The position numbers and the translations under genes are program-made. A stretch of DNA of 64,000 bases, from positions 62,001-126,000 of the forward strand of contig JAHHHB010000003.1 in NCBI GenBank assembly GCA_019359545.1. Direction: 5' to 3'. The notes under the pieces are model-generated. The model ran no database searches, had not been told where the DNA came from, and saw only the letters and a program-made list of their open reading frames with translations. Shown piece by piece: positions 1 through 64,000 of the stretch. This DNA comes from Desmonostoc geniculatum HA4340-LM1 (GTDB lineage: Bacteria > Cyanobacteriota > Cyanobacteriia > Cyanobacteriales > Nostocaceae). The first letter of the stretch is position 1; every line of letters begins with the position of its first letter.

Positions 1-1087
1 GACGTTCGCCACTCTGGAAGTGATAGTCTAGATAAAGCCCCTGTTCTTCATCCCAAAGACATTGGTCGATGCGATCGCGGCGGATCTCTGCACGTTCGCG
101 CCATTGTTGCACTAGTTCTTCGTTACCGAAAATCTCATTAATTTCCGCCAAATCTTGTTCCATTTGATACATTAAACTGTTCAGGCACACGGGAGCGTAA
201 TGGAGAATATCAGCACTGAAGGGGCCAAATCGGTTAGTGATATCAAAACCCGACTCACGCATGGTGCGATCGCCCTTGTAAAATAAGTTGGTCAGTTCAT
301 CATTTTCGCGATCGTAGTAAAGACTAACGTCATAATCCTCAACCTCAAAGGTTTGGTAGTACTCCTTAACGCGATCGTAGTGGCTTTTTCCCTGCTCATC
401 TCGCTCAGAAAACAAAACTTCTGGCGCAGGACCTTCCCCAAAAGCATAAAATCGGGATAAACCTGTTGCAGCATTCAGGTGGGGCGGTACTACCCAGTAA
501 TAGTAAAACTGCTCTAGCAGGGGTACTGTTGATTTGAGCCACTCTTCATCCTGGGTGTGCTGGAATAGCGCCAGAACCATCATACTCAGCACGGGCGGCT
601 GCGATCGCGACAGCATGTAAGTCCGGTTGGAATTGAGGATAGTACCGTAGTGTTGCACCTGGTATAATAATTGGTCTACCTGACTTTGGGCTAATTCCAA
701 TTCCCCATCGTGCAGAAGTCCCAATAATATAAAGTAGCTGTCCCAACCATACATTTCGTTAAAGCGACCACCGGGCACCACATAAGGCCCTGGCAGGTAT
801 AATAATCCATGTTCTTTAATTGCTTCAACTTCGCTCGGCAAAGTGCGAATTTCAATTCTTTGCATATCCTGACGGGATAGCGATCGCTTTAACACAGATT
901 GGACGTTTGGACAATCTTCCAAAGGTGAAATGTAGACAATCCACGGAGTTTCTGATTCGTGATCTAGCTTACTATCCTTGGCAGATTGTAATAAGTGTTC
1001 GTGCGATCGCGTTAACGTTTTCCACGTTTTTTTGATATGGGATTGCACAGCGTTAATCTGGGCGGTGGTGAGTGATGGAGTAGTCAT
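1..1087 (-). CDS. treH: alpha,alpha-trehalase (GH37), C-terminus beyond window
   Basis: This enzyme hydrolyses trehalose to two glucose molecules. About 362 residues are visible from an ATG at 1087; the reading frame runs off the left edge, so the C-terminus is missing from the window. Residues 105-117 carry the trehalase signature PGGRFNEMYGWDSY, and the following helix-rich sequence fits the (alpha/alpha)6 barrel of GH37. It lies downstream of treZ and treY on the same strand, the order known for the trehalose cluster of Nostoc sp. PCC 7120. It would tear down what TreY and TreZ make and so set the trehalose pool during drying or salt stress. I see no strong ribosome site before the ATG. 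Identification is firm; co-transcription with treY is inferred. Confidence 0.9.
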   Translation of the reverse strand, partial: MTTPSLTTAQINAVQSHIKKTWKTLTRSHEHLLQSAKDSKLDHESETPWIVYISPLEDCPNVQSVLKRSLSRQDMQRIEIRTLPSEVEAIKEHGLLYLPGPYVVPGGRFNEMYGWDSYFILLGLLHDGELELAQSQVDQLLYQVQHYGTILNSNRTYMLSRSQPPVLSMMVLALFQHTQDEEWLKSTVPLLEQFYYYWVVPPHLNAATGLSRFYAFGEGPAPEVLFSERDEQGKSHYDRVKEYYQTFEVEDYDVSLYYDRENDELTNLFYKGDRTMRESGFDITNRFGPFSADILHYAPVCLNSLMYQMEQDLAEINEIFGNEELVQQWRERAEIRRDRIDQCLWDEEQGLYLDYHFQSGER

Positions 1088-1111
1088 AATTTGGAGTCGG
1101 AATTATTTTTA

Positions 1112-1187
1112 AACGCAAAGGAACGCAAAGGAAATTGCAGAGGTACGCAGAATTTTATTTCTCTGCGCCTCTCTTGCCTCTGCGTGA
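1112..1187. repeat. dispersed intergenic repeat between treY and treH
   Basis: This short segment contains the words AACGCAAAGG (twice) and CTCTGCGCCTCTCTTGCC followed by TCTGCGTGAG. An inverted relative lies at 62146-62195, and a looser one near 17111-17150. It is noncoding and resembles the short intergenic repeats common in Nostocales genomes. Confidence 0.6.
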
Positions 1188-1198
1188 GATTTTATTTT

Positions 1199-3997
1199 TT
1201 ACTCAGCACTACTAACCAATAAAGCAACTGGAAAATGGGCGAGGGCAGATGCGATAGATAATGTTTCTTTGGTTTGTAAGGGTTGTTCAGTTAAAACATT
1301 TTTCCAGGATGAGGAAGTTCCAGGGGGTAATTGCAGGTGTGTATCTTGCCATACTGACTCGCCCAAGGGATCTTTTCCGGGCTGAACGAGGCGAGTGAAA
1401 AACCGGGGTGCGATGGCGATCGCTGTTTGATTTCCTAATTGTCGCCCAAAGGCAATAATATGATTGGCGTGAGTTCCGTGAATTTCTAAGGGCTGATAAT
1501 CTCCGTCTTGGAATAATGAGAGATAATCTTTTCTGGCTTTGAGTAATTGCGCCGTTAAAAACAATTTAATTCTACCGTCGTTTTTGTGATTGAGCAACTC
1601 TTGAATTAATCCCAAAATATCAGTTTTGATTTGCTCTTTAATGGTGCTTAAATAACTGCGTCGCTGTTCAAAATCTACGGGACGGCGGTTATCTGGATCG
1701 ACTAAACTTAATTCCCAAAGTTCCGTTCCTTGATAAAAATCAGGTACGCCGGGTGCGGTAGCTTTCAGTAGAGTTTGGGAAAGGGAATTGAATATTCCAT
1801 AATAGGCAATTCGCTGTTGAAGGGGATGAAAAGCTTCGAGAAATTGCCCGGAAATTGCAGGATTGAGGACTTTTTCTACAAAGGAAGTACAAGCTTCTTC
1901 GTATTCGCTATCAGGCCGTAACCATGCAGTATGGACTTTCGCTTCTCGAATTGCTTTAATCATATATTCCTTCACCCGTTCGACGAAAGATTCGTGTTCT
2001 GTTTCGGCAAAGGGGAATGCACCGACTAATGTTTGATAGAGAAAATACTCATCATTGCGATCGGGCATGGCAAATCCTTGGCGAATGCTGCGATGTCCTT
2101 GATTATAATGACTCCAAATGTTGACTTGTTCTTCCCATTCTTCCGGCAATTCCGATAACACATTTAACCTTGCTCGCACATCTTCGCCGCGTTTGGTGTC
2201 GTGGGTGGCTGTGGTGTTCATGGTGTGAGGCCATGTTGTTTGGTGCTTTTGGTTAAAACTGTGAAAGTCAGCTACAGAAATGCCAAAATGACTCGGATTT
2301 CCTCCCACTTCATTGAGTGATAACAAACGATTGTAAACATATAATGTTGTGTCTTCCACACCTTTGGCCATCAATGGACCACTGTATTGCTGCATCCGCA
2401 AGACGAAATATATCCACTGTTCGCGTTCTGTTTGAGAAAGAGAATTATCAAATTCCAGCAGCATCAACTTTTCAATAAAATTTAATTCATGCTGCAACAA
2501 AGGTACTTGTTCTTTGGCTTGATTAATTACCTCTTGAATAGTGAGTTTATCGCTTTCTCCAATTCCATCGGGAGTAATATAAGTGCGGTAAATGGGGAAC
2601 ACTGTCAAAACTTCTGCGATCGCTCTTTTGAGTCCATTCACAGTAAAATCATTGCCGTAGCGATATTTGCTGGAAATGTTCTTTAACAAAAGAGCTAAAT
2701 TATCTATGTCACCTGCTAAGTTCTTTTCTAAGATTAGCTGCTTTTTCTCCTTTACCAGCGATGCATAATCTACTCTCGTACTGATAAATGCATGGTAAAT
2801 TTTATCAAACCACAATTCTGCTTCTTTATCGCAGAATACGCCATTGATATAATTCAAAAAATCGTATCCTGACGTACCTTCAATCTGCCAATTTTCTGGT
2901 AAATCTTCCGTCAGTTCCAATATCTTCTCAACGGTGATATAAACATCTCCGGTTTTTTCTCTCAGTCTTTCTAGATATTGGATTGGGTTATAAAGTCCAT
3001 CAATATGGTCAATCCGTAAACCTGTAAATTTACCTTCTGCAACTAACTTCTCAATGAACCCATGAGTATTATTAAAAACCCGCAGTTCTTCAATTTTTAC
3101 AGAAATTAATTCATTGACAGTAAAAAATCGGCGATAGTTCATTTCTTCCGCCCCGACCTTCCAGAAGGCGAGACGATAAAATTGGTCGTTGAGTAAATCA
3201 TCTAGGGGATTAAAGCTTTCGGAATTGCCAGGTTCTCCATTAAAAGTTTTGAGGTTTTCGTGAATGAACTCGCGGATTAAATCATTTGTGGTGTAGATTT
3301 CCCAAACTAATCCTTTGATAAATGCAATTTGGTCTTGTCGCTGTTTACCTGCAACTTCTGAAGGCACGCTTTTGAGAATATACAGAATCCCCAATAGCTT
3401 AATAAAATCGGGATGATTGCGCCCCAATGTCCGCGTCAGTTTGCCGAGATTATAAGTAAGAAACTTTGTGTATGACTCTAACCGCAACGGCAACTTCAAA
3501 CTGTAATAATTAACAGTTAAACCGTTTTGTTCATATTGCAGTTGAATGTGTCCATTTTCCAGGGATACACCATAGAAATCTCCCAGGAGAGGAGCGAGAA
3601 TTCGTTCTTGGCGATCGCCAAATGGCACATTCCAAGAAAGGTCGAAGTAATCAGTATAGCTGGAATCTGGCCCGTGTTCCAGGATATCCATTAAATACTC
3701 ATTTTCGCTGCTATAAGCCATGTGGTTGGGCACAATATCTTGTAACCAACCCATTCCCAGAGATTGTATTTCACTGATTAATCCATCAAAGGACTCATTA
3801 GTTCCCAGTTCCGGGTTGAGTTGAGTGGGATCTACTATATCGTAGCCATGCGTGCTACCAGACCGCGCCTTAAAAATCGGCGAAGCATATAAATCGGAAA
3901 TGCCTAAATCTGCCAGATAAGTGGCGATCGCTTTTGCATTTTCAAAGCCAAACTGAGGGGTAAACTGAATTCGATAAGTTGCTCTTGGAATTCGCAT
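1199..3997 (-). CDS. treY: maltooligosyltrehalose synthase (GH13)
   Basis: TreY rearranges the reducing-end alpha-1,4 bond of a maltooligosaccharide to alpha-1,1, giving maltooligosyltrehalose for TreZ. The 932-residue protein is slightly long for the family but intact. It starts MRIPRATYRIQFTPQFGF, typical of TreY, followed by the GH13 barrel. Visible catalytic stretches are GLRIDHIDGLYNP (nucleophile Asp), VEKILE (acid/base Glu) and THDTKRGEDVRARL (transition-state Asp and substrate contacts). It lies 192 bases downstream of treZ and about 110 bases upstream of treH, all on the minus strand. Substrates are glycogen-derived maltodextrins, which links it to glgX and malQ elsewhere in the window. 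No truncation or frameshift was seen. Confidence 0.95.
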   Translation of the reverse strand: MRIPRATYRIQFTPQFGFENAKAIATYLADLGISDLYASPIFKARSGSTHGYDIVDPTQLNPELGTNESFDGLISEIQSLGMGWLQDIVPNHMAYSSENEYLMDILEHGPDSSYTDYFDLSWNVPFGDRQERILAPLLGDFYGVSLENGHIQLQYEQNGLTVNYYSLKLPLRLESYTKFLTYNLGKLTRTLGRNHPDFIKLLGILYILKSVPSEVAGKQRQDQIAFIKGLVWEIYTTNDLIREFIHENLKTFNGEPGNSESFNPLDDLLNDQFYRLAFWKVGAEEMNYRRFFTVNELISVKIEELRVFNNTHGFIEKLVAEGKFTGLRIDHIDGLYNPIQYLERLREKTGDVYITVEKILELTEDLPENWQIEGTSGYDFLNYINGVFCDKEAELWFDKIYHAFISTRVDYASLVKEKKQLILEKNLAGDIDNLALLLKNISSKYRYGNDFTVNGLKRAIAEVLTVFPIYRTYITPDGIGESDKLTIQEVINQAKEQVPLLQHELNFIEKLMLLEFDNSLSQTEREQWIYFVLRMQQYSGPLMAKGVEDTTLYVYNRLLSLNEVGGNPSHFGISVADFHSFNQKHQTTWPHTMNTTATHDTKRGEDVRARLNVLSELPEEWEEQVNIWSHYNQGHRSIRQGFAMPDRNDEYFLYQTLVGAFPFAETEHESFVERVKEYMIKAIREAKVHTAWLRPDSEYEEACTSFVEKVLNPAISGQFLEAFHPLQQRIAYYGIFNSLSQTLLKATAPGVPDFYQGTELWELSLVDPDNRRPVDFEQRRSYLSTIKEQIKTDILGLIQELLNHKNDGRIKLFLTAQLLKARKDYLSLFQDGDYQPLEIHGTHANHIIAFGRQLGNQTAIAIAPRFFTRLVQPGKDPLGESVWQDTHLQLPPGTSSSWKNVLTEQPLQTKETLSIASALAHFPVALLVSSAE

Positions 3998-4009
3998 ATT
4001 TGTTTCTCG

Positions 4010-4058
4010 TGGGGAGTGGGGGGTCGGGAATGGGGAGTGGGGAATGGGGAGTGGGGAC
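4010..4058. repeat. short tandem repeat (GGGGAGT/GGGGAAT heptamers)
   Basis: Degenerate tandem heptamers of GGGGAGT and GGGAATG lie in the treZ-treY spacer. The opposite-strand form recurs at 4160-4198 and overlaps the treZ stop. This is the short tandemly repeated repetitive (STRR) class known in heterocystous cyanobacteria. Confidence 0.7.
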
Positions 4059-4159
4059 GCAAAGAGATGAGGGAGATGAGGGAGTTTAAGTCTTTTTACT
4101 CGAACGTTGCGGCTTTTTACTCGAACGTTAAACTTTTAAAGCTGAAACTTTAAGTTCTC

Positions 4160-4198
4160 ACTCTCCCCCCACTCCCTACTCCCCATTCCCTACTCCCC
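4160..4198. repeat. short tandem repeat, inverted relative of 4010-4058
   Basis: Heptamers of CTCCCCA/CTCCCTA type, complementary to the array at 4010-4058. The two arrays could pair in a transcript. The array overlaps the last codons and stop of treZ (4190), so the TreZ C-terminus ends inside a repeat. Confidence 0.65.
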
Positions 4199-6037
4199 TT
4201 CATACAGTACTAAACTAATGGGTTGCAATTTCACTTCTTCTCCCGCAGAGAGATATTCGGGAGTTTGAGAACCAGATCCAGCCCATGAGGTATCTGCTGA
4301 ATCTAATAGTTTGTGAGCATTGTCTTGAATTGGTAAAGTTACTGTTACTGGAGACGAGTTGAAATTCAATACAAATATTAGTTCGCTTGTTTCACACCAA
4401 CGACGGACGATAACTAATTGCTTGTCTTCATCGCTAGTGGCTTGAATGAAATTGCGGTCTTGGTTAAGAAGTGCTGGATGGGTTTTGCGTAAATTAATTA
4501 ATTGGCAATACCAATCCCACAAAATTTTGTGGTTACCTTCGTTGTGTAATTCCCAGTTAAGTTTACAGCTTAAGAAAGTTTCCGCAGATTCTGGATCTGG
4601 GGGATCGTCTGCATAGTGAAATGGTTCAAATTCTTCTTGGCGTCCGGCTCGAACTGCTTGAATTAAATCTGGGTCTGAGTGACTAACAAAATACATAAAA
4701 GGTGCGGTTTCGCCGTATTCTTCTCCCATGAATAATAACGGCAAATAAGGTGACAGCAACACAGCACCAGCGGCTAATTTTAATCCTTCAAAAGAGATGC
4801 GATCGGTGAGGCGTTCTCCTTTCATTTGGTTGCCGATTTGATCGTGATTTTGGATGCAGACTAAAAATTGTGATAAAGGGCGATCGCGGCAAGATACGCC
4901 ATGAAATCGTCTGCGATCGGGGGAGTATTTCCAATCATAAACAAAAGTGTCTTCATAAGCTTTTGCTAAATCGGCAAACTTCCCAAAATCCTGATAATAT
5001 CCTTGGCGATCGCCTGTTAAAAGTGTATGCAATGCATGGTGAAAATCATCAGCCCACTGAGCATCGAGTCCATAGCCACCTAATTCTACCGGACGAATTA
5101 TTTGCGGATTATTTAAATCACTTTCGGCTATTAAATGGCGTTTCCATCTTTGCCCTTTTTGTGAAAAATGATGAACTGCTTCCGCTAATTCCCACAAAAA
5201 ATGCTTCGCTCCCAAGTCATAAATTGCTTGAATTGCATCTAACCGCAATGCATCAATGTGAAATTCGCCCAACCAATAAAGCGCATTTTGGATAAAATAA
5301 TTTCGCACGCCCTGACTGTGGGCATCATCGAAATTCATCGCATTACCCCAGGGCGTTTTGTAGGTTTCGGTAAAGTAGGGCGCGAACTGACTCATATAAT
5401 TACCTTCTGGCCCAAAGTGGTTGTACACCACATCCAGCACAACAGCAATGCCGTTTTCGTGACAAGCATTCACCAGTTCTTTCAAGTCGACTGGAGTACC
5501 GTAGGAATTTTGTACAGCATAAGGATAAACACCGTCATAGCCCCAGTTACGATATGCCAAAGAAGCCTCAATATGGGTATCTCCAGGAAACTGGGAAATG
5601 GGCATAATTTCAATAGCATTAATTCCCAATTCTCGTAGTTGGGGTAAGCGGGGAATAATGGCGGTGAAAGTGCCTTCAGGGGTGAATGTCCCGACATGAA
5701 GTTCATAGAAAATCATTGACTCCACAGGAATTCCAGCCCATGCTTCATCAGTCCAGTTAAAATGGCGATCGACAATTTGAGAAGGACCATGTACGCCTTC
5801 AGGTTGATACTGCGAAGCCGGGTCAGGAAAAGCGTTTTCCTCATTCAGCACATACCGATAAAGCGTACCTGGATACACATCATTCACCTTCGTTTGCCAG
5901 TATCCCTCTGCTTGAGGTTTGAGCGCAATTACCTGCGCTTGGGGCGTCAAAATTTGCACAGCAACGCTATCCAACGTTGGAGACCAAACTGTAAATTCAC
6001 ACTCTCCGTTACCCAAATAATTAGCACCAATTCTCAC
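4190..6037 (-). CDS. treZ: malto-oligosyltrehalose trehalohydrolase (GH13)
   Basis: TreZ cuts the alpha-1,4 bond next to the trehalose end made by TreY and releases free trehalose. The 615-residue protein has an N-terminal beta domain (starts MRIGANYLGNGECEFTVWSP) and a GH13 barrel with EIMPISQFPG, the nucleophile region IDALRLDAIQAI, the acid/base region AESDLNNP and the NHDQIGN stretch with the third carboxylate. FMGEEYGE follows, as in other TreZ proteins. It is the first gene of the treZ-treY-treH set. The stop codon lies within a heptamer repeat, so the final residues may be variable between strains. Function is assigned from well-known family motifs. Confidence 0.95.
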   Translation of the reverse strand: MRIGANYLGNGECEFTVWSPTLDSVAVQILTPQAQVIALKPQAEGYWQTKVNDVYPGTLYRYVLNEENAFPDPASQYQPEGVHGPSQIVDRHFNWTDEAWAGIPVESMIFYELHVGTFTPEGTFTAIIPRLPQLRELGINAIEIMPISQFPGDTHIEASLAYRNWGYDGVYPYAVQNSYGTPVDLKELVNACHENGIAVVLDVVYNHFGPEGNYMSQFAPYFTETYKTPWGNAMNFDDAHSQGVRNYFIQNALYWLGEFHIDALRLDAIQAIYDLGAKHFLWELAEAVHHFSQKGQRWKRHLIAESDLNNPQIIRPVELGGYGLDAQWADDFHHALHTLLTGDRQGYYQDFGKFADLAKAYEDTFVYDWKYSPDRRRFHGVSCRDRPLSQFLVCIQNHDQIGNQMKGERLTDRISFEGLKLAAGAVLLSPYLPLLFMGEEYGETAPFMYFVSHSDPDLIQAVRAGRQEEFEPFHYADDPPDPESAETFLSCKLNWELHNEGNHKILWDWYCQLINLRKTHPALLNQDRNFIQATSDEDKQLVIVRRWCETSELIFVLNFNSSPVTVTLPIQDNAHKLLDSADTSWAGSGSQTPEYLSAGEEVKLQPISLVLYEGE

Positions 6038-6244
6038 GCAGATTTTCCCCTTGAATAATATTTTGTACTGTATTTTGGCGTGAAACTAATTTTATGTTGT
6101 TGCAGGATATTTACAAACACGCCAAATAGGATCATGGTTGTTCTACCAGGCTTTTTACTAGTACCTGGAGGGGGATTTTTTAGTAGAATAAATTCTATCT
6201 AATGATTAATTTGCTAGAGAGTAGGGTAGGACAGCTGTTCTAAC

Positions 6245-6649
6245 CTACAGCTTGCAGTTGCCATCCACGCAGTAGGAAGATTGATAGGTATTAGAACGCT
6301 TCCCAAAGAGTGCGTAGCGGTTATCGCGGATTTGTTCGTAAAAGCGATCGCCAGCCCACTTCATCCCCGGTAACGCCCGATAAGCGTCTACAAATATACT
6401 TCCTACTGGTAATAATCGCCCAATTTCTTCTGCTGCATTACTACCTTGCCAACGTCTTTGAGGCTCATTACCATCAATTAAAATCATTCCCTGTTCGCAA
6501 TCTTGGGCTGTAATTCCCCACTCTAAAAGTCTCTGTTCATCTTGCATGGGAGTGTATTGAAACACCTTTCCCTTGTCTAAGTTTTCTAGTAATTGTACTA
6601 AAGTAACGCAGAGATTACAATTCCCGTCGTAGATTACGTAGTAAGTCAT
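6245..6649 (-). CDS. DCC-family (DUF393) thiol-disulfide oxidoreductase-like protein
   Basis: A small cytoplasmic protein of 134 residues. The N-terminus MTYYVIYDGNCNLC holds the family hallmark DxxCxxC (D8, C11, C14), a thioredoxin-fold active-site-like arrangement. The length is normal for DUF393. Proteins of this family are predicted thiol oxidoreductases, but no substrate is established. It stands alone: treZ starts about 600 bases further along the minus strand direction and a palindromic repeat lies upstream. The C-terminus ends VDGNCKL with one more cysteine. Family assignment is good; function is open. Confidence 0.85.
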   Translation of the reverse strand: MTYYVIYDGNCNLCVTLVQLLENLDKGKVFQYTPMQDEQRLLEWGITAQDCEQGMILIDGNEPQRRWQGSNAAEEIGRLLPVGSIFVDAYRALPGMKWAGDRFYEQIRDNRYALFGKRSNTYQSSYCVDGNCKL

Positions 6650-6710
6650 GGAAATAAAAGTCTGTTTGCAATGATGTCTTTAAACTAACATCTTTATACT
6701 ATAGGACTAG

Positions 6711-6841
6711 TATTTGATTTTTGAAAAGATACGTAGGGTGCGTTATCGGCGAGAGTACGGCACCATTCTTAAGGCTTTGGTGCGTTACGGCTTACGCCTA
6801 ACACACCCTACAAATACTTAGATTTTTTCAGAAATCAAATA
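6711..6841. repeat. long imperfect palindrome (MITE-like) with GTAGGGTGCGTTA ends
   Basis: Nested inverted repeats are visible. TATTTGATTTTTGAAAA at 6711-6727 pairs with its near-complement at 6825-6841, and GTAGGGTGCGTTA at 6733-6745 pairs with TAACACACCCTAC at 6799-6811 (12 of 13). The GTAGGGTGCGTTA/TAACACACCCTAC pair is a frequent cyanobacterial intergenic element. The right end abuts a transposase remnant, so a mobile-element origin is plausible. Confidence 0.7.
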
Positions 6842-7053
6842 TGATTCCTATAGATGGAGCGGATGGCGATCGCTTCTACAGCCCAACTAACTGTTAGTAG
6901 CTTGGGTAGTTTGGGAGATTTAGCTTTTAAAATCCGAAGCTCAAGGGGATTAAGAATCTCAATAGCAGGGGCGGAAGGCTGGGTGCGGTGTAGATAAGTT
7001 AACTGCAAAAGCTCAACAGCAATCACGCTCAAAAAACCAATTAAGGTCTTCAT
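6835..7053 (-). pseudogene. IS4-type transposase remnant (C-terminal part)
   Basis: The 72-residue reading frame includes LLQLTYLHRTQPSAPAIEIL, LNPLELRILKAKSPKLPKLL and TVSWAVEAIAI. As I recall it, this is the C-terminal region of Tn5/IS4-type transposases common in cyanobacteria. The DDE catalytic region is absent and the usual downstream tail is missing because the frame ends at the palindrome. It cannot encode a working transposase. The family call rests on pattern memory and should be confirmed by a protein search. Confidence 0.6.
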
Positions 7054-7080
7054 ACCTTTGCGATCGCCATACAGTTGGGG

Positions 7081-7251
7081 CTAATTTTGTGGAGACTCAT
7101 TCAGTTGCTGCTGAAGTTGTTGAACTTCCTCAATCGATAAGCCTGTTCCACGCGCAACGGCTTCGACTGATAAGCCATCTCGTAGAAAGTTGAGTGCGAT
7201 CGCCCGTGTCTTTAATACTTCAAAATCTTCGACTACTAAAGTAGCTAGTCG
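7081..7251 (-). pseudogene. C-terminal fragment of an Rpn/PD-(D/E)XK transposase-nuclease family protein
   Basis: Reading the minus strand up to the stop at 7081-7083 gives RAIALNFLRDGLSVEAVARG and then TGLSIEEVQQLQQQLNES. This is the typical helical tail of the Rpn (recombination-promoting nuclease/putative transposase) family so common in cyanobacteria. The nuclease domain that should precede it is absent, and upstream sequence does not continue the frame as a gene. It is best read as a decayed fragment lying next to the IS4 remnant. Confidence 0.6.
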
Positions 7252-7470
7252 TAGAAAATCAAATTCCTTTTATGCTCTTGGACGGGCAGTTACGTTGGTC
7301 AGCAGCAAAGTTATTAGGATGGGAGACTATTCGGGCATTAATCGTACCTCAGCCACAGGATTTAGACCAATCATCGTTGCAGAAATTAAAGGAAATTGGT
7401 AAGTTAATCGGATAAGTTTTTGAAAGTATTAGGCATCCGGCTAGCCGACGACAGTATCTCTCGGAATCAT

Positions 7471-8646
7471 TCATAAAAAACTAGTAACCTGACGCAGATC
7501 GAGGATAATTTGAACAGCACCAACCACAGCTATAAGCCCAATCAACTCCATAGCTGACAAACCCGCGCCAGCTACAGCGAGAATCAGAATAACAGCTGCT
7601 GCCGCAAAGCGATACCCCGCCCGAACTTTGCAGCGTAGTCTGGTGTCAGTGCTCACACCTGTAAGATAGATGATTCCAAGGGTAAAGAAGCACAGCGCCA
7701 AGCTAGCGCAAATAAGCCAGCGTTCAGCAGACGCCAGTACCAGACCTGTATCACTTGCTAGGGCGTGCTCCACCCCAACTCCGGTAGCGGCAATACCAAT
7801 CACCAAAGGTAAGTGCATATAGACCCAAGTTTGATAAGCTCTTATGTGGCGGCAAGCACGAGCAGCCTGGATTGCTGAACCACCAAGGTTGTCAAAATAC
7901 AGCCACCACAAACTAAAAGCAATACTTAAGCCAAATACCGCAGTATATGCTGATGAGAAACTCCACTCCTGTTGTGCGACTCCATTAACTACCGCTAAGA
8001 CCGTCTCACCTAGCACAATTAAGGTAAATAAGCCAAAACGCTCAGGCAAGTGTGAAGCGTGGGGAGCCAGTTCCACATGGACAGACTTTCCTGCTGTCAA
8101 TACTATTCCAAATTCTAATGTCAGCGCTAAAATCCAAAACCCAAATCGCAGTGGTATTGGTACAAATACCGATGCCAGCCAAAGTAAAGCCCCTAGTCCA
8201 GAACTACTGGCGATTCGGGTTGTTAGTGGTCGTGCTGTAACTATATGCCTTCCAGCACGTAAGAACTCGATAACAAGCAACATTCGAACAATAGTGTAAG
8301 AAAGGGCAAAACCAACTGAACTTTTACCCAACCCATCGTGTACGTTCACTGCTAGTGCTGCCACTGCAAGCATTTGTAAGGCGGTCAGGAGTCGGTGTCC
8401 CAAATCATCAGTATCAAAGAGATTGGCGTAAAACGTAGCGCCAATCCAAGACCACCAAATTGGCACAAAGAGCAGCAGAAAACTAAGGAAGCCTGATAGT
8501 GAAACATCTCGATTGAGATTGTGAGCAAGCTCCGAAATCGCAACCACAAAAAATAAATCGAAAAAGAGTTCCAACCACGTTGCGTGCCGTTCTTCTTCTT
8601 TACCTTCGCTAATACGTAACTCAGGAGATTTTAACCATTTATTCAT
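7471..8646 (-). CDS. low-temperature-requirement A (LtrA) family membrane protein
   Basis: A polytopic inner-membrane protein of about 391 residues. The N-terminus carries EEERHATWLELFFDLFFVVA, the signature of the LtrA family, followed by roughly ten hydrophobic segments. The ATG at 8646 is preferred over a GTG at 8655 because AAGG sits about ten bases before the ATG and only one base before the GTG. LtrA was named in Listeria for growth in the cold; its molecular function is unknown. Here it is the last gene of a tight operon, starting 16 bases after the kinase stop, so the two-component pair upstream may control or sense something connected with it. The family call is firm; the role is not known. 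Confidence 0.85.
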   Translation of the reverse strand: MNKWLKSPELRISEGKEEERHATWLELFFDLFFVVAISELAHNLNRDVSLSGFLSFLLLFVPIWWSWIGATFYANLFDTDDLGHRLLTALQMLAVAALAVNVHDGLGKSSVGFALSYTIVRMLLVIEFLRAGRHIVTARPLTTRIASSSGLGALLWLASVFVPIPLRFGFWILALTLEFGIVLTAGKSVHVELAPHASHLPERFGLFTLIVLGETVLAVVNGVAQQEWSFSSAYTAVFGLSIAFSLWWLYFDNLGGSAIQAARACRHIRAYQTWVYMHLPLVIGIAATGVGVEHALASDTGLVLASAERWLICASLALCFFTLGIIYLTGVSTDTRLRCKVRAGYRFAAAAVILILAVAGAGLSAMELIGLIAVVGAVQIILDLRQVTSFL

Positions 8647-8662
8647 GCTACACACGCCTTAA

Positions 8663-10120
8663 TCAACTGTGTATAAATTGCATAGTGTTACCGGATGGTA
8701 TAAATTGGCATTGATGGCATTCAGATGTGACTTCGGCCAAAGACATGGGCAGAATCACCTGAAAATGTGTGTTTCCTGGTTCGGAGAATAAGCGGATCTC
8801 GCCTTTATGCTTTTCAACAATTCGGTAACTAATGACTAGACCTAAACCTGTTCCCTGACCCACACCTTTAGTAGTAAAGAACGGCTCGAATATTCGCTCT
8901 TGGATCTCTGGCGGAATAGCTGGACCATTATTGGCAATTTCTACTAACACACAGTTATTTTCTCGTGCTGTACGAATCCTGATTTGTCCTTGTCCACTCA
9001 TTGCATCGATCGCATTGTCAATCAAGTTCGTCCATACCTGGTTGAGTTCGCTACCATAGACCGAGATTAGTGGTAGGTTTTGGTCATAATTGCGTGTTAG
9101 AGTAATGCCGCCCTTGAGCTTGTGACCGAGAATAGTCAGTGTACTTTCAAGCCCCTGATGTATATCCACCTCCTGCATGGGAGCCTGATCCATATACGAG
9201 TACTCTTTAATAGCTTTGACTAGTTCCGAAATGCGCCCGGAACTTTGGTCAATTTCGTCCAATAGCTCAATTCCTGTGAGTGTCGCCTCGAGCCAAGCTA
9301 GAACTTCAGCAAGTGATTCTGGGGATAAATGTTCCACAATAGTATCCAGGGATTGAGTATCCAGTCCTCCCCGGACTAAGGAAGAAACAATTTTCCAGCC
9401 ATCAGGCACGTTATGTAAATCCAGCCAGGCTGTCAGATCTTGCTCGCGATCGCTCTGGGCTAGTAAATCTTCTAACTCGCAGGGTGTTTCGGCACGTCCA
9501 ATCACTGTGTGCAGCAAATTGTCAAGAAACAGCAGTTGTTCTTTTGTCATCTGCCTGTAATTGAGTTTGAGTCCCAGATATGGCAATTGTTGAAAGATTT
9601 TGTGCAAATGCTTCGCACCTCGGATAACAGCTGTTGCTGGGTTGTTTAACTCATGGGCTAGACCAGCTGCTAAAGTACCGAGTGCAATTAGCTTTTGGTG
9701 GTGTTGTGACATAGACTCTAACATTTGTACCCGTTGCGCCGTGATGATTAAAAGGTCGCGTGTAATCGACGGACAGGTTGTCAGCATTTGCCAGAAAGTA
9801 TCTGTGTCCCATTTCAACATATAAGTTGGTTTCACAGCACGCACGTTCACGAGATAGTGAGGAACATCTAATAGAATCAGCTCGTGACCTGTATATGTTC
9901 CAGGTCCAAAACTCATTATGTGCCTTTCTACATTGCCGACCTGTTTTCTAAACTCAATCTCGCCTTCTATCAGCACGTAGAAATTCTCTATTGGTTCTCC
10001 CTCAAGTGCTATATATTCTCCTGGAACTAGCCATAGTTCATCGCCGTGTTCAGACAACCATTGGAATTGCTCATCTGTCAATTGTGCAAAAAGTGACACT
10101 TGACGCAAAGCATCTAACAT
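8663..10120 (-). CDS. sensor histidine kinase with N-terminal cyclic-nucleotide-binding-type domain
   Basis: A soluble-looking kinase of 485 residues. Residues 1-130 form a CRP/CNMP-type beta-roll (EYIALEGEPIENFYVLIEGE), followed by a dimerisation helix with phospho-acceptor H156 in LAAGLAHELNNPATAV and a C-terminal HATPase domain with VWTNLIDNAIDAM (N box), PFFTTKGVGQGTGLGL (F and G boxes). No transmembrane segment was seen, so the signal is probably internal: a cyclic nucleotide or another small ligand. It begins two bases after the stop of the receiver-flavoprotein gene, so the two are almost certainly partners made from one mRNA. The Arg that binds the cyclic phosphate was not verified, so ligand identity is open. 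Confidence 0.9.
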   Translation of the reverse strand: MLDALRQVSLFAQLTDEQFQWLSEHGDELWLVPGEYIALEGEPIENFYVLIEGEIEFRKQVGNVERHIMSFGPGTYTGHELILLDVPHYLVNVRAVKPTYMLKWDTDTFWQMLTTCPSITRDLLIITAQRVQMLESMSQHHQKLIALGTLAAGLAHELNNPATAVIRGAKHLHKIFQQLPYLGLKLNYRQMTKEQLLFLDNLLHTVIGRAETPCELEDLLAQSDREQDLTAWLDLHNVPDGWKIVSSLVRGGLDTQSLDTIVEHLSPESLAEVLAWLEATLTGIELLDEIDQSSGRISELVKAIKEYSYMDQAPMQEVDIHQGLESTLTILGHKLKGGITLTRNYDQNLPLISVYGSELNQVWTNLIDNAIDAMSGQGQIRIRTARENNCVLVEIANNGPAIPPEIQERIFEPFFTTKGVGQGTGLGLVISYRIVEKHKGEIRLFSEPGNTHFQVILPMSLAEVTSECHQCQFIPSGNTMQFIHS

Positions 10121-10122
10121 AA

Positions 10123-11784
10123 TTACACCTTACCTAGATATTGATGGATGAACTGAATAGCGATCGCACCTTCACCAACGCCAGAAGCAACTCGCTTGAC
10201 AGAGCCGTTACGCACATCTCCAGCCACAAATATGCCCGGTACACTCGATTCCAGCAGGAAGGGTTGGCGATCGAGTTTCCATGCTTTTGAACATCGTTTA
10301 TTGGGTATCAAGCTTGGCCCGGTTAAGATAAATCCTTGTTCGTCTCTCTCCACAATCCCACCCAGCCAATCAGTATGTGGCTTTGCACCAATTAAAATGA
10401 ACAGCAACTTTGTGGGAATAGTTTCCTGTTGGTGGGTTTTAGTGTTAGCGATCGTAATTCCCTCTAGGTTAGTGTGGCCATGAAGCTCGACAATGTGGGA
10501 ATGAAACCTAACGCTGATATTGTCTGTTGCTAAGATTCGGTCTATCAAATACTTTGACATACTTGTAGCCAGTGAGTTGCCGCGCACCAACATAGTGACG
10601 TGGCGAGCATACTTAGAAATGTACACCGCAGCCTGTCCAGCTGAGTTAGCTCCGCCAACTACATAAACATCTTCGTTTTGGCAGGAGAGTGCTTCGGTCA
10701 TTGCTGCACCGTAATATACACCTGCTCCAGTCACATTCTCAATGCCAGGCACATCGAGCTTGCGATATGAGACACCTGTGGCAATTAGCAATGCATAACA
10801 GCTTAATTCTGTTCCATCTTTTAGCTTGATGATGCGATAAGAATCTTGCAAGCGAATGCCAATTACTTCTTGAGGCGAGAGAATCTCTACCCCAAATCGT
10901 TTAGCTTGAGTAACTGCGCGACGAGCTAATTCCGATCCAGCAATTCCTTGGGGAAAGCCTAAATAATTCTCGATCCGGGAACTCGTCCCTGCTTGCCCCC
11001 CTGGAGCCTCTTTTTCAATCAATACTGTGCGTAGACCTTCAGAAGCTCCATAAACTGCTGCTGCCAAACCAGCTGGTCCACCCCCCACGATTACCAAATC
11101 GTAAAAGGGCATTTGGGGCTGCATCTTCAACCCAATTTTTTCAGCAATTTCGGCGTGCGTTGGCTGTTTGAGATACGAACCGTCAGGGCAAACTAGTAGT
11201 GGCAAATGTGCGGTATTACATTGAGCATAACTAAGCCACTGACGCGCTTCTTCCTCTATCTCAATGTCTAACCACTGATAAGGCATATAATTGCGCGCCA
11301 AGAAGTCCTTAATGTGATGACTCTTGGGCGACCAACGGGAGCCAATAACGCGGATACCTTCAAAGGGTGGGCGGTATGACGAAACCCAATCGTCTAATAA
11401 ATCGCTCAGAACTGGATACAGAAGATCTTGTGGCGGCTCCCAGGGTTTGAGAAGATAGTAATCAATCTTTGCTGTATTAATCGCAGAGATAGCAGCATCG
11501 GTGTCCGCATAAGCTGTTAGTAAAACTCGTTTTGCAGACGGAAAAATTTGCATCGCCTGTTCAAGGAACTGCACGCCCGACATTTGTGGCATCCGCTGGT
11601 CTACCACACAGAGCGCAACTGCCTCGTTACGTAATTTTACTTGTTGCAATACTCTCAAAGCATTTGCACCTGAATCGGCTCGTAATACCCGAAAGCGATC
11701 GCCATACTCATGTCGGAGATCTCGCTCTATTACTCGTAGAACTCCGGGGTCATCGTCAACAGTAAGTAGTACAGGATTAACCAA
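10123..11784 (-). CDS. response regulator receiver fused to thioredoxin-reductase-like flavoprotein
   Basis: This 553-residue protein joins a receiver domain (acidic pocket D10-D12, phospho-acceptor D62 in VVDQRMPQMSG, T90, K113) to a middle thioredoxin/glutaredoxin-like segment (about 143-220) and a pyridine-nucleotide-disulfide oxidoreductase module with FAD motif VIVGGGPAGLAAA at 231-243 and NAD(P)H motif VYVVGGANSAGQAA near 373-386. The CxxC of true thioredoxin reductase is gone: the aligned stretch at 355-363 reads GVYYGAAMT. It therefore cannot run the standard dithiol cycle. Translation seems to start at TTG 11784, five bases after an AAGGAGCTATT ribosome site. It is the first gene of the operon with the kinase and LtrA. 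Phosphorylation probably switches a flavin-dependent output. Confidence 0.9.
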   Translation of the reverse strand: MVNPVLLTVDDDPGVLRVIERDLRHEYGDRFRVLRADSGANALRVLQQVKLRNEAVALCVVDQRMPQMSGVQFLEQAMQIFPSAKRVLLTAYADTDAAISAINTAKIDYYLLKPWEPPQDLLYPVLSDLLDDWVSSYRPPFEGIRVIGSRWSPKSHHIKDFLARNYMPYQWLDIEIEEEARQWLSYAQCNTAHLPLLVCPDGSYLKQPTHAEIAEKIGLKMQPQMPFYDLVIVGGGPAGLAAAVYGASEGLRTVLIEKEAPGGQAGTSSRIENYLGFPQGIAGSELARRAVTQAKRFGVEILSPQEVIGIRLQDSYRIIKLKDGTELSCYALLIATGVSYRKLDVPGIENVTGAGVYYGAAMTEALSCQNEDVYVVGGANSAGQAAVYISKYARHVTMLVRGNSLATSMSKYLIDRILATDNISVRFHSHIVELHGHTNLEGITIANTKTHQQETIPTKLLFILIGAKPHTDWLGGIVERDEQGFILTGPSLIPNKRCSKAWKLDRQPFLLESSVPGIFVAGDVRNGSVKRVASGVGEGAIAIQFIHQYLGKV

Positions 11785-12193
11785 AATAGCTCCTTTCTGG
11801 GGATGATATTTGTCAATTATTTAACTAGCCATAAAGACTGTATATTTTTAGGTATATAAGAGTACGTTGAATAATTAAGGGAGGCTAAGTGTGCTGGAAA
11901 AGAAAAACTTCCCCCGCTCTCCCTGCTCCCTTTATATCGTGTCCGGTTAAAGACTTATCATTTAGATGGCAGGGGAGCAGGGAGCAAGGGGAAAGAGGCT
12001 TTTGGGGTTTTTGCACAGATGCGTTAATCATAAGTAATTAACCGGACTTGATATTACTCCTTTTAAGAAATAACTTCAGTACACCGAACTGTATTGAGCG
12101 TAGTCCTAATAGCTGTGGATAAACCGCAGTTCCTTTGTCGGAGCTATTTATCTCTTATCTAATTAGGACTACTCAAATGTCTTTTAACGCAAC
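11785..12193. other. intergenic region with inverted-repeat element
   Basis: This gene-free region of about 410 bases should contain the promoter of the receiver-flavoprotein operon at its left end. Most of the rest is an inverted-repeat element (annotated at 11934-12054) and purine-rich runs related to GGGAGCAGGGAGC words also seen near 49400. No open reading frame with a ribosome site was found. Confidence 0.5.
11934..12054. repeat. small inverted-repeat element, copy 1 (ATATCxxGTCCG ends)
   Basis: ATATCGTGTCCGGTT at 11934-11948 faces AACCGGACTTGATAT at 12040-12054 (13 of 15 complementary). Inside are ACTTATCATTTAGA and a GC-rich central part. A shorter copy with the same ends and the same internal word lies at 43895-43973. 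It is noncoding and looks like a non-autonomous mobile or RNA-structured element. Confidence 0.6.
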
Positions 12194-14365
12194 TTAGACA
12201 CTTGCCAACTGAACAGTTTCATACTCATCCAAAACGGTTACACTGTCGCAAAATGCACTCATCATCAGGAATTGTTTCACGTTCTCCGGTGCGCCGACCA
12301 TGTAGAGTTCAACATCAGAACCCAGTTTTTGTTTAGCAAAAATCAGAGACCGTAAACCAGCAGTAGTAATACATTCTAAGTCTCGTAGTAATAAGACTAG
12401 ACGAGTAATTGGCTGTGCTGTAGCTTTGGCGATCGCTTCTTGAAAATGTACCACACCATTAGCATCCAATAGCCCAGTTAAAGAGATTTTGGCAATACCA
12501 TTACTAACCTCTAACAGAGTGGCGTCGAAAGATACTTGAGTCGGAAGAAGTCTGACTCTAACTTTCACATCGTCTTGAGTAACTGGTAGTTTGACTGTTA
12601 AGTTTGCAGCATCAAAATCGGCATACTTTTGCCCATCGATCCATACATCTCCAATCCGCACACTGCCGGGTGGTAAGATATCTGGCGCAACTCGTAGGAT
12701 GTTGTCCTTAAAGCCACCTGGCTTTGGTTTAAAGTACAAATCCATTGGCTGTTTAGTGATTAGCAGATTCGTATAAACGCAAGCTAAGTAGGCCAATTCA
12801 AACGAGTGGTAACCGCTCATTGAGTGGCTGCCCTTGCCTCGTTCCGTTCCTAGCAAGTAGGGAATCCCATTTGACAGAACATTGAAGTAGATACCCCCAG
12901 CCACGTAATCGAGGAACCAAGCATTATAGAAAGCTGCTGCTTCACGGGCTTGGCGTTGATATTCAGGCTTATCAAGGGAACCACTCAAAATCAGGTAGGC
13001 TAAGATAGCTTGTTCTTGCTGCCACCAAGCTTTCCGGTTATGCCAGACAAAGCGGTGTACCTCTTGCCCTGGTTTTAAAGTGCGTTCCACGACATCGTAC
13101 CACCCCCCACGCTGTTGGTCGCTACCGACTGCTGGCATGATTTCTGCAATCTTTTCTGCCAGAGTCACATAGTTTTCTTTTGGTTTCAGGTGGTTCATCC
13201 GCATTAAGTTCCAAGCAATTTTTAGGTTATGACCTACAACTGCTCGATTCTGCTGCCATCCCCAAGTTGTATCGTGGCTCCAGTCCTCATAAAAACGTTC
13301 TTGAACGAATGGGCTACGGTCATAATCTGGGAACCGCTTTTCAATGGTGTCGAAGGTGTACTCCAGGAAATTTGCGTATTCTTCTTTGCCAGTTGCTAGC
13401 CAAAGGTTGATCAAATAAGCTGGGGCATGGTCACCTACGGAGTTCCAGTTCTTCTTGGCGCGATTGTGGCCTAGAGTTTGGGAGTGGGGGCTAAGAGTAA
13501 TCGGATCGATGTGGGAGAAAAATCCTCCTTTCTCTGTCTTGTCCAAGAAATACTTGTCAAACAGATTAATCGTCAACTCGATATCTTTGATGATGCGTGG
13601 ATCGCCTGTTATCCGATAGGTTTGGGTAGGGCCAGCCAGGGCATAAATTTGCTCATAAGCTGGAATAGCGTCATAATCATCCCCAAATTCTGAGGAGAAT
13701 ATTTTTTGCTCGCTACCACCTGGTTTCACATCAACACCATGATACCAATAGCAAATTTCTTCGCCTTCATCTAGAAAGCGCATGTGTTGGCGGAGGTATT
13801 CAGTGCCTTTTTCGGCAGCTTCCAGATAGCGATCGTCCCCAGTCATCATGTAGGCTGTGGCAAAACCGTAAACTAAACGAGAAATCGTGTCAGTTTCTTG
13901 ACGAGTGCTATCTTCTTTAGAACCAACTAAACCGATACCAGTGCGATATTTTCGATAATCAATTTCGCCATCTTCAAACTGAGCTTTGAGGTAAAAATTA
14001 CCAAGGCTTCGTATCTGCTTGACCCACCAATCTGGTCTTTCAAAAAGATACTCGTTTTCTGTTCTACCGAGAAAAACTATGTGTTTAGCTTCAAACTTCT
14101 GTTCGCCTGCTTCAGGATAAAAAATGCCGTATGCGAAAAGATAGCAATTAGGAACGAGCATTGAATTTATTTGGCTAGTGCAATCAAAGAAAGGCTCATC
14201 TAAATTGCGTACTAGCTCAGCATAAGTCATTGAGGTCAATGCTACTTCAAATTTTCTGCCATCTGACGTTTTGATATCGAAAGTACCTGAATCTCCCTTA
14301 CTTGAGTCAAAAGCAGTAACATACCCAGCAATTAAATCCGCAAATGAAAAGTCTATATTACTCAT
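12194..14365 (-). CDS. N-acylglucosamine 2-epimerase-like protein with C-terminal STAS domain
   Basis: A 723-residue fusion. The central part (about 150-560) is an (alpha/alpha)6 barrel of the N-acyl-D-glucosamine 2-epimerase/cellobiose-epimerase superfamily (RLVYGFATAYMMTGDDRYLE, KAWWQQEQAILAYLILSG, RGKGSHSMSGYHSFELAYL). The last 95 residues are a STAS domain whose phosphorylation loop reads ITTAGL at 666-671, where anti-sigma antagonists have DSSG, so the usual phospho-serine is alanine. Start ATG 14365 is set by AGGAG eight bases upstream and overlaps the glgX stop by eight bases, implying translational coupling. The probable substrate is a sugar or oligosaccharide from the glycogen pathway. 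The role of a non-phosphorylatable STAS on an epimerase is unknown. Confidence 0.85.
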   Translation of the reverse strand: MSNIDFSFADLIAGYVTAFDSSKGDSGTFDIKTSDGRKFEVALTSMTYAELVRNLDEPFFDCTSQINSMLVPNCYLFAYGIFYPEAGEQKFEAKHIVFLGRTENEYLFERPDWWVKQIRSLGNFYLKAQFEDGEIDYRKYRTGIGLVGSKEDSTRQETDTISRLVYGFATAYMMTGDDRYLEAAEKGTEYLRQHMRFLDEGEEICYWYHGVDVKPGGSEQKIFSSEFGDDYDAIPAYEQIYALAGPTQTYRITGDPRIIKDIELTINLFDKYFLDKTEKGGFFSHIDPITLSPHSQTLGHNRAKKNWNSVGDHAPAYLINLWLATGKEEYANFLEYTFDTIEKRFPDYDRSPFVQERFYEDWSHDTTWGWQQNRAVVGHNLKIAWNLMRMNHLKPKENYVTLAEKIAEIMPAVGSDQQRGGWYDVVERTLKPGQEVHRFVWHNRKAWWQQEQAILAYLILSGSLDKPEYQRQAREAAAFYNAWFLDYVAGGIYFNVLSNGIPYLLGTERGKGSHSMSGYHSFELAYLACVYTNLLITKQPMDLYFKPKPGGFKDNILRVAPDILPPGSVRIGDVWIDGQKYADFDAANLTVKLPVTQDDVKVRVRLLPTQVSFDATLLEVSNGIAKISLTGLLDANGVVHFQEAIAKATAQPITRLVLLLRDLECITTAGLRSLIFAKQKLGSDVELYMVGAPENVKQFLMMSAFCDSVTVLDEYETVQLASV

Positions 14366-16523
14366 CGAATTTACTCCTAGTTGGAAATTCATTAACTGGA
14401 AACCATTTGGAAACTAAAACAACAACGCTACGCTCTTTGACAGAATAGACATTACCTGAAACTACAGTTTCTTCACCTGGTTCCACAATATCCATTGGAG
14501 AAGCAAGAGCAGTATCTATGACTCTGAACCATTTTCTACCTTTAATAGGAGGAATTTCAAAGTCGAGATCTTCCCAGTACATGTTGAGCATGACATGAAT
14601 ATCTGCTTCTCCTTCAAACCCTCCGAGAGTATACGCAAGAACTCTGGCATGAGAATCGTGCCAACCTGGTTTGAACAACTTACAGCCATGCCAAGCAATA
14701 TCTGCAAAGCCACGCTCATTAACTTCACCAGTGAAAAAATTACTACGGCGTAAAGCAGAATGGCAGTAGCACTTGCGGAAATGAATCATCTGTTTGAAGA
14801 ACCGGAAAATATCAGCATTCTTCTCTACAAGATTCCAATCGAACCAACTAATTTCGTTATCTTGGCAGTAGGCGTTGTTGTTACCCTTTTGGGTACGTCT
14901 GACTTCATCCCCAGCCACAATCATGGGTACACCTTGAGAGAGCATCAGAATAGCTGCAAAATTCTTAATCTGTCGTTGGCGTAATCCATCAATTTCTGGG
15001 TTATCAGTCTCTCCTTCAAAACCACAATTCCAGCTCAAATTGTCATTGATGCCATCCCGATTGTTTTCACCATTCGCTTCATTGTGCTTGTGGTTATACG
15101 AAACTAAATCATTGAGGGTAAATCCATCATGACAGGTAATGAAGTTGATGCTGTTAATCGGTAAATGCCTGCTCGATTGATAAAGGTCAGAACTTCCAGC
15201 AATCCGCCAAGCGACTGCCCCAACCATTCCGGGATCTCCTTTGACAAAGCGCCGGATATCGTCTCGAAAACGTCCATTCCATTCTGCCCAACGATATCCA
15301 GGGAAATCGCCAATTTGATAAAGCCCACCAGCATCCCAAGCCTCAGCAATGATTTTGGTGTCAGCTAGTGTTTCCGATGTTTCAATATGCCAAATCACCG
15401 GCGGATGGATCATTGGTACTCCATCTTGGCTGCGAGATAAAATGGAGGCTTCATCAAAACGGAAACCATCGACATGCATCTCTTTGACCCAAAATTCTAG
15501 GCAATCTACAATTAACTTTTCTACTATTGGGTGGTTGCAGTTGACAGTATTGCCACACCCGGAGTAGTCCATGTAGTACTGCTTATCCCAATGTACTAGG
15601 TGATAAAAGATATCATTAAAAAGGCCTTTAAAGCTGATGGTTGGGCCTTCATGGTTGCCTTCGTCGGTGTGGTTAAAGACAACATCCAGAATGACTTCAA
15701 TCCCTTCTTTGTGTAAGGCCTTGACCAGATCTCGAAATTCTCTGATATGATTTCCCACATCAGGAAAAGCACAATATGAAGCTTCTGGAGCAAAGTAACT
15801 GTGGGGGTTGTATCCCCAGTAGTCTTTTAGTTCCTTACCGTTGACTTCTCGGAGAATGTTCCTTTCGTCAAAGTCAAATATTGGCAGCAGTTCAACAGCT
15901 GTGATTCCTAACTCTTTGAGGTAAGGAATTTTCTCGATAATTCCAGAAAAAGTGCCGGGGTATTTGCAACCTGAAGAAGGCGATCTGGTAAATCCGCCGA
16001 CGTGTACCTCATAGATCGTGGTATCACTCATCGAGCGGTTGAGCGGGCGATCGCCTTCCCAGTCATAATCAGATATATCAATAACTACACTACGCATAGA
16101 TGTAGTCACGTTATCTTTTGACCCTAAAGCATCATTGCGCTGCCAAAGAGCGTTGGTGTTTCCTCTAGCATAAGGGTCAAGCAGTACCTTATTTTTATTA
16201 AAGCGGTGTCCTGCTCGGTGTAAGTCAGGATTACCATTAACTCGATAAGCATAGTGAGCGCCTGGTTTTAAGCCTCTCACATAGACATGCCAAAAGTGGA
16301 AAGTTTTATTGAACTTTGGGTTTAACTGAATAATTTTTGTTGGCTGCGGAGCATCATCTCGATCGAACAACAAGAGTTCGACGGAGGTAGCATGTTCTGA
16401 AAAGATGGAAAAGTTTACTCCATCTTTGTCTGGCACTGCACCGAAAGGATGCGAACATCCTGATTCTAATTGGTAATCAGGTATTTCTAGTTCAACCTGA
16501 TATCTATCTGTAGTTAAAGTCAT
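14358..16523 (-). CDS. glgX: glycogen debranching enzyme, isoamylase type (GH13)
   Basis: GlgX hydrolyses alpha-1,6 branch points of glycogen or limit dextrins. The 721-residue protein has the N-terminal CBM48-like domain (GCSHPFGAVPDKDGVNFSIF) and the GH13 barrel with DVVFNHTDEG, VDGFRFDEASIL (nucleophile), AEAWDAGGLYQIG (acid/base) and NFITCHDGFTLNDLV. The linear chains it frees would feed TreY/TreZ and MalQ in this window. The stop overlaps the start of the epimerase-STAS gene by eight bases. About 820 gene-free bases lie upstream, so the operon promoter is expected there. The product is close in length to the cyanobacterial family; no defect was seen. Confidence 0.93.
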   Translation of the reverse strand: MTLTTDRYQVELEIPDYQLESGCSHPFGAVPDKDGVNFSIFSEHATSVELLLFDRDDAPQPTKIIQLNPKFNKTFHFWHVYVRGLKPGAHYAYRVNGNPDLHRAGHRFNKNKVLLDPYARGNTNALWQRNDALGSKDNVTTSMRSVVIDISDYDWEGDRPLNRSMSDTTIYEVHVGGFTRSPSSGCKYPGTFSGIIEKIPYLKELGITAVELLPIFDFDERNILREVNGKELKDYWGYNPHSYFAPEASYCAFPDVGNHIREFRDLVKALHKEGIEVILDVVFNHTDEGNHEGPTISFKGLFNDIFYHLVHWDKQYYMDYSGCGNTVNCNHPIVEKLIVDCLEFWVKEMHVDGFRFDEASILSRSQDGVPMIHPPVIWHIETSETLADTKIIAEAWDAGGLYQIGDFPGYRWAEWNGRFRDDIRRFVKGDPGMVGAVAWRIAGSSDLYQSSRHLPINSINFITCHDGFTLNDLVSYNHKHNEANGENNRDGINDNLSWNCGFEGETDNPEIDGLRQRQIKNFAAILMLSQGVPMIVAGDEVRRTQKGNNNAYCQDNEISWFDWNLVEKNADIFRFFKQMIHFRKCYCHSALRRSNFFTGEVNERGFADIAWHGCKLFKPGWHDSHARVLAYTLGGFEGEADIHVMLNMYWEDLDFEIPPIKGRKWFRVIDTALASPMDIVEPGEETVVSGNVYSVKERSVVVLVSKWFPVNEFPTRSKFDE

Positions 16524-17345
16524 TCTTTCTCTCTGTCCTTATGGCATTTAGTTAGTAGGTAATTTTGCACGTTTTCAGCTATCAAAAATTTATGAATGGC
16601 TAAAATTGTCTGAAATTACCCCTTGATTGTTGACTACAATATTGCACTTAATACGGCTTATTGTTTGTAGTACCTACTCATACATCTATTCAGTAATTCC
16701 TGAGCCAAAGCTTTGCAGATAAAGTCGATTTTACTCATTTAGGTAATTTAATTGCCTGTTAAGTAGTTTAGATATAATAATTTTAATAAGTATTTAATTA
16801 GAGTGGCAAGGGTTTAAGTTTTGGCTAAAGTTTGCATTTTTTTGATAATAAATAAACAAGAAGATTTTCAAAAATTATTTTAGAGGATATTTGAAAAGTT
16901 ATTTTGTCGATAGCAAATATTTTTTTACCCCACCCTAACCCACACCTTTTTAAGGGGAGGGAACTAGATTTTCCGATTTCCCCTCTTTATAAGGGCAGGG
17001 CTGTTTCATTCCCTAAAATGGTTAAAATTGCAAGGGTCAAAGAAATCAAAATTTAGGGCGAGCGTACAATTAGGGCAAAAAATTTTGCGTCTTCAAGCCC
17101 AAATAATGTTGTTTTTCTTTGCGCCTTTGCGTCTTTGCGTGAGAATATCCCCTTGACAAATCTCACAGACTAGCGAATGAAACGGCCCTGCTTTATAAGG
17201 GGGATTAAGGGGGGTAAGAATGCAATTAAAATCACAGCCAACGACTTTTCAAACAATGTCTCAGATATTTAGATTTGAAGATGCGTTAGCCTGAGCCAAC
17301 GCATCCAGTGTTAATGAAAATTAGTGATTTATCAAAATTGAGAAA
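16524..17345. other. intergenic region upstream of glgX with inverted repeat
   Basis: About 820 AT-rich bases between the glucosidase 3' end and the start of glgX. The right part should hold the 3' end of the glucosidase transcript; the left part should hold the glgX promoter. The main structure is the inverted repeat at 16995-17191 with flanking CCCCACCCTAACCC and AAGGGGGATTAAGGGGG runs. No credible gene was seen. Confidence 0.5.
16995..17191. repeat. inverted repeat GCAGGGCTGTTTCATTC / GAATGAAACGGCCCTGC
   Basis: Two 17-base arms (16995-17011 and 17175-17191) match in 16 of 17 positions and are extended outward by TTATAAGG-like sequence. The interior holds a CTTTGCGCCTTTGCGTCTTT segment related to the dispersed repeat at 1112-1187. 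It could be a miniature element, or a composite of nested repeats. Confidence 0.6.
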
Positions 17346-20006
17346 TCAATCTGACAACACTTGTTCTGCACATTGCTGGATTAATTTGGCGATTAAACCT
17401 GTCCAACCAGTTTGATGGCTAGCACCAATACCAGCGCCATTATCTCCATGAAAGTATTCATTGAACAGAATTAGGTCGCGCCAATTCGGGTCAGTTTGGA
17501 ATTTTTCTGTCCCACCATAAAAAGGTCGTCTACCAGACTCATCTGTCAGAAAAATTTGGATCAGCCTTTGAGCTAATTCAATTGATACTTCCTTAAGTGT
17601 CATCATTTGGCCTGAACCGGTGGGACACTCAACTTTGAAATCGTCGCCGAAGTAGCGATAGAACTTTTGTAGCGATTCTAGTAGTAGATAATTAATGGGA
17701 AACCAAATTGGTCCGCGCCAGTTGGAATTACCACCAAACATTCCTGTGCTAGACTCAGCAGGTTCGTAATCTACTCGATACTGCTGGCCATCTACGGTCA
17801 AAACGTAAGGATGGGACGCATGAACTTTAGAAACAGAGCGAATACCATAAGGGCCAAAAAATTCTGTTGCATCTAACATTTTTTCTAGGATGCGACGCAG
17901 TTTATCTGGATAGGCGATCGCTAATAGTCGGCGCTCACCAATTCCTTGTTTCTGCATACAAGCAATATTTCGGGTCAGGTCAGGGCGATTTTTCAGAAAC
18001 CATTGTGTCCGTTGCTTAAAGCCTGGGAGTTGCTCTAAAGTATCTGATTCTAAAATGCTTACAGCACATAATGGGATTAGCCCCACCAGCGATCGCACTT
18101 TCATTGGGAATTGATGACTATCAGGTAAATGTAGAGCATCGTAGTAAAAACCGTCAATTTCATCCCATAACGCTATTTCGTCATCGCCAACGCCGTTCAT
18201 GGCATCAGCAATGTATAGGAAATGCTCAAAAAACTTGCTGGCGATGTCTTCGTAGGTAGAATTTTCTTTGGCTAACTCTAGGGCGATGGTCAACATATTC
18301 AGAGAATACATTGCCATCCAACTTGTGCCATCTGCTTGTTGTAAATATCCACCAGTTGGTAGTTGAACGCTGCGATCGAAGACACCAATATTATCCATAC
18401 CGAGAAAGCCACCCTGAAAGATATTTTTGCCCTCAAAATCTTTCCGGTTAACCCACCAAGTAAAGTTCAGCAGTAATTTCTGAAAAACGCTCTCCAGAAA
18501 TTTTTTATCCGCACGACCATAGATTTTTTGCTCAATCTGATAAACTTGCCATGCTGCCCAAGCATGAACCGGCGGATTCACATCACCAAAAGCCCATTCA
18601 TAAGCTGGTAGTTGACCGTTAGGATGCATATACCATTCCCGTGTCAAGCGGCTCAATTGCAGCTTGGCAAAATCCGGGTCAATCATGGCCAGCGGAATTA
18701 CATGAAAAGCTAAATCCCAAGCCGCAAACCAAGGGTATTCCCATTTATCGGGCATAGAAAGTACATCATCGTTAAATAAATGAAACCATTCATGGTTTCT
18801 GCCATTGAGCCGAGATGTTGGCGGTTGCGGGCCAGTTGCATCGCCTTTTAGCCATTTCTCAGCTACGTAGTAGTAAAATTGTTTGCTCCATAACATCCCA
18901 GCAAATGCTTGCCGCTGCACATTACGCTTGTCCTCTAACAACGAAAATGGACAGATTCGCTGATAAAATTCGTCCGCCTCGCGCTGGCGTTCTTGCCAAA
19001 CTATATCAAATTCAGCCCCGAATGGTGCAATTAAATTTTGCACGTCACTTAACCGCAATCGTATTGTCTTAGTTTCGCCTGCACCGATGTGTAATTTGTA
19101 ATTAGCTGCGAACTTAGTGCCAATACGATTGGGATTGACAGCCGTTTTTTGCCCATTGACTACATAATTATTGATTCCATCTTTAACGTATGGCGAAGCA
19201 TTGCTAACCCCAAACAATCTTTGATTATTAGTCTCATTTTCTGTAAATAATAGTTCTGGAGTTTCATTACAATACAGCCATCGAGTTTCTAAAGAAGGGT
19301 GATAAGCTTCGATGGTGCTGAGGTCAGAGTTGGATTGGCTAATTTTTAACCAGGGCTTTTCTTCTCCATCGCCAGTCCAAGACCACGTGTTACGAAACCA
19401 AAGCGTTGGTAGCAAATGCAGCGTTTTTGCTTCCGGACCTCGGTTAATTGCACTGATCTCAATTAAAATGTTGTCGGGTGAAGCCTTAGCATACTCAATG
19501 AAGACATCAAAATAGCGGTCTTGGTCAAATATACCCGTGTCGATTAATTCAAACTCTGGACTTTGGCGACCTCTGTGGCGATTTTCTTCTACCAGCTGAC
19601 TGTATGGGAAAGCAGCTTGGGGATATTTATAAAGATATTTCATGTAGGAATGAGTCGGGGTGTTATCCAGGTAGAAGTAGTATTCTTTAACATCTTCCCC
19701 GTGATTACCCTCATTTCCTGTGAGACCGAAAAGCCTTTCTTTGAGAATTGTATCTTCACCATTCCACAGAGCGATCGCAAAACATAGTCGCTGATGATTA
19801 TCAGAAATTCCGGCAATCCCATCTTCTCCCCAGCGATAAGCGCGGGAGCGAGCATGGTCGTGGGGAAAGAATTCCCAGGCGGTACCATTAGGGCTATAGT
19901 CTTCCCGCACAGTTCCCCACTGCCGTTCGCTCAGGTAGGAACCCCATCGTTTCCAGTAGGCTGTGCGATCGCGGTCTGCTGCCAATCTTGCTTCTTCTTG
20001 GGTCAT
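17346..20006 (-). CDS. GH63-type glucosidase (MGH1-like)
   Basis: A large soluble enzyme of 886 residues starting [20 protein letters not shown]. Recognisable stretches are the N-terminal [19 protein letters not shown]-like region (residues about 63-80), [58 protein letters not shown] and [20 protein letters not shown]. Together they match the mannosyl-oligosaccharide glucosidase-like (GH63) (alpha/alpha)6 barrel proteins annotated as glucosidase in cyanobacteria. The substrate is unproven; bacterial members are thought to act on alpha-glucosides. Placement beside glgX and within a window rich in trehalose and glycogen enzymes supports a role in alpha-glucan or compatible-solute breakdown. 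No signal peptide was seen. Confidence 0.85.
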
Positions 20007-20063
20007 AGCGATTTAGGATTTTGGATTAAAAGTCGAATGTCACGCTTGAAAAGATGGAACCTC

Positions 20064-20298
20064 TTCAGGGCAGGGTGTAGGGGGTAGGGTGTGGGGAACC
20101 CCATAATTAAATAATGGGGTTTTACTTCCCGAACGCTGTATTTCGCATTTTGTACCGCTTCTCTGTAGGAGTACGCTAACGCTTTAATTGTGCCTAGAAG
20201 TACATTTTTCTTTTTTTATACTTGAAAGCTCTTTCTTGTATCCATGATTCGGGGAACCAATTCTTTTTCCCCCACACTCTACACCCGCCCCGAAGGGG
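20064..20298. repeat. GC-rich inverted arms and hairpin upstream of glucosidase gene
   Basis: GGGTGTAGGGGGTAGGGTGT at 20074-20093 faces a related complement around 20269-20298 (CCCCCACACTCTACACCC). Between them AACCCCAT (20097-20104) and ATGGGGTT (20114-20121) form an eight-base-pair hairpin followed by TTT. The spacer separates the SDR gene and the glucosidase gene, both minus strand. It may act as a terminator or processing site, or be only repeat debris. Confidence 0.45.
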
Positions 20299-20305
20299 AA
20301 ACTAC

Positions 20306-21079
20306 CTATTGCTCATGATAGTTTCGGCTCAATCCCCCATCTACATAGAAGGTTGCCCCTGTGATGTAGTCAGCATCAGCTGAGGCTAAGAAAGCAACTA
20401 TGGGTGCGATATCCTCTGGCTTGCCTAAACGACCCAAGGGAATATTTTTTAACAAGGCTGCTAATTTTTCTGGGTCATTTAACAGCTTAGTATTAATTGG
20501 TGTCTCAATTGCTCCAGGAGCCACGTTGTTAATTGTAATTCCCAAAGGCCCAAGCTCAACAGCTAGGTTACGCATCATCATTTTTACACCACCCTTGCTG
20601 GCACAATAGGCACTGAAGTGTGGGAATGCTATTTCCTCATGGGTAGAGCTGATATTGATGATTTTGCCAGTTCGCTTAGTTTCGATAAAGTGCTGCACTA
20701 TCGCTTGAGTTGCGAAAAATGTGCCTTTGAGGTTGAGATTAATCACTGCATCGTAGTCGGCTTCGGTGACGTTCCAGAAGTCAGCATTCCGACCGTCGAT
20801 CCCAGCGTTGTTCACTAGAATGTCTAACTTGCCAAAGTATTGAATACCTTCGTCTATAAGTTGACGGATGTCACTAATTACACTCAAATCAGCTTTAATA
20901 GTTAAACCTTTGCTGCCAGCAGCTTCTACTTTCGACAGAGTTTCTTCGGCGCCTTCGGGATGAGAGCGGTAATCAATCACAACATCTGCACCTTGTTCAG
21001 CGAGATGTACGGCAATAGCTTGGCCAATTCCTCCACTACTACCAGTTACTAAAGCTACCTTACCTTCTAGTTTCTTCAT
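20306..21079 (-). CDS. SDR-family oxidoreductase, glucose 1-dehydrogenase type
   Basis: A classical short-chain dehydrogenase of 257 residues. The cofactor loop TGSSGGIG is at 12-19, VNNAG follows, catalytic Ser/Tyr/Lys are in INISSTHEEIAFPHFSAYCA (Y-CAS-K), and the C-terminus reads DYITGATFYVDGGLSRN. The start ATG 21079 is chosen because AAGGAG lies seven bases upstream; a longer frame to 21142 has no such site. The sequence type is that of glucose 1-dehydrogenase-like SDRs, but the true substrate cannot be read. It is on the same strand as the aquaporin and the ThDP operon but separated from them by more than 300 bases. Confidence 0.88.
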   Translation of the reverse strand: MKKLEGKVALVTGSSGGIGQAIAVHLAEQGADVVIDYRSHPEGAEETLSKVEAAGSKGLTIKADLSVISDIRQLIDEGIQYFGKLDILVNNAGIDGRNADFWNVTEADYDAVINLNLKGTFFATQAIVQHFIETKRTGKIINISSTHEEIAFPHFSAYCASKGGVKMMMRNLAVELGPLGITINNVAPGAIETPINTKLLNDPEKLAALLKNIPLGRLGKPEDIAPIVAFLASADADYITGATFYVDGGLSRNYHEQ

Positions 21080-21395
21080 CGGTTTTCTCCTTCTAGAGTA
21101 TTTTGATGTTTTCAGGTCTGATAAAAAGGAGTCAGAATTCAAAAGTCAGGATGGGCTACGCCCCGCTACGCTAACAGAATTCAGCACAAGTGGCAGATGA
21201 ATATGCGGTTAAACATCACACTAAATCGTGTCGGATACGAGAAGATTTAGTGGTTTTCAATATAGTGCAAAGTCTAGCTTGAAAAAGAAAGTAGAGACGC
21301 AATTAATCGCGTCTGTACTGGTGGGGTGTAAGGGTATATTCCTGTTCATTTTTATTCACAATTCAGGAGTCATAATTCTGAATTGTTCTTGAAAT
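21080..21395. other. intergenic region with small palindrome
   Basis: About 316 bases without a gene. GTAGAGACGCAATTAATCGC followed by GTCTGTAC at 21291-21318 is the common Nostocales palindrome that reads GAGACGCGATTAATCGCGTCTC in its consensus form. A GGGCTACGCCCCGCTACGCT motif lies near 21150. The SDR promoter should be at the left end. Confidence 0.45.
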
Positions 21396-22205
21396 CTACT
21401 GATGTTTTGACAAATGTGGCACTTTAACATTTTTAAAAATACAACGATAATTGGGAACATGAAAAAGTTTCCCTGTTAAAACTTCGCGTTCACCCATAGC
21501 TATCAGTTGAAAAACTCCTACAGCAGTTAATGCACCTAGTGGAGATGCAACACAATAAAGCCATTGGTTTTGCCAAGACCATGCTACGAAAGCAGGCCCA
21601 ACACTGCGTGCTGTATTCAAACTAGTACCAGAAATTGGCGCTCCCAACCAAACCATAGTTGCCACCAGAATCCATACCATTAGAGGTGTCCAGCGCAATA
21701 GCTGATGATGACTCAAGAAGATAAAAATGGACAGCACTAACAGAAATGTCATGAAAACTTCAGCTAGAAATACATACCACAACGGATAGTTTATCCCAGG
21801 TGAGGTAATGCAATAATTGACACTTATCAAATATTTACCCCACAAAACTAATGCTAAATATGTGCCAATAATTGCGCCAATAAATTGACCAAAAATATAT
21901 CCAATTAAGTCATGTTTATGCATTTTACCTTGCAACCAGAATGCCAATGATAAGCAAGGGTTAAGGTGCGAACCACTCAATTTTCCTAAAGGAGAAATGC
22001 TAATTAATGCACCACTTCCAGCAAAAATGAGACCATTAATTAATAAACGAGGACTCACTGCCGGGATGAGATGCTCCATAGGCAAGCCTTTACCAAAATT
22101 GAAGGTGATTATACTGAATCCAACCAAGAGATTGAACGCAGTTCCCACCAATTCTGCACCATATTCAGGCCAATTAAGGGTTTTCCAATTTGTGAAAGTA
22201 TTCAT
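21396..22205 (-). CDS. MIP-family aquaporin/glycerol-facilitator-like channel with altered NPA motifs
   Basis: A membrane channel of about 269 residues with six predicted membrane spans and two half-helices. The first pore motif is N82-P83-C84 (GSHLNPCLSL) and the second is N197-T198-A199 followed by the conserved R200 (GTSLNTARSVGP). Canonical aquaporins have NPA in both. The altered residues border the constriction and could change size or solute selectivity. ATG 22205 was chosen over a TTG at 22226; neither has a strong ribosome site. It lies downstream of the VOC gene with 150 bases between them. Water, glycerol, urea or metalloid transport are all possible. Confidence 0.85.
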   Translation of the reverse strand: MNTFTNWKTLNWPEYGAELVGTAFNLLVGFSIITFNFGKGLPMEHLIPAVSPRLLINGLIFAGSGALISISPLGKLSGSHLNPCLSLAFWLQGKMHKHDLIGYIFGQFIGAIIGTYLALVLWGKYLISVNYCITSPGINYPLWYVFLAEVFMTFLLVLSIFIFLSHHQLLRWTPLMVWILVATMVWLGAPISGTSLNTARSVGPAFVAWSWQNQWLYCVASPLGALTAVGVFQLIAMGEREVLTGKLFHVPNYRCIFKNVKVPHLSKHQ

Positions 22206-22354
22206 GAGTTTCTGTGTGCCAATCAATAATTAAGCTATATACAGCAATTCCATTTCAGTTTTGAACAAAATTTAGCTAATCTATAGCGATTTTGATTTTG
22301 AACTTGTTCATCTCCTATTGAGGAATGCTGTATATAGCTCAGTTGAAATTACCC

Positions 22355-22792
22355 TCAATTTGCTGGCAATTGTGGTGGATTCTCCTGATCGACGTATCCC
22401 TGGCTAATTTCAACGATATTGCCATCTGGATCGGATACCCAAACCGTGCGCCACCCAGGAATAAAACTATCAAAGTTGAGCGGTCCAAGGGTCACTTTTG
22501 CGTCTTTGCCAATTTCAGCCAGCTTAGCGTCAACATCATCAACCTGAAAACCAAAATGACGCCAAGCTGGATAAGTAGGCCCGTCTTGGGTGGCTAAAGG
22601 GATGGGGGTTTCTCCTTTTGCTTGGAAGAGTTCAAGGTACATATCACCCAATTTCAGAAAGACAATCTGCTCATTATTGCCAACTGGTGCAACCCTTGCT
22701 CGTTTAAAACCGAAATATTTTGTGTAGAACTTTTCAGTTGCGATCGGATCTTTGCAGCTGATTGCCATTTGAGAAACTTTTAGCAAAGCCAT
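22355..22792 (-). CDS. VOC-superfamily (glyoxalase/bleomycin-resistance fold) protein
   Basis: A small soluble protein of 145 residues with one glyoxalase-fold domain: AISCKDPIATEKFYTKYFGF at the start, HFGFQVDDVDAKLAEIGKDA in the middle and WVSDPDGNIVEISQGY near the end. The terminal VEISQ Glu and the H of HFGF fit the usual metal ligands. ATG 22792 is preferred over a GTG 21 bases upstream because AAGGA sits eight bases before it. It is the last gene of the run that starts with the two DJ-1/PfpI genes, 37 bases after the tandem SnoaL gene. A role in handling reactive 2-oxoaldehydes is possible but not shown. Confidence 0.85.
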   Translation of the reverse strand: MALLKVSQMAISCKDPIATEKFYTKYFGFKRARVAPVGNNEQIVFLKLGDMYLELFQAKGETPIPLATQDGPTYPAWRHFGFQVDDVDAKLAEIGKDAKVTLGPLNFDSFIPGWRTVWVSDPDGNIVEISQGYVDQENPPQLPAN

Positions 22793-22829
22793 TACTTCAG
22801 TCCTTACTGACACAAAAAAGTGAATTTAG

Positions 22830-23651
22830 TTATGCGTATGACCCATCGGGGTACTGAATTACACCAGCAAAGTGAACAGCGATTTTGCGATCGCGCAACA
22901 CCCAGTTATCATAAAAACTCACCTTGCCAACATCGCCATTGACGCTTTTGGTTTTCAAGTTTTCAACTATCATCAGCGCGTTCTCAGTTTCAGCCCACTG
23001 GTGAAGCTTGACCTCAAAATCTTCTAAACTGAAGATACGGCTTTCAAAGAACTGTTTGAGTGCTTGGCGACCGCGCACGTAAATCGGTTTGCGGTTTTCA
23101 GTCAAGGTGCTAATTAGCAAGACATCTTCAGCATATTGGTTGAGTAAACCATCAACATTTTTAGCTTTGATGAAACCGATATGTTCTTTATACAACTTGC
23201 CCAATGGAGATGCAGGTACTTCTGTTTTAATTGTTCCTGCATTTACATAAGTTTTATCTGGATACTGAATTACGCCAGCAAAGTGGATAGCAATTTTTCC
23301 ATCTTGCAAAAACCAGTTATCGTAAAACTCAACACTACCGACTTCACCGGTCTTACTTGTGGTTGTTAACTCCTCTACCATCATCAACGTGTTTTCAGTT
23401 TCAGCCCATTGATTAAGCCTGATTTCAAAATCTTCTAAACCGAAAATACGACCTTCAAAGAACTCTTTGAGTGCTTGACGGCCTTGTACGTAAAGTGGTT
23501 GGCGGTCTTCAGTTAAGGTGCTAATGAGCAGAGCATCATCAGCATACTGATTTAACAAACCATCAACATTTTTAGTTTTGATAAAACCGATATGTTCTTT
23601 ATAGAGCTTGCTGATGGGAGAAACAAGCAATTGTTCTATTGGTGTACTCAT
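22830..23651 (-). CDS. tandemly duplicated SnoaL/NTF2-like protein
   Basis: A 273-residue protein made of two nearly identical SnoaL-like domains. Residues 14-132 and 149-270 share SKLYKEHIGFIKTKNVDGLL / GKLYKEHIGFIKAKNVDGLL and KIAIHFAGVIQYPD / KIAVHFAGVIQYPD. Each domain is a cone-shaped alpha+beta barrel that usually binds a small ligand or dimerises, so the duplication probably makes a covalent pseudo-dimer. ATG 23651 has AGGA about eight bases upstream. Its neighbours are two further single-domain NTF2-like genes on the same strand. Catalytic function cannot be assigned from the sequence. Confidence 0.85.
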   Translation of the reverse strand: MSTPIEQLLVSPISKLYKEHIGFIKTKNVDGLLNQYADDALLISTLTEDRQPLYVQGRQALKEFFEGRIFGLEDFEIRLNQWAETENTLMMVEELTTTSKTGEVGSVEFYDNWFLQDGKIAIHFAGVIQYPDKTYVNAGTIKTEVPASPLGKLYKEHIGFIKAKNVDGLLNQYAEDVLLISTLTENRKPIYVRGRQALKQFFESRIFSLEDFEVKLHQWAETENALMIVENLKTKSVNGDVGKVSFYDNWVLRDRKIAVHFAGVIQYPDGSYA

Positions 23652-23818
23652 GGTAGTCCTATATGTAGGGGATTAAGACTGAAAAAAGTGATGACGGAGG
23701 ATACAAATGAAGGTGAGCAAAACTAAGGTGAACTCGTTTGTAGTTGGCGCTAGTTCCTAACTACAAATAAGTGCGTAGTTTACCGCTGTAGGTATAGCCT
23801 GACATTTGTGCTATTCTA

Positions 23819-24190
23819 TTAAACCCAAAAACCAAAGTGATAAGCAATTTGTCCATTACGCATAGTCCAGGCATCTCCAACTGACACTAGACCAAGTTTA
23901 CAGTTGAATTTTGCTTGAAAAAAAATGGCGTCTTCTGCTTCTGTGAAGTCCAGGGATTTGATATCAATATATTCAATTGTTTTTAGGTAGTCGTGAAAGA
24001 ATGTTTTGATATTTTCACGACCTTTAATTGTGATAGGTGCAGATGTGTTCTCAAAGCCATTGAAAAAGGTGATTAACACAGCATCTTCTGCATAATCCCT
24101 ATCTACCATTTCATCGATTTTTCCCGCAGAAATAGTCTCAAGATGTTTGTCAAAGAATTGCCGTCCGGGTGAAATTGTTGAAACCGCCAC
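23819..24190 (-). CDS. SnoaL/NTF2-like protein
   Basis: A single-domain protein of about 123 residues with the NTF2-like pattern: an N-terminal helix region (RQFFDKHLETISAGKIDEMV), then AEDAVLITFF, IKGRENIKTFFHDYLKTIEY and a final strand set GDAWTMRNGQIAYHFGFWV. It resembles the two halves of the neighbouring tandem protein in order of elements. The GTG at 24190 is preferred as start because AGGAGAT lies just upstream at good spacing; a longer frame to 24229 exists. It sits between the tandem SnoaL gene and a third NTF2-like gene. Ligand and reaction are unknown. Confidence 0.75.
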   Translation of the reverse strand: MAVSTISPGRQFFDKHLETISAGKIDEMVDRDYAEDAVLITFFNGFENTSAPITIKGRENIKTFFHDYLKTIEYIDIKSLDFTEAEDAIFFQAKFNCKLGLVSVGDAWTMRNGQIAYHFGFWV

Positions 24191-24316
24191 TTTTATATCT
24201 CCTATAATTGTGATAGAACTTATGAGCATGGAGCGCTAATCACTACATATAATTATTTGTGCGGTGGTTATGTGCGCCCCAAAACTTCATTTTTTCGCGG
24301 ATGTCTGCAAACTTAT

Positions 24317-24766
24317 TTAAAGACGGGCAGATCCTTCATAGTAATTAAGTGAATCAACAATGTAGGTTGCAATCACTGGCTTACCTGTTTGAAGCGATCG
24401 CTTCACAATCCAAGTTTGATAAGCATCTAAAACAATGCGTTGGCTTTTAGCTGCTGGTGGATTCCACACGCTAGCTTCCCATTTGACGATGACTTGAACG
24501 CTCGCCTCGTCTCCTGAAGGCTTAACGTTGACTTGCTTTAATGTATGGACTTCATCAAAGAAAATTCCGATAACGCGCTCGTACCAACCTTTAAATCCAT
24601 CAAAACCATAAACTGTAGCTTCCGGAAAGCGCATTTCTAGACCATCTTCAGCCAGGAAAGGAATATAATCTTCCAGTGGAGCGTGAACATCTAGTTTCAA
24701 ATACCAATCTGTTGCTAGTTGTTTGATTTCTGATTGTATTAAAGGTGCTGTTTTAGCTACTGTCAT
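24317..24766 (-). CDS. SnoaL/NTF2-like protein
   Basis: A 149-residue single-domain NTF2-fold protein: WYLKLDVHAPLEDYIPFLAE at the start, VYGFDGFKGWYERVIGIFFD, then a strand-rich half with ASVQVIVKWEASVWNP and a C-terminal VIATYIVDSLNYYEGSARL. ATG 24766 is preceded by AAGGAAG. The gene follows the ThDP enzyme by 39 bases on the same strand and so is probably in its operon. Proteins of this fold include isomerases, cyclases and dehydratases, but also many non-enzymes. No catalytic residue can be assigned here. Confidence 0.75.
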   Translation of the reverse strand: MTVAKTAPLIQSEIKQLATDWYLKLDVHAPLEDYIPFLAEDGLEMRFPEATVYGFDGFKGWYERVIGIFFDEVHTLKQVNVKPSGDEASVQVIVKWEASVWNPPAAKSQRIVLDAYQTWIVKRSLQTGKPVIATYIVDSLNYYEGSARL

Positions 24767-24805
24767 TGTTTTTCTTCCTTTTAATTCAGTAAAAATTCTG
24801 GTCTA

Positions 24806-26554
24806 CTATTGGCCACACTTGACGCCAATCTTTGTACCAACAATTTCGTTTGTCAGTACCAAATCAATTAAAAATGGCCCGTTATGATCCAATGCTTTTT
24901 GGATAGCTGGAGCAATCTGATCTGGCTTCTCTACCCGAATAGCTTGAACCCCTAAAGACCTTGCTAATTCAGCGAAATCGATATTTGGGTTGCACAGGTT
25001 AAAAGAAGACGGGTAATCGTGTTCTGGTATTTGCTGCTCGCCCCAATAGTGCAGAATGTTGAGCTTGAGAATTTGATAGCTGCGATTATTGCAGATGACA
25101 AATTTAGCATCTATATTGTGGTGGGCAGCAGTCCAGAGGGCTTGGATGGTATACATACTGCCGCCATCACCCGTGAACCCAACCACAGTTTTATCTGGAT
25201 GAGCCAGCTTAATACCGATCGCTCCAGGAATACCAACACCTAGCGAACCGCCTCGTGTTTGGTAATATTGTCCTAGTTTTGTCGGTGGTATGTACCGACA
25301 AAGTTCGGGAGAATTGGTAATGGCTTCATCGAAAATAATGGCATCTGCTGGCAGATGGGCAGCTAATTCTTCTGCAAAACGAGTCATGTGCAGAGGTACT
25401 GAATCCCGAACCGCCTTATCAGCTTCCAATCGATCTGCCGATTCCCGCTTCTTGTTTTCAGCTATCCGGCTAGCCCTAAGAGAAGCCTCTTGCTTCTGTT
25501 CAGGTGTCAAAGTGGACTCAAGAGCGATCGCTAATTTGCTCAGACTAATTTTCGGATCGCCAAGCAGTCCCAGATCCACCGGAAAATTCTTCGCTATTTC
25601 GTAGGTATTCAAGTCAATGTGAATTATTTTTGCTGACGAAGCAAAAACTCCAGACAGCGCCGGAAATACCTCTGGAAAAACGTAAGTTCCAGTAATCAAT
25701 ATCACGTCTGCTTGTGACGTAATCCGACGGCTATCATCCCCAAACATATGACCCAGCAGCCCTCCGAACAGAGGATGTGTAGCACTCATGTTCGCTTCCG
25801 ATGAATCTGCTCCCCAAACTTGTGCGCCGATGAGTTCGGCTACATCTGTCAATTCAGCCTGGGCATCGGAAAAAGCTACACCATCGCCCATAATAATTAG
25901 GGGATGTTTAGCGGCGGCCAATAAAGTTGCTGCTGTTGCCAGTCGGTCGGGTTCGGGGGCAACCCGTGTCACTGGAAAAGAAGTCGGGACAACCTCTTCA
26001 TAATTAGGAGCATCAAGGATATCCATCGGCAGGGAGACGAACACCGGCCCCATAGGCGGCGTAGCAGCTATTTTGATGGCTCGGCGTAGCACGCGTAACA
26101 AAGAAGAAGGATCGACTACCCTAGTTGACCATTTTGTTACAGGCTTGGCCATACTGACTAAATCTGCTGCCATTTGGGCATCCATCGCATCGTAGCAGAT
26201 GCCAGCTTCACCAGCCAGTACTACTAATGGTGCATGACCGCGCATAGCCTGATAAATCATCCCGATGCCATTGCCCAAACCCACTCCGCTATGGAGTTGC
26301 ACAATAGTAGGCTTTTTGGTGGCGCGGGCATAGCCATCGCCTGCACCTACTGCTATTGTTTCTTGCAATGCAAAGATATATTTAAATTCTGGATAATAGT
26401 CCTTTAACGCGTCTAGAAACCCCTGCTCAACAGTGCCAGGGTTGCCAAACATGTAATTTATACCATCTGCCAGAAGTTGTTCGATCATTGCAAAGCGACC
26501 ATTTCTGTTAGCCATCAAAGGCTTCTCGTTGCTCTGTTTGGTCAAACTTACCAT
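24806..26554 (-). CDS. ThDP-dependent enzyme, acetolactate synthase/benzoylformate decarboxylase-like
   Basis: A 582-residue thiamine-diphosphate enzyme with the three-domain layout of the acetolactate synthase superfamily. The ylide-activating Glu is E65 in FALQETIAVGAGDGYARA. The cofactor motif runs from GDG at 462 to NN at 490. NPGTVEQGFLDAL and the middle domain (PLIIMGDGVAFSDAQAE) resemble benzoylformate- or phenylpyruvate-type decarboxylases more than acetolactate synthase proper. The start ATG overlaps the stop of the upstream DJ-1/PfpI gene by seven bases, so the two are coupled. It probably decarboxylates or carboligates a 2-oxoacid whose identity is not readable from sequence. Confidence 0.85.
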   Translation of the reverse strand: MVSLTKQSNEKPLMANRNGRFAMIEQLLADGINYMFGNPGTVEQGFLDALKDYYPEFKYIFALQETIAVGAGDGYARATKKPTIVQLHSGVGLGNGIGMIYQAMRGHAPLVVLAGEAGICYDAMDAQMAADLVSMAKPVTKWSTRVVDPSSLLRVLRRAIKIAATPPMGPVFVSLPMDILDAPNYEEVVPTSFPVTRVAPEPDRLATAATLLAAAKHPLIIMGDGVAFSDAQAELTDVAELIGAQVWGADSSEANMSATHPLFGGLLGHMFGDDSRRITSQADVILITGTYVFPEVFPALSGVFASSAKIIHIDLNTYEIAKNFPVDLGLLGDPKISLSKLAIALESTLTPEQKQEASLRASRIAENKKRESADRLEADKAVRDSVPLHMTRFAEELAAHLPADAIIFDEAITNSPELCRYIPPTKLGQYYQTRGGSLGVGIPGAIGIKLAHPDKTVVGFTGDGGSMYTIQALWTAAHHNIDAKFVICNNRSYQILKLNILHYWGEQQIPEHDYPSSFNLCNPNIDFAELARSLGVQAIRVEKPDQIAPAIQKALDHNGPFLIDLVLTNEIVGTKIGVKCGQ

Positions 26555-27375
26555 CCGTACCGCCTCAGTCCTTTATCCAGAACTTCCACTAACTTCTGAC
26601 CAGTTGTATAAGAATCTGCGGTAGACCGACCTGTGATAAATGGATAATCGACAATCACGGAGATTTCTTTGCCAAAATTACCGTGATATGCTCCATCTGG
26701 GCCTGTGGCATCTTGGAGAATATACTCTAGAGGATAGGGAGGTGGCCCCATGTTAATGTCTGCGCCGACAAATCCTGTGCCATCTTTGTAATCATATTCT
26801 TTGCAATGGCCTGTGACGTGCTTGCCCCAAATAATGCTCTTGCGGTCTGCTAGGTCACGAGCAAAGGCAAGACAAGTTACACCGTAGCATTCTGCTGCGA
26901 TCGCCTTACCCTTTTTGTAGAAACTCAGGATCAGGTCGTGAACCCGATGGTTATTTACTAAATCAACAATAGGACCACTACCACCGACTATCAGTAGAGC
27001 ATCGTATTGTTCCAAATCCTTCTGCACTTCATCGACTGCATTGTTGTAGGCTTCCATTTCCCGAAGGAATTTTTCAGCACTCCAGTAAGGGCGATCGGGC
27101 AACCATTGTGACAGGATGATTGGATTATCCAATCGTGGGTTCTTAGGATCTTCTAAGCGCTTGACTTTTTCCGCCATCTCTTGGGAGACAACTGTCCGAC
27201 CTAAAGGTGGGTCAATATAAGTAGCGTCCATGCTGGGAGGAAGCGCTACTGGCCTTTTTCCTGTTGGAGTTGCAAAGTCAACCTGATACCCCGCAGCATC
27301 GAAAGTTTCTAAGGGCCCTACCAGTTCTTCACCCCAATAACCATATTCCGATAAAATTATTAGAATCTTTTTCAC
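26548..27375 (-). CDS. DJ-1/PfpI-family (class I glutamine amidotransferase-like) protein
   Basis: A soluble 275-residue protein of the DJ-1/PfpI superfamily. It starts MKKILIILSEYGYWGEELVG with the conserved Glu of the strand-1 loop, has DALLIVGGSGPIVDL, and the nucleophile elbow AIAAECYGVTCLAF with C163. Relatives act as glyoxalase III, deglycase-like enzymes, proteases or isonitrile hydratases. The start is a GTG at 27375, eight bases after AGGAG. The stop overlaps the ThDP gene start, suggesting the two proteins work on the same compound. The usual His after the nucleophile Cys is Tyr here, which may alter its activity. Confidence 0.85.
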   Translation of the reverse strand: MKKILIILSEYGYWGEELVGPLETFDAAGYQVDFATPTGKRPVALPPSMDATYIDPPLGRTVVSQEMAEKVKRLEDPKNPRLDNPIILSQWLPDRPYWSAEKFLREMEAYNNAVDEVQKDLEQYDALLIVGGSGPIVDLVNNHRVHDLILSFYKKGKAIAAECYGVTCLAFARDLADRKSIIWGKHVTGHCKEYDYKDGTGFVGADINMGPPPYPLEYILQDATGPDGAYHGNFGKEISVIVDYPFITGRSTADSYTTGQKLVEVLDKGLRRYGW

Positions 27376-27412
27376 AAGATTGTCTCCTAGTGATGAATTT
27401 ATTTTCAGATTG

Positions 27413-28096
27413 TTAGCTTACAGCTCTGAGTGTTGAAACAGAGGGGCTAGGCCTTCTGGTTGAGAAACGATTAGTACCAATAGATATTTGTTGGATTTGT
27501 TCGGTAATCGCGTCAATGAATGGTTCAACCTCATGCTTTGAGCGACCAGTAACAAGATCGCCGTCCACTACAACACCTGTAGATGACGTTGTATAAACTG
27601 CGCCAGCGTTAAGAATATCTGCAAGGACAACCTCATGGCAGATAACATTTCGGCCTTTGAGTAACTCAGGTACTGGTGTCAGTATCCACAGGCCGTGGCA
27701 GAGTGCACCTTTAATAATCCTGGGATTTGCCATCGCCTTGGCATAAAACTGTACAGCTGGTGAAGTACGAACTTGTTCAGCATTGACTAAGGGAGTTGAT
27801 AGTAGATCGAAGTAGCGGAGGCGCACGCTGGTATAGTTAGCAGTCATAATCACAGCCGCGTAGTCGTTAACGTCTACGTTTTGAAAATCAATGTCTACAT
27901 CTATTGTTCGAGGAGTATTGCCTGTATCTTCATCACTGAAAAAACGAACGGTTGGCTTGTCCCAGAGTCTAGACATCAGATGTACTGTTGCTTTGAGTTC
28001 TGAGAAGCGCTTTTGATAAGCTTCGATTTCTTCAGGAATGAACTCACTTTCGACAAGAACTGCAATTTTTTTACCACCAAGGGATCTAGGTATCAT
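27413..28096 (-). CDS. DJ-1/PfpI-family protein, second copy
   Basis: A 227-residue protein of the DJ-1/PfpI family, with IAVLVESEFIPEEIEAYQKR at the start and the nucleophile elbow KGALCHGLWIL containing C133 and H134. It ends IDAITEQIQQISIGTNRFS plus a Ser/Arg-rich tail. It is not a close duplicate of the neighbouring DJ-1 gene: the Cys-His pair and the N-terminal loop differ. It is the first gene of the minus-strand run and starts 452 bases from the divergent M24-like gene, so that spacer should hold its promoter. Two different DJ-1-type proteins beside one ThDP enzyme is unusual. Confidence 0.85.
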   Translation of the reverse strand: MIPRSLGGKKIAVLVESEFIPEEIEAYQKRFSELKATVHLMSRLWDKPTVRFFSDEDTGNTPRTIDVDIDFQNVDVNDYAAVIMTANYTSVRLRYFDLLSTPLVNAEQVRTSPAVQFYAKAMANPRIIKGALCHGLWILTPVPELLKGRNVICHEVVLADILNAGAVYTTSSTGVVVDGDLVTGRSKHEVEPFIDAITEQIQQISIGTNRFSTRRPSPSVSTLRAVS

Positions 28097-28548
28097 ATTG
28101 GTTCACTATTCTTGGGGTCACTAGATTCTTAATTTGGAATGTACGTGACTTATTTTTAAGTCTTTAGCAAAAAGTTTAGAGAGACTAAAACATAAATACA
28201 AGGGTGAATGTTTTGCAGAAAGGTTACTTTTTTTGTTGGCGGGATTTTATGTAAATTTAAAAAACCTAAAATAAAATCACAATGGTTGATTTTTTGTTAT
28301 GAGGTTGTATTGTTTTGGTAATTACGGCTCGACAAATACTCAAAATCACCTTTATACTGCAAGTAATAATTCAGAACTAATAAAATTTTAATACTTAAAA
28401 ATAATAAGTTTACGAAAATAAATAATCGTATTATATTTTTATCAATTCTGAGTTTTGACTTCTGATTGCGGAACTATATGTAATCAGAATTTTTCTCCCA
28501 CTATCAATAATAATTGGCAATTTTTCACAGACTTATCTCGACTTAACT
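28097..28548. other. divergent intergenic region
   Basis: AT-rich spacer of 452 bases between the divergently transcribed DJ-1/PfpI operon and the M24-like gene. It must carry promoters for both. I could not pick a convincing -10/-35 pair or operator, and no small gene is visible. Confidence 0.5.
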
Positions 28549-29682
28549 ATGAATTCGATCAACCAAGAAATTTATTACAAGCTGGAGCTAATGCGAAAAG
28601 CTCTGAGCGAAACTGATACAATGGGTGTGCGATTGCGCGGTTCAGATTGGTTCGCTTGGGCTACTGCTGGCGGTTCTAACACTGTGTTACTCGCTAGTGA
28701 GACTGGAGTAGCGGAAGTTTTAGTAACCGCTAAAGATGCCTGGATATTGACTGATGAGATTGAAGCTCAACGCTTACAGGATGAAGAGCTTCCGGGTAAG
28801 GATGAGTCGTCAGATCGTCTTTACAAGCTGCACATTAATCCTTGGGCTGATAGGGTTGCCCGCGAGTCTTTCGTCCGTGAGGCGACAAATGGGGGAAAGA
28901 TTTTCAGTGATATTCCTACTGCCGATGAAAGCCGATTACCTCTGTCACTCATAAATCAGAAGCGGGTAATCCTGCCAACAGAACTGGAACGCTATCGGCG
29001 AGTGGGGCGTTTAGCAAGTGAAGCCATGACCGAAGTACTTTTAAAAGCCCAGCCTACCTGGACAGAGTACCAACTGGCTGGAGCGGGTGCAGAGGCGTTG
29101 TGGTCAAGAGGCCTACATCCAGCTTTGACGCTAGTAGCTGGAGAAAGGCGTCTCCCGCTATACCGTCATGCCACGCCCAAACAAGAGGCGTTGGGACGTG
29201 CGGCAATGCTAGTTTTTTGTGCGCGGGGATACGGTCTATATGCGAACCTGACGAGATTTGTCTTTTTTGGTTTGGAGCAGGCCAATACAGAGACACGAAA
29301 TTTCGCATCTCTGCATTCTCATGTCTATAAGATTGAAGCTGAAGCCTTGGACTTATGTGTTCCTGGCACGCCTATCAACGTAATTTATGACGCGCTTGGT
29401 CAGGCTTATGAGCGGCATGGTTATCCCGAAGCAATTCGTCAACATCATCAAGGAGGAACTACAGGCTATCTATCTCGTGAAATCATTGCTAATCCAACTA
29501 CGAGCGAAAATTTAGTGGAAAACACGGCTGTAGCGTGGAACCCAAGTTTACCAGGAGCAAAGATTGAAGACACTTTCATCATCCAGAAGGATGGAGGGCT
29601 AGAAAACCTAACTTTCGATCCAAAGTGGCCAACCCTCAAAGTTGAAGGACGCGATCGCCCCTTACCATTAGAAATTGACTAA
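28549..29682 (+). CDS. M24 (creatinase/aminopeptidase P-fold) protein with missing metal ligands
   Basis: A 377-residue pita-bread-fold protein of the M24 family, with a creatinase-like N-terminal domain (about 1-130) and the C-terminal domain starting around RYRRVGRLASEAMTEVLLKA. True M24 metallopeptidases bind two metals through two Asp, one His and two Glu. Here the Asp-Asp motif reads LVFCARGYGLYANLTR, with the first Asp lost and the second Asn. The His is kept (HHQGGTTGYL), the first Glu position reads WNPSLPG and the last Glu is kept (IEDTF). It is therefore probably not a standard peptidase; creatinase itself is a metal-free precedent. It is divergent from the DJ-1/ThDP operon and may belong to the same pathway. 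Confidence 0.8.
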   Translation: MNSINQEIYYKLELMRKALSETDTMGVRLRGSDWFAWATAGGSNTVLLASETGVAEVLVTAKDAWILTDEIEAQRLQDEELPGKDESSDRLYKLHINPWADRVARESFVREATNGGKIFSDIPTADESRLPLSLINQKRVILPTELERYRRVGRLASEAMTEVLLKAQPTWTEYQLAGAGAEALWSRGLHPALTLVAGERRLPLYRHATPKQEALGRAAMLVFCARGYGLYANLTRFVFFGLEQANTETRNFASLHSHVYKIEAEALDLCVPGTPINVIYDALGQAYERHGYPEAIRQHHQGGTTGYLSREIIANPTTSENLVENTAVAWNPSLPGAKIEDTFIIQKDGGLENLTFDPKWPTLKVEGRDRPLPLEID

Positions 29683-29743
29683 AATTGACCCAGCCGCAAG
29701 CTTCTTGATGTGGTGTATCAATGGGTATTGCGGCTAGTTTGTT

Positions 29744-31264
29744 CTAATTTAATTGGTGGTGAGTCACCCTTCCATAAGTTTCAGTCATTGCTTTGAGGCG
29801 ATCGCTAATCTCTGGCGTTAAAGCTGCGGACTGATATCGCCAACCCCAGCCACCTACAGTTTTGCCAGGAAAGTTCATCCTAGCTCCGGTGCCCAATCCC
29901 AAAACGTCCTGTAGAGGAATAATCGTCTGATTGGCTACAGAACTTAGTGCCAATCGAATCAAATCCCAGTGGATTCCAGACTCACTCTGACAACCCAAAT
30001 AACCTAAGACTTGTTCTTTTTCTGGGGGTAACAATTGATTGAACCAGCCAACTGTAGTGTCATTATCATGAGTACCCGTGTATACAATACAATTAGACTG
30101 ATAATTGAACGGTAAAAAACGCTTTTCAGCTTGTGAACCATCGCCAAAAGCAAACTGTAAAATTTTCATGCCGGGAAATTCAAATCTGTCTCGCAGAGCA
30201 TATACCTCTGGTGAAATTTCTCCCAAATCCTCAGCAATGATTGGCAGGTTACCTAACTTTTGTTTGAGTACCTCAAAGAAAGCCTCTCCAGGAGCTTCAA
30301 TCCACGTACCATTCATAGCAGTTGTTTCGCCCTGCTTTACGGCCCAGAAAGCTTGAAACCCGCGAAAATGATCGATGCGAATCAAGTCTACATAGTTAAG
30401 CATGGACTGGAAGCGTTGCACCCACCATTTGAAGTTCTCCTGCTGTAGCCGCACCCAGTTATAGACAGGGTTACCCCAAAGTTGCCCAGTGGCACTGAAG
30501 TAATCTGGTGGTGTTCCTGCCATTAGTGCTGGCTCACCTGTTAATTCATCAAGGCAAAAGTTTCCGGGATTAGCCCAAACGTCAGCACTATCGTGAGCTA
30601 CATAAATTGCGATATCTCCTAGTATTTGAATCCCACGCTCGTTAGCATAGCGCTTGAGTTGTGACCATTGCCAGAAAAACTCAAACTGTAGATATTTATG
30701 GTAAAAAACTTCATCTGCTAATCGTTGTTCCCATTGCTCGATCGCTTCTGGTTTGCGTTGAGCGATCGCCATCTCCCAAGTATTCCAACTAGCGCCTTTA
30801 TGAGCATCCTTAAGCGCCATAAACAGGGCATAATCATCTAGCCAGTAAGCCTGACTCTGGCAAAACTCCTGAAATTCCTGTCGCTGACTTGATGTTGCAC
30901 TAGTTTTGAAGTTTTTGCAGGCTTTTTGCAGTATTGGTATCTTCGTTTGAATAACCTGCGAAAAATCTACTCTTTCAGTGGAAAACTTTGGTAAATTTGT
31001 GAAATTATCTTCAGTTAGCAAGCCCTTCTTTTGCAGTAGTTCTGGGCTGATTAACAGTGGATTTCCGGCGATCGCTGAATAAGAAGCATAAGGAGAATTA
31101 GTATCTCCGGTAGGCCCCAATGGTAATATCTGCCAAAGCTGTTGTTTGCTTTCTACTAAAAAATCAACAAAGCGATAAGCTTCCGATCCAAAGTCACCAA
31201 TACCAAACTGACTAGGAAAAGAAGTAGGGTGTAGCAAAATCCCGCTAGATCTGGGAAAAGGCAT
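29744..31264 (-). CDS. malQ: 4-alpha-glucanotransferase (GH77)
   Basis: MalQ moves maltodextrin segments between alpha-1,4-glucans and releases glucose. The 506-residue enzyme starts MPFPRSSGILLHPTSFPSQF and contains QILPLGPTGDTNSPY, the nucleophile region LIRIDHFRGFQAFW, the acid/base region IIAEDLGEISPEV and VYTGTHDNDTTVGWF, all typical of GH77. The length is normal. ATG 31264 has GAGG six bases upstream. It processes the linear chains released by GlgX and can supply TreY with suitable chain lengths. It is convergent with the M24-like gene (62 bases apart) and therefore not in that unit. Confidence 0.94.
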   Translation of the reverse strand: MPFPRSSGILLHPTSFPSQFGIGDFGSEAYRFVDFLVESKQQLWQILPLGPTGDTNSPYASYSAIAGNPLLISPELLQKKGLLTEDNFTNLPKFSTERVDFSQVIQTKIPILQKACKNFKTSATSSQRQEFQEFCQSQAYWLDDYALFMALKDAHKGASWNTWEMAIAQRKPEAIEQWEQRLADEVFYHKYLQFEFFWQWSQLKRYANERGIQILGDIAIYVAHDSADVWANPGNFCLDELTGEPALMAGTPPDYFSATGQLWGNPVYNWVRLQQENFKWWVQRFQSMLNYVDLIRIDHFRGFQAFWAVKQGETTAMNGTWIEAPGEAFFEVLKQKLGNLPIIAEDLGEISPEVYALRDRFEFPGMKILQFAFGDGSQAEKRFLPFNYQSNCIVYTGTHDNDTTVGWFNQLLPPEKEQVLGYLGCQSESGIHWDLIRLALSSVANQTIIPLQDVLGLGTGARMNFPGKTVGGWGWRYQSAALTPEISDRLKAMTETYGRVTHHQLN

Positions 31265-32287
31265 AATAAACCTCTATTTTAAGAAATGGAAATAAAACAA
31301 TTCACAGAACTTACCACCAGAGGATTAGGAGCCTATATGAACTCATAAACGCTGCTGACTAGTTTCATGCAGAACTTGAAGAAGCACATAGCGATTCTCA
31401 TTTTAATAAGGTACATGGGTAAGGGCGCACAGCTGTGCATTGGTGTCAACTTAGAGCCAGGGCGAATAGAATTTGCGCGCCACTTCAAGTCGGCAGAGCT
31501 GGACGCCAGTAGCTCATGGGTAAAACCCCCAAGACTGCGCTGGCTCCCCAACGCAGTGGCTTGGCTACACAGACTTTCGTCCGCCTCCCTTGTCCTAAGG
31601 TCAAATTAAGGGTTTGAAACCCAGGTCGGTGGGTTTTGTTTGTGTAGACACGGTTTCTAACCGTCCGTTTCGCGTTAAGTTGACACCTATGACAGCTGTG
31701 TGCCCCTACGAGGATCTATTTTTCTCTACCTCATCCATGCGGGAACCGCTATAAATTTTGACTCTAATATCTAAGATTATGAGGGATAAAACATAGATGC
31801 AAAGGTTAATTTTTCGGAGATAGTTTGTATTTTTTTGCTCTATTTTTGAAAATTAACTATTTATTAAATATCATTAATTTTATACTAACTTTTTTACAGT
31901 CGAACCGCTCTATCATTATCAAAATCAGACTGTTTATCTCATAACTTATTCTTAATTTATAGAAAAAATGATGATGTTGAGATAAAAAATCAGTAGATTC
32001 AAAAAAATGCAACCTTTAACCAAAATTTTAACCATTGCGGTTATATTGCATGTTTTATAAATTCTTTCATGGTTAGCTAATATCCGATGCAACCAGAGTT
32101 GTAATTTAAATACAATTTTTTTAGGAAAAAATTATCCTACAATCAAATATTTGGTGATTTGAATTTACTTGTAAATTTACCCAGCCTTGATAGTAACTCT
32201 CGAAAAAAAATAAAATTTTAGCTTTAATCTTCAAAGCTAGTCTGTACAACTACTTTATAAAAAGTCCGATCGTGAAGTGGGGAATTT
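31265..32287. other. 1-kb intergenic region upstream of the GMC cluster
   Basis: About 1 kb without a gene. The left third holds a miniature inverted-repeat element (31423-31706). From 31740 to 32287 the sequence is strongly AT-rich and should contain the promoter of the first GMC gene. I see no small gene with a ribosome site. Confidence 0.5.
31423..31706. mobile_element. MITE-like element with about 31-base terminal inverted repeats
   Basis: The left arm at 31423-31453 (GGGCGCACAGCTGTGC then ATTGGTGTCAACTTA) is an imperfect inverse of the right arm at 31676-31706 (TAAGTTGACACC then TATGACAGCTGTGTGCCCC). About 27 of 31 positions match with one gap. The 284-base element has no complete gene. 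It contains CCCCAAGACTGCGCTGGCTC-type sequence and a GTTTGAAACCCAGGTCGGTG stretch. It sits at the left edge of the GMC gene region. Confidence 0.65.
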
Positions 32288-33871
32288 ATGCTTCGTAAAT
32301 CTTTTAGCCGTCGTCATTTTCTTCAAAGTGCCACTCTATTCAGTGCTAGCGTAGCAACTTCAGTACTTACTTCAAATCGTACCGGAGCTACTATTGGCGA
32401 TGATTATTCAGAGGCCGTTGTTATCGGCAGTGGCTATGGTGGGGCTGTTGCTGCTCTACGTTTAGGACAAGCTGGTATTCAAACAGTAGTACTAGAACGC
32501 GGTCGCCGTTGGGAAATCCCATCTCAAAATAATCAAGACATTTTTGCAACTTATCGTAAGCCTGATGGTCGAGGTGCTTGGCTTAGTTCAACAACTTTAT
32601 TCGGAGATTCCGTAGATACATATACAGGAGTTTTAGAAACTTTAAGAGAATACGGCGCAAATCCATTGTGTGGTGCTGGAGTTGGAGGTGGGTCACTAGT
32701 TAATAATGCTGGCGTTGTAGTACCCAAAAGTCGTTATGTATTTTATCAAGTCTTTCCTCGCTCAATTGACTATGATGAATTGGTTGATGTTTACTTTGGT
32801 CGTGTTCGTAAAATGCTGGAGCCAAATCCCATTCCAGCTGACATTTTAGCTACTAAATACTATGAATCAACCCGATTATTTCAAGAACATGCAACTAGGG
32901 CAGGATTTAGAAATTATCTAATAGACTTGGCTGTTGATTGGGATGTAGTTCGTGAGGAAATAGCTGGAACTAGAGTACCTTCTGCCAGTATTGGAGAAAT
33001 TTGGTTTGGCTGCAACAGCGGAGCTAAGAAAAGCCTAGACCGCAACTATATACCTTTAGCTGAGCAGACTAAATATGTTGAGATTATGCCTCTGTGCGTA
33101 GTAACAGCAATCTCTCAATTACCTCACGAGAGACTTTATCGAGTTTCATACAATCGGATAAATACTTCAGGACAAATTCTTGAAACAAAAACTATTACCT
33201 GCCGCTATTTGTTTTTAGCTGCTGGCTCTATAGGCACTTCCAAACTTTTAGTTAAGGCTAAAGCCACAGGCAAGTTGCCTAAGTTAAACGAGCATGTTGG
33301 TAAAAATTGGGGAACTAATGGCGATACCGTTGGCCATCGCTCAAATTTACCACCTATTAAGGATTTAGGAGGATTTGCAGGTGCTATTCTTGAACACTAC
33401 GATAATCCTATAAGTCCAACTATCCTGATGAATTATCCACAATGGAACAATCCTATAGGATCGCAAGAATGTCTTGGTATGGGTATACCGAAAGCTAATG
33501 GGGTCTTTAAATACGATGCAAGCACAGATTCAGTGAACTTATACTGGCCTTCATACCTTGACACCAATAAACAACATATAGATGCTACCAAGTTGACGTA
33601 TAAAATCCTTGATAATGCCAATTACAGAGATGGCAAACAACCCTCAACAGAGTTTGTTTACCAGAATGTTGCTCATCCTTCAGGAGGAGCTACTATTGGC
33701 AAAGCCTGCGATCAATACGGGCGGGTATTCGGTTATAAAGGGCTTTATGTCGTAGATGGTGCGCTTCTTCCTGGTTCTGCCGGAGGTGCAAATCCTTTCT
33801 TAACCATTGCAGGTTTAGCAGAGCGCGCTATGGACAAAATTATCCCAAAAATTAAACACAGAGACTGGTAA
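32288..33871 (+). CDS. Tat-exported GMC oxidoreductase, cholesterol-oxidase-like, copy 1
   Basis: A predicted periplasmic FAD enzyme of 527 residues. The N-terminus FSRRHFLQSATLF with R8-R9 and a hydrophobic stretch is a twin-arginine signal. The FAD motif is VIGSGYGGAVAALRLGQAG. The C-terminal GMC block reads HPSGGATIGKACDQYGRVFG and VDGALLPGSAGGANPFLTIA; cholesterol-oxidase-type enzymes have HPLGG and TACTNP or SVGVNP here, so this copy departs at the catalytic loops while keeping the His and Asn. It is the first of three paralogues and is separated from copy 2 by about 310 AT-rich bases. The oxidised substrate (alcohol, sterol or sugar) is unknown. Confidence 0.87.
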   Translation: MLRKSFSRRHFLQSATLFSASVATSVLTSNRTGATIGDDYSEAVVIGSGYGGAVAALRLGQAGIQTVVLERGRRWEIPSQNNQDIFATYRKPDGRGAWLSSTTLFGDSVDTYTGVLETLREYGANPLCGAGVGGGSLVNNAGVVVPKSRYVFYQVFPRSIDYDELVDVYFGRVRKMLEPNPIPADILATKYYESTRLFQEHATRAGFRNYLIDLAVDWDVVREEIAGTRVPSASIGEIWFGCNSGAKKSLDRNYIPLAEQTKYVEIMPLCVVTAISQLPHERLYRVSYNRINTSGQILETKTITCRYLFLAAGSIGTSKLLVKAKATGKLPKLNEHVGKNWGTNGDTVGHRSNLPPIKDLGGFAGAILEHYDNPISPTILMNYPQWNNPIGSQECLGMGIPKANGVFKYDASTDSVNLYWPSYLDTNKQHIDATKLTYKILDNANYRDGKQPSTEFVYQNVAHPSGGATIGKACDQYGRVFGYKGLYVVDGALLPGSAGGANPFLTIAGLAERAMDKIIPKIKHRDW

Positions 33872-34180
33872 ATACTTCGTTTATTACCTGAATATCTATC
33901 TTTCCGGAGTAAAAATAGAGTTTGCTGACGTTTCTTTTCATCCCAAAAACTTCACAATGTTATTACTACTAGCTTTGAATCAATATTTACAGCAGATTTC
34001 AAGTTAATGAAGTAGACCATCTAAGTCTCAAAACCAGGCACAGAGACTATTCTAATTCTAACTTCTGGATTCTGAATTCTGCTGTATAAACGAAGATTTT
34101 AAAGCTTAAAGATTGACGCTGTAAGTTTTTAGTTCATAAAACTACTCAATTATTGCAATTAACTAATTCAGGATATAGAG

Positions 34181-35800
34181 ATGCTTAATAATTTGTATAG
34201 TCGTCGTCGTTTTCTTCAGAATGCTGCCCTTTTCGGCACTGGTTTAGCAGTTTCAGTAGGGACTCCTATTTATCGGACTAGTGCTACTAGTAATTATGAG
34301 GATACAGAAGCACTAATTATAGGTAGTGGCTTTGGTGGGGCTATTGCATCTCTACGTTTGGCACAAGCTGGTATTAAAACACTAGTATTAGAGCGAGGTC
34401 GTCGTTGGAATATTCGCTCTGATGGAAACACTTTTGCTAATTTCCGTAATCCTGATGGTCGAACTGCTTGGCTAAGTCCAACAAATTTATTTGGTCAGTC
34501 TGTAGATGTGTATACAGGAGTTTTAGAGACTTTAAATGAAGATGGAGTTACTGTTTTAGCTGGTGCTGGTGTTGGTGGCGGTTCTCTAGTTTACAATGCT
34601 ATTATTTACCAACCTAATCGCGAGTTATTTTATCGAGTTTTTCCTCGTTCAATTAGCTACAAGGAAATGAATGAAATTTACTATCCTCGCGTTCGTTCAA
34701 TGTTAGCGGCTGCACCAATACCAGACGACATTTTAAAGACTGATTATTATGAAACAACACGATTTTTGCTGGAAAACGGGAAGAAAGCAGGCTTACCTAG
34801 TCGTTTATTAGATTTAGGTGTTAATTGGGATATAGTTCGTCAAGAAATCAGAGGAGAAAAGATTGCTTCTGCTATTAATGGTGAACATTGGTTTGGTATT
34901 AATAGTGGAGCAAAAAATAGTCTTGATCGCAATTACTTACTTCAAGCAGAACAAACTGGATTAGTAAAGGTTTTACCCTTACATATAGTCACAGAAATTT
35001 CGGAATTACCACGACGTGGTTATCGAGTTAAATGTCATGAAATTAATGAAAGAGGAGAAGTAATTAAGTCAAAATCTTTTACCTGTCGCTACTTATTTTT
35101 AGCAGCTGGTTCAATGGGAACTTCTAAACTTTTGCTCAAGGCTAAAGAAAAAGGCACATTATCTAGGTTAAAACCTAGTGTCGGACAAAATTGGAATAAT
35201 AATGGAGACATGGTTGCCGAACGTTCAAATTTACCAAAGCCTGTGATTGGTAGAGGGGGTCCATCAGGCGCCGTTGTGGAAAACATTAATAATACTCAAA
35301 ATCCGATTAGTCTGATGAATCTGGAAGATTGGTCTGGTGCGCCAGGAACACAAAGGTGTCTGACTTTGGCTATGACAAAACCAAAAGGATTTTTCACCTA
35401 TGATCGCTCTACAGATAATGTCAAGTTACACTGGCCCGAACAAGAAAATAGAGATGCTTTATTAGCTGCAAAGGTTACTTACACAACTCTTGATGGTTCC
35501 ATAACTACCCCTACGACAAGACCAACAACAGACATTAATGCCGCTATCTGCGCCCATCCTTTAGGAGGCGCTGTCATGGGTAAAGTGTGCGATCAATACG
35601 GTCGAGTATTGAATTATCAAGGTTTGTATGTTGTTGATGGTGCATTGATTCCTGGTCCTACTGCATGTACAAATCCATCCTTGACTATTGCAGCTATAGC
35701 AGAACGCTGTATGGAGAAAATCATTGCCGAAGATATTCGCAATAGAAGATATTCTTTTCAAGGAAACGGTGATTCTCACTTTGTAGCAGCTAGGGGCTAG
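34181..35800 (+). CDS. Tat-exported GMC oxidoreductase, cholesterol-oxidase-like, copy 2
   Basis: A 539-residue paralogue of the gene at 32288. The Tat signal is YSRRRFLQNAALFGTGLAVS, the FAD motif IIGSGFGGAIASLRLAQAG, and the catalytic blocks HPLGGAVMGKVCDQYGRVLN and GALIPGPTACTNPSLTIAAI are canonical for the group. AGGA lies six bases before the ATG. A 112-base spacer separates it from the SLH-porin gene on the same strand. The C-terminal extension RNRRYSFQGNGDSHFVAARG is absent from copy 1. Loading with FAD in the cytoplasm before folded export fits the Tat route. Confidence 0.88.
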   Translation: MLNNLYSRRRFLQNAALFGTGLAVSVGTPIYRTSATSNYEDTEALIIGSGFGGAIASLRLAQAGIKTLVLERGRRWNIRSDGNTFANFRNPDGRTAWLSPTNLFGQSVDVYTGVLETLNEDGVTVLAGAGVGGGSLVYNAIIYQPNRELFYRVFPRSISYKEMNEIYYPRVRSMLAAAPIPDDILKTDYYETTRFLLENGKKAGLPSRLLDLGVNWDIVRQEIRGEKIASAINGEHWFGINSGAKNSLDRNYLLQAEQTGLVKVLPLHIVTEISELPRRGYRVKCHEINERGEVIKSKSFTCRYLFLAAGSMGTSKLLLKAKEKGTLSRLKPSVGQNWNNNGDMVAERSNLPKPVIGRGGPSGAVVENINNTQNPISLMNLEDWSGAPGTQRCLTLAMTKPKGFFTYDRSTDNVKLHWPEQENRDALLAAKVTYTTLDGSITTPTTRPTTDINAAICAHPLGGAVMGKVCDQYGRVLNYQGLYVVDGALIPGPTACTNPSLTIAAIAERCMEKIIAEDIRNRRYSFQGNGDSHFVAARG

Positions 35801-35912
35801 GAAGACATAACTGCGTTTTCAAGATTTCGATCGCTAAAGGATTTCCTGGTTTTTAGGTAAAAAAGCAAGTATTTTTATTGGTTATCAGCTAGGAGATCTA
35901 GATCTACAAGCA

Positions 35913-37619
35913 ATGAAAAATAGTTATTTATCCCTTGTTCGGGGTCTGAGCATCCTTTGTCTAACTTTACAAAGCCCTTCTGTTCTGGCTGAAACGTTAC
36001 AACCTACTACCAGTTCTGAGACAGTTGTAGATCCTACCGCTCTCGAAGTAGGAACTAATGTCATTGAAGCATTGGAACCTACTTCAGAGATACTTACCCT
36101 GATGGCTCAGACTGCGACTGAAACCATTCCTAAAGATCGGATTGCTCAGAAAATTTCTTCTGAGGCTCAAGTTACCTCTGTAAGCCAGCTTGCAGATGTA
36201 CAACCTACTGACTGGGCTTTCCAGGCACTCCAATCTTTGATTGAGCGCTATGGTGTGATTGCAGGCTATCCTGATGGCTCTTACCGAGGCCATTCAACTA
36301 TGACTCGTTATGAGTTTGCTGCCGGAATTAACGCAGCGCTTGAGCGAGTACAAGAGTTGATTGCATCTGGACTAGAAACGCAAGTAACTCGCGAAGACTT
36401 GTTAACATTGGAACAACTACAACAAGAATTTGCGATCGAACTGGCAACTTTGCAAGGTCGTGTAGACAATCTGGAAGCTAATACGGCAAAGCTAGAAGCC
36501 AATCAGTTTTCCACTACCACCAAGCTAACAGGGCTAGTTGTAACTGCTCTGACTGGAGGGGGCTTTAGTGGCGATCGCATTATCGATCCCAAAGGTGCAG
36601 AAATTGCCAATGAGAACCCAAATGCTACCTTTGTTTATCGTGCTTCCCTAAATCTTAATACCAGCTTTAACGGCACCGATCTGCTGCTAATTCGTTTGGA
36701 CACAGGTAGCGCTCTAGGAAACGATAATGCTGCCGGATTTTTGGAGCCTACTTTTGGCAGTGCCTTAGATTTTTCTTATCGCTCAGGTGTCAACGACGAT
36801 GTTCTGATCGCTCGTCTGTACTACAGCTTTAACCTGTTTGAGGACTTTAAAGTAACTGTGGGTCCAACAATTACTACCACAGACTTCATTGACAAAAATA
36901 GCTACGCTAACCTGGGCTATTTTGACTTTTCTACTCTGGCATTAACCAATAACTATGTTCTTCTGCCCTTTTTAGATTTGGGAGCTGGGGCAGTCATTGA
37001 GTGGAACCCAGGGGCAGGGGCATTTACCATGCGGGCAGTTTATGTGGCTGGGGATGGTGCAAACCCCAACCCTAATGGCCAAAGTCTTCGTCCTAGTGTA
37101 TCGCCTTTAATTAACTTATTATTTTCCGATGGGGATGGTAGAAGTGGGTTGTTCAAAGATCCTTATCAAGGCACCGTTGAACTGGAATATTCACCCTTTA
37201 CTGCCTTCGCTATACGCCTCCAGTACAGTGGTGGTAATCTATTCGATGGTCGGTTTGATGTCTTTGGGGCAAATGTTGAATTAGCGCTCTCGCCACAACT
37301 GGCTATCTTTGGTCGTTACGGCTATGGCACTTACAATGACACAGATTTTGGTGACATTCAGCCCACTTACTGGATGGCTGGGTTTGCGTTCCGAGATCTT
37401 TTTGTGCCAGGCACTTTAGCTGGTATTGCCGCAGCTCAACCTTTTATTGAAAGTGCAGTGGGCAACGCCACACAGACTAACATCGAAGCGTTTTTTAATT
37501 TCCCAATTAGCGATAACATTCGGATCACACCTTTTGTACAAATTATCACTAATCCTGCCAATCAGGAAAACAACGGTACGATTGTTACAGGTAGTTTGCG
37601 GACAAGTTTCTTCTTTTAA
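35913..37619 (+). CDS. SLH-domain porin (OprB-type, cyanobacterial outer-membrane channel)
   Basis: A 568-residue outer-membrane protein. Residues 1-26 are a Sec signal ending in SPSVLA. An SLH domain follows at about 90-150 (LADVQPTDWAFQALQSLIER, YGVIAGYPDGSYRGHSTMTR, YEFAAGINAALERVQ), which anchors to the cell wall. A short coiled coil (LEQLQQEFAIELATLQGRVD) leads into a beta-barrel that ends in SFFF with the terminal aromatic typical of outer-membrane barrels. Cyanobacterial members are general or iron/solute porins. Its position between two exported GMC enzymes and an exported SMP-30-like lipoprotein suggests substrate uptake for periplasmic oxidation. No strong ribosome site precedes the ATG. 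Confidence 0.88.
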   Translation: MKNSYLSLVRGLSILCLTLQSPSVLAETLQPTTSSETVVDPTALEVGTNVIEALEPTSEILTLMAQTATETIPKDRIAQKISSEAQVTSVSQLADVQPTDWAFQALQSLIERYGVIAGYPDGSYRGHSTMTRYEFAAGINAALERVQELIASGLETQVTREDLLTLEQLQQEFAIELATLQGRVDNLEANTAKLEANQFSTTTKLTGLVVTALTGGGFSGDRIIDPKGAEIANENPNATFVYRASLNLNTSFNGTDLLLIRLDTGSALGNDNAAGFLEPTFGSALDFSYRSGVNDDVLIARLYYSFNLFEDFKVTVGPTITTTDFIDKNSYANLGYFDFSTLALTNNYVLLPFLDLGAGAVIEWNPGAGAFTMRAVYVAGDGANPNPNGQSLRPSVSPLINLLFSDGDGRSGLFKDPYQGTVELEYSPFTAFAIRLQYSGGNLFDGRFDVFGANVELALSPQLAIFGRYGYGTYNDTDFGDIQPTYWMAGFAFRDLFVPGTLAGIAAAQPFIESAVGNATQTNIEAFFNFPISDNIRITPFVQIITNPANQENNGTIVTGSLRTSFFF

Positions 37620-37862
37620 AATATTCAACAGAGTAGACTCCAAGGCTTAGTTAGGAGATTGTAAAGGCTGTTTACAGGATTATTAGCATCTACTAATAAA
37701 CCCACACAAAGATTCAAATGGCATAAATATAAAATGCTATTTCCATAAACAAAAATCATTTTTTATGCAAGAATATGGTGGCTAAAATAATAGCCAAAAC
37801 GCCTGAGTTAAAGCACTTATATATTTCATAAAACAAATACTACAAAAAGAGGTTTTTCTATT

Positions 37863-38903
37863 ATGCCTAAATTTTCTTTGATTGTTTTGAACTGTGTACA
37901 AATTTTGCTGCTGGCTTCTTGCCGTTATCCCACCACAGACGCCATATCTACCTTTGCAAAGAAAACACACCTCGCAGATACAGCTGTAGCTGCTAGTCCT
38001 GAAGTAATACTGCCGCCAGCATATATCATTTCACCAATAAAGGTTATACAAAGTGATAAATACTCCGAGGGAATTGTCTTAGATAGTGCCAGTAACCTCT
38101 ACTTCTCCCAAACCAAAGCCGGGACAATCACAGTTTTAACTCCTGAAGGATTTACTAAAATCTGGGCTAAAGTCCCAGGCGCGAATGGTCACAAGATCAT
38201 GCCAGATGGGACTCATATTGTCGCTGCCCAAAACTCCGTATTGCAGCTAGATACCAATGGTAAGCTGCTAAAAGTGATTGCCAAGGAATTTAATGGCAAG
38301 CCCTTGCAGTATCCGAATGACATTACTATTGATTCACAAAAAGGAAGTTTTTACTTCACTGACTCCGGCAAATCAAACTCTGAAACTCCAAATGGTGCTA
38401 TCTACTACGTGGATTCTAAAGGTAAAATTAACTTAGTTGCTACCGGATTAGCTTTTGCCAATGGCATCCACTTGGCTCCAGATCGGAAACGGCTCTTTGT
38501 TAGCGAAAGCAATAAGAATCAAATTTTAGTCTATAACGTACTTTCACCGGGAAAAGTGAGTTCATCGAAAGTATTTGCTGAACTTCCTGTCAAACAGGGA
38601 GAGCAAATCGACAATCAGCCCGACGGGATATGTCAAGATGCAATGGGGAACCTCTACGTGGCTCACTATGGTATGGGTCAAGTAGAGGTTCTCAATCCTG
38701 AGGGCAAGCTGATCCGTCGATATTCAACTGGTAATCTCACCAGTAGTAATTGTGCTTTTGCAGGCCCGAAGCTCGACCAGTTATTCGTGACCGGCGGCAT
38801 AAAAGCAGAAGACGGTTATGGAGGGATATTCCGTCTAGATATTGGCGTGCCAGGATTAGACATCCGACCCAAGCCGAAAGGGTCATCTTTACAAGAAAGA
38901 TAG
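37863..38903 (+). CDS. SMP-30/gluconolactonase/LRE-like beta-propeller lipoprotein
   Basis: A 346-residue secreted protein. The N-terminus ends in the lipobox LLLASC with C20, so it is a likely lipoprotein. The rest is a six-bladed SMP-30/NHL-like propeller: SEGIVLDSASNLYFSQTKAG, YPNDITIDSQKGSFYFTDSG, FANGIHLAPDRKRLFVSESN, QPDGICQDAMGNLYVAHYGM, SNCAFAGPKLDQLFVTGGIK. The Glu of SEGIV, Asn of PND/NGIH and Asp of QPDG fit the metal site of gluconolactonases. GAGG lies about ten bases before the ATG. With the GMC oxidases it could hydrolyse a lactone or ester product in the periplasm. The reaction is inferred from the family. Confidence 0.82.
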   Translation: MPKFSLIVLNCVQILLLASCRYPTTDAISTFAKKTHLADTAVAASPEVILPPAYIISPIKVIQSDKYSEGIVLDSASNLYFSQTKAGTITVLTPEGFTKIWAKVPGANGHKIMPDGTHIVAAQNSVLQLDTNGKLLKVIAKEFNGKPLQYPNDITIDSQKGSFYFTDSGKSNSETPNGAIYYVDSKGKINLVATGLAFANGIHLAPDRKRLFVSESNKNQILVYNVLSPGKVSSSKVFAELPVKQGEQIDNQPDGICQDAMGNLYVAHYGMGQVEVLNPEGKLIRRYSTGNLTSSNCAFAGPKLDQLFVTGGIKAEDGYGGIFRLDIGVPGLDIRPKPKGSSLQER

Positions 38904-39443
38904 ACTTATCCAAATTAATACTTCGGACAATTTTGAGTTGAGGGAATCGACAAGAAAGCTATCAAACGATTAAGGTGCTAATTAGAACAAACAAGCACCG
39001 GATTGTCCGGAGTATTGTCAAAATATAAACTCGATAAATTAGGATTTTTTTAGAAAAAAACATCTTATGTAAGTTTTAAATAGGCTTATATTCAAAAATG
39101 AATACACTAATCTTCAAACGTATATTTCATTATAATTACCAGCAGATTCTGGTAGTAATTTTATTAAAGACTAGTTGGACAGACACTATAACCGAAAGAA
39201 TACAAACTTCGTTCAAAAATTTAACCCTTGCAATTATGTTTTGTAATTTCTAGACTAAAGTAAATTCAAGGTTGCGAACAACAACAATAGCTAAAGAATT
39301 GTGGTTCTCGTTATTTTTATTTAGACAATAAGTACTAAGTAACTACAGTTTTTCTGCTATTAATCCAGATTATTAGGGAGAAAAGATTAGAATCGGCGAA
39401 GTGCAAATTAACATATTCATCGACAGACTTAAAGGAGAAGTGC
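38904..39443. other. intergenic region between SMP-30-like gene and SDR
   Basis: About 540 gene-free AT-rich bases. The left end carries an inverted repeat (annotated separately). The right end leads to an AAAGGAGAAGTGC ribosome site before the SDR start at 39444. Nothing else was recognised. Confidence 0.45.
38917..39016. repeat. inverted repeat AATACTTCGGACAAT / ATTGTCCGGAGTATT
   Basis: Two 15-base arms (38917-38931 and 39002-39016) match in 14 of 15 positions, with 70 bases between them, starting 14 bases after the stop of the SMP-30-like gene. It may form a long hairpin in the 3' end of that transcript or be a small mobile repeat. No poly-T run follows directly. Confidence 0.55.
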
Positions 39444-40160
39444 ATGAGTTTACAAAATAAAGTTGCTATTATCACCGGGGCTAGTGGTGGTATCGGCGAA
39501 GCAGTTGCCAAGGAGCTAGACGCAGCAGGCATGAGTTTAGTACTCACAGCGCGATCGCAAGACAAACTTGAACGCCTCGCGTCAAATTTGCAACATGCTA
39601 AAATCGTCCCCGGTGAGATCACAGACCCCGAATTGCCACAAAAATTGGTAGATTTTGCCATCCAAACTTTTGGTCAACTTGACGTAGTTTTTAACAATGC
39701 AGGCGTGATGACTGTAGGGCCAATTGAAGCTGTCGATATCGAAGCAATCTGTCAAATGGTTCGAGTCAACGTAGAATCTGCTTACAGGATTGGCTACACA
39801 GCACTCCGGCACTTCAAGCAATCTGGTAGTGGATTTTTAATCAATACTTCAAGTATTGCTGGGCTAAAAACAGTTCCCCAACTAGGTGCTTACTGCGGTA
39901 CTAAATTTGCGATTGAGGCCTTTACAGATTCCCTCCGCGTGGAACTTGCAGGAACTGACATTCGTGTATCAAGCATTGCTCCAGGCACTGTAGATACGGG
40001 CTTATACGACAAATGGGGAGACCAGCAAAAGGATTTCATCTATTCAGGAGGTGTACTGCAACCAATAGACATTGCTCGTTGTGTTCGTTTCATCTTAGAA
40101 CAGCCAGGTAACGTCCTTATTCCCAGGCTTTTGGTAGTTCCAGCTGCTGAACCAGTGTAA
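39444..40160 (+). CDS. SDR-family oxidoreductase
   Basis: A classical short-chain dehydrogenase of 238 residues: NAD(P) loop TGASGGIG at 11-18, FNNAGVMTVG, catalytic segment NTSSIAGLKTVPQLGAYCGT with Tyr and the following Lys, and the post-catalytic SSIAPGTVDTGLYDKWGDQQ. The TAR motif after strand 2 suggests NADP preference. GGAG lies seven bases before the ATG. No signal peptide was seen, so it is cytoplasmic, unlike the GMC enzymes beside it. It is 83 bases upstream of the tandem-NHLP gene and could be co-transcribed with it. Substrate unknown. Confidence 0.88.
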   Translation: MSLQNKVAIITGASGGIGEAVAKELDAAGMSLVLTARSQDKLERLASNLQHAKIVPGEITDPELPQKLVDFAIQTFGQLDVVFNNAGVMTVGPIEAVDIEAICQMVRVNVESAYRIGYTALRHFKQSGSGFLINTSSIAGLKTVPQLGAYCGTKFAIEAFTDSLRVELAGTDIRVSSIAPGTVDTGLYDKWGDQQKDFIYSGGVLQPIDIARCVRFILEQPGNVLIPRLLVVPAAEPV

Positions 40161-40243
40161 TACCAAATCCACCTAATAGGACTTAATTTTTCTTTACTAT
40201 TCCAATCAAACCCACTTTTTTGAGTTTAAAGAACTACCTAACA

Positions 40244-40960
40244 ATGGTAACCACAAATCCTTCGCTAACAAATATCTCTACTGATTTCCCCCAAGTTAGA
40301 AAGCTTTGGTCAGGTGTAGATATCACGAATTTTGGACCTTATTATGAGGCTTTACAAGCGCGGCTAATTGACCGCATTTGGAATGATGAATCACTCAAGC
40401 AAGAAATACTTACCAATCCAAAATTTGTGTTTGAAAGGGAAACAGGAATCGCATTTCCCGCAAATTTAGAGGTTAAGGTTTTAGAAGAACCTGAGAAGAC
40501 TTTCTACTTTGTACTTCCTGCAACTCCACCAGTTGAAGAGCATTGGTATAGATATGAACAGTTTGCTAGCTGGTGGCCAATCATTGATACTTTTTGGTAT
40601 TTTTACTATCGACTTGCCGGCGCTACCAAAGCTAGAGCTTACAGAGAGTGTTTACAAGCGTTATGGATAGTTCGTTCTTGGACTAATGAAGTCTTCCGTC
40701 AAAAACTCCTTAACGATCCAAGATCGATATTTGAAGGAGAAATGGGAATACCATTTCCTGCTGATTTAAAGATTCAGTCATTAGAAGAAACCTCAAACGT
40801 CATATACTTTATTCTTCCCAAAAATCCCCAACTTGAGAAACTTGATGATCGTGCGACTGTTGGTGAATGGTGGAAGGCATCACATGGTTTGTGGTGGTGG
40901 TATACCTCATTGCGATTCCGACAACCAGCTATGAATACAGTAACAGGAGTAGTTGGATAA
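40244..40960 (+). CDS. protein with two NHLP (nitrile-hydratase-leader-like) domains and aromatic-rich tails
   Basis: A 238-residue protein without a signal peptide, built as a tandem. Domain 1 (about 36-95: WNDESLKQEILTNPKFVFER, ETGIAFPANLEVKVLEE, FYFVLPATPP) and domain 2 (about 137-196: WTNEVFRQKLLNDPRSIFEG, EMGIPFPADLKIQSLEE, IYFILPKNPQ) both match the NHLP fold used as leader in proteusin-type peptide precursors and related to nitrile hydratase alpha. Each is followed by an aromatic-rich stretch: 100-123 (HWYRYEQFASWWPIIDTFWY) and 208-220 (GEWWKASHGLWWWY). The nitrile hydratase metal motif CxxCSC is absent. ATG 40244 is chosen over TTG 40220. It is not a standard precursor, as no radical-SAM, LanM, YcaO or peptidase-transporter gene is nearby. 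Function unknown. Confidence 0.75.
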   Translation: MVTTNPSLTNISTDFPQVRKLWSGVDITNFGPYYEALQARLIDRIWNDESLKQEILTNPKFVFERETGIAFPANLEVKVLEEPEKTFYFVLPATPPVEEHWYRYEQFASWWPIIDTFWYFYYRLAGATKARAYRECLQALWIVRSWTNEVFRQKLLNDPRSIFEGEMGIPFPADLKIQSLEETSNVIYFILPKNPQLEKLDDRATVGEWWKASHGLWWWYTSLRFRQPAMNTVTGVVG

Positions 40961-41327
40961 GTAATTAGGGACTTAACAAAAACTCTTGATGTGAAAAATA
41001 AAAGAGCCAAAGCTTTGCAAAGATAAGTCTGAGCGGAGGCTTCCCACTATCAGAGCTTCGGGGGTTTCCCCATAAGCAACTAGTGTGCTTTTTCAAAAAG
41101 CAAAACCTACATTTAGGCGATTGTTTTTTCTCAAAAAATTGAGATATTAAAATTCAATCGCCACTTTATTTATCAGCAATCAATACATTTGTATGTTAAA
41201 TAAATATTTATTCTGTAGAAAAAATAACTGTAACATTTAGTTGAAACAGTGGGAATTGAAAATATTAATTTATTAGTATAAATTTATTTTATAGAAACCT
41301 GGACATTATCAAATTTTGGAGAATTAT
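40961..41327. other. intergenic region before third GMC gene
   Basis: About 367 bases. The left part (near 41028-41075) holds GAGCGGAGGCTTCCC and CGGGGGTTTCCCC words of a cyanobacterial intergenic repeat type that may pair imperfectly. The right part is AT-rich and should contain the promoter of the third GMC gene, ending in a TTTGGAG ribosome site. Confidence 0.45.
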
Positions 41328-42938
41328 ATGATTCATAAGCCTTTTAAGCGCCGCTACTTTATTCAGGGTGCTGCACTATTTTCTGCTGGTTTAGCCGGTT
41401 CATTTGCATTTCCAAATCAGACCCGTGCTAGCGATGATTATATAGACGCAGTAGTAATTGGTAGCGGTTTTGGCGGAGCCATTGCTGCTTTACGATTAGG
41501 GCAAGCTGGTATTAACACGTTGATTTTAGAGCGAGGTAAGCGTTGGCCGATTACACGCAATCAAAATACTTTTGCAACTTTCGATAAACCTGACGGTAGA
41601 GCTGCTTGGCTGAGTAAAAAATCTGTATTTAACGATCCTGTAGATGTGTATACAGGAGTTTTTGAGACACTACAAGAAAAAGGAATTATTGTTGTCAATG
41701 GTGCTGGTTTTGGTGGTGGGTCATTAGTTTACAACGCTATTACTTACAAACCTAAGCGTGAAATATTCTATAAGGTTTTTGATTATTCTGTTGTTGATTA
41801 TGACGAGTTGGATTCTATTTACTATCCTCGAGTCAAAAAAATGTTAAAACCATCACCAATTCCACAAGATGTTTTAGCTACAACTTACTATGGTAAAACC
41901 CGATTCTTCATGGAGAATGCAAACAAGGCAGGCTTACCAAGTTTTTTACTAGATCTAGCTGTAGATTGGGATGTAGTTCGTCAGGAAATTAATGGCTCAA
42001 AAACACCTTCTATTATAAATGGCCAATGTTGGTGGGGTGTTAATAGTGGAGCAAAAAATAGTTTAGATTACAACTATCTTCCTGAAGCTGAAAACACAGG
42101 TAAAGTAAATGTTCTAACTCTACATTTAGTTACGGATATTGCTAAAATACCCGGGCAAGGAAATTACCGTGTTTTCTGTAATGAAATTAATGAGTCAGGA
42201 GAACTTATCAGGAAGAAAACTTTTACCTGCCGCTATTTATTTATAGCAGCTGGTTCTGTCGCAACTTCTAAACTTTTAGTTAAAGCTAAAGCAAAAAACT
42301 CACTACCTCAATTAAATAACTTCGTTGGTAAAGAATGGGGAACTAATGGAGATAACATTACAATTAGATCGGGTTTAGGCTCTGTAACAGGTAATGGAGG
42401 AACCGCAGGTGCTGTTATTGAGCAACTTGATGGGCCGACTCCTATAGTTGTAGAGAGTCTTGAACTGGGGAATAATCCTGACGGTATACAATCTTGTCTT
42501 GGTTTAGGTATTCCTCGTTCAAAGGGTAAGTTTACATACAATTTCTCTACAGATAGTGTTAATTTGGAGTGGCCGGGATCTGCCGACGATCGCATTGTGA
42601 AAAAGACAGAGCGTCTTTTCGCAACTCTAGATCGGAGCATTAATACTTTTGGAAAACAACCTCGCCATAAAACCCAAGAGGGGATGATATCAAGATACCA
42701 AAATAATACTGCTGTATCTGAAAATAACGCTGCTGCTATTACTGGCCATCCTTTAGGTGGTTGCGTTATGGGAAAAGCTTGCGATCCATTTGGGCGAGTA
42801 TATGGTTACCCTAGACTTTATGTTGTTGATGGTGCGCTGATTCCAGGCTCTACAGCTTGTACAAATCCTTCTTTTACAATTGCAGCTTTAGCAGAACGTT
42901 GTATGGACAAAATCATTGCAGAAGATATTAACGGTTAG
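41328..42938 (+). CDS. Tat-exported GMC oxidoreductase, cholesterol-oxidase-like, copy 3
   Basis: Third paralogue, 536 residues. The signal FKRRYFIQGAALFSAGLAGS has the twin arginine at 8-9. The FAD motif is VIGSGFGGAIAALRLGQAG. The catalytic blocks HPLGGCVMGKACDPFGRVYG and GALIPGSTACTNPSFTIAAL are the closest of the three to the cholesterol-oxidase consensus. ATG 41328 is preferred over TTG 41316 because GGAG lies six bases before the ATG. It follows the tandem-NHLP gene by 367 bases and precedes an SDR by 190 bases on the same strand. Copies 2 and 3 share the TACTNP loop that copy 1 lacks. Confidence 0.88.
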   Translation: MIHKPFKRRYFIQGAALFSAGLAGSFAFPNQTRASDDYIDAVVIGSGFGGAIAALRLGQAGINTLILERGKRWPITRNQNTFATFDKPDGRAAWLSKKSVFNDPVDVYTGVFETLQEKGIIVVNGAGFGGGSLVYNAITYKPKREIFYKVFDYSVVDYDELDSIYYPRVKKMLKPSPIPQDVLATTYYGKTRFFMENANKAGLPSFLLDLAVDWDVVRQEINGSKTPSIINGQCWWGVNSGAKNSLDYNYLPEAENTGKVNVLTLHLVTDIAKIPGQGNYRVFCNEINESGELIRKKTFTCRYLFIAAGSVATSKLLVKAKAKNSLPQLNNFVGKEWGTNGDNITIRSGLGSVTGNGGTAGAVIEQLDGPTPIVVESLELGNNPDGIQSCLGLGIPRSKGKFTYNFSTDSVNLEWPGSADDRIVKKTERLFATLDRSINTFGKQPRHKTQEGMISRYQNNTAVSENNAAAITGHPLGGCVMGKACDPFGRVYGYPRLYVVDGALIPGSTACTNPSFTIAALAERCMDKIIAEDING

Positions 42939-43128
42939 CCTATCATATCTGCAAAATAAAGCTTAACTAAGTCATTTAGTTAACAAAGTCATGCAAATAC
43001 TAATAACCATATAGAGTATCACTGCTAAATTACTGCTGAGGTTATTGATGAGTGTGAGATAGTCAGTAGTTGGAATTTGACGAAAGAATAAGAGTTTCAG
43101 CCGATGGGATTGGATTCGGAAACTAATT

Positions 43129-43878
43129 ATGAAAACAGAAAAAAGAGTCGCAGTTATTACAGGCAGTTCCAAAGGTCTTGGTTTTGAGATTGCCAGACAA
43201 TTAGCGAAGCTAGAAAATGTTCAAGTTATCATGTCCAGTCGAGACGAAGCACAGGGATTGGAAGCTCGTGGTAAATTGGTACAACAAGGTATTAAAGTTG
43301 ACTATCTACCTCTTGATGTAATTGATGACAAAAGTGTTGAAAATTTTGTCACTGCCTTAAATAAACAGTATGGGAGGGTAGATATATTAGTCAATAATGC
43401 AGGCATCAATTCTACAAAAGAGCCTGAAGAAAGCAGTATACTGACAGCAAAATTGGCTACGGTTATGTCGTCATTTACAGTCAATACAATAGGCGCATTA
43501 CGGATGTGTCAAGCACTAATTCCTCTAATGAAAGAGCGTAATTATGGTCGCATTGTCAATGTATCTACTGAAATGGCATCCTTAAGTCTTACAAGTAATG
43601 ATTTTTATTCTATTGCTCCTTCATATAGGCTGTCAAAAATTAGTTTAAATGGAGTGGCTTGTCTGTTAGCTAAAGAGTTGAAGGGCACTAATATTTTAGT
43701 CAATAACTATTCTCCTGGATGGATGAAAACTGATATTGGAGGAGCAGATGCGCCTTTGACCGCAGAAGAAGGTGCAGAAACAGCTGTTTATTTGGCTACA
43801 CTGCCAGATGGTGGTTCTCAAGGTGGCTTTTTTGCAGAAATGAGAAAGTTTGGCGGCCCATTCCCTTTGCCTTGGTAA
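43129..43878 (+). CDS. SDR-family oxidoreductase, carbonyl-reductase-like
   Basis: A 249-residue short-chain dehydrogenase. The cofactor loop is TGSSKGLG at 11-18, followed by SSRDEAQGLEA, VNNAGINSTKEPEESS and the catalytic SIAPSYRLSKISLNGVACLL with Tyr and Lys. The arrangement TVNTIGALRMCQALIPLMKE and NYSPGWMKTDIGG is typical of carbonyl-reductase-like SDRs. It is the last plus-strand gene of the GMC region and is followed by an inverted-repeat element and a terminator-like hairpin. It may reduce or interconvert products of the GMC enzymes, but it is cytoplasmic while they are exported. Confidence 0.87.
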   Translation: MKTEKRVAVITGSSKGLGFEIARQLAKLENVQVIMSSRDEAQGLEARGKLVQQGIKVDYLPLDVIDDKSVENFVTALNKQYGRVDILVNNAGINSTKEPEESSILTAKLATVMSSFTVNTIGALRMCQALIPLMKERNYGRIVNVSTEMASLSLTSNDFYSIAPSYRLSKISLNGVACLLAKELKGTNILVNNYSPGWMKTDIGGADAPLTAEEGAETAVYLATLPDGGSQGGFFAEMRKFGGPFPLPW

Positions 43879-43894
43879 CAGTTTATTCAGAAAA

Positions 43895-43973
43895 ATATCA
43901 AGTCCGAATGAATACTTATCATTAAGACTTTTACTGAGAGTTCCGATAATAAATAATCAAACGGACATGATAT
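43895..43973. repeat. small inverted-repeat element, copy 2 (ATATCAAGTCCG ends)
   Basis: ATATCAAGTCCG at 43895-43906 faces CGGACATGATAT at 43962-43973 (11 of 12). The internal word ACTTATCATTAAGA nearly repeats that of the 121-base copy at 11934-12054. The present copy is 79 bases and begins 17 bases after the SDR stop. Confidence 0.6.
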
Positions 43974-44012
43974 AAAATTTCAGAATTACAACAGGATTCT
44001 GAAGTTTGGATA

Positions 44013-44046
44013 TATGCAAAAAATCCTGCTTTTTGCAGGCTTTTAA
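44013..44046 (+). terminator. probable rho-independent terminator after the SDR gene
   Basis: CCTGC (44025-44029), a TTTTT loop and GCAGG (44035-44039) form a short hairpin flanked by AAAAAAT upstream and CTTTTAA downstream. The A/T flanks extend the stem. The position about 135 bases after the SDR stop fits the end of the plus-strand GMC region. Confidence 0.55.
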
Positions 44047-44141
44047 ACATGACTAACATTTTAATAAAATTTGATTAATGATGTGTTCTAGAAGAAAAAT
44101 ACAAGAATCAATAAATTTGAGATTCAAGCACAGTCTGCTTC

Positions 44142-44612
44142 CTACCCAGAAAGCATGGCAACAATCTCTTTACGCCCACTTTTTTTGGCAATATCTAAAG
44201 GAGTGTCTCCGTTCTTACTTTTGATGTCTAAGCGAGCACCTGCGTTTACCAGGAGCCTGACTCCTTCAATATTGTGCTGCCAAACTGCATCGTGTAGGGC
44301 AGTATATCCGTTATAAGGGCCTTGAGCATCTATATTAATCCCATATTCAATCAAAATTTTCATGACCTCTGGATGTCTCAAATAGGCAGAGGCATGGAGT
44401 GCAGTAGCCTTCATATTTGAGTCAACCGCGTGAATATCAGCACCAGCGTCAAGGAGTAGTTTCACCATTTCTGATTGCCCATTAGCAGAACTGATAAGCA
44501 AGAGGCTATTTCCACTACTGTCTGTTTGGTTAACGTTTACGCCAGTTTCAATGAATTTTTTAGCGTCTTTAAGGTTGTTCTTAATTACCGCAGCAACTAA
44601 ATTAGTACTCAT
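44142..44612 (-). CDS. ankyrin-repeat protein
   Basis: A soluble protein of about 156 residues, nearly all of it ankyrin repeats: KNNLKDAKKFIETGVNVNQT, DSSGNSLLLISSANGQSEMV, KATALHASAYLRHPEVMKIL, YNGYTALHDAVWQHNIEGVR and NGDTPLDIAKKSGRKEIVAM. Ankyrin repeats mediate protein binding; there is no second domain to hint at the partner. The ATG at 44612 is chosen because the repeats begin directly after it; a longer frame to 44675 adds a non-repeat tail. It stands alone and is convergent with the SDR of the GMC region. Confidence 0.85.
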   Translation of the reverse strand: MSTNLVAAVIKNNLKDAKKFIETGVNVNQTDSSGNSLLLISSANGQSEMVKLLLDAGADIHAVDSNMKATALHASAYLRHPEVMKILIEYGINIDAQGPYNGYTALHDAVWQHNIEGVRLLVNAGARLDIKSKNGDTPLDIAKKSGRKEIVAMLSG

Positions 44613-44859
44613 ATTTGTAGGGTTAAAAACTTCAAGGCTGTTTATAAAACAATGAAAAGGGTAGGAATACAGCAATGTCTAATGAGGAAATGCTTCACAA
44701 CTATGCATTATTAAAATTATGCGTTAGATGAAATTATAACACCTCAATTTATATCTTTAGAACCATTGGTAAAAAAAATTTATGCATTGAGACAAAGATT
44801 TTCAAGGAGCGATTTTTCAATAAGAATGATTGAAATTTTATTTTGTAATTTTTATTATT

Positions 44860-45099
44860 TTAACTATGCTTGGTATTGCTGCTAGACTGATGGGAAAACT
44901 TCACTCTCACTATCTGTGCTTGTACTACTTCTTTTTTCTCGAATTTGATGAACTTAATTAAGTTTTCAGCTTTTTCTTGAGTTGAGCTTTCTAATTTTAC
45001 TAAAGGCATTTCCAGCCAGCAGCTTCGGCAGAACCAGTACACCTGGTTATTACTAATGTGTCGTAGAAGCCAATGGGAGCAGCAAGGACAATTTTTCAT
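44860..45099 (-). CDS. small zinc-ribbon-like protein
   Basis: A 79-residue protein with two CxxC pairs, MKNCPCCSHWLLRHI and YWFCRSCWLEMP, spaced like a zinc ribbon, followed by a charged, probably helical tail. I remember similar short proteins as conserved hypotheticals in heterocystous cyanobacteria, but cannot name a function. It is isolated between the ankyrin gene and the catalase remnant on the same strand. It may bind nucleic acid or protein. Confidence 0.65.
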   Translation of the reverse strand: MKNCPCCSHWLLRHISNNQVYWFCRSCWLEMPLVKLESSTQEKAENLIKFIKFEKKEVVQAQIVRVKFSHQSSSNTKHS

Positions 45100-45157
45100 A
45101 TGATCTGCTGGTTGAGAGTTGATTTTTAACTGCTGATTGCTCTCAAGCTTTGATTAA

Positions 45158-45897
45158 TTAGGGATTAAATCTGACGAGCAATAGACTTATTGCTTTGATG
45201 TCTTGATCTGAAATACTATAGGGCAGCTCTTTGTATTGTGGTACTTCCTTTGGACCGCCAAAACTATTAGGCTCATAGTTGACGCTGCTACTACCATTAT
45301 CATCAAATCGCATGACACCATCCCGCTGATAATTTATTGCGTTTCGTGCGTGAGGGCAGTTGATGGGTAATAAGCCCATAGTTACCTCCTAGACGATAAA
45401 GAGGGCATCTGCATAGGCAAACAGACGCCCCTGTAGCATCTTGTCTGGTGAGAAGTCGATTCCTGGAACCACATTGGCAGGTGAGAAAGCAACTTGTTCT
45501 ACTTCTGCAAAATGATTATCAGGATTTCGATTGAGAACTAAACGACCAATGGGAATAAGGGGATAGTCTTTACGCGACCACACCTTGGTAACATCAAAAG
45601 GATTGAAGCGGTAAGAGTTGGCATCTTCAAGCGGCATAATCTGGACATAAACTTTCCAGGCTGCTTGTTCGTTGTTGGCGATCGCTCGCCTCAAACAGTT
45701 CTCGCGTCGTGTAGTCTGGGTCAACTCCTGCGATTTGAATAGCTTCTTCTCGGGTAAAATTCTGAATGCCTTGTTCAGTTTTAAAGTGATACTTGATCCA
45801 AACAGCTTCACCTTGGGTATTAATCCATTTAAAAGTGTGGCTGCCGTAACCATTCATATGCCAATAGGACTTCGGAGTACCCCGATCATAGATTAGT
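45158..45897 (-). pseudogene. catalase (clade katA/katE type) pseudogene fragment
   Basis: Catalase sequence is spread over more than one frame. From 45897 downward: [40 protein letters not shown] and [10 protein letters not shown]-type sequence. After a frameshift near 45690 come [40 protein letters not shown] and [11 protein letters not shown]. Then a nine-codon segment reads correctly only in another frame (YRLGGNYG), before [20 protein letters not shown]. The N-terminal third with the haem-distal His is missing, and the C-terminus stops after [13 protein letters not shown]. Even if some shifts were sequencing errors, the truncations make it non-functional. Confidence 0.85.
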
Positions 45898-45976
45898 TTT
45901 GTTCAATTTCAAAAATCATTCTTTGATAATGCTGAACTGCAAATCTCCCAGACTTAAATAAAAGTCGAAAATGATT

Positions 45977-46648
45977 TCAACACGATTCGCAAGTTGAAAC
46001 TAAGGTTATGTGTATCAAACCATTGTCTATTTTTGCAACCGAACCATTTTCGCTTTTTAACATAAGTACTTCATTAGCAACAGTACTCTTATTAAAAATT
46101 GCAGCAATTTCTTGGATACAGGCTTGCAACCGTTGAGCTTCTGCAAAAGTTACAGTTGTGGGTTTCTGGTTGATTAATTCGCTTGAGTTTGCCTTTTGTG
46201 GGACTCTTTGCCAACATGGGATGCTCTTACTCCGATGCGACCTTCGCCATGTTTGCGGGGTTGCATTGTGGAGCCGAAGAAATTGACGACCGAAATGGCG
46301 TCTATCTAGATAGCCCACAGCTTCAGCAATCTGCTCTACCGACTGGTCTGTTTCGATAAGCAGACGGCGTGCCTCTACCATACGACGCTCAACAATCCAA
46401 CAGAGTACGGTTTTTCCAGTCTCTCGCCGTACAAGATCGGTGAGGTAGGCAGGGGATCGACTGACCGCCTCAGCCACCTCTCTAAGACTAATTGAATTAT
46501 GATAATTTGTCTCAATAAATCGAAAAACATGGCTTAACAAAGGTTGGGACTGAAGCAAGAACTTTTCAAAACTTGTCAGTATCGCCGTATTAATAGCGAT
46601 GTTAACGTTATGAGAGTCAATGCCATTTAATAAGTAATTAGAGTCCAT
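45977..46648 (-). CDS. AraC-family transcriptional regulator
   Basis: A 223-residue regulator. The two-helix-turn-helix AraC domain is at about 40-140: FIETNYHNSISLREVAEAVS, RSPAYLTDLVRRETGKTVLC, RRMVEARRLLIETDQSVEQI and AEAVGYLDRRHFGRQFLRLH. It is unusual in that the DNA-binding domain is near the N-terminus with a C-terminal region of about 80 residues that I do not recognise. ATG 46648 is chosen with GAGG eight bases upstream; a GTG one codon earlier is possible. It lies between the catalase remnant and an NTF2-like gene, either of which may once have been its target. Confidence 0.85.
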   Translation of the reverse strand: MDSNYLLNGIDSHNVNIAINTAILTSFEKFLLQSQPLLSHVFRFIETNYHNSISLREVAEAVSRSPAYLTDLVRRETGKTVLCWIVERRMVEARRLLIETDQSVEQIAEAVGYLDRRHFGRQFLRLHNATPQTWRRSHRSKSIPCWQRVPQKANSSELINQKPTTVTFAEAQRLQACIQEIAAIFNKSTVANEVLMLKSENGSVAKIDNGLIHITLVSTCESC

Positions 46649-46834
46649 CACTTTAGCCTCATTTATTGTATTAAATACACTTGGGTTTCATCTCAGATTA
46701 TCTGAACTACTGTAGAGTCTAAATCTTTCTCATTTAATGTAAATTATCAGTTAAGCTAACCTCCAGAAATTAATTCGCTTAATGTTATACTTTTTCTTCA
46801 TTTATTTATAAGTTTTCACTGATAACTAATTTGG

Positions 46835-47401
46835 TCAACGCCTGATCCAATACAGCAATTCATCAGACGCATAAACGTCACGATAAAAGCTAAGTTGCTC
46901 GCATTTGAAGTAGCACGCACCTCGATGTCCACGTCGAAGCAAAGTTTCGTTTCCCTTGGCGATGATTTCGTTCGTTTCATCATCGAAACAGTTCCATTCA
47001 GAGTAGATAACTTCACCATTGAACATAATAATTGGCCAAGCTATTGTTACACTTGGTTGAGCAAGAATTGCCCAACGATTTACTTCTCTATTTGTTGCTG
47101 CGGTTCTACCATAAAAAGGTCCATCAGCACAGAAATATACAAGATTATTGGCATACTCATCTGCTAAAATGTCCCCCCGTCCTTGTCGTAGTGCTTCACA
47201 GTGGGTTGGCCACCAATATTTATTTTCCTGTTCTACTTGCTCTAAGCTGTATTCTAGAGTTATTTTAGGTAGAGTATTCTCACGTAGAGAAATATATGTC
47301 TCTCCGTCTCTAAGTAGTTTTACTGCTAGTTCATTAGAAACTAGCTCTGCCTTGGAGTAATCTCCTAACAGATCGTTGTAGTAGTTGGTTCGCTTCGACA
47401 T
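46835..47401 (-). CDS. SnoaL/NTF2-like protein
   Basis: A 188-residue protein. An N-terminal extension of about 50 residues leads to an NTF2-like domain: YSLEQVEQENKYWWPTHCEA, DEYANNLVYFCADGPFYGRT, TIAWPIIMFNGEVIYSEWNC and GNETLLRRGHRGACYFKCEQ. The strands and the CFDDETNEIIAKGN segment resemble nuclear-transport-factor-2-like or polyketide-cyclase-like proteins. GAGG precedes the ATG by six bases. It is upstream of the AraC regulator on the same strand with 186 bases between, so a shared mRNA is possible. Ligand unknown. Confidence 0.7.
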   Translation of the reverse strand: MSKRTNYYNDLLGDYSKAELVSNELAVKLLRDGETYISLRENTLPKITLEYSLEQVEQENKYWWPTHCEALRQGRGDILADEYANNLVYFCADGPFYGRTAATNREVNRWAILAQPSVTIAWPIIMFNGEVIYSEWNCFDDETNEIIAKGNETLLRRGHRGACYFKCEQLSFYRDVYASDELLYWIRR

Positions 47402-47738
47402 TTCAAGCCTCTACAATCTTCAACCAATTTTCTTTGTGTATGCACTTAATCTTTTAGATGCTGTTAACAACACTAAATCCATGTGCAACAAGCCTTGAAA
47501 CTGAAAAAATTAGGAGAAATTTTACCCTATTGAAAGGGCTGTTCATAACATCAACATGGATCAAGAAAATTTTTAGAAAGTTTTAACTTTTTTCCTCGAA
47601 GCGCTATTATGATGTTTATTCTTAGACGTAATATGCTGTTAAAAAACAACTTAAGTTTTTGCTAAGGGTATGCTCCTTACTAAAAAGGAATCGAAAAGCA
47701 AAAGCATTGTTGTCCAGAATGTTTACATATAGCAGCCA

Positions 47739-47800
47739 CCGAAATTAGAGGGGAAAGCCCCCATGCATCAATAGGGGGATATAAGCGAGTAAGTTAGTGG
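47739..47800 (+). other. possible orphan IS200/IS605-type right-end hairpin
   Basis: GAGGGGAAAGCCCCC, an 11-base loop, then GGGGGATATAAGCG. As I remember them, cyanobacterial IS605 elements end in a similar GAAAGCCCC...GGGGATATAAGCG hairpin just after tnpB. No tnpA or tnpB is present, so this would be a relic or a solo end. This is a pattern-memory call only. Confidence 0.3.
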
Positions 47801-47807
47801 TAAGAGG

Positions 47808-47834
47808 CCTTGAGAGTGAGTAATTCTCTCAAGG
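47808..47834 (+). terminator. nine-base-pair hairpin
   Basis: CCTTGAGAG (47808-47816) and CTCTCAAGG (47826-47834) are perfect complements with a nine-base loop, followed by GCTTTGCG. The T-run is weak, so this is a structural hairpin that may be a terminator. Confidence 0.35.
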
Positions 47835-48126
47835 GCTTTGCGTATAATTATCTATTTCAACATTGCTTTTAGCCAGTTAAGATAGAAAACTTAAGCGGAA
47901 AAGTTTGCGTTTTTCAGTTCGATTTTAGGCAAAGTTCCAACTGAAGCGGTTTTAGACGATAGGAAATGTAAATAACAGGTTTTGTTAACTTTGCTAAAAT
48001 TTCCATCTTGTACTATTCTCAAGCAACCCGTTATTTAAGTATTTGTACAGGTACAATGGGCAAATTTCTTGATAATTGGGTTGAACATTACTAACACTGT
48101 TTCAAGAAACAAGGCAGGAGGCAAAA

Positions 48127-48270
48127 GTGAAGAAGATTTGGCTTGTTTATTTCATTCGTAGTGGGTGGTGCGCCGCCAGTACGCCTGCTCCTCAAAAACA
48201 TAAATCTTTCCTTACATCTATCAGGGGCGATCGCCTGGAAACAGCTTTTATTACTCTCATGAGAGTATAA
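48127..48270 (+). CDS. possible small protein (47 residues), GTG start with strong ribosome site
   Basis: AGGAGG stands six bases before a GTG that opens a 47-codon frame: VKKIWLVYFIRSGWCAASTP at the start and RGDRLETAFITLMRV at the end. The first part is hydrophobic with a Cys at 15, somewhat like a short signal or lipoprotein leader. There is no homology I recognise, and a HIP1 site lies within it. The ribosome site is the only positive evidence. Confidence 0.3.
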   Translation: MKKIWLVYFIRSGWCAASTPAPQKHKSFLTSIRGDRLETAFITLMRV

Positions 48271-48434
48271 TTAATGTACTGTCCGCTTAACTCATCAGGG
48301 GTGTTTGATTGGGTTCAAGAACGGCTATCCCCAATATCACCCTAGTAAATAAGTACATAAAAGAGTGCTAAGTAGTTTCGTACATTTGTGGCCAGTTGAG
48401 GGTTGAAATTTAAACTTACAGAGAAGTCGGAGAC

Positions 48435-48528
48435 ACTGTGCGTGGCTTGCTTCCTGTTCGCCCCTGGGGTCTCTCTCGTAGGGAAGAGTACGCTGGAGAT
48501 GCAAAGTCAGTCCAAGGGGACGCACAGT
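48435..48528. repeat. inverted repeat ACTGTGCGT / ACGCACAGT
   Basis: Perfect nine-base arms at 48435-48443 and 48520-48528 enclose 76 bases with internal CCCCTGGGG and a CTCTCTCGTAGGGAAGAG near-palindrome. The sequence could fold as a long stem with side hairpins. It resembles repetitive extragenic elements of cyanobacteria. Confidence 0.5.
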
Positions 48529-49704
48529 CTTACCAAATTTAATTCGCTAAGAACTGATGCAAAGCTGCACTAAGATGTTATCCTTTGCCAAACCAGTTTT
48601 TACAGATGTACGTTTTTGAAAAATAAAATCGCGCTATTGCTCACGTATCAAGCTTTTTAGGCTAAATAGTACATTTGTCTGTGCAACTTTAAATTTGAAG
48701 GGAAGAATGTCACAGGAAAAAAAGAACTTATCTTTATCTTAAGTTTCTTATCTTGAGTTGCAAAAGTTTTGTAAAGTTAGCAAACTTAACTGCAACAGGC
48801 ATCAGTCAACCAACCACATAAATGAAGGTGCGTAAGATGAGTAATTAGCAATGGTGCGAAACTTTAGATTCGTCTACATTGCCTCTGGACAAACTCCTTC
48901 GGTTGCAGATGGAGTCTGCTACCGAATGGTTTTGACTACCAGCAAGGCACTTTGGCAGGATACAAGATGCAGGAGTATTTACTTCTAATTCTCTCGCCAC
49001 TAAGTGGAATACCTCTATCACGGAGGTTTGCAATAGGGAAGACAGATGACAGCGCCCATGCTTTGCTTCTTACACCAGCACTGCAACTAAAGGGCAGTTT
49101 GGACTTTGTTTGACGCTATCCGATCAAAATAAGCGTTGCTTCTAATTAAATATGCAGGATGGTAATAAAACACATCCTGTGTGCAATCCATTTGTTAGTC
49201 ATAACATAAAAGCTTCCTGTTAGTTTCCCTAAACCTTATACACGAATGAAGCCGTTTATCAATCAGGTTTCTGTCAATACATAAGTCCTAAGGGTATGGG
49301 ATTTTTTCGCCATCTAAGTCATCTTTAACTACCTCTTTTTTTGCGAATGTCCAGCGAAACTAAGCTGTAAGTAGGTCGGCGTAAATAATTATTGTTGGGG
49401 TAACGCAGGGAGCAGGGGGAGAAAGAGTTTGAGCCTTATTTACTTTTCTTTACACAGTTTGGTTTTATTGCACCGACTTACTTAACACAGTTCAATTTAG
49501 TTACTTGACTGGTGATTTTTTGGAATTGTCGCTTAATAACGCCTCAAATAGCTCAACCCATTGTACTGTCTACATTTTAACCATCTGGCGAAATGCTTGC
49601 TGCGCTAGATTTCATGGGTTATTTAGCTTATTTCGCAACAACTTTGTTATTGCCACGAGTGACTTGCCCCAATTCTGTAGTAACCCTAAGTGACGAAACG
49701 AACT

Positions 49705-50583
49705 ATGCGTAATGACTTTTTAATTGACATTGAATGGGTACGTATTGCGCCTGACAAAGTAGTGGTGGCGACGGTTGACCGGGTTTGGTTGTACCAACCG
49801 AGTTCTGGCGATAGCAGTGATTTCTTAGCTCAACCGAGAAGCGGTGCAGGCAGTATAGCCACAACCCAAAAGCTCCTCGATACCTCCATCGTGCTTGCAA
49901 AGCGTTCAATCGAGTCATGCGTTCGACTGCCAGCTTTAACTCCTACACGCTGGATTTGGTATTTGGCGAATCAATACCATCTCACCCACTCCACGCCACT
50001 ACTGATGGAAGAAGCCGCCCAGCTCTTTGCTGCCGCAGATCGCGAAAGTTTAGCGCAGTGGGCAACGCAAAAAGCCATTGAAGAACGCGGTCACGACCGA
50101 CTTGCCCTGTTCGATATTCAGTCGCTAGGATACAAAGCTGAGACAGTGGTGGAAGTCCTCATTCCTCCATCGGCAAAGGTTTTATTAGATTACTTCACTC
50201 GTAGTGTGCAAGCCCACGATCCACTCAGTTGCGTGGGCTATTCTTACACGCTGGAACGCCTGGCAACCGCTATTGGCGAGGAGTATATTCAGGCGGTAGA
50301 AACGCTGTTGCCACCTGGTACAAATGCCACCCGATGTCTGCGTGTACATAGTGGTGTTGGCAGCGATGTGGAGCATGTGGAGGAGACCGTTGCACTGGTG
50401 GCAGCGCTAACTCCAGAAGAACGCACTCGCGTCGCTATCGCCTGTTATGAAACCGCGCTGTTGTACTTCAGCTCACCCCAAAGAAGCTATCCATCCGATG
50501 AAGAACTCCAGCAGATATTAAGACCGTTAGCTTTGCATCCATATCAACACGAGAAATCCGATTGTCTCCTGCTCACACGATAA
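49705..50583 (+). CDS. haem-oxygenase-like diiron (HDO) family protein
   Basis: A 292-residue soluble protein of the iron-containing redox/TENA-like helical fold. Candidate metal ligands follow the HDO spacing: E127 and H130 in AIEERGHDRL, E184 in SYTLERLATAI, then H215, D221 and H224 in RVHSGVGSDVEHVEE; an upstream Glu at 102/103 (LLMEEAAQLF) completes the set. HDO enzymes carry out oxygen-dependent C-C or C-N cleavage, N-oxygenation or desaturation. The ATG at 49705 is one choice; a GTG at 49690 in frame adds five residues, and neither has a clear ribosome site. A 97-residue membrane protein gene follows 77 bases later. Substrate unknown. Confidence 0.7.
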   Translation: MRNDFLIDIEWVRIAPDKVVVATVDRVWLYQPSSGDSSDFLAQPRSGAGSIATTQKLLDTSIVLAKRSIESCVRLPALTPTRWIWYLANQYHLTHSTPLLMEEAAQLFAAADRESLAQWATQKAIEERGHDRLALFDIQSLGYKAETVVEVLIPPSAKVLLDYFTRSVQAHDPLSCVGYSYTLERLATAIGEEYIQAVETLLPPGTNATRCLRVHSGVGSDVEHVEETVALVAALTPEERTRVAIACYETALLYFSSPQRSYPSDEELQQILRPLALHPYQHEKSDCLLLTR

Positions 50584-50660
50584 ATCGCAGAGCAAGGACA
50601 ACCTATCCTTTCCCTAACGTCTTCAACCCGATTTTGAAACAAAACTTTGAGGAAAATATC

Positions 50661-50954
50661 ATGCAACCTAAGAAGAAAATCTCAGCAAATCAGAAGCAGT
50701 CTCCCACTCTCCTAACTTTTGTGAGTGTCTGTGCGATCGCAGCATCTACAGTAATGATAGAGATCGAGCAGCGGTCAAAGAAAGATGATTTTGCTCCAAC
50801 AAGCGAGCAGCAGTCTTTGAGGCAGGAGTCTGTTAACCGCTCCCTTGAGAGCGATATAGTTTTAGAGGAGATCGATCTCAAAAAGGAGTGGAAAGGCATT
50901 TTAGGCGATGAATTGAAGCAAGAACTTTTAGCCTACGCTCCCATAGGCATCTAA
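50661..50954 (+). CDS. small single-span membrane protein, uncharacterised
   Basis: A 97-residue protein with a basic N-terminus (MQPKKKISANQKQS), a weakly hydrophobic segment at about 15-33 (PTLLTFVSVCAIAASTVMIE), a charged middle and an acidic helical end (DELKQELLAYAPIGI). ATG 50661 has TTGAGGAAAA nine bases upstream, a better site than the longer frame that overlaps the HDO gene. It follows the HDO gene on the same strand and may be co-transcribed. I do not recognise the family. It could be a membrane partner of the HDO protein or a peptide substrate; neither is shown. Confidence 0.55.
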   Translation: MQPKKKISANQKQSPTLLTFVSVCAIAASTVMIEIEQRSKKDDFAPTSEQQSLRQESVNRSLESDIVLEEIDLKKEWKGILGDELKQELLAYAPIGI

Positions 50955-51042
50955 TACATTCTGGTTATCTGTTTCCAACCGTTCTGAAGATAAAGTAATA
51001 GCAACTACAACAAATATATTGAGCTAGAGTGGCAAAAGAGGT

Positions 51043-54000
51043 TTAATCAACCGCCCCCAAATCTTTGAGCGTCGCCCTCGTTGCTTCTGTTATACCAGTA
51101 ACCCCTGTGAGATTCAAAAGCTCATAGGGTTTTTCGGCTTCCAGAGTCTTTAAGCATTCGCCAGTTTTAACATTCCAAAGTCTAATTGTTTCATCTTCGC
51201 CACCGCTAACCAGAGTTTGATTATCCGGACAAAAGGCGACTGACCAAAGCCAAGCCAAGTGTCCGGGTAAAGTTTTAAAACATTCACCAGTGTTGATATC
51301 CCACAACTTGACTGTGTGATCTTGACTGCTAGTTGCTAGCGTTTGATTGTCCAGACTAAAAGCAACTGAGAGTAGCCAACCTGTATCCACCTGCAAAATT
51401 CTTTTGCATTCACCAGTACGCACACTCCACAATCTTAATGTTCGATCTGTACTGGTACTAGCCAGCAGATCGCCATCCGGACTGAAGGCAACAGCCCAAG
51501 CCCAACTCGTATGCCCCTCTAATGTTCTCAGGCATTCACCTGTGTTGACATCCCACAACTTGACTGTCTGGTCCAAAGAGCCACTCGCTAGGACAGTCCC
51601 TTGAGGACTGAAGGCAACTGACCAAACCGCAGCAGTATGTCCCTGGCAAGTTCTCAAGGATTGACCAGTGCGGATATCCCACAACCTAATTGTTTGGTCT
51701 TCACTGCTACTTGCAACCATTTGACCGTCAGGGCTGAGGGCAACTGACCAAACCGCAGCAGTATGTCCCTGGCAAGTTCTCAGGCATTGACCAGTGCTGA
51801 CATCCCACAACTTTACCGTTTTGTCTGCACTACCACTAACCAAAGTATCACCTTGTGGGTTGAAGGCAACTGAGTATACCCAATTGGTGTGTCCTTCGAG
51901 AGTCTTTAAAGTTTGACCGATACGGACATCCCACAATCTCACCTTTTGGTTATGACCACCACTTGCCAAGATCTTGCCGTCAGGATTGAAAGCAACTGAG
52001 AGTACTTGATTGGTATGTCCCTGGAAAGTTTTGAGGCATTGACTGGTGGGAATATACCATAGTCTCACAGTCTGGTCGCGACTGCCACTAGCTAAAATAT
52101 CACCGTCTGGGCTGAAGGCAACTGAACACACCCAATTAGAATGTTCCTGAAAAATTTTTTTACATTCACCAGTATTGACATCCCACAACCTTACAGTCTG
52201 GTCATGACTGCCACTAGCCAGAATATCACCTTGTGGACTGAAGGCGACTGACAATATCTGATTGGAATGTCCCCGCAAAATTCTTTTGCATTCGCCAGTA
52301 GTGAAGTTCCATAACCTAATTGTCTGGTCATCACTGCTACTAGCTAGCATCTGACCGTCACAACTGAGGCTGATTGACCGTATTCCATCACTATGCCCCT
52401 GCAAAATTTTCAGGCACTCACCACTGTTAATATCCCACAACCTAATTGTGTTGTCATCACTGCCGCTTACCAACTTCTGACCATCCAGACTAAAGGTAAC
52501 TGAAAGTACCCAATTTTTATGTCCTTGGAAAATTTTTAGGCATTCACCAGTGCTGACAACCCATAGCCTTACTAGGTGGTCATCACAGGCACTAGCTAGT
52601 CTGTCACCATTGGGACTAAAGGCAACTGACCAAACCTCATTACCATGCTCGCCCAAGGTGTGAAGACATCGACCTGTACCCACATCCCACAGCCTTACTG
52701 TACAGTCACTACTCCCACTGGCAAGAGTCCTGCCATCAGGACTGAAGGCAAGCGACACAACCCAGTTCCTGTGTCCTCGAAAGATGAGAATTTGTTGACT
52801 GTCAGCCACTCGCCACAAGTGAATTTCACCATTGCTATCCCCTGCGGCTAGGAGTTTCCCGTCTGGGCTAAAGGCAACAGACATCACTCCACCAAAGGTC
52901 TCGGAAAAAACCGACTTTGCGAGATCGGCATTTTTGAAGTTGACGTTGTGTAAATTTATCTTTCGCAGGTCTGCCTGCCAAACAGTTAAATAAGAAAAAT
53001 CATAGCCAGTTAAATCGGTTCCCAGCTGCCTTAGCAAATTAATAACATTTCCACCTGTATACCCTGGTTCTAGCGGCGATTCCTCTCGCAGCCTTACCAA
53101 AATTTGAGACAACTCATTTTCAACACCTGTTTTGGTTCTAAAAACTGTAAGCAGTCCATCTATAACTGGTTTAACAATAAGGCGAATTTGAGTTTCCTTC
53201 ACATAGTCTTTCGCCGTCGCCTTCATTAAAGCATGACACCTGAATAAATCAGGTTTCTGAGTGACAATCTCTTCACAAACTATCTCTATTAATCGCTGAG
53301 TCACATACTCCATGACTACAGGTTGTAGTGTAAAGAGTGCTGTGCTTTTCTCAACTAAGGAGCGCCTTACCAGAGACTCCAGAGCCTCCAGTAAGTTTTG
53401 TGGTGGTATTGGTGATACAATATCCTCTCGTATTACTGATAGCGAAACTGGCTCCTGATTGATTGCTAGCCAGTAAATTATATCCTTTTCTAAATTTGCC
53501 AAGCGCGAAAACTGCTGGTCTAGCAGATCGCGAATGTTGCCAAAAACAGCCGTATAATGTTGCAGAAATTCACCAATATTACCATCAAAAACATCTTGGA
53601 TCGTTGTCGCTACTATCTTCAAAGCTAGGGCATTACCTGCATAACGCTCGACGACTGCTGGTAATTCTGACTCTGAGCCAGAAAATCCCTTGGCTTCAAA
53701 GATTTTCTGCCCTGCTACTACCTCTAAACCACTGAGTTGTAATGAGCGAACAGCCAGTGTTTCTCCTCCGAGTGACGCTATATCTTTGGGTTTTTCACGA
53801 GAAGTCAGCACCAAGGTACTTTGATGCATAACTTGTCCCAATCGTTTGATCAGTAAGCCATAATCTTCATAGCCTTCTCGATAGCATCCAGCATAAGCGC
53901 CTGTTTGCAGAATAGTCTCTACATTATCTAATACGATCAGACAGCGCTGTTGTTGCAAATATTCAATTAGTTGTGATATCCTACGATCTACAGTTTTTGC

Positions 54001-54594
54001 TAAGTCAGTTTCTAAAACCTGCTCATTAGAGAAAAATTGAATTAAATTTGCCAGCAGGTCAAAAAGTGGGGGAGCATTGTAGAGCGATCGCCAAATAACG
54101 TACTCAAACCATCCTTGAACCTTTTGTGATAACTTGGCAGCTAGAGAGGTTTTACCAATTCCTCCCATTCCTAACAGCGCCACTACTCGACAGTGTTCCT
54201 GAATGAGCCATTGCTCCAACAGAGTCAGTTCAGCTATACGTCCATAGAAAACAGAGACATCGACCATCTCTCCCCAATCAACACGCTTGGGGTTCTTCAA
54301 GTCTTCCTGTCCTTTGAAATGAGAATCTCGGCTTGTATAATCGCTTACATCCAATTCTAAATTAAACATCATAAACAAACGCACAAGTGTCCGTTTGTCA
54401 ACTCCGGTTTCGCGAGTTACTACCTTTCTAAAGGTTACAGGAGTGATCCCAGCTTGTTCGCTTAATTCTTCTAAGGTAGATTTGGAGCCATTGTTTTCCC
54501 TAAATTCCCACTCAAGTTTGGCATTCTGAAGCTTTTGCCAGCCTTCACGAGTCAGTATCAGCCCACGATTGCGTTTGTGTTTCTCTGGTTTCAT
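51043..54594 (-). CDS. STAND NTPase: HTH, NB-ARC, pentapeptide segment, 14 WD40 repeats (copy 1)
   Basis: A 1183-residue signal-transduction ATPase. Residues 10-85 are a helix-turn-helix-like domain (TLEELSEQAGITPVTFRKVV). The NB-ARC core has Walker [12 protein letters not shown] (K148) and Walker [13 protein letters not shown] (218-229), and [15 protein letters not shown] as sensor. After a helical region, a few pentapeptide-like repeats (TDLTGYDFSYLTVWQADLRK, near 530-560) lead into 14 WD40 repeats (about 575-1155), enough for two seven-bladed propellers. Such proteins couple ligand sensing by the propeller to nucleotide-driven oligomerisation. No effector domain such as nuclease, protease or TIR is fused, so the N-terminal HTH may recruit or control a partner. 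The neighbour at 55084 is a paralogue. Confidence 0.9.
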   Translation of the reverse strand: MKPEKHKRNRGLILTREGWQKLQNAKLEWEFRENNGSKSTLEELSEQAGITPVTFRKVVTRETGVDKRTLVRLFMMFNLELDVSDYTSRDSHFKGQEDLKNPKRVDWGEMVDVSVFYGRIAELTLLEQWLIQEHCRVVALLGMGGIGKTSLAAKLSQKVQGWFEYVIWRSLYNAPPLFDLLANLIQFFSNEQVLETDLAKTVDRRISQLIEYLQQQRCLIVLDNVETILQTGAYAGCYREGYEDYGLLIKRLGQVMHQSTLVLTSREKPKDIASLGGETLAVRSLQLSGLEVVAGQKIFEAKGFSGSESELPAVVERYAGNALALKIVATTIQDVFDGNIGEFLQHYTAVFGNIRDLLDQQFSRLANLEKDIIYWLAINQEPVSLSVIREDIVSPIPPQNLLEALESLVRRSLVEKSTALFTLQPVVMEYVTQRLIEIVCEEIVTQKPDLFRCHALMKATAKDYVKETQIRLIVKPVIDGLLTVFRTKTGVENELSQILVRLREESPLEPGYTGGNVINLLRQLGTDLTGYDFSYLTVWQADLRKINLHNVNFKNADLAKSVFSETFGGVMSVAFSPDGKLLAAGDSNGEIHLWRVADSQQILIFRGHRNWVVSLAFSPDGRTLASGSSDCTVRLWDVGTGRCLHTLGEHGNEVWSVAFSPNGDRLASACDDHLVRLWVVSTGECLKIFQGHKNWVLSVTFSLDGQKLVSGSDDNTIRLWDINSGECLKILQGHSDGIRSISLSCDGQMLASSSDDQTIRLWNFTTGECKRILRGHSNQILSVAFSPQGDILASGSHDQTVRLWDVNTGECKKIFQEHSNWVCSVAFSPDGDILASGSRDQTVRLWYIPTSQCLKTFQGHTNQVLSVAFNPDGKILASGGHNQKVRLWDVRIGQTLKTLEGHTNWVYSVAFNPQGDTLVSGSADKTVKLWDVSTGQCLRTCQGHTAAVWSVALSPDGQMVASSSEDQTIRLWDIRTGQSLRTCQGHTAAVWSVAFSPQGTVLASGSLDQTVKLWDVNTGECLRTLEGHTSWAWAVAFSPDGDLLASTSTDRTLRLWSVRTGECKRILQVDTGWLLSVAFSLDNQTLATSSQDHTVKLWDINTGECFKTLPGHLAWLWSVAFCPDNQTLVSGGEDETIRLWNVKTGECLKTLEAEKPYELLNLTGVTGITEATRATLKDLGAVD

Positions 54595-55083
54595 AATTTC
54601 TGAGTAACAATTGCATTTGGAGTAGTAAGCTTCTACCCCTGGTGTGTATGGAAAGGTATTTCTCAGTAAATTAGAGTTGTTACAAAATGAGCTAGATAAT
54701 CTGTAAGTGGTATTTAGTCTAATGGAAGTGAATTAAAATTTATCGAACAGAATAGAGGCGTCATTCGTCAGAATTCAGCAATATTTTCTGTATGACTGGC
54801 GTCTGAATAACCGACTGATAGCGTTCGCATTTAGCGTCTCGTAGAGAAGCGTTAGCTAGTCATCGAGCGTCTTGATTCTGACTCCTGAATTCTTCTTCAA
54901 TGTTTTTAATTTGAGGCTGATTTTTATTACTTAGTAGTTTACGAGATAATAGTAATTGAGAAGTCATTAAAAGTCAATTACAATGGCTAGAAAAAATGCT
55001 GCTTATGCAACGAATAAATTTAAAAGCCGCCTCTTAGCTCCAGACTCAACACAAAGTGAAGCGAAGTCAAACCAGGGAGAGAG
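54595..55083. other. intergenic region between STAND paralogues
   Basis: About 490 bases, AT-rich. A TAGCGTCTCGTAGAGAAGCG-type palindromic repeat lies near 54830-54855, flanked by GACTGGCGTC and TGATTCTGACTC words. The promoter of copy 1 should lie at the left end. No gene was seen. Confidence 0.45.
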
Positions 55084-58000
55084 TTAATTCTCGATTGCTC
55101 CCAAAACTTTCAAAGAAGTAATAGTTGCTTGGGTTAAACCTGTAACACCAGTAATGTTCATTCCCTCATAAGGTCTTTCGTTTCTTAAAGTTTTTAGGCA
55201 TTCACCCGTCAAAACATCCCACAACTTTACCGTTTCATCTTCGCTGCCACTTACCAGAGTTTGACTATCTGGACTAAAGGCAACTGATCTTATCCAATGG
55301 GTATGACCATGCAAAGTTTTGATACATTGACCGGATTGGACATCCCACAACCTTACCGTTTGATCTACACTCCCACTAGCCAGAAGTTTACCTTCAGGAC
55401 TAAAAGCAACGGACAATACCCAGCTTGTGTGTCCTAACAAGATTTTGAGACATTCACCTGTGCTAACATGCCAAAGCTTCACAGTTTTATCTTTACTGCT
55501 ACTGGCTAAGGTCTTACCTTCAGGACTGAAAGCGACGGACAATACCCAACTTGTATGTCCCGACAAAATTTTGAGACATTCACTTGTGCGAATATCCCAG
55601 AGCTTGACTGTTTGATCGTCACTGCCACTGGCCAGGATATTACCTTCAGGACTGAAAGCAACCGACCATACCCCATGACTATGTTCCAAAATATTCAGAA
55701 CTTGACCAGTATTGACATCCCAAAGCCTTACAGTTTTGTCATCACTGCCACTGGCGAGAATTTTACCTCCAGGAGCAAAGGCAACTGACTTTACCCAGCC
55801 AGTATGTCCCCGTAAGATGTTACAGTATTGACAGGTGCTGCTATCCCACAGCCTCACAAGTCGATCGTAACTGCCACTTGCCAAGATATTACCTTGAGGA
55901 CTAAAGGCAACGGTTCTGACTCGATCGGGGTGTCCCCACAAAGTTTTGTAGCATTTACCATCCCCGACATCCCAGAGCTTTACGGTTTGGTCATTACTGC
56001 TACTAATTATGGTCTGACCACCAGGAGCAAAGGCAACAGACCACACCCCATTATTGTATCCCTGTAAGTTTCTTAAGGCTTGACCAGTGCTAACATCCCA
56101 AAACCTCACAGTTTGGTCATCACTACCACTGACCAAAGTTTGACCATCTGGACTAAAAACAACAGAACAGATAAAACTTGTGTGTCCCTGTAAAGTTTTG
56201 AGGCACTCTCCTGTGCGGAAATTCCATAGCTTCACAGTTTGGTCATCACTGCCGCTAGCTAGGAGATTACCACTAGGAGCAAAGGCGACTGACCTAACCC
56301 TGTCACTATGTCCTTGGAAAGTTCTCAGGCACTTCCCATCGAAGATACTCCAGAGTTTCACAGTTTGGTCATCACCAGCACTAATCAAGGTCTTACCTAG
56401 AGGATTGAAAGCAACTGAGGAAACCGAACTGGTGTGTCCTTGCAAAGTTTTGAGGCATTCTCCTGTGCGGAAATTCCAGAGCTTCACGGTTTTATCACTA
56501 CTAGCACTGGCGAGAATTTTACCCTTAGGACTAAAAACTACAGATAATACTGAATCAGTATGTTCTTCTAAAATTTTGTAACACTTACTATCCGGAATAC
56601 TCCACAAACGCACTGCCCGATCGTCACTGCCAGAAGCTAGAATTTCACCTTGAGGACTGAAGGCAACAGTTCGTACCCGCTGAGGATGTCCTGTTAAAGT
56701 TTTCAAGCATTCACCTGTGTTGACATCCCACAATTTCACATTCTGGTCAGTACCTCCACTGCAAAGAGTGCTACCATTCGGACTGAAGGCGATCGCTTGA
56801 ACCCAATCAATGTGTCCTAGACAGGTCAAAAGTTGTTCGCCCTCAGCAAAGTCTCGCCACAAGCAAATCTTGCCATTTGCGTCACTCGCCGCCAAAATTT
56901 TTCCGTTGGGGCTGAATGCTACCGCAGAAATGTTACTGAAATTTTTAGTAAAAACCGATTGAGATAAATTAGCGTTTTGGAAATTCACTTGAGGTAAACT
57001 TACACCCCGCATATCTACTTGCCAAACGCTGAGGTTAGAAAAATCATAACCTCTTAAATCTGTCTTTAACTGACGAAGCAAGTTGAGAATATTTCCGCTC
57101 GTATACCCAGGTTCCAGTGGAGATTCTCTTTGCAACTTGACTAAAATTTCATTTAAATGATTTTCTAGTTTTCTTGGAGTTTTAAAAATAGTAAAAAGTT
57201 CATCTATAACGGGCTTAAGAATTAAGCGTCTTTGAGTTTCTCTAATGTAGTCTTTGGACTGAGCTTTACTCAAAGCATAATACTTCAAAAGCACAATCTC
57301 TTGATTTGCAATCTCTTGATAAGTTTGCTGAATTAATTTGCTAGTCACATACTCCATCACTACAGAGTGTAATGTGAAGAGTAAACCACTTTTTTCACTT
57401 AGCGTTGACTGAAATTTGTCGATGAGACTTCGCCTGATCAAAGACTCTAGAACTTCTAATAACTTGTGTGGTATTACTAATGAAGTTAAATCTTCTTGCA
57501 AATTGTAGAGTGGAATTGACTCACGATTAATTGCCAGCCAGTACATAACCACACGCTCTAAATTAGATAAACGCTCAAACTGCTGCTCTAAAACAGCACA
57601 GATATCGCCAAAAACAGATGTTTTTTGGGACAAAAACCCACAAATATCACCATTAAAGACATCTTGAATAGTCGTTGCAACTATCTTCAAAGCCAATGGA
57701 TTACCAGAATAAAGCTCAATCAGTGCTTTCTCTTGGGACTCTGCTCCAAACAGACCTTTGAGGTGAAAAATTTTTTTTCCTTCTTCCTCTTTCAGACCCC
57801 TCAGTTGTAATGAGCGAACAGCCAGTGTTTCTCCTCCGAGTGACGCTATATCTTTGGGTTTTTCACGTGAAGTCAGCACCAAGGTACTTTGATGCATAAC
57901 TTGTCCCAATCGTTTGATTAGTAAGCCATAATCGTCATAGCCTTCTCGATAGCATCCAGCATAAGCGCCTGTTTGCAGAATAGTCTCTACATTATCTAAT

Positions 58001-58662
58001 ACGATCAGACAGCGCTGTTGTTGCAAATATTCAATTAGTTGTGATATCCTACGATCTACAGTTTTTGCTAAGTCAGTTTCTAAAACCTGCTCATTAGAGA
58101 AAAATTGAATTAAATTTGCCAGCAGGTCAAAAAGTGGGGGAGCATTGTAGAGCGATCGCCAAATAACGTACTCAAACCATCCTTGAACCTTTTGTGCTAA
58201 CTTGGCAGCCAGAGAGGTTTTACCAATTCCTCCCATTCCCAACAGTGCCACGATTCGACAGCGTTCCTGGATCAGCCATTGCTCTAGTAGAGTAAGTTCA
58301 TCTGTGCGTCCATAGAAAACAGATACATCCACCATCTCTCCCCAATCAACACGTTTGGGGACTTCCAAGGCTTGAAGTCTCTCCAAATTAGTATTTAGCT
58401 TAAAATAGTCTTGGGGATTTAGCTCTAAGTTAAACGCCATGAATAAATAAACTAGCGTTCGTTTGTCAACCCCTTCTTGATTGGTAAGTATCTTTGCAAC
58501 TGTATTTGAAGTTAATCCAGCGCGTTCACTTATTTCTTCCAGGGTGTACTTAGAGCCAGATTTTTCTCGAAGTTCCCCTTCAAGTTTCGCCTTTTGAAGC
58601 TTTCGCCAACCTTCACGAGTGAGTATAACGCCACGATTTCGTTTTGGCTTGTGCCGATTCAT
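55084..58662 (-). CDS. STAND NTPase: HTH, NB-ARC, pentapeptide segment, 14 WD40 repeats (copy 2)
   Basis: A 1192-residue paralogue of the gene at 51043 with the same order of parts: HTH-like domain ([20 protein letters not shown]), Walker A with K148, Walker [13 protein letters not shown], helical region, pentapeptide-like stretch ([20 protein letters not shown]) and 14 WD40 repeats. The NB-ARC-coding DNA is almost identical to copy 1 over about 440 bases (57803-58238), including 262 bases without a mismatch, while the HTH and WD40 parts are diverged. This points to recent gene conversion or selection on the switch. The WD40 repeats differ in sequence, so the two may read different ligands. 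Confidence 0.9.
57803..58238. repeat. near-identical NB-ARC tract shared with 53735-54170
   Basis: The two stretches align at a constant offset of 4068 bases. I count about seven mismatches in some 436 bases, and positions 53867-54128 match 57935-58196 without any. Identity drops sharply outside. It is a direct repeat 4.1 kb apart and could recombine to fuse the two genes. Confidence 0.8.
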
Positions 58663-58846
58663 AAATTATGAATACCTATTTTTTACAGCAAAAGTTCATG
58701 ACCAGCCTTTTAAATAGCCGATCTCCATTGTCACTTTTAGCTTAAAGTGTAGTCATGTTTTTCAATACATGGAACCAGGACTAACATCTAAAAAATGGGA
58801 GGCAATGCTAATTCGCCAAACATGTCCCTTTGGGACTGGGCACTTA

Positions 58847-59041
58847 TTAAAAGCGATCGCGTACACTACTCACTGGGGAGCGAGTAAAGAAATCGTTATC
58901 TTTGGGTTTATCTATGTTGCTAATGCCTGCTATGGCTTCTGCAAAGGTGTTGGCGAATGTACCCAACAACCGTTCGGGATAGCTAATGTAAGCGCTGTAC
59001 CATTTGTTGCGAATTGTGGATTCTACCCAATCGTAGTACAT
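58847..59041 (-). CDS. doubtful small protein, 64 residues
   Basis: Minus-strand frame starting MYYDWVESTIRNKWYSAYIS, continuing YPERLLGTFANTFAEAIAGI and ending in SPVSSVRDRF. The amino-acid composition is protein-like and the C-terminal coding part includes a HIP1 site. There is no strong ribosome site and no family I recognise. It may be a short conserved protein or a fragment of a lost gene. Confidence 0.3.
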   Translation of the reverse strand: MYYDWVESTIRNKWYSAYISYPERLLGTFANTFAEAIAGISNIDKPKDNDFFTRSPVSSVRDRF

Positions 59042-59228
59042 TATCCAATGTCATAAAAGTTGCCTATAAAGATATTGCATATATGTATGTCAACAATTCC
59101 ATAAAGAATATTTGGATTGTGTTAGATGATGATACAAAAAATATTTTGAAAATATCAGGTGTTTAAAGCTGACATTAATATTGGCAATTTCCCCCTAGAA
59201 TTTGAGAAATAGGGTGTTTTATATTTAT

Positions 59229-59264
59229 TGGGCATGGGGCATTGGGCATTGGGCATGGGGCATT
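59229..59264. repeat. STRR array (GGGCATT/GGGCATG heptamers)
   Basis: Five contiguous heptamers alternating TGGGCAT and GGGGCAT lie before the TPR gene. This is one of the standard STRR families of heterocystous cyanobacteria. Confidence 0.75.
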
Positions 59265-59446
59265 GAGTTTCTTCCCTAACCGTAGTCCCTAATCCCTAGC
59301 CTCGGACAAAAAAGGGGAATTCCGCCAAAAGGACTCGAAGCCTGCGTAAATCAGTATGGCCCGTGATGAGATGCGATTGATCGCGTCTTAATCATTCGTG
59401 GGTGTCAAGAGACTCAATACCCAATTGGCTAGAGTACGGCAGAGTT

Positions 59447-60415
59447 ATGACCCCTAGCATTACAGATTCAGCAGTTAAGGCTGCGATCGCGGCTGTTGCA
59501 TCGGAGTCAGCCTCAGCAGATGAAAAAATCCAAATGCTGATTGAGATCGCCCAAGGCTTTCAAAAAAAGCCCAAAACAGCCCAAGATTTGCGGAATGCAG
59601 TTAGCTTATATTACCGGGCTTATGAGATGTGTGGTGAGGAGTTCCCCCTATTAAAAGCCAGGGCGCAAGTGGGGATGTCAGGAACGTTACAGGCAATACC
59701 GGATGTTAGCACACAACTGCTGCTGCAAGCGAAAATAGGTTATGAAGAAGCGCTACCGATTTTACAACAATTAGCTTCGCCGGAGGAAGTGGCAGAGACA
59801 CAGATGAATTTTGGGCTGGTCTTACAGTCACTTGTACCGTATAATTTAGCGCGGATAACTGATAGTATCCAAGCTTATCATGAGGCTTTGCGGATATTTA
59901 CATGGCAGGATTATCCGCAAGAATATGCCATTTTATACAACAATATTGCGATCGCTTATCTTTCCATGCCCTTAGCATCGGAAAGAGAATACTTGCGTCA
60001 AGGGCTAGCAGTGCAATCATTTGAGGTGGCGCTAAAGCATATTAATCTGATTGACCATCCCAGAGAATATGCGATGTTGCAAAATAATTTGGGTAACGCT
60101 TTGCAATATTTAGTGAGTTCCCATCCTGTGGAGAATAACTTAAGAGCGATCGTAGCTTATAACGAAGCCCTAAAAGTTCGTAACTCTAAAGATACACCCC
60201 TAGAGTACGCTAACACAATTTCCAACAAAGCCAACGCCTTATTCAACTTACCCGACGATCCAGAAAAAGCAGAAGCTGGTAATCCCAAAAATCTCTTACA
60301 AGCGCGTGCATACTATCAACAAGCTTTAGAAATTTTTACCATACATCAACAAATGGAACAAGCAGAAATAGTAGCTAAAGCATTACAAGACTTGGAAGCG
60401 GAAATTAAGAGTTAG
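59447..60415 (+). CDS. TPR-like protein of the extended hyp operon
   Basis: A soluble all-helical protein of 322 residues. Repeated helix pairs resemble tetratricopeptide repeats: DLRNAVSLYYRAYEMCGEEF, LLQAKIGYEEALPILQQLAS, DSIQAYHEALRIFTWQDYPQ, EYAILYNNIAIAYL, NNLRAIVAYNEALKVRN and KNLLQARAYYQQALEIFTIH. The ATG at 59447 is chosen; a GTG at 59402 extends the frame by 15 residues without a better ribosome site. It is the first of the genes that precede hypF, the arrangement described as the extended hyp operon in Nostoc sp. PCC 7120. TPR proteins act as scaffolds; a role in uptake hydrogenase assembly is inferred from position. Confidence 0.8.
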   Translation: MTPSITDSAVKAAIAAVASESASADEKIQMLIEIAQGFQKKPKTAQDLRNAVSLYYRAYEMCGEEFPLLKARAQVGMSGTLQAIPDVSTQLLLQAKIGYEEALPILQQLASPEEVAETQMNFGLVLQSLVPYNLARITDSIQAYHEALRIFTWQDYPQEYAILYNNIAIAYLSMPLASEREYLRQGLAVQSFEVALKHINLIDHPREYAMLQNNLGNALQYLVSSHPVENNLRAIVAYNEALKVRNSKDTPLEYANTISNKANALFNLPDDPEKAEAGNPKNLLQARAYYQQALEIFTIHQQMEQAEIVAKALQDLEAEIKS

Positions 60416-60447
60416 AAGTTATGAGTTATGAGTTATGAGTTATGAAT
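60413..60447. repeat. STRR array (ATGAGTT heptamers)
   Basis: Four near-perfect ATGAGTT heptamers start at the stop of the TPR gene, followed by CTAACTC/CCTCACTC words to about 60500 that could pair with them. This is typical STRR structure. Confidence 0.7.
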
Positions 60448-60524
60448 TTTTCATCTAACTTAACTCCTAACTCCTCACTCCTAACTCCCCACTCCCCTAA
60501 CTTAATTAAGGAGGAAAACAGAGA

Positions 60525-60791
60525 ATGCAAGAAATTTTGACAAGCCATACTATCAGAGATTTTCTCACAAGTTTAGCAGCAGGCAATCTGAACATAGCAA
60601 CAGAATTAGTTTGGCTAGTCACAGCAACAGTTTTATCTATGATTGGCGGTGCTATTGGTGGGATGCTATTAGCTGGGAAAGATATAGGTTATCAGTTCTC
60701 AGCAATGCTTGGTGCGTTATTTGCTCCTGCTGGGGTAATTCCCGCCATTATTTTAGGGCTAGTCATACTAAATTTATTTACCAATTATTAG
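60525..60791 (+). CDS. small membrane protein of the extended hyp operon (88 residues)
   Basis: An 88-residue protein with two or three hydrophobic segments: LVWLVTATVLSMIGGAIGGM, then LLAGKDIGYQFSAMLGALFA and GVIPAIILGLVILNLF. GGAGG precedes the ATG by about 12 bases. Glycine-rich membrane helices suggest a small channel-like or assembly protein, but I know no defined function. It is followed eight bases later by a second small membrane protein gene with its own AGGAGG. The pair matches the two short genes known between the hup region and hypF in Nostoc. Confidence 0.7.
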   Translation: MQEILTSHTIRDFLTSLAAGNLNIATELVWLVTATVLSMIGGAIGGMLLAGKDIGYQFSAMLGALFAPAGVIPAIILGLVILNLFTNY

Positions 60792-60799
60792 GAGGAAAA

Positions 60800-61024
60800 A
60801 TGTTAGAAATTGGCTGGTTTTCTGCCAAGTTATTTTTCAAGGGAAAGCTACTGCGCGACCCCATATATTTTATCCAGCGAACTGCTATTGCTACCGCTGT
60901 AGGTGCGCTACTGCTAGTGTTATTTGCACAAGCGGAAATTCCCTTCTGCTTACCAGTAACATTATCTAGTTTAGTGACAGGGATGATTATGCCATTTCTT
61001 CTCAAAGATTTCAAAATGAAGTGA
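60800..61024 (+). CDS. small membrane protein of the extended hyp operon (74 residues)
   Basis: A 74-residue protein with an amphipathic N-terminus (MLEIGWFSAKLFFKGKLLRD) and two hydrophobic spans (TAIATAVGALLLVLFAQAEI, LPVTLSSLVTGMIMPFLL). The ATG at 60800 is fixed by AGGAGG five bases upstream; a longer frame in the same register has no site and overlaps the previous gene. The tight spacing implies co-translation with it. Possible roles include anchoring of hydrogenase maturation or electron-transfer partners at the membrane, but this is only inferred from the operon. Confidence 0.7.
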   Translation: MLEIGWFSAKLFFKGKLLRDPIYFIQRTAIATAVGALLLVLFAQAEIPFCLPVTLSSLVTGMIMPFLLKDFKMK

Positions 61025-61111
61025 ATTGTCTGTCAATAATCATTGGTCATTGGTCATTTGTAAATAACCAATGAGCCATGCCCCATCCGCACTTTTGGAT
61101 TTGCAATTTTT

Positions 61112-61145
61112 GTTCAATCCAAAATCCAAAATCCAAAATCTAAAA
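61112..61145. repeat. STRR array (CCAAAAT heptamers)
   Basis: Four CCAAAAT-type heptamers (CCAAAATCCAAAATCCAAAA then TCTAAAAT) lie immediately before the NifU-Rieske gene; ATTGGTC repeats occur at 61034-61062. No strong ribosome site is visible after the array. Confidence 0.65.
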
Positions 61146-61149
61146 TTCC

Positions 61150-61998
61150 ATGTCCAACCTTGAAGAATTAGTTCAGGAAATTAACCGCTTTGAGGCAATT
61201 ATATCCGAGTGGGATGAAAGCCAACGGTGTGTAGCAGTAGGCTTAAAAAGAGCAATTGAAGCTTTGCACAAAGCAGCATTAACTAATTTGATTAAAAACC
61301 TCAAACAAGAAGCAATGCCAGCTTTGCGCCATGCTGTTAGTGATGAAGTAATATATGCAGTATTGCTTTATCACGAATTAGTTAAACCACCAAAACCACC
61401 ACTAGCGCAGCGCATTCAGACAGCCCTTGAAGAAGTTCGCCCAGGGCTAAAAAGCCATAACGGGGATATAGAATTAGTGGCAATTAAACCACCAGATACG
61501 GTAGAAGTTAAGTTAATAGGAACTTGCAGCAGTTGTCCAGCTTCTACTTTAACTTTATCTCAGGGAGTAGAACAAGCAATTAAAAACCATTGTCCTGAAA
61601 TCACCAAGGTTATCGCTGTCAATCATAACTCTACTGTTAACACTGCAAATTCTAGCTTGATCAGTCCATTCTCTGGGCAGTTAACATCTAGTTGGGTAAA
61701 AGTAGCAACTCAGGAACTTGTTCCTGAATCGAGTATGTTAGCAGTACAACTTGCTGGCACTTCGCTAATTTTACATCGCCAAGGTGTTAAGTTTACTTGT
61801 TACCGTAATGCTTGCGTTCATCTAGGCAATCCTTTACAAGAAGGTAAGGTTGAAAATGGTATTCTTACTTGTCCTTACCACGGATTTCAGTACAATTTAG
61901 AGACGGGTGAATGTTTAACTGCACCTGATGTTTCGCTTCAGCCATATCCAGTAAAGATTAAAGGTGATAAGGTCTTTGTGAAACTGCAAAAATTTTGA
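61150..61998 (+). CDS. NifU C-terminal-like domain fused to a Rieske [2Fe-2S] domain
   Basis: A 282-residue fusion. Residues 1-80 are helical. Residues 85-155 match the NifU C-terminal Fe-S scaffold (QTALEEVRPGLKSHNGDIEL and the CxxC of LIGTCSSCPASTLTL, C126 and C129). Residues 180-282 are a Rieske-type domain with CVHLGN (C222, H224) and CPYHGF (C241, H244). A scaffold and a Rieske centre in one chain suit a protein that delivers or matures Fe-S clusters. In Nostoc the equivalent gene lies between the hup region and hypF and was suggested to help mature the Fe-S small subunit. The exact function is unproven. Confidence 0.85.
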   Translation: MSNLEELVQEINRFEAIISEWDESQRCVAVGLKRAIEALHKAALTNLIKNLKQEAMPALRHAVSDEVIYAVLLYHELVKPPKPPLAQRIQTALEEVRPGLKSHNGDIELVAIKPPDTVEVKLIGTCSSCPASTLTLSQGVEQAIKNHCPEITKVIAVNHNSTVNTANSSLISPFSGQLTSSWVKVATQELVPESSMLAVQLAGTSLILHRQGVKFTCYRNACVHLGNPLQEGKVENGILTCPYHGFQYNLETGECLTAPDVSLQPYPVKIKGDKVFVKLQKF

Positions 61999-62145
61999 CA
62001 TGTATAGGACTTACTCAAGTGTCATATTTTTGTTCGTAGAGGTTGAAATAATTCAAAAATCAAGAGTCAAAAACATCGGCTTTTGACTTTTGACTGTGAA
62101 CTGAATTATACCTGCGATCGCATTTATCAAATTTTTTTTATCACG

Positions 62146-62195
62146 CACGAGGCAAGAGAGGCGCAGAGAGGAGAACGCAAAGAAAGACTTTTGCA
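62146..62195. repeat. dispersed repeat, inverted relative of 1112-1187
   Basis: GAGGCAAGAGAGGCGCAGAG and AACGCAAAG in this spacer are the reverse complement of the words at 1112-1187. It lies in the 300-base gap between the NifU-Rieske and NHL genes. Confidence 0.6.
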
Positions 62196-62301
62196 AAAAG
62201 TTCATTAATTATTTTATATCAAAAACTTCATAATGTTACTGTTGTTACATGCTGTTAAGGATTAATGTTTTTAAATATTTATCAGCCTCTATTTGCGGTT
62301 C

Positions 62302-63516
62302 ATGGATATCCCAATTACAATTCATCCCATATCACAATTACCGCCAGAAGCAACAGCAATTCCTGAAAACTTACCTTTTTCATCTCAAGGTGCAGAGGTA
62401 ATTTTAGGTAATATTATTCAAGCAGAACAATTAGTGATACCTGTAGCACCCAATCCGACTACAATGTTTGGGCCTCGTGGTGCTTGTTTGTTCTCAAATG
62501 GGTTATTGTGGGTGTCGGATACAGGACATCATCGATTATTGGGATGGCGGAATTTACCTACTAAAGATAGTCAAGCGGCTGATTGGGTAATTGGGCAACC
62601 TGACTTTTATCATGAAGGACAAAATGCTAAAGGTATAACTGGAAGAAGTACTTTAAATGTACCAACTGGAATTTGTAGTTGTGGCGAAGGTTTAGCTGTA
62701 GCAGATGCTTGGAATCATCGAGTTTTAATTTGGAAAAGTTTACCAGAAGATAGCAATGTACCAGCAGATTTAGTATTAGGGCAAGCGAATTTTATTGATA
62801 ACGAACCAAATAGGGGAAGTCAACAAGCATCTGCCAGTACAATGCACTGGCCTTATGGTGTTTTCTATCACCAAGGACGGCTATTTGTTGCTGATACAGG
62901 AAATCGTAGGGTATTAATTTGGCATCAATTACCAAGAGAAAACTGCCAACCTGCTGATTTAGTTTTGGGACAACCGGATATGATATCTCGCAATGAAAAT
63001 GGCGGTGGTTCTCCAACCGCAGCGAGTATGCGTTGGTGTCACGATATCACTTTTTGGGGAGAAAATTTGGTTGTCAGCGATGCGGGCAATAACCGTGTCA
63101 TGATTTGGCAAGGAATACCCACGGAAAATAATACCCCTTGTGCAGTGGTTTTAGGGCAAAAAAGCTTTGATTGTGTGGAAATGAATCAAGGGGTTTATTA
63201 TCCTAATGCTAGTAGCTTGAGTATGCCTTATGGTGTTGGAATAGCTGGGGAGTGGTTAGTAGTTGCGGATACTGCAAATTCTCGGCTGTTAGGATGGAGA
63301 AAGCCAGAATCAATTTTATCACTGCAAGGTGCAACGGCAGATGCGGTTACCGGACAAATTAATTTTCAAAGTAAAGGTGAAAATCGTAATTTCGGATTAC
63401 CAAAACGAGATAGTTTAAATTGGTGTTACGGCATAAAATTTTGTGGCAAGACGGCAGTAATAGCTGATTCTGGAAATAATCGAATTTTGCTGTGGCAGTT
63501 TAACTATGGTGAGTGA
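62302..63516 (+). CDS. NHL-repeat beta-propeller protein of the extended hyp operon
   Basis: A soluble propeller protein of 404 residues. Six blade signatures are visible: WVSDTGHHRLLGW, AVADAWNHRVLIW, FVADTGNRRVLIW, VVSDAGNNRVMIW, VVADTANSRLLGW and VIADSGNNRILLW, with recurring ADLVLGQ/VIGQPDF strands. No signal peptide was seen, so it is cytoplasmic. The ATG at 62302 is preferred to a TTG nine bases earlier. The gene overlaps the hypF start by 11 bases, which means coupled translation with HypF. In Nostoc the equivalent gene is also directly before hypF. The partner and ligand of the propeller are unknown. Confidence 0.85.
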   Translation: MDIPITIHPISQLPPEATAIPENLPFSSQGAEVILGNIIQAEQLVIPVAPNPTTMFGPRGACLFSNGLLWVSDTGHHRLLGWRNLPTKDSQAADWVIGQPDFYHEGQNAKGITGRSTLNVPTGICSCGEGLAVADAWNHRVLIWKSLPEDSNVPADLVLGQANFIDNEPNRGSQQASASTMHWPYGVFYHQGRLFVADTGNRRVLIWHQLPRENCQPADLVLGQPDMISRNENGGGSPTAASMRWCHDITFWGENLVVSDAGNNRVMIWQGIPTENNTPCAVVLGQKSFDCVEMNQGVYYPNASSLSMPYGVGIAGEWLVVADTANSRLLGWRKPESILSLQGATADAVTGQINFQSKGENRNFGLPKRDSLNWCYGIKFCGKTAVIADSGNNRILLWQFNYGE

Positions 63517-64000
63517 AGAAATCAGAGTTCGCGGTACTGTTCAAGGAGTAGGATTTCGCCCTACTGTATATCGTCTTGCTAAAGTTTGTGGTTTGGGTGG
63601 AGATGTTTGTAATGATGGTGAAGGTGTTTTAATTCGCGTATCTGGTAGTGAAGAAGCAATAACCGAATTCGTCGCCAAATTACAAACAGAATGTCCACCG
63701 TTGGCAAGAATTAATGAACTAATAAGAACTCCTTACACAGGCAAATTAAACGTTGATGATTTTGTGATTTATAGTAGCGTCAATAGTGCAATTAAAACAC
63801 AAATTGCCCCTGATGCAGCGACTTGTCCACAATGTCAAAAGGAAATATTCGACCCTTTTAGCCGCTTTTACCGTTACCCTTTTACTAACTGTACTCATTG
63901 TGGCCCTCGGTTGAGTATTATTCGTGCCATTCCTTATGACAGATGCAATACCAGTATGTCTGCGTTTGTTATGTGTTCCGAATGTGCAAAGGAATACCAC
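63506..64000 (+). CDS. hypF: hydrogenase maturation carbamoyltransferase HypF (5' part)
   Basis: HypF makes thiocarbamoyl groups that become the cyanide ligands of the [NiFe] hydrogenase active site. The first 165 residues are in the window. An acylphosphatase domain opens the protein (RVRGTVQGVGFRPTVYRL at 7-24). The zinc-finger motif follows, with C107, C110, C129 and C132, and the second pair C157 and C160 near the edge. The ATG at 63506 overlaps the NHL gene end; a GTG at 63509 is possible. The frame continues past the right edge, where the YrdC-like and carbamoyltransferase domains would follow. It shows the strain maintains a [NiFe] hydrogenase, most likely the uptake enzyme. Confidence 0.95.
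   Translation, partial: MVSEEIRVRGTVQGVGFRPTVYRLAKVCGLGGDVCNDGEGVLIRVSGSEEAITEFVAKLQTECPPLARINELIRTPYTGKLNVDDFVIYSSVNSAIKTQIAPDAATCPQCQKEIFDPFSRFYRYPFTNCTHCGPRLSIIRAIPYDRCNTSMSAFVMCSECAKEYH

Follow-up and report, generated by a model that had tools for sequence, protein, structure and literature searches.

A tandem NHLP-domain protein with conserved Trp-rich segments, a probable accessory protein of cyanobacterial oxidoreductase operons

P0001 is a tandem NHLP protein of 238 residues, encoded at 40244..40960 on the plus strand of the 64,000-nucleotide stretch of Desmonostoc geniculatum DNA analysed here (the window). It is best explained as a cytosolic, non-catalytic, folded accessory protein that docks onto a neighbouring oxidoreductase (probability roughly 0.55); its fold is modelled, and we infer its location, docking and partner. 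An ancestral unit, consisting of an NHLP domain and a Trp-rich helix, would have been duplicated once, and the two copies are predicted to reproduce, as a pair, the two-lobed domain known from nitrile hydratase alpha. One conserved Trp-rich segment would lie between the lobes instead of the metal claw, and a second at the C-terminus. The most likely action of these aromatic segments would be to offer a docking face to the oxidoreductase of the adjacent gene, gene adjacency pointing first of all to the short-chain dehydrogenase SDR1 as the candidate partner, in operons that appear linked to a gene cluster for sugar- and carbonyl-type enzymes. NHLP-type leaders are thought to derive from a nitrile hydratase-type enzyme. 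Only tentatively, a RiPP leader domain might have left peptide biosynthesis, rebuilt the two-lobed enzyme fold once it had been duplicated, and become a mobile subunit of oxidoreductase operons.

The reading frame of P0001 starts with ATG at 40244 (TTG at 40220 is also in frame), and the protein matches only itself in its own 7.36-Mb genome at E<=1. The two NHLP copies proposed in the earlier note were borne out by TIGR03793, the NCBIfam NHLP leader model with a curated cut-off of 50.9 bits, which each half exceeds on its own: domain 1 (residues 31-96; 40334..40531, plus strand) scores 64.1 bits and domain 2 (residues 131-196; 40634..40831, plus strand) 61.1 bits. The same check with Pfam NHase_alpha (PF02979, cut-off 27.2 bits) succeeds for the whole protein, at 44.3 bits, but not for the single halves, at 23.0 and 25.8 bits. 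The halves share 38% identity over 94 residues. Each domain is indeed followed by a W/Y/F-rich tail, namely Trp-rich segment 1 (residues 97-126; 40532..40621, plus strand) and Trp-rich segment 2 (residues 206-226; 40859..40921, plus strand). The densest stretch holds 12 W/Y/F in 25 residues, compared with 9 in the next window ORF, and the Trp fraction of P0001 is the highest among the 35 window ORFs of at least 150 aa. Both tails are modelled as helices, at low confidence, over residues 99-125 and 206-222, and the tail positions first proposed, 100-123 and 208-220, are right to within a few residues. The statement that NHLP domains normally occur as one copy proved incomplete: two- and four-NHLP precursor-type proteins exist in the same order, and nitrile hydratase alpha itself has a weak second match to the repeat unit.

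To describe the conservation of the tails, 11 distinct orthologous sequences were aligned, the ten others being 47-99% identical to the P0001 of the window. W101, Y104, Q106, W110, W111 and T116 of tail 1, and W210, H214, W218, W219 and L223 of tail 2, are invariant in all 11. A simple tail pattern finds both tails in nine orthologues and misses tail 2 in L055 and L056, which is one Trp short there. Pairwise identity averages 0.76 for domain 1, 0.62 for domain 2, and 0.55 and 0.57 for the tails, which are hence less conserved than domain 1 and close to domain 2. For ten pairs, 16 of the 20 tail dN/dS values are computable and 15 of these are <=0.30; the exception, 0.61, is tail 1 of L034 versus L035, at a dS of 0.07. 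Furthermore, tail 1 and tail 2 were aligned within each orthologue and scored against 500 shuffles, in a set where several of the 11 proteins are near-copies. The observed score is reached by no shuffle in five proteins, by 3-4 in two, by 11-14 in three, and by 219 in L053. As the two tails resemble each other in 10 of the 11 orthologues, each tail seems to belong to the repeat unit. The homologue collection suggested in the earlier note thus finds tandem copies and aromatic tails conserved throughout the 11 orthologues.

Both halves of P0001 have sequence similarity to nitrile hydratase alpha, and two models of the protein display a two-lobed, whole-domain likeness to that subunit, with domain 1 modelled as helices at 28-67 and strands at 76-81 and 86-91. 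Structure prediction therefore favours the two-lobed fold, although mean confidence is only 58.6 in both models and the tails score lower: pLDDT is about 45 for tail 1 and about 41-54 for tail 2 in the first model, and below 50 for both in the second. The match to nitrile hydratase alpha extends to residue 221 in the first model, taking in tail 2 at low confidence, and stops at residue 186 in the second, leaving tail 2 outside. P0001 would accordingly share the predicted whole-domain fold of nitrile hydratase alpha and thiocyanate hydrolase gamma (PF02979). Unlike nitrile hydratase alpha, it lacks the Cys metal claw and has a Trp-rich segment between the putative lobes. The enzyme's claw is a CxxCSC-type motif, which we take to be located between the lobes. 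Proteins of the tandem family contain 0-2 Cys each (C136 is the only one in P0001), and CxxC is found in one of the 11 orthologues (L034) and is not conserved. No gene for an NHase beta subunit is present among the 38 window ORFs scanned.

A quick tree of 93 NHLP units (65 columns, no bootstrap, many unresolved forks) groups unit 1 of the family into one clade (SH-aLRT 94), unit 2 into another (87) and both into a joint clade (90), apart from the units of two- and four-domain precursors. On these sequences, the simplest reading would be one duplication within the tandem family, of a unit made of NHLP domain plus Trp-rich helix. A unit profile that includes the tail matches 51 of 388 genomes of the order and runs past position 90 only in the six genomes of the family, all other matches stopping between positions 49 and 88. 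These 388 genomes thus yielded no Trp-tailed relative built from one unit that could represent the ancestor.

The family is sparsely distributed. In the 388 genomes of the order, 49 have some match at E<=0.001 and six hold a full-length orthologue, the others having partial or precursor-type matches. Among 217 genomes of the family Nostocaceae, nine match at E<=1e-15. Seven of these are full-length orthologues; the remaining two (G389 and G344) are two-NHLP proteins of precursor type, adjoining a 1088-aa ORF and a LanM-type synthetase, respectively. An even draw across the phylum gives one match in 386 genomes at E<=1e-15, namely the window's own genome. A scan of named genomes, close relatives only, adds Nostoc calcicola, Nostoc sp. 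CHAB 5824 and a Nostocales MAG, and a plasmid scan adds one record, pC052_B of Nostoc sp. C052 (NZ_CP040274.1), whose copy is labelled 'NHLP leader peptide family RiPP precursor' in RefSeq. A literature search on the tandem NHLP family, or on an internal repeat in nitrile hydratase alpha, returned nothing on the family.

SDR1 (39444..40160, plus strand; adh_short, 170.8 bits) lies directly upstream of P0001. Ten of the 11 loci have an SDR gene next to the NHLP gene. In eight it is SDR1 (upstream in seven, downstream in L037), and in L055 and L056 it is a different SDR with 30-31% identity to SDR1; in L053, GMC3 stands between the NHLP gene and SDR1. The presence of a different SDR at two loci would speak against SDR1 as the partner, as would its occurrence without the NHLP gene: SDR1 is found in 24 of 208 family genomes at E<=1e-95, versus 7 of 217 for the tandem protein. 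Moreover, the NHLP protein of L037 is 47% identical to that of the window but its SDR1 is 76% identical; hence, the two genes do not strictly travel together.

The link to GMC oxidoreductases proposed in the earlier note is upheld only in part. An orthologue (at least 74% identity) of GMC3 (41325..42938, plus strand; GMC_oxred_C and GMC_oxred_N) adjoins the NHLP gene in four of the 11 loci (the window, L002, L003 and L053), yet it is no constant neighbour and the SDR is steadier. Three genes separate the two in L037, and no GMC3 orthologue occurs within the fetched stretches of the other six loci. L004 has orthologues of GMC1 and GMC2 only, some kb upstream, and the fetched stretches of five of the 11 loci contain no orthologue of GMC1, GMC2 or GMC3; in G161, a GMC protein of 53% identity is encoded within the next 20 kb (L058). 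A GMC protein as the regular partner was therefore set aside. The three GMC proteins of the window also start with an RR-x-F-(L/I)-Q-type stretch, presumably of Tat type; P0001 has no such start, and the GMC proteins and P0001 may thus not share a compartment.

Further away, a VOC protein, three SnoaL-type ORFs (one below the Pfam threshold), a ThDP enzyme and two DJ-1-like proteins are encoded at 22355..28096 on the minus strand. This DJ-1/ThDP/SnoaL/VOC cluster adjoins the SDR-NHLP pair directly in L034-L036, where genes for a [2Fe-2S] protein, XdhC and a MobA-like protein come next. A variant form adjoins it in L055, which also has a molybdopterin-binding large subunit near, and in L056; in L053 the cluster is a few kb off. 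At E<=1e-180, the ThDP gene of the cluster is found in 28 of 208 family genomes, including six of the seven with the tandem protein, G486 being absent from the matches listed; in G438, the ThDP and tandem NHLP genes are on different contigs. Promoter-like sites (5 versus 7.8 in shuffles) and terminator-like sites (3 versus 2.1) between 38800 and 41500 are uninformative, phage families gave no match, and a literature search for the neighbouring cluster in connection with desiccation or OrrA returned nothing to the point.

Loci without the NHLP gene help to define its place. In L110-L114 and L118, SDR1 is directly followed by SDR2, 45-58 bp apart. In the window, where SDR2 lies at 43129..43878 (plus strand), the gap is 2,968 bp and is filled by the NHLP gene and GMC3; L004 has just the NHLP gene between the two. 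Likewise, L102-L104 have the other SDR and then coxS with no ORF of at least 120 aa in between, a place taken in L055 and L056 by the NHLP gene and a zinc-type dehydrogenase. SDR1 is found in other surroundings in L115-L117. A search for remnants of the NHLP gene at the empty sites of nine loci gave only one 24-residue match, at E 0.9. Judged by this comparison of sequences, the NHLP gene is optional, placed after an SDR and under selection where present. The 336-kb plasmid pC052_B (L119) carries the DJ-1/ThDP/VOC cluster together with the tandem NHLP gene; one IS110 transposase lies within the cluster and another behind SDR1. Given this plasmid copy and the 47%/76% pairing in L037, the NHLP gene may move on its own.

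Could P0001 nevertheless give rise to a RiPP, from a single aromatic core or from two, through a tailoring enzyme that is unusual or encoded elsewhere? We consider this very unlikely, although the protein passes the NCBIfam precursor model above cut-off, RefSeq agrees for Nostoc sp. C052, and the same order has four-NHLP proteins that carry a Trp/Arg-rich tail and are encoded beside a Trp halogenase, so that aromatic cores after repeated NHLP leaders are possible. A Gly-Gly pair (RLGG) is present behind tail 1 in L003 and L053, but it stands behind and not before the aromatic segment, and its position reads RLAG, LCG, IHG or is absent in the other nine orthologues. Tail 1 also sits between two domains, and the tails are conserved rather than hypervariable; no short, hypervariable C-terminal core is found in the family. 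After the last NHLP domain, a loose double-Gly-type pattern (AGG, SGG, TGG or ASG) occurs in none of the 11 orthologues; it is present in 49 of 57 other NHLP ORFs of the fetched loci, these being best matches and not a random draw, and two of the eight misses are four-NHLP proteins with GG at the edge of the matched stretch. LanM, YcaO, radical SAM, halogenase and peptidase-ABC exporter genes are lacking among the 38 window ORFs covered by Pfam (of 47 of at least 100 aa), a scope that leaves room for distant genes. Hence, with motif, conservation and neighbours all against it, a classical RiPP was set aside, as the earlier note had suspected; of its two options, the evidence favours a binding protein for a partner enzyme and disfavours a two-core precursor. 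P0001 thus resembles NHLP/proteusin leaders (TIGR03793; Haft et al. 2010, PMC2887384) in its domain, present twice above cut-off, and in having no metal site. It differs from them in the conserved Trp-rich segment behind each domain and in lacking a terminal double-Gly-type motif, a variable core, and tailoring or export genes nearby. The BMA_0021/BMA_0022 TOMM pair (TIGR03795) are likewise NHLP relatives, for which PMC2887384 reports fused pairs; P0001 scores 35.3 bits against that model, below its cut-off of 41.

Two other functions were weighed against the docking of an oxidoreductase. The Trp-rich segments might insert into the membrane interface and hold soluble oxidoreductases at its surface, which we regard as unlikely. 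The modelled helices are rich in Trp, Tyr and Phe, tail 2 ends in Arg residues in 10 of 11 orthologues, and the most hydrophobic 18-residue stretch always falls within a tail; its mean Eisenberg hydrophobicity of 0.35-0.64 would be low for a helix that spans the membrane but is compatible with an interfacial one. However, the top hydrophobic moment over 18 residues is only 0.37-0.48 and falls outside the tails in several proteins, and the first model has tail 2 within the enzyme-matched stretch (to residue 221), at low confidence. Less likely still is a carrier of a small molecule or cofactor, in which the aromatic part standing in for the metal site would bind a ligand for the molybdenum hydroxylase or dehydrogenase encoded nearby. 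H214 is invariant within the aromatic segment, and in three of 11 loci the next genes encode, in this order, a [2Fe-2S] subunit, XdhC and a MobA-like protein, with the [2Fe-2S] gene one gene further in two more. These genes are, however, not adjacent in the window and five other loci, and the genome's sole match to that [2Fe-2S] protein, at 44%, is on another contig.

In annotation and genome mining, an NHLP match is treated as a sign of a peptide natural-product precursor. The tandem family passes the curated cut-off without the other hallmarks tested and is labelled a precursor in a RefSeq record, which makes it a clear-cut case on which to learn how precursors differ from domesticated leader domains. 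Should the predicted two-lobed fold hold, it would also suggest how a single unit can supply an enzyme domain, a leader peptide or a docking protein.

Tandem NHLP domains are shared with the two-NHLP precursor-type proteins of L024 (1240-2106), L038, L039 (9020-9787), L040 and L057 (7281-7997), and with the four-NHLP proteins of L041 and L042. Unlike P0001, those of L040, L041 and L042 have a GG-type motif and a core, that of L039 is encoded beside a LanM-type synthetase, and that of L042 beside a Trp halogenase. The two L040 proteins (G361; 6796-7485 and 7715-8326) have a VAGG motif and a Cys-containing tail. In G297, the precursor-like proteins of L041 (681-1619 and 1962-2852) and those of L042 (5814-6740 and 7001-7930) each have four NHLP domains in tandem, and these are followed by a GG motif and a Trp/Arg-rich tail. 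Besides the Trp halogenase (PF04820, 491 bits), L042 encodes a JmjC/cupin protein and a TPR protein; L041 and L042 may represent a cluster for a halogenated RiPP with a quadruple leader. Elsewhere in the window, a large cluster at 1199-31264 (mostly minus strand) encodes amylase-type enzymes, an MGH1-like glycosidase, a 4-alpha-glucanotransferase, and aquaporin-type, DJ-1-like, ThDP and SnoaL-type proteins. It also includes a histidine kinase and a fusion of a response-regulator domain with a pyridine nucleotide-disulphide oxidoreductase domain. Finally, NifU-like and Rieske [2Fe-2S] domains are combined in a single 282-aa protein at 61150-61998.
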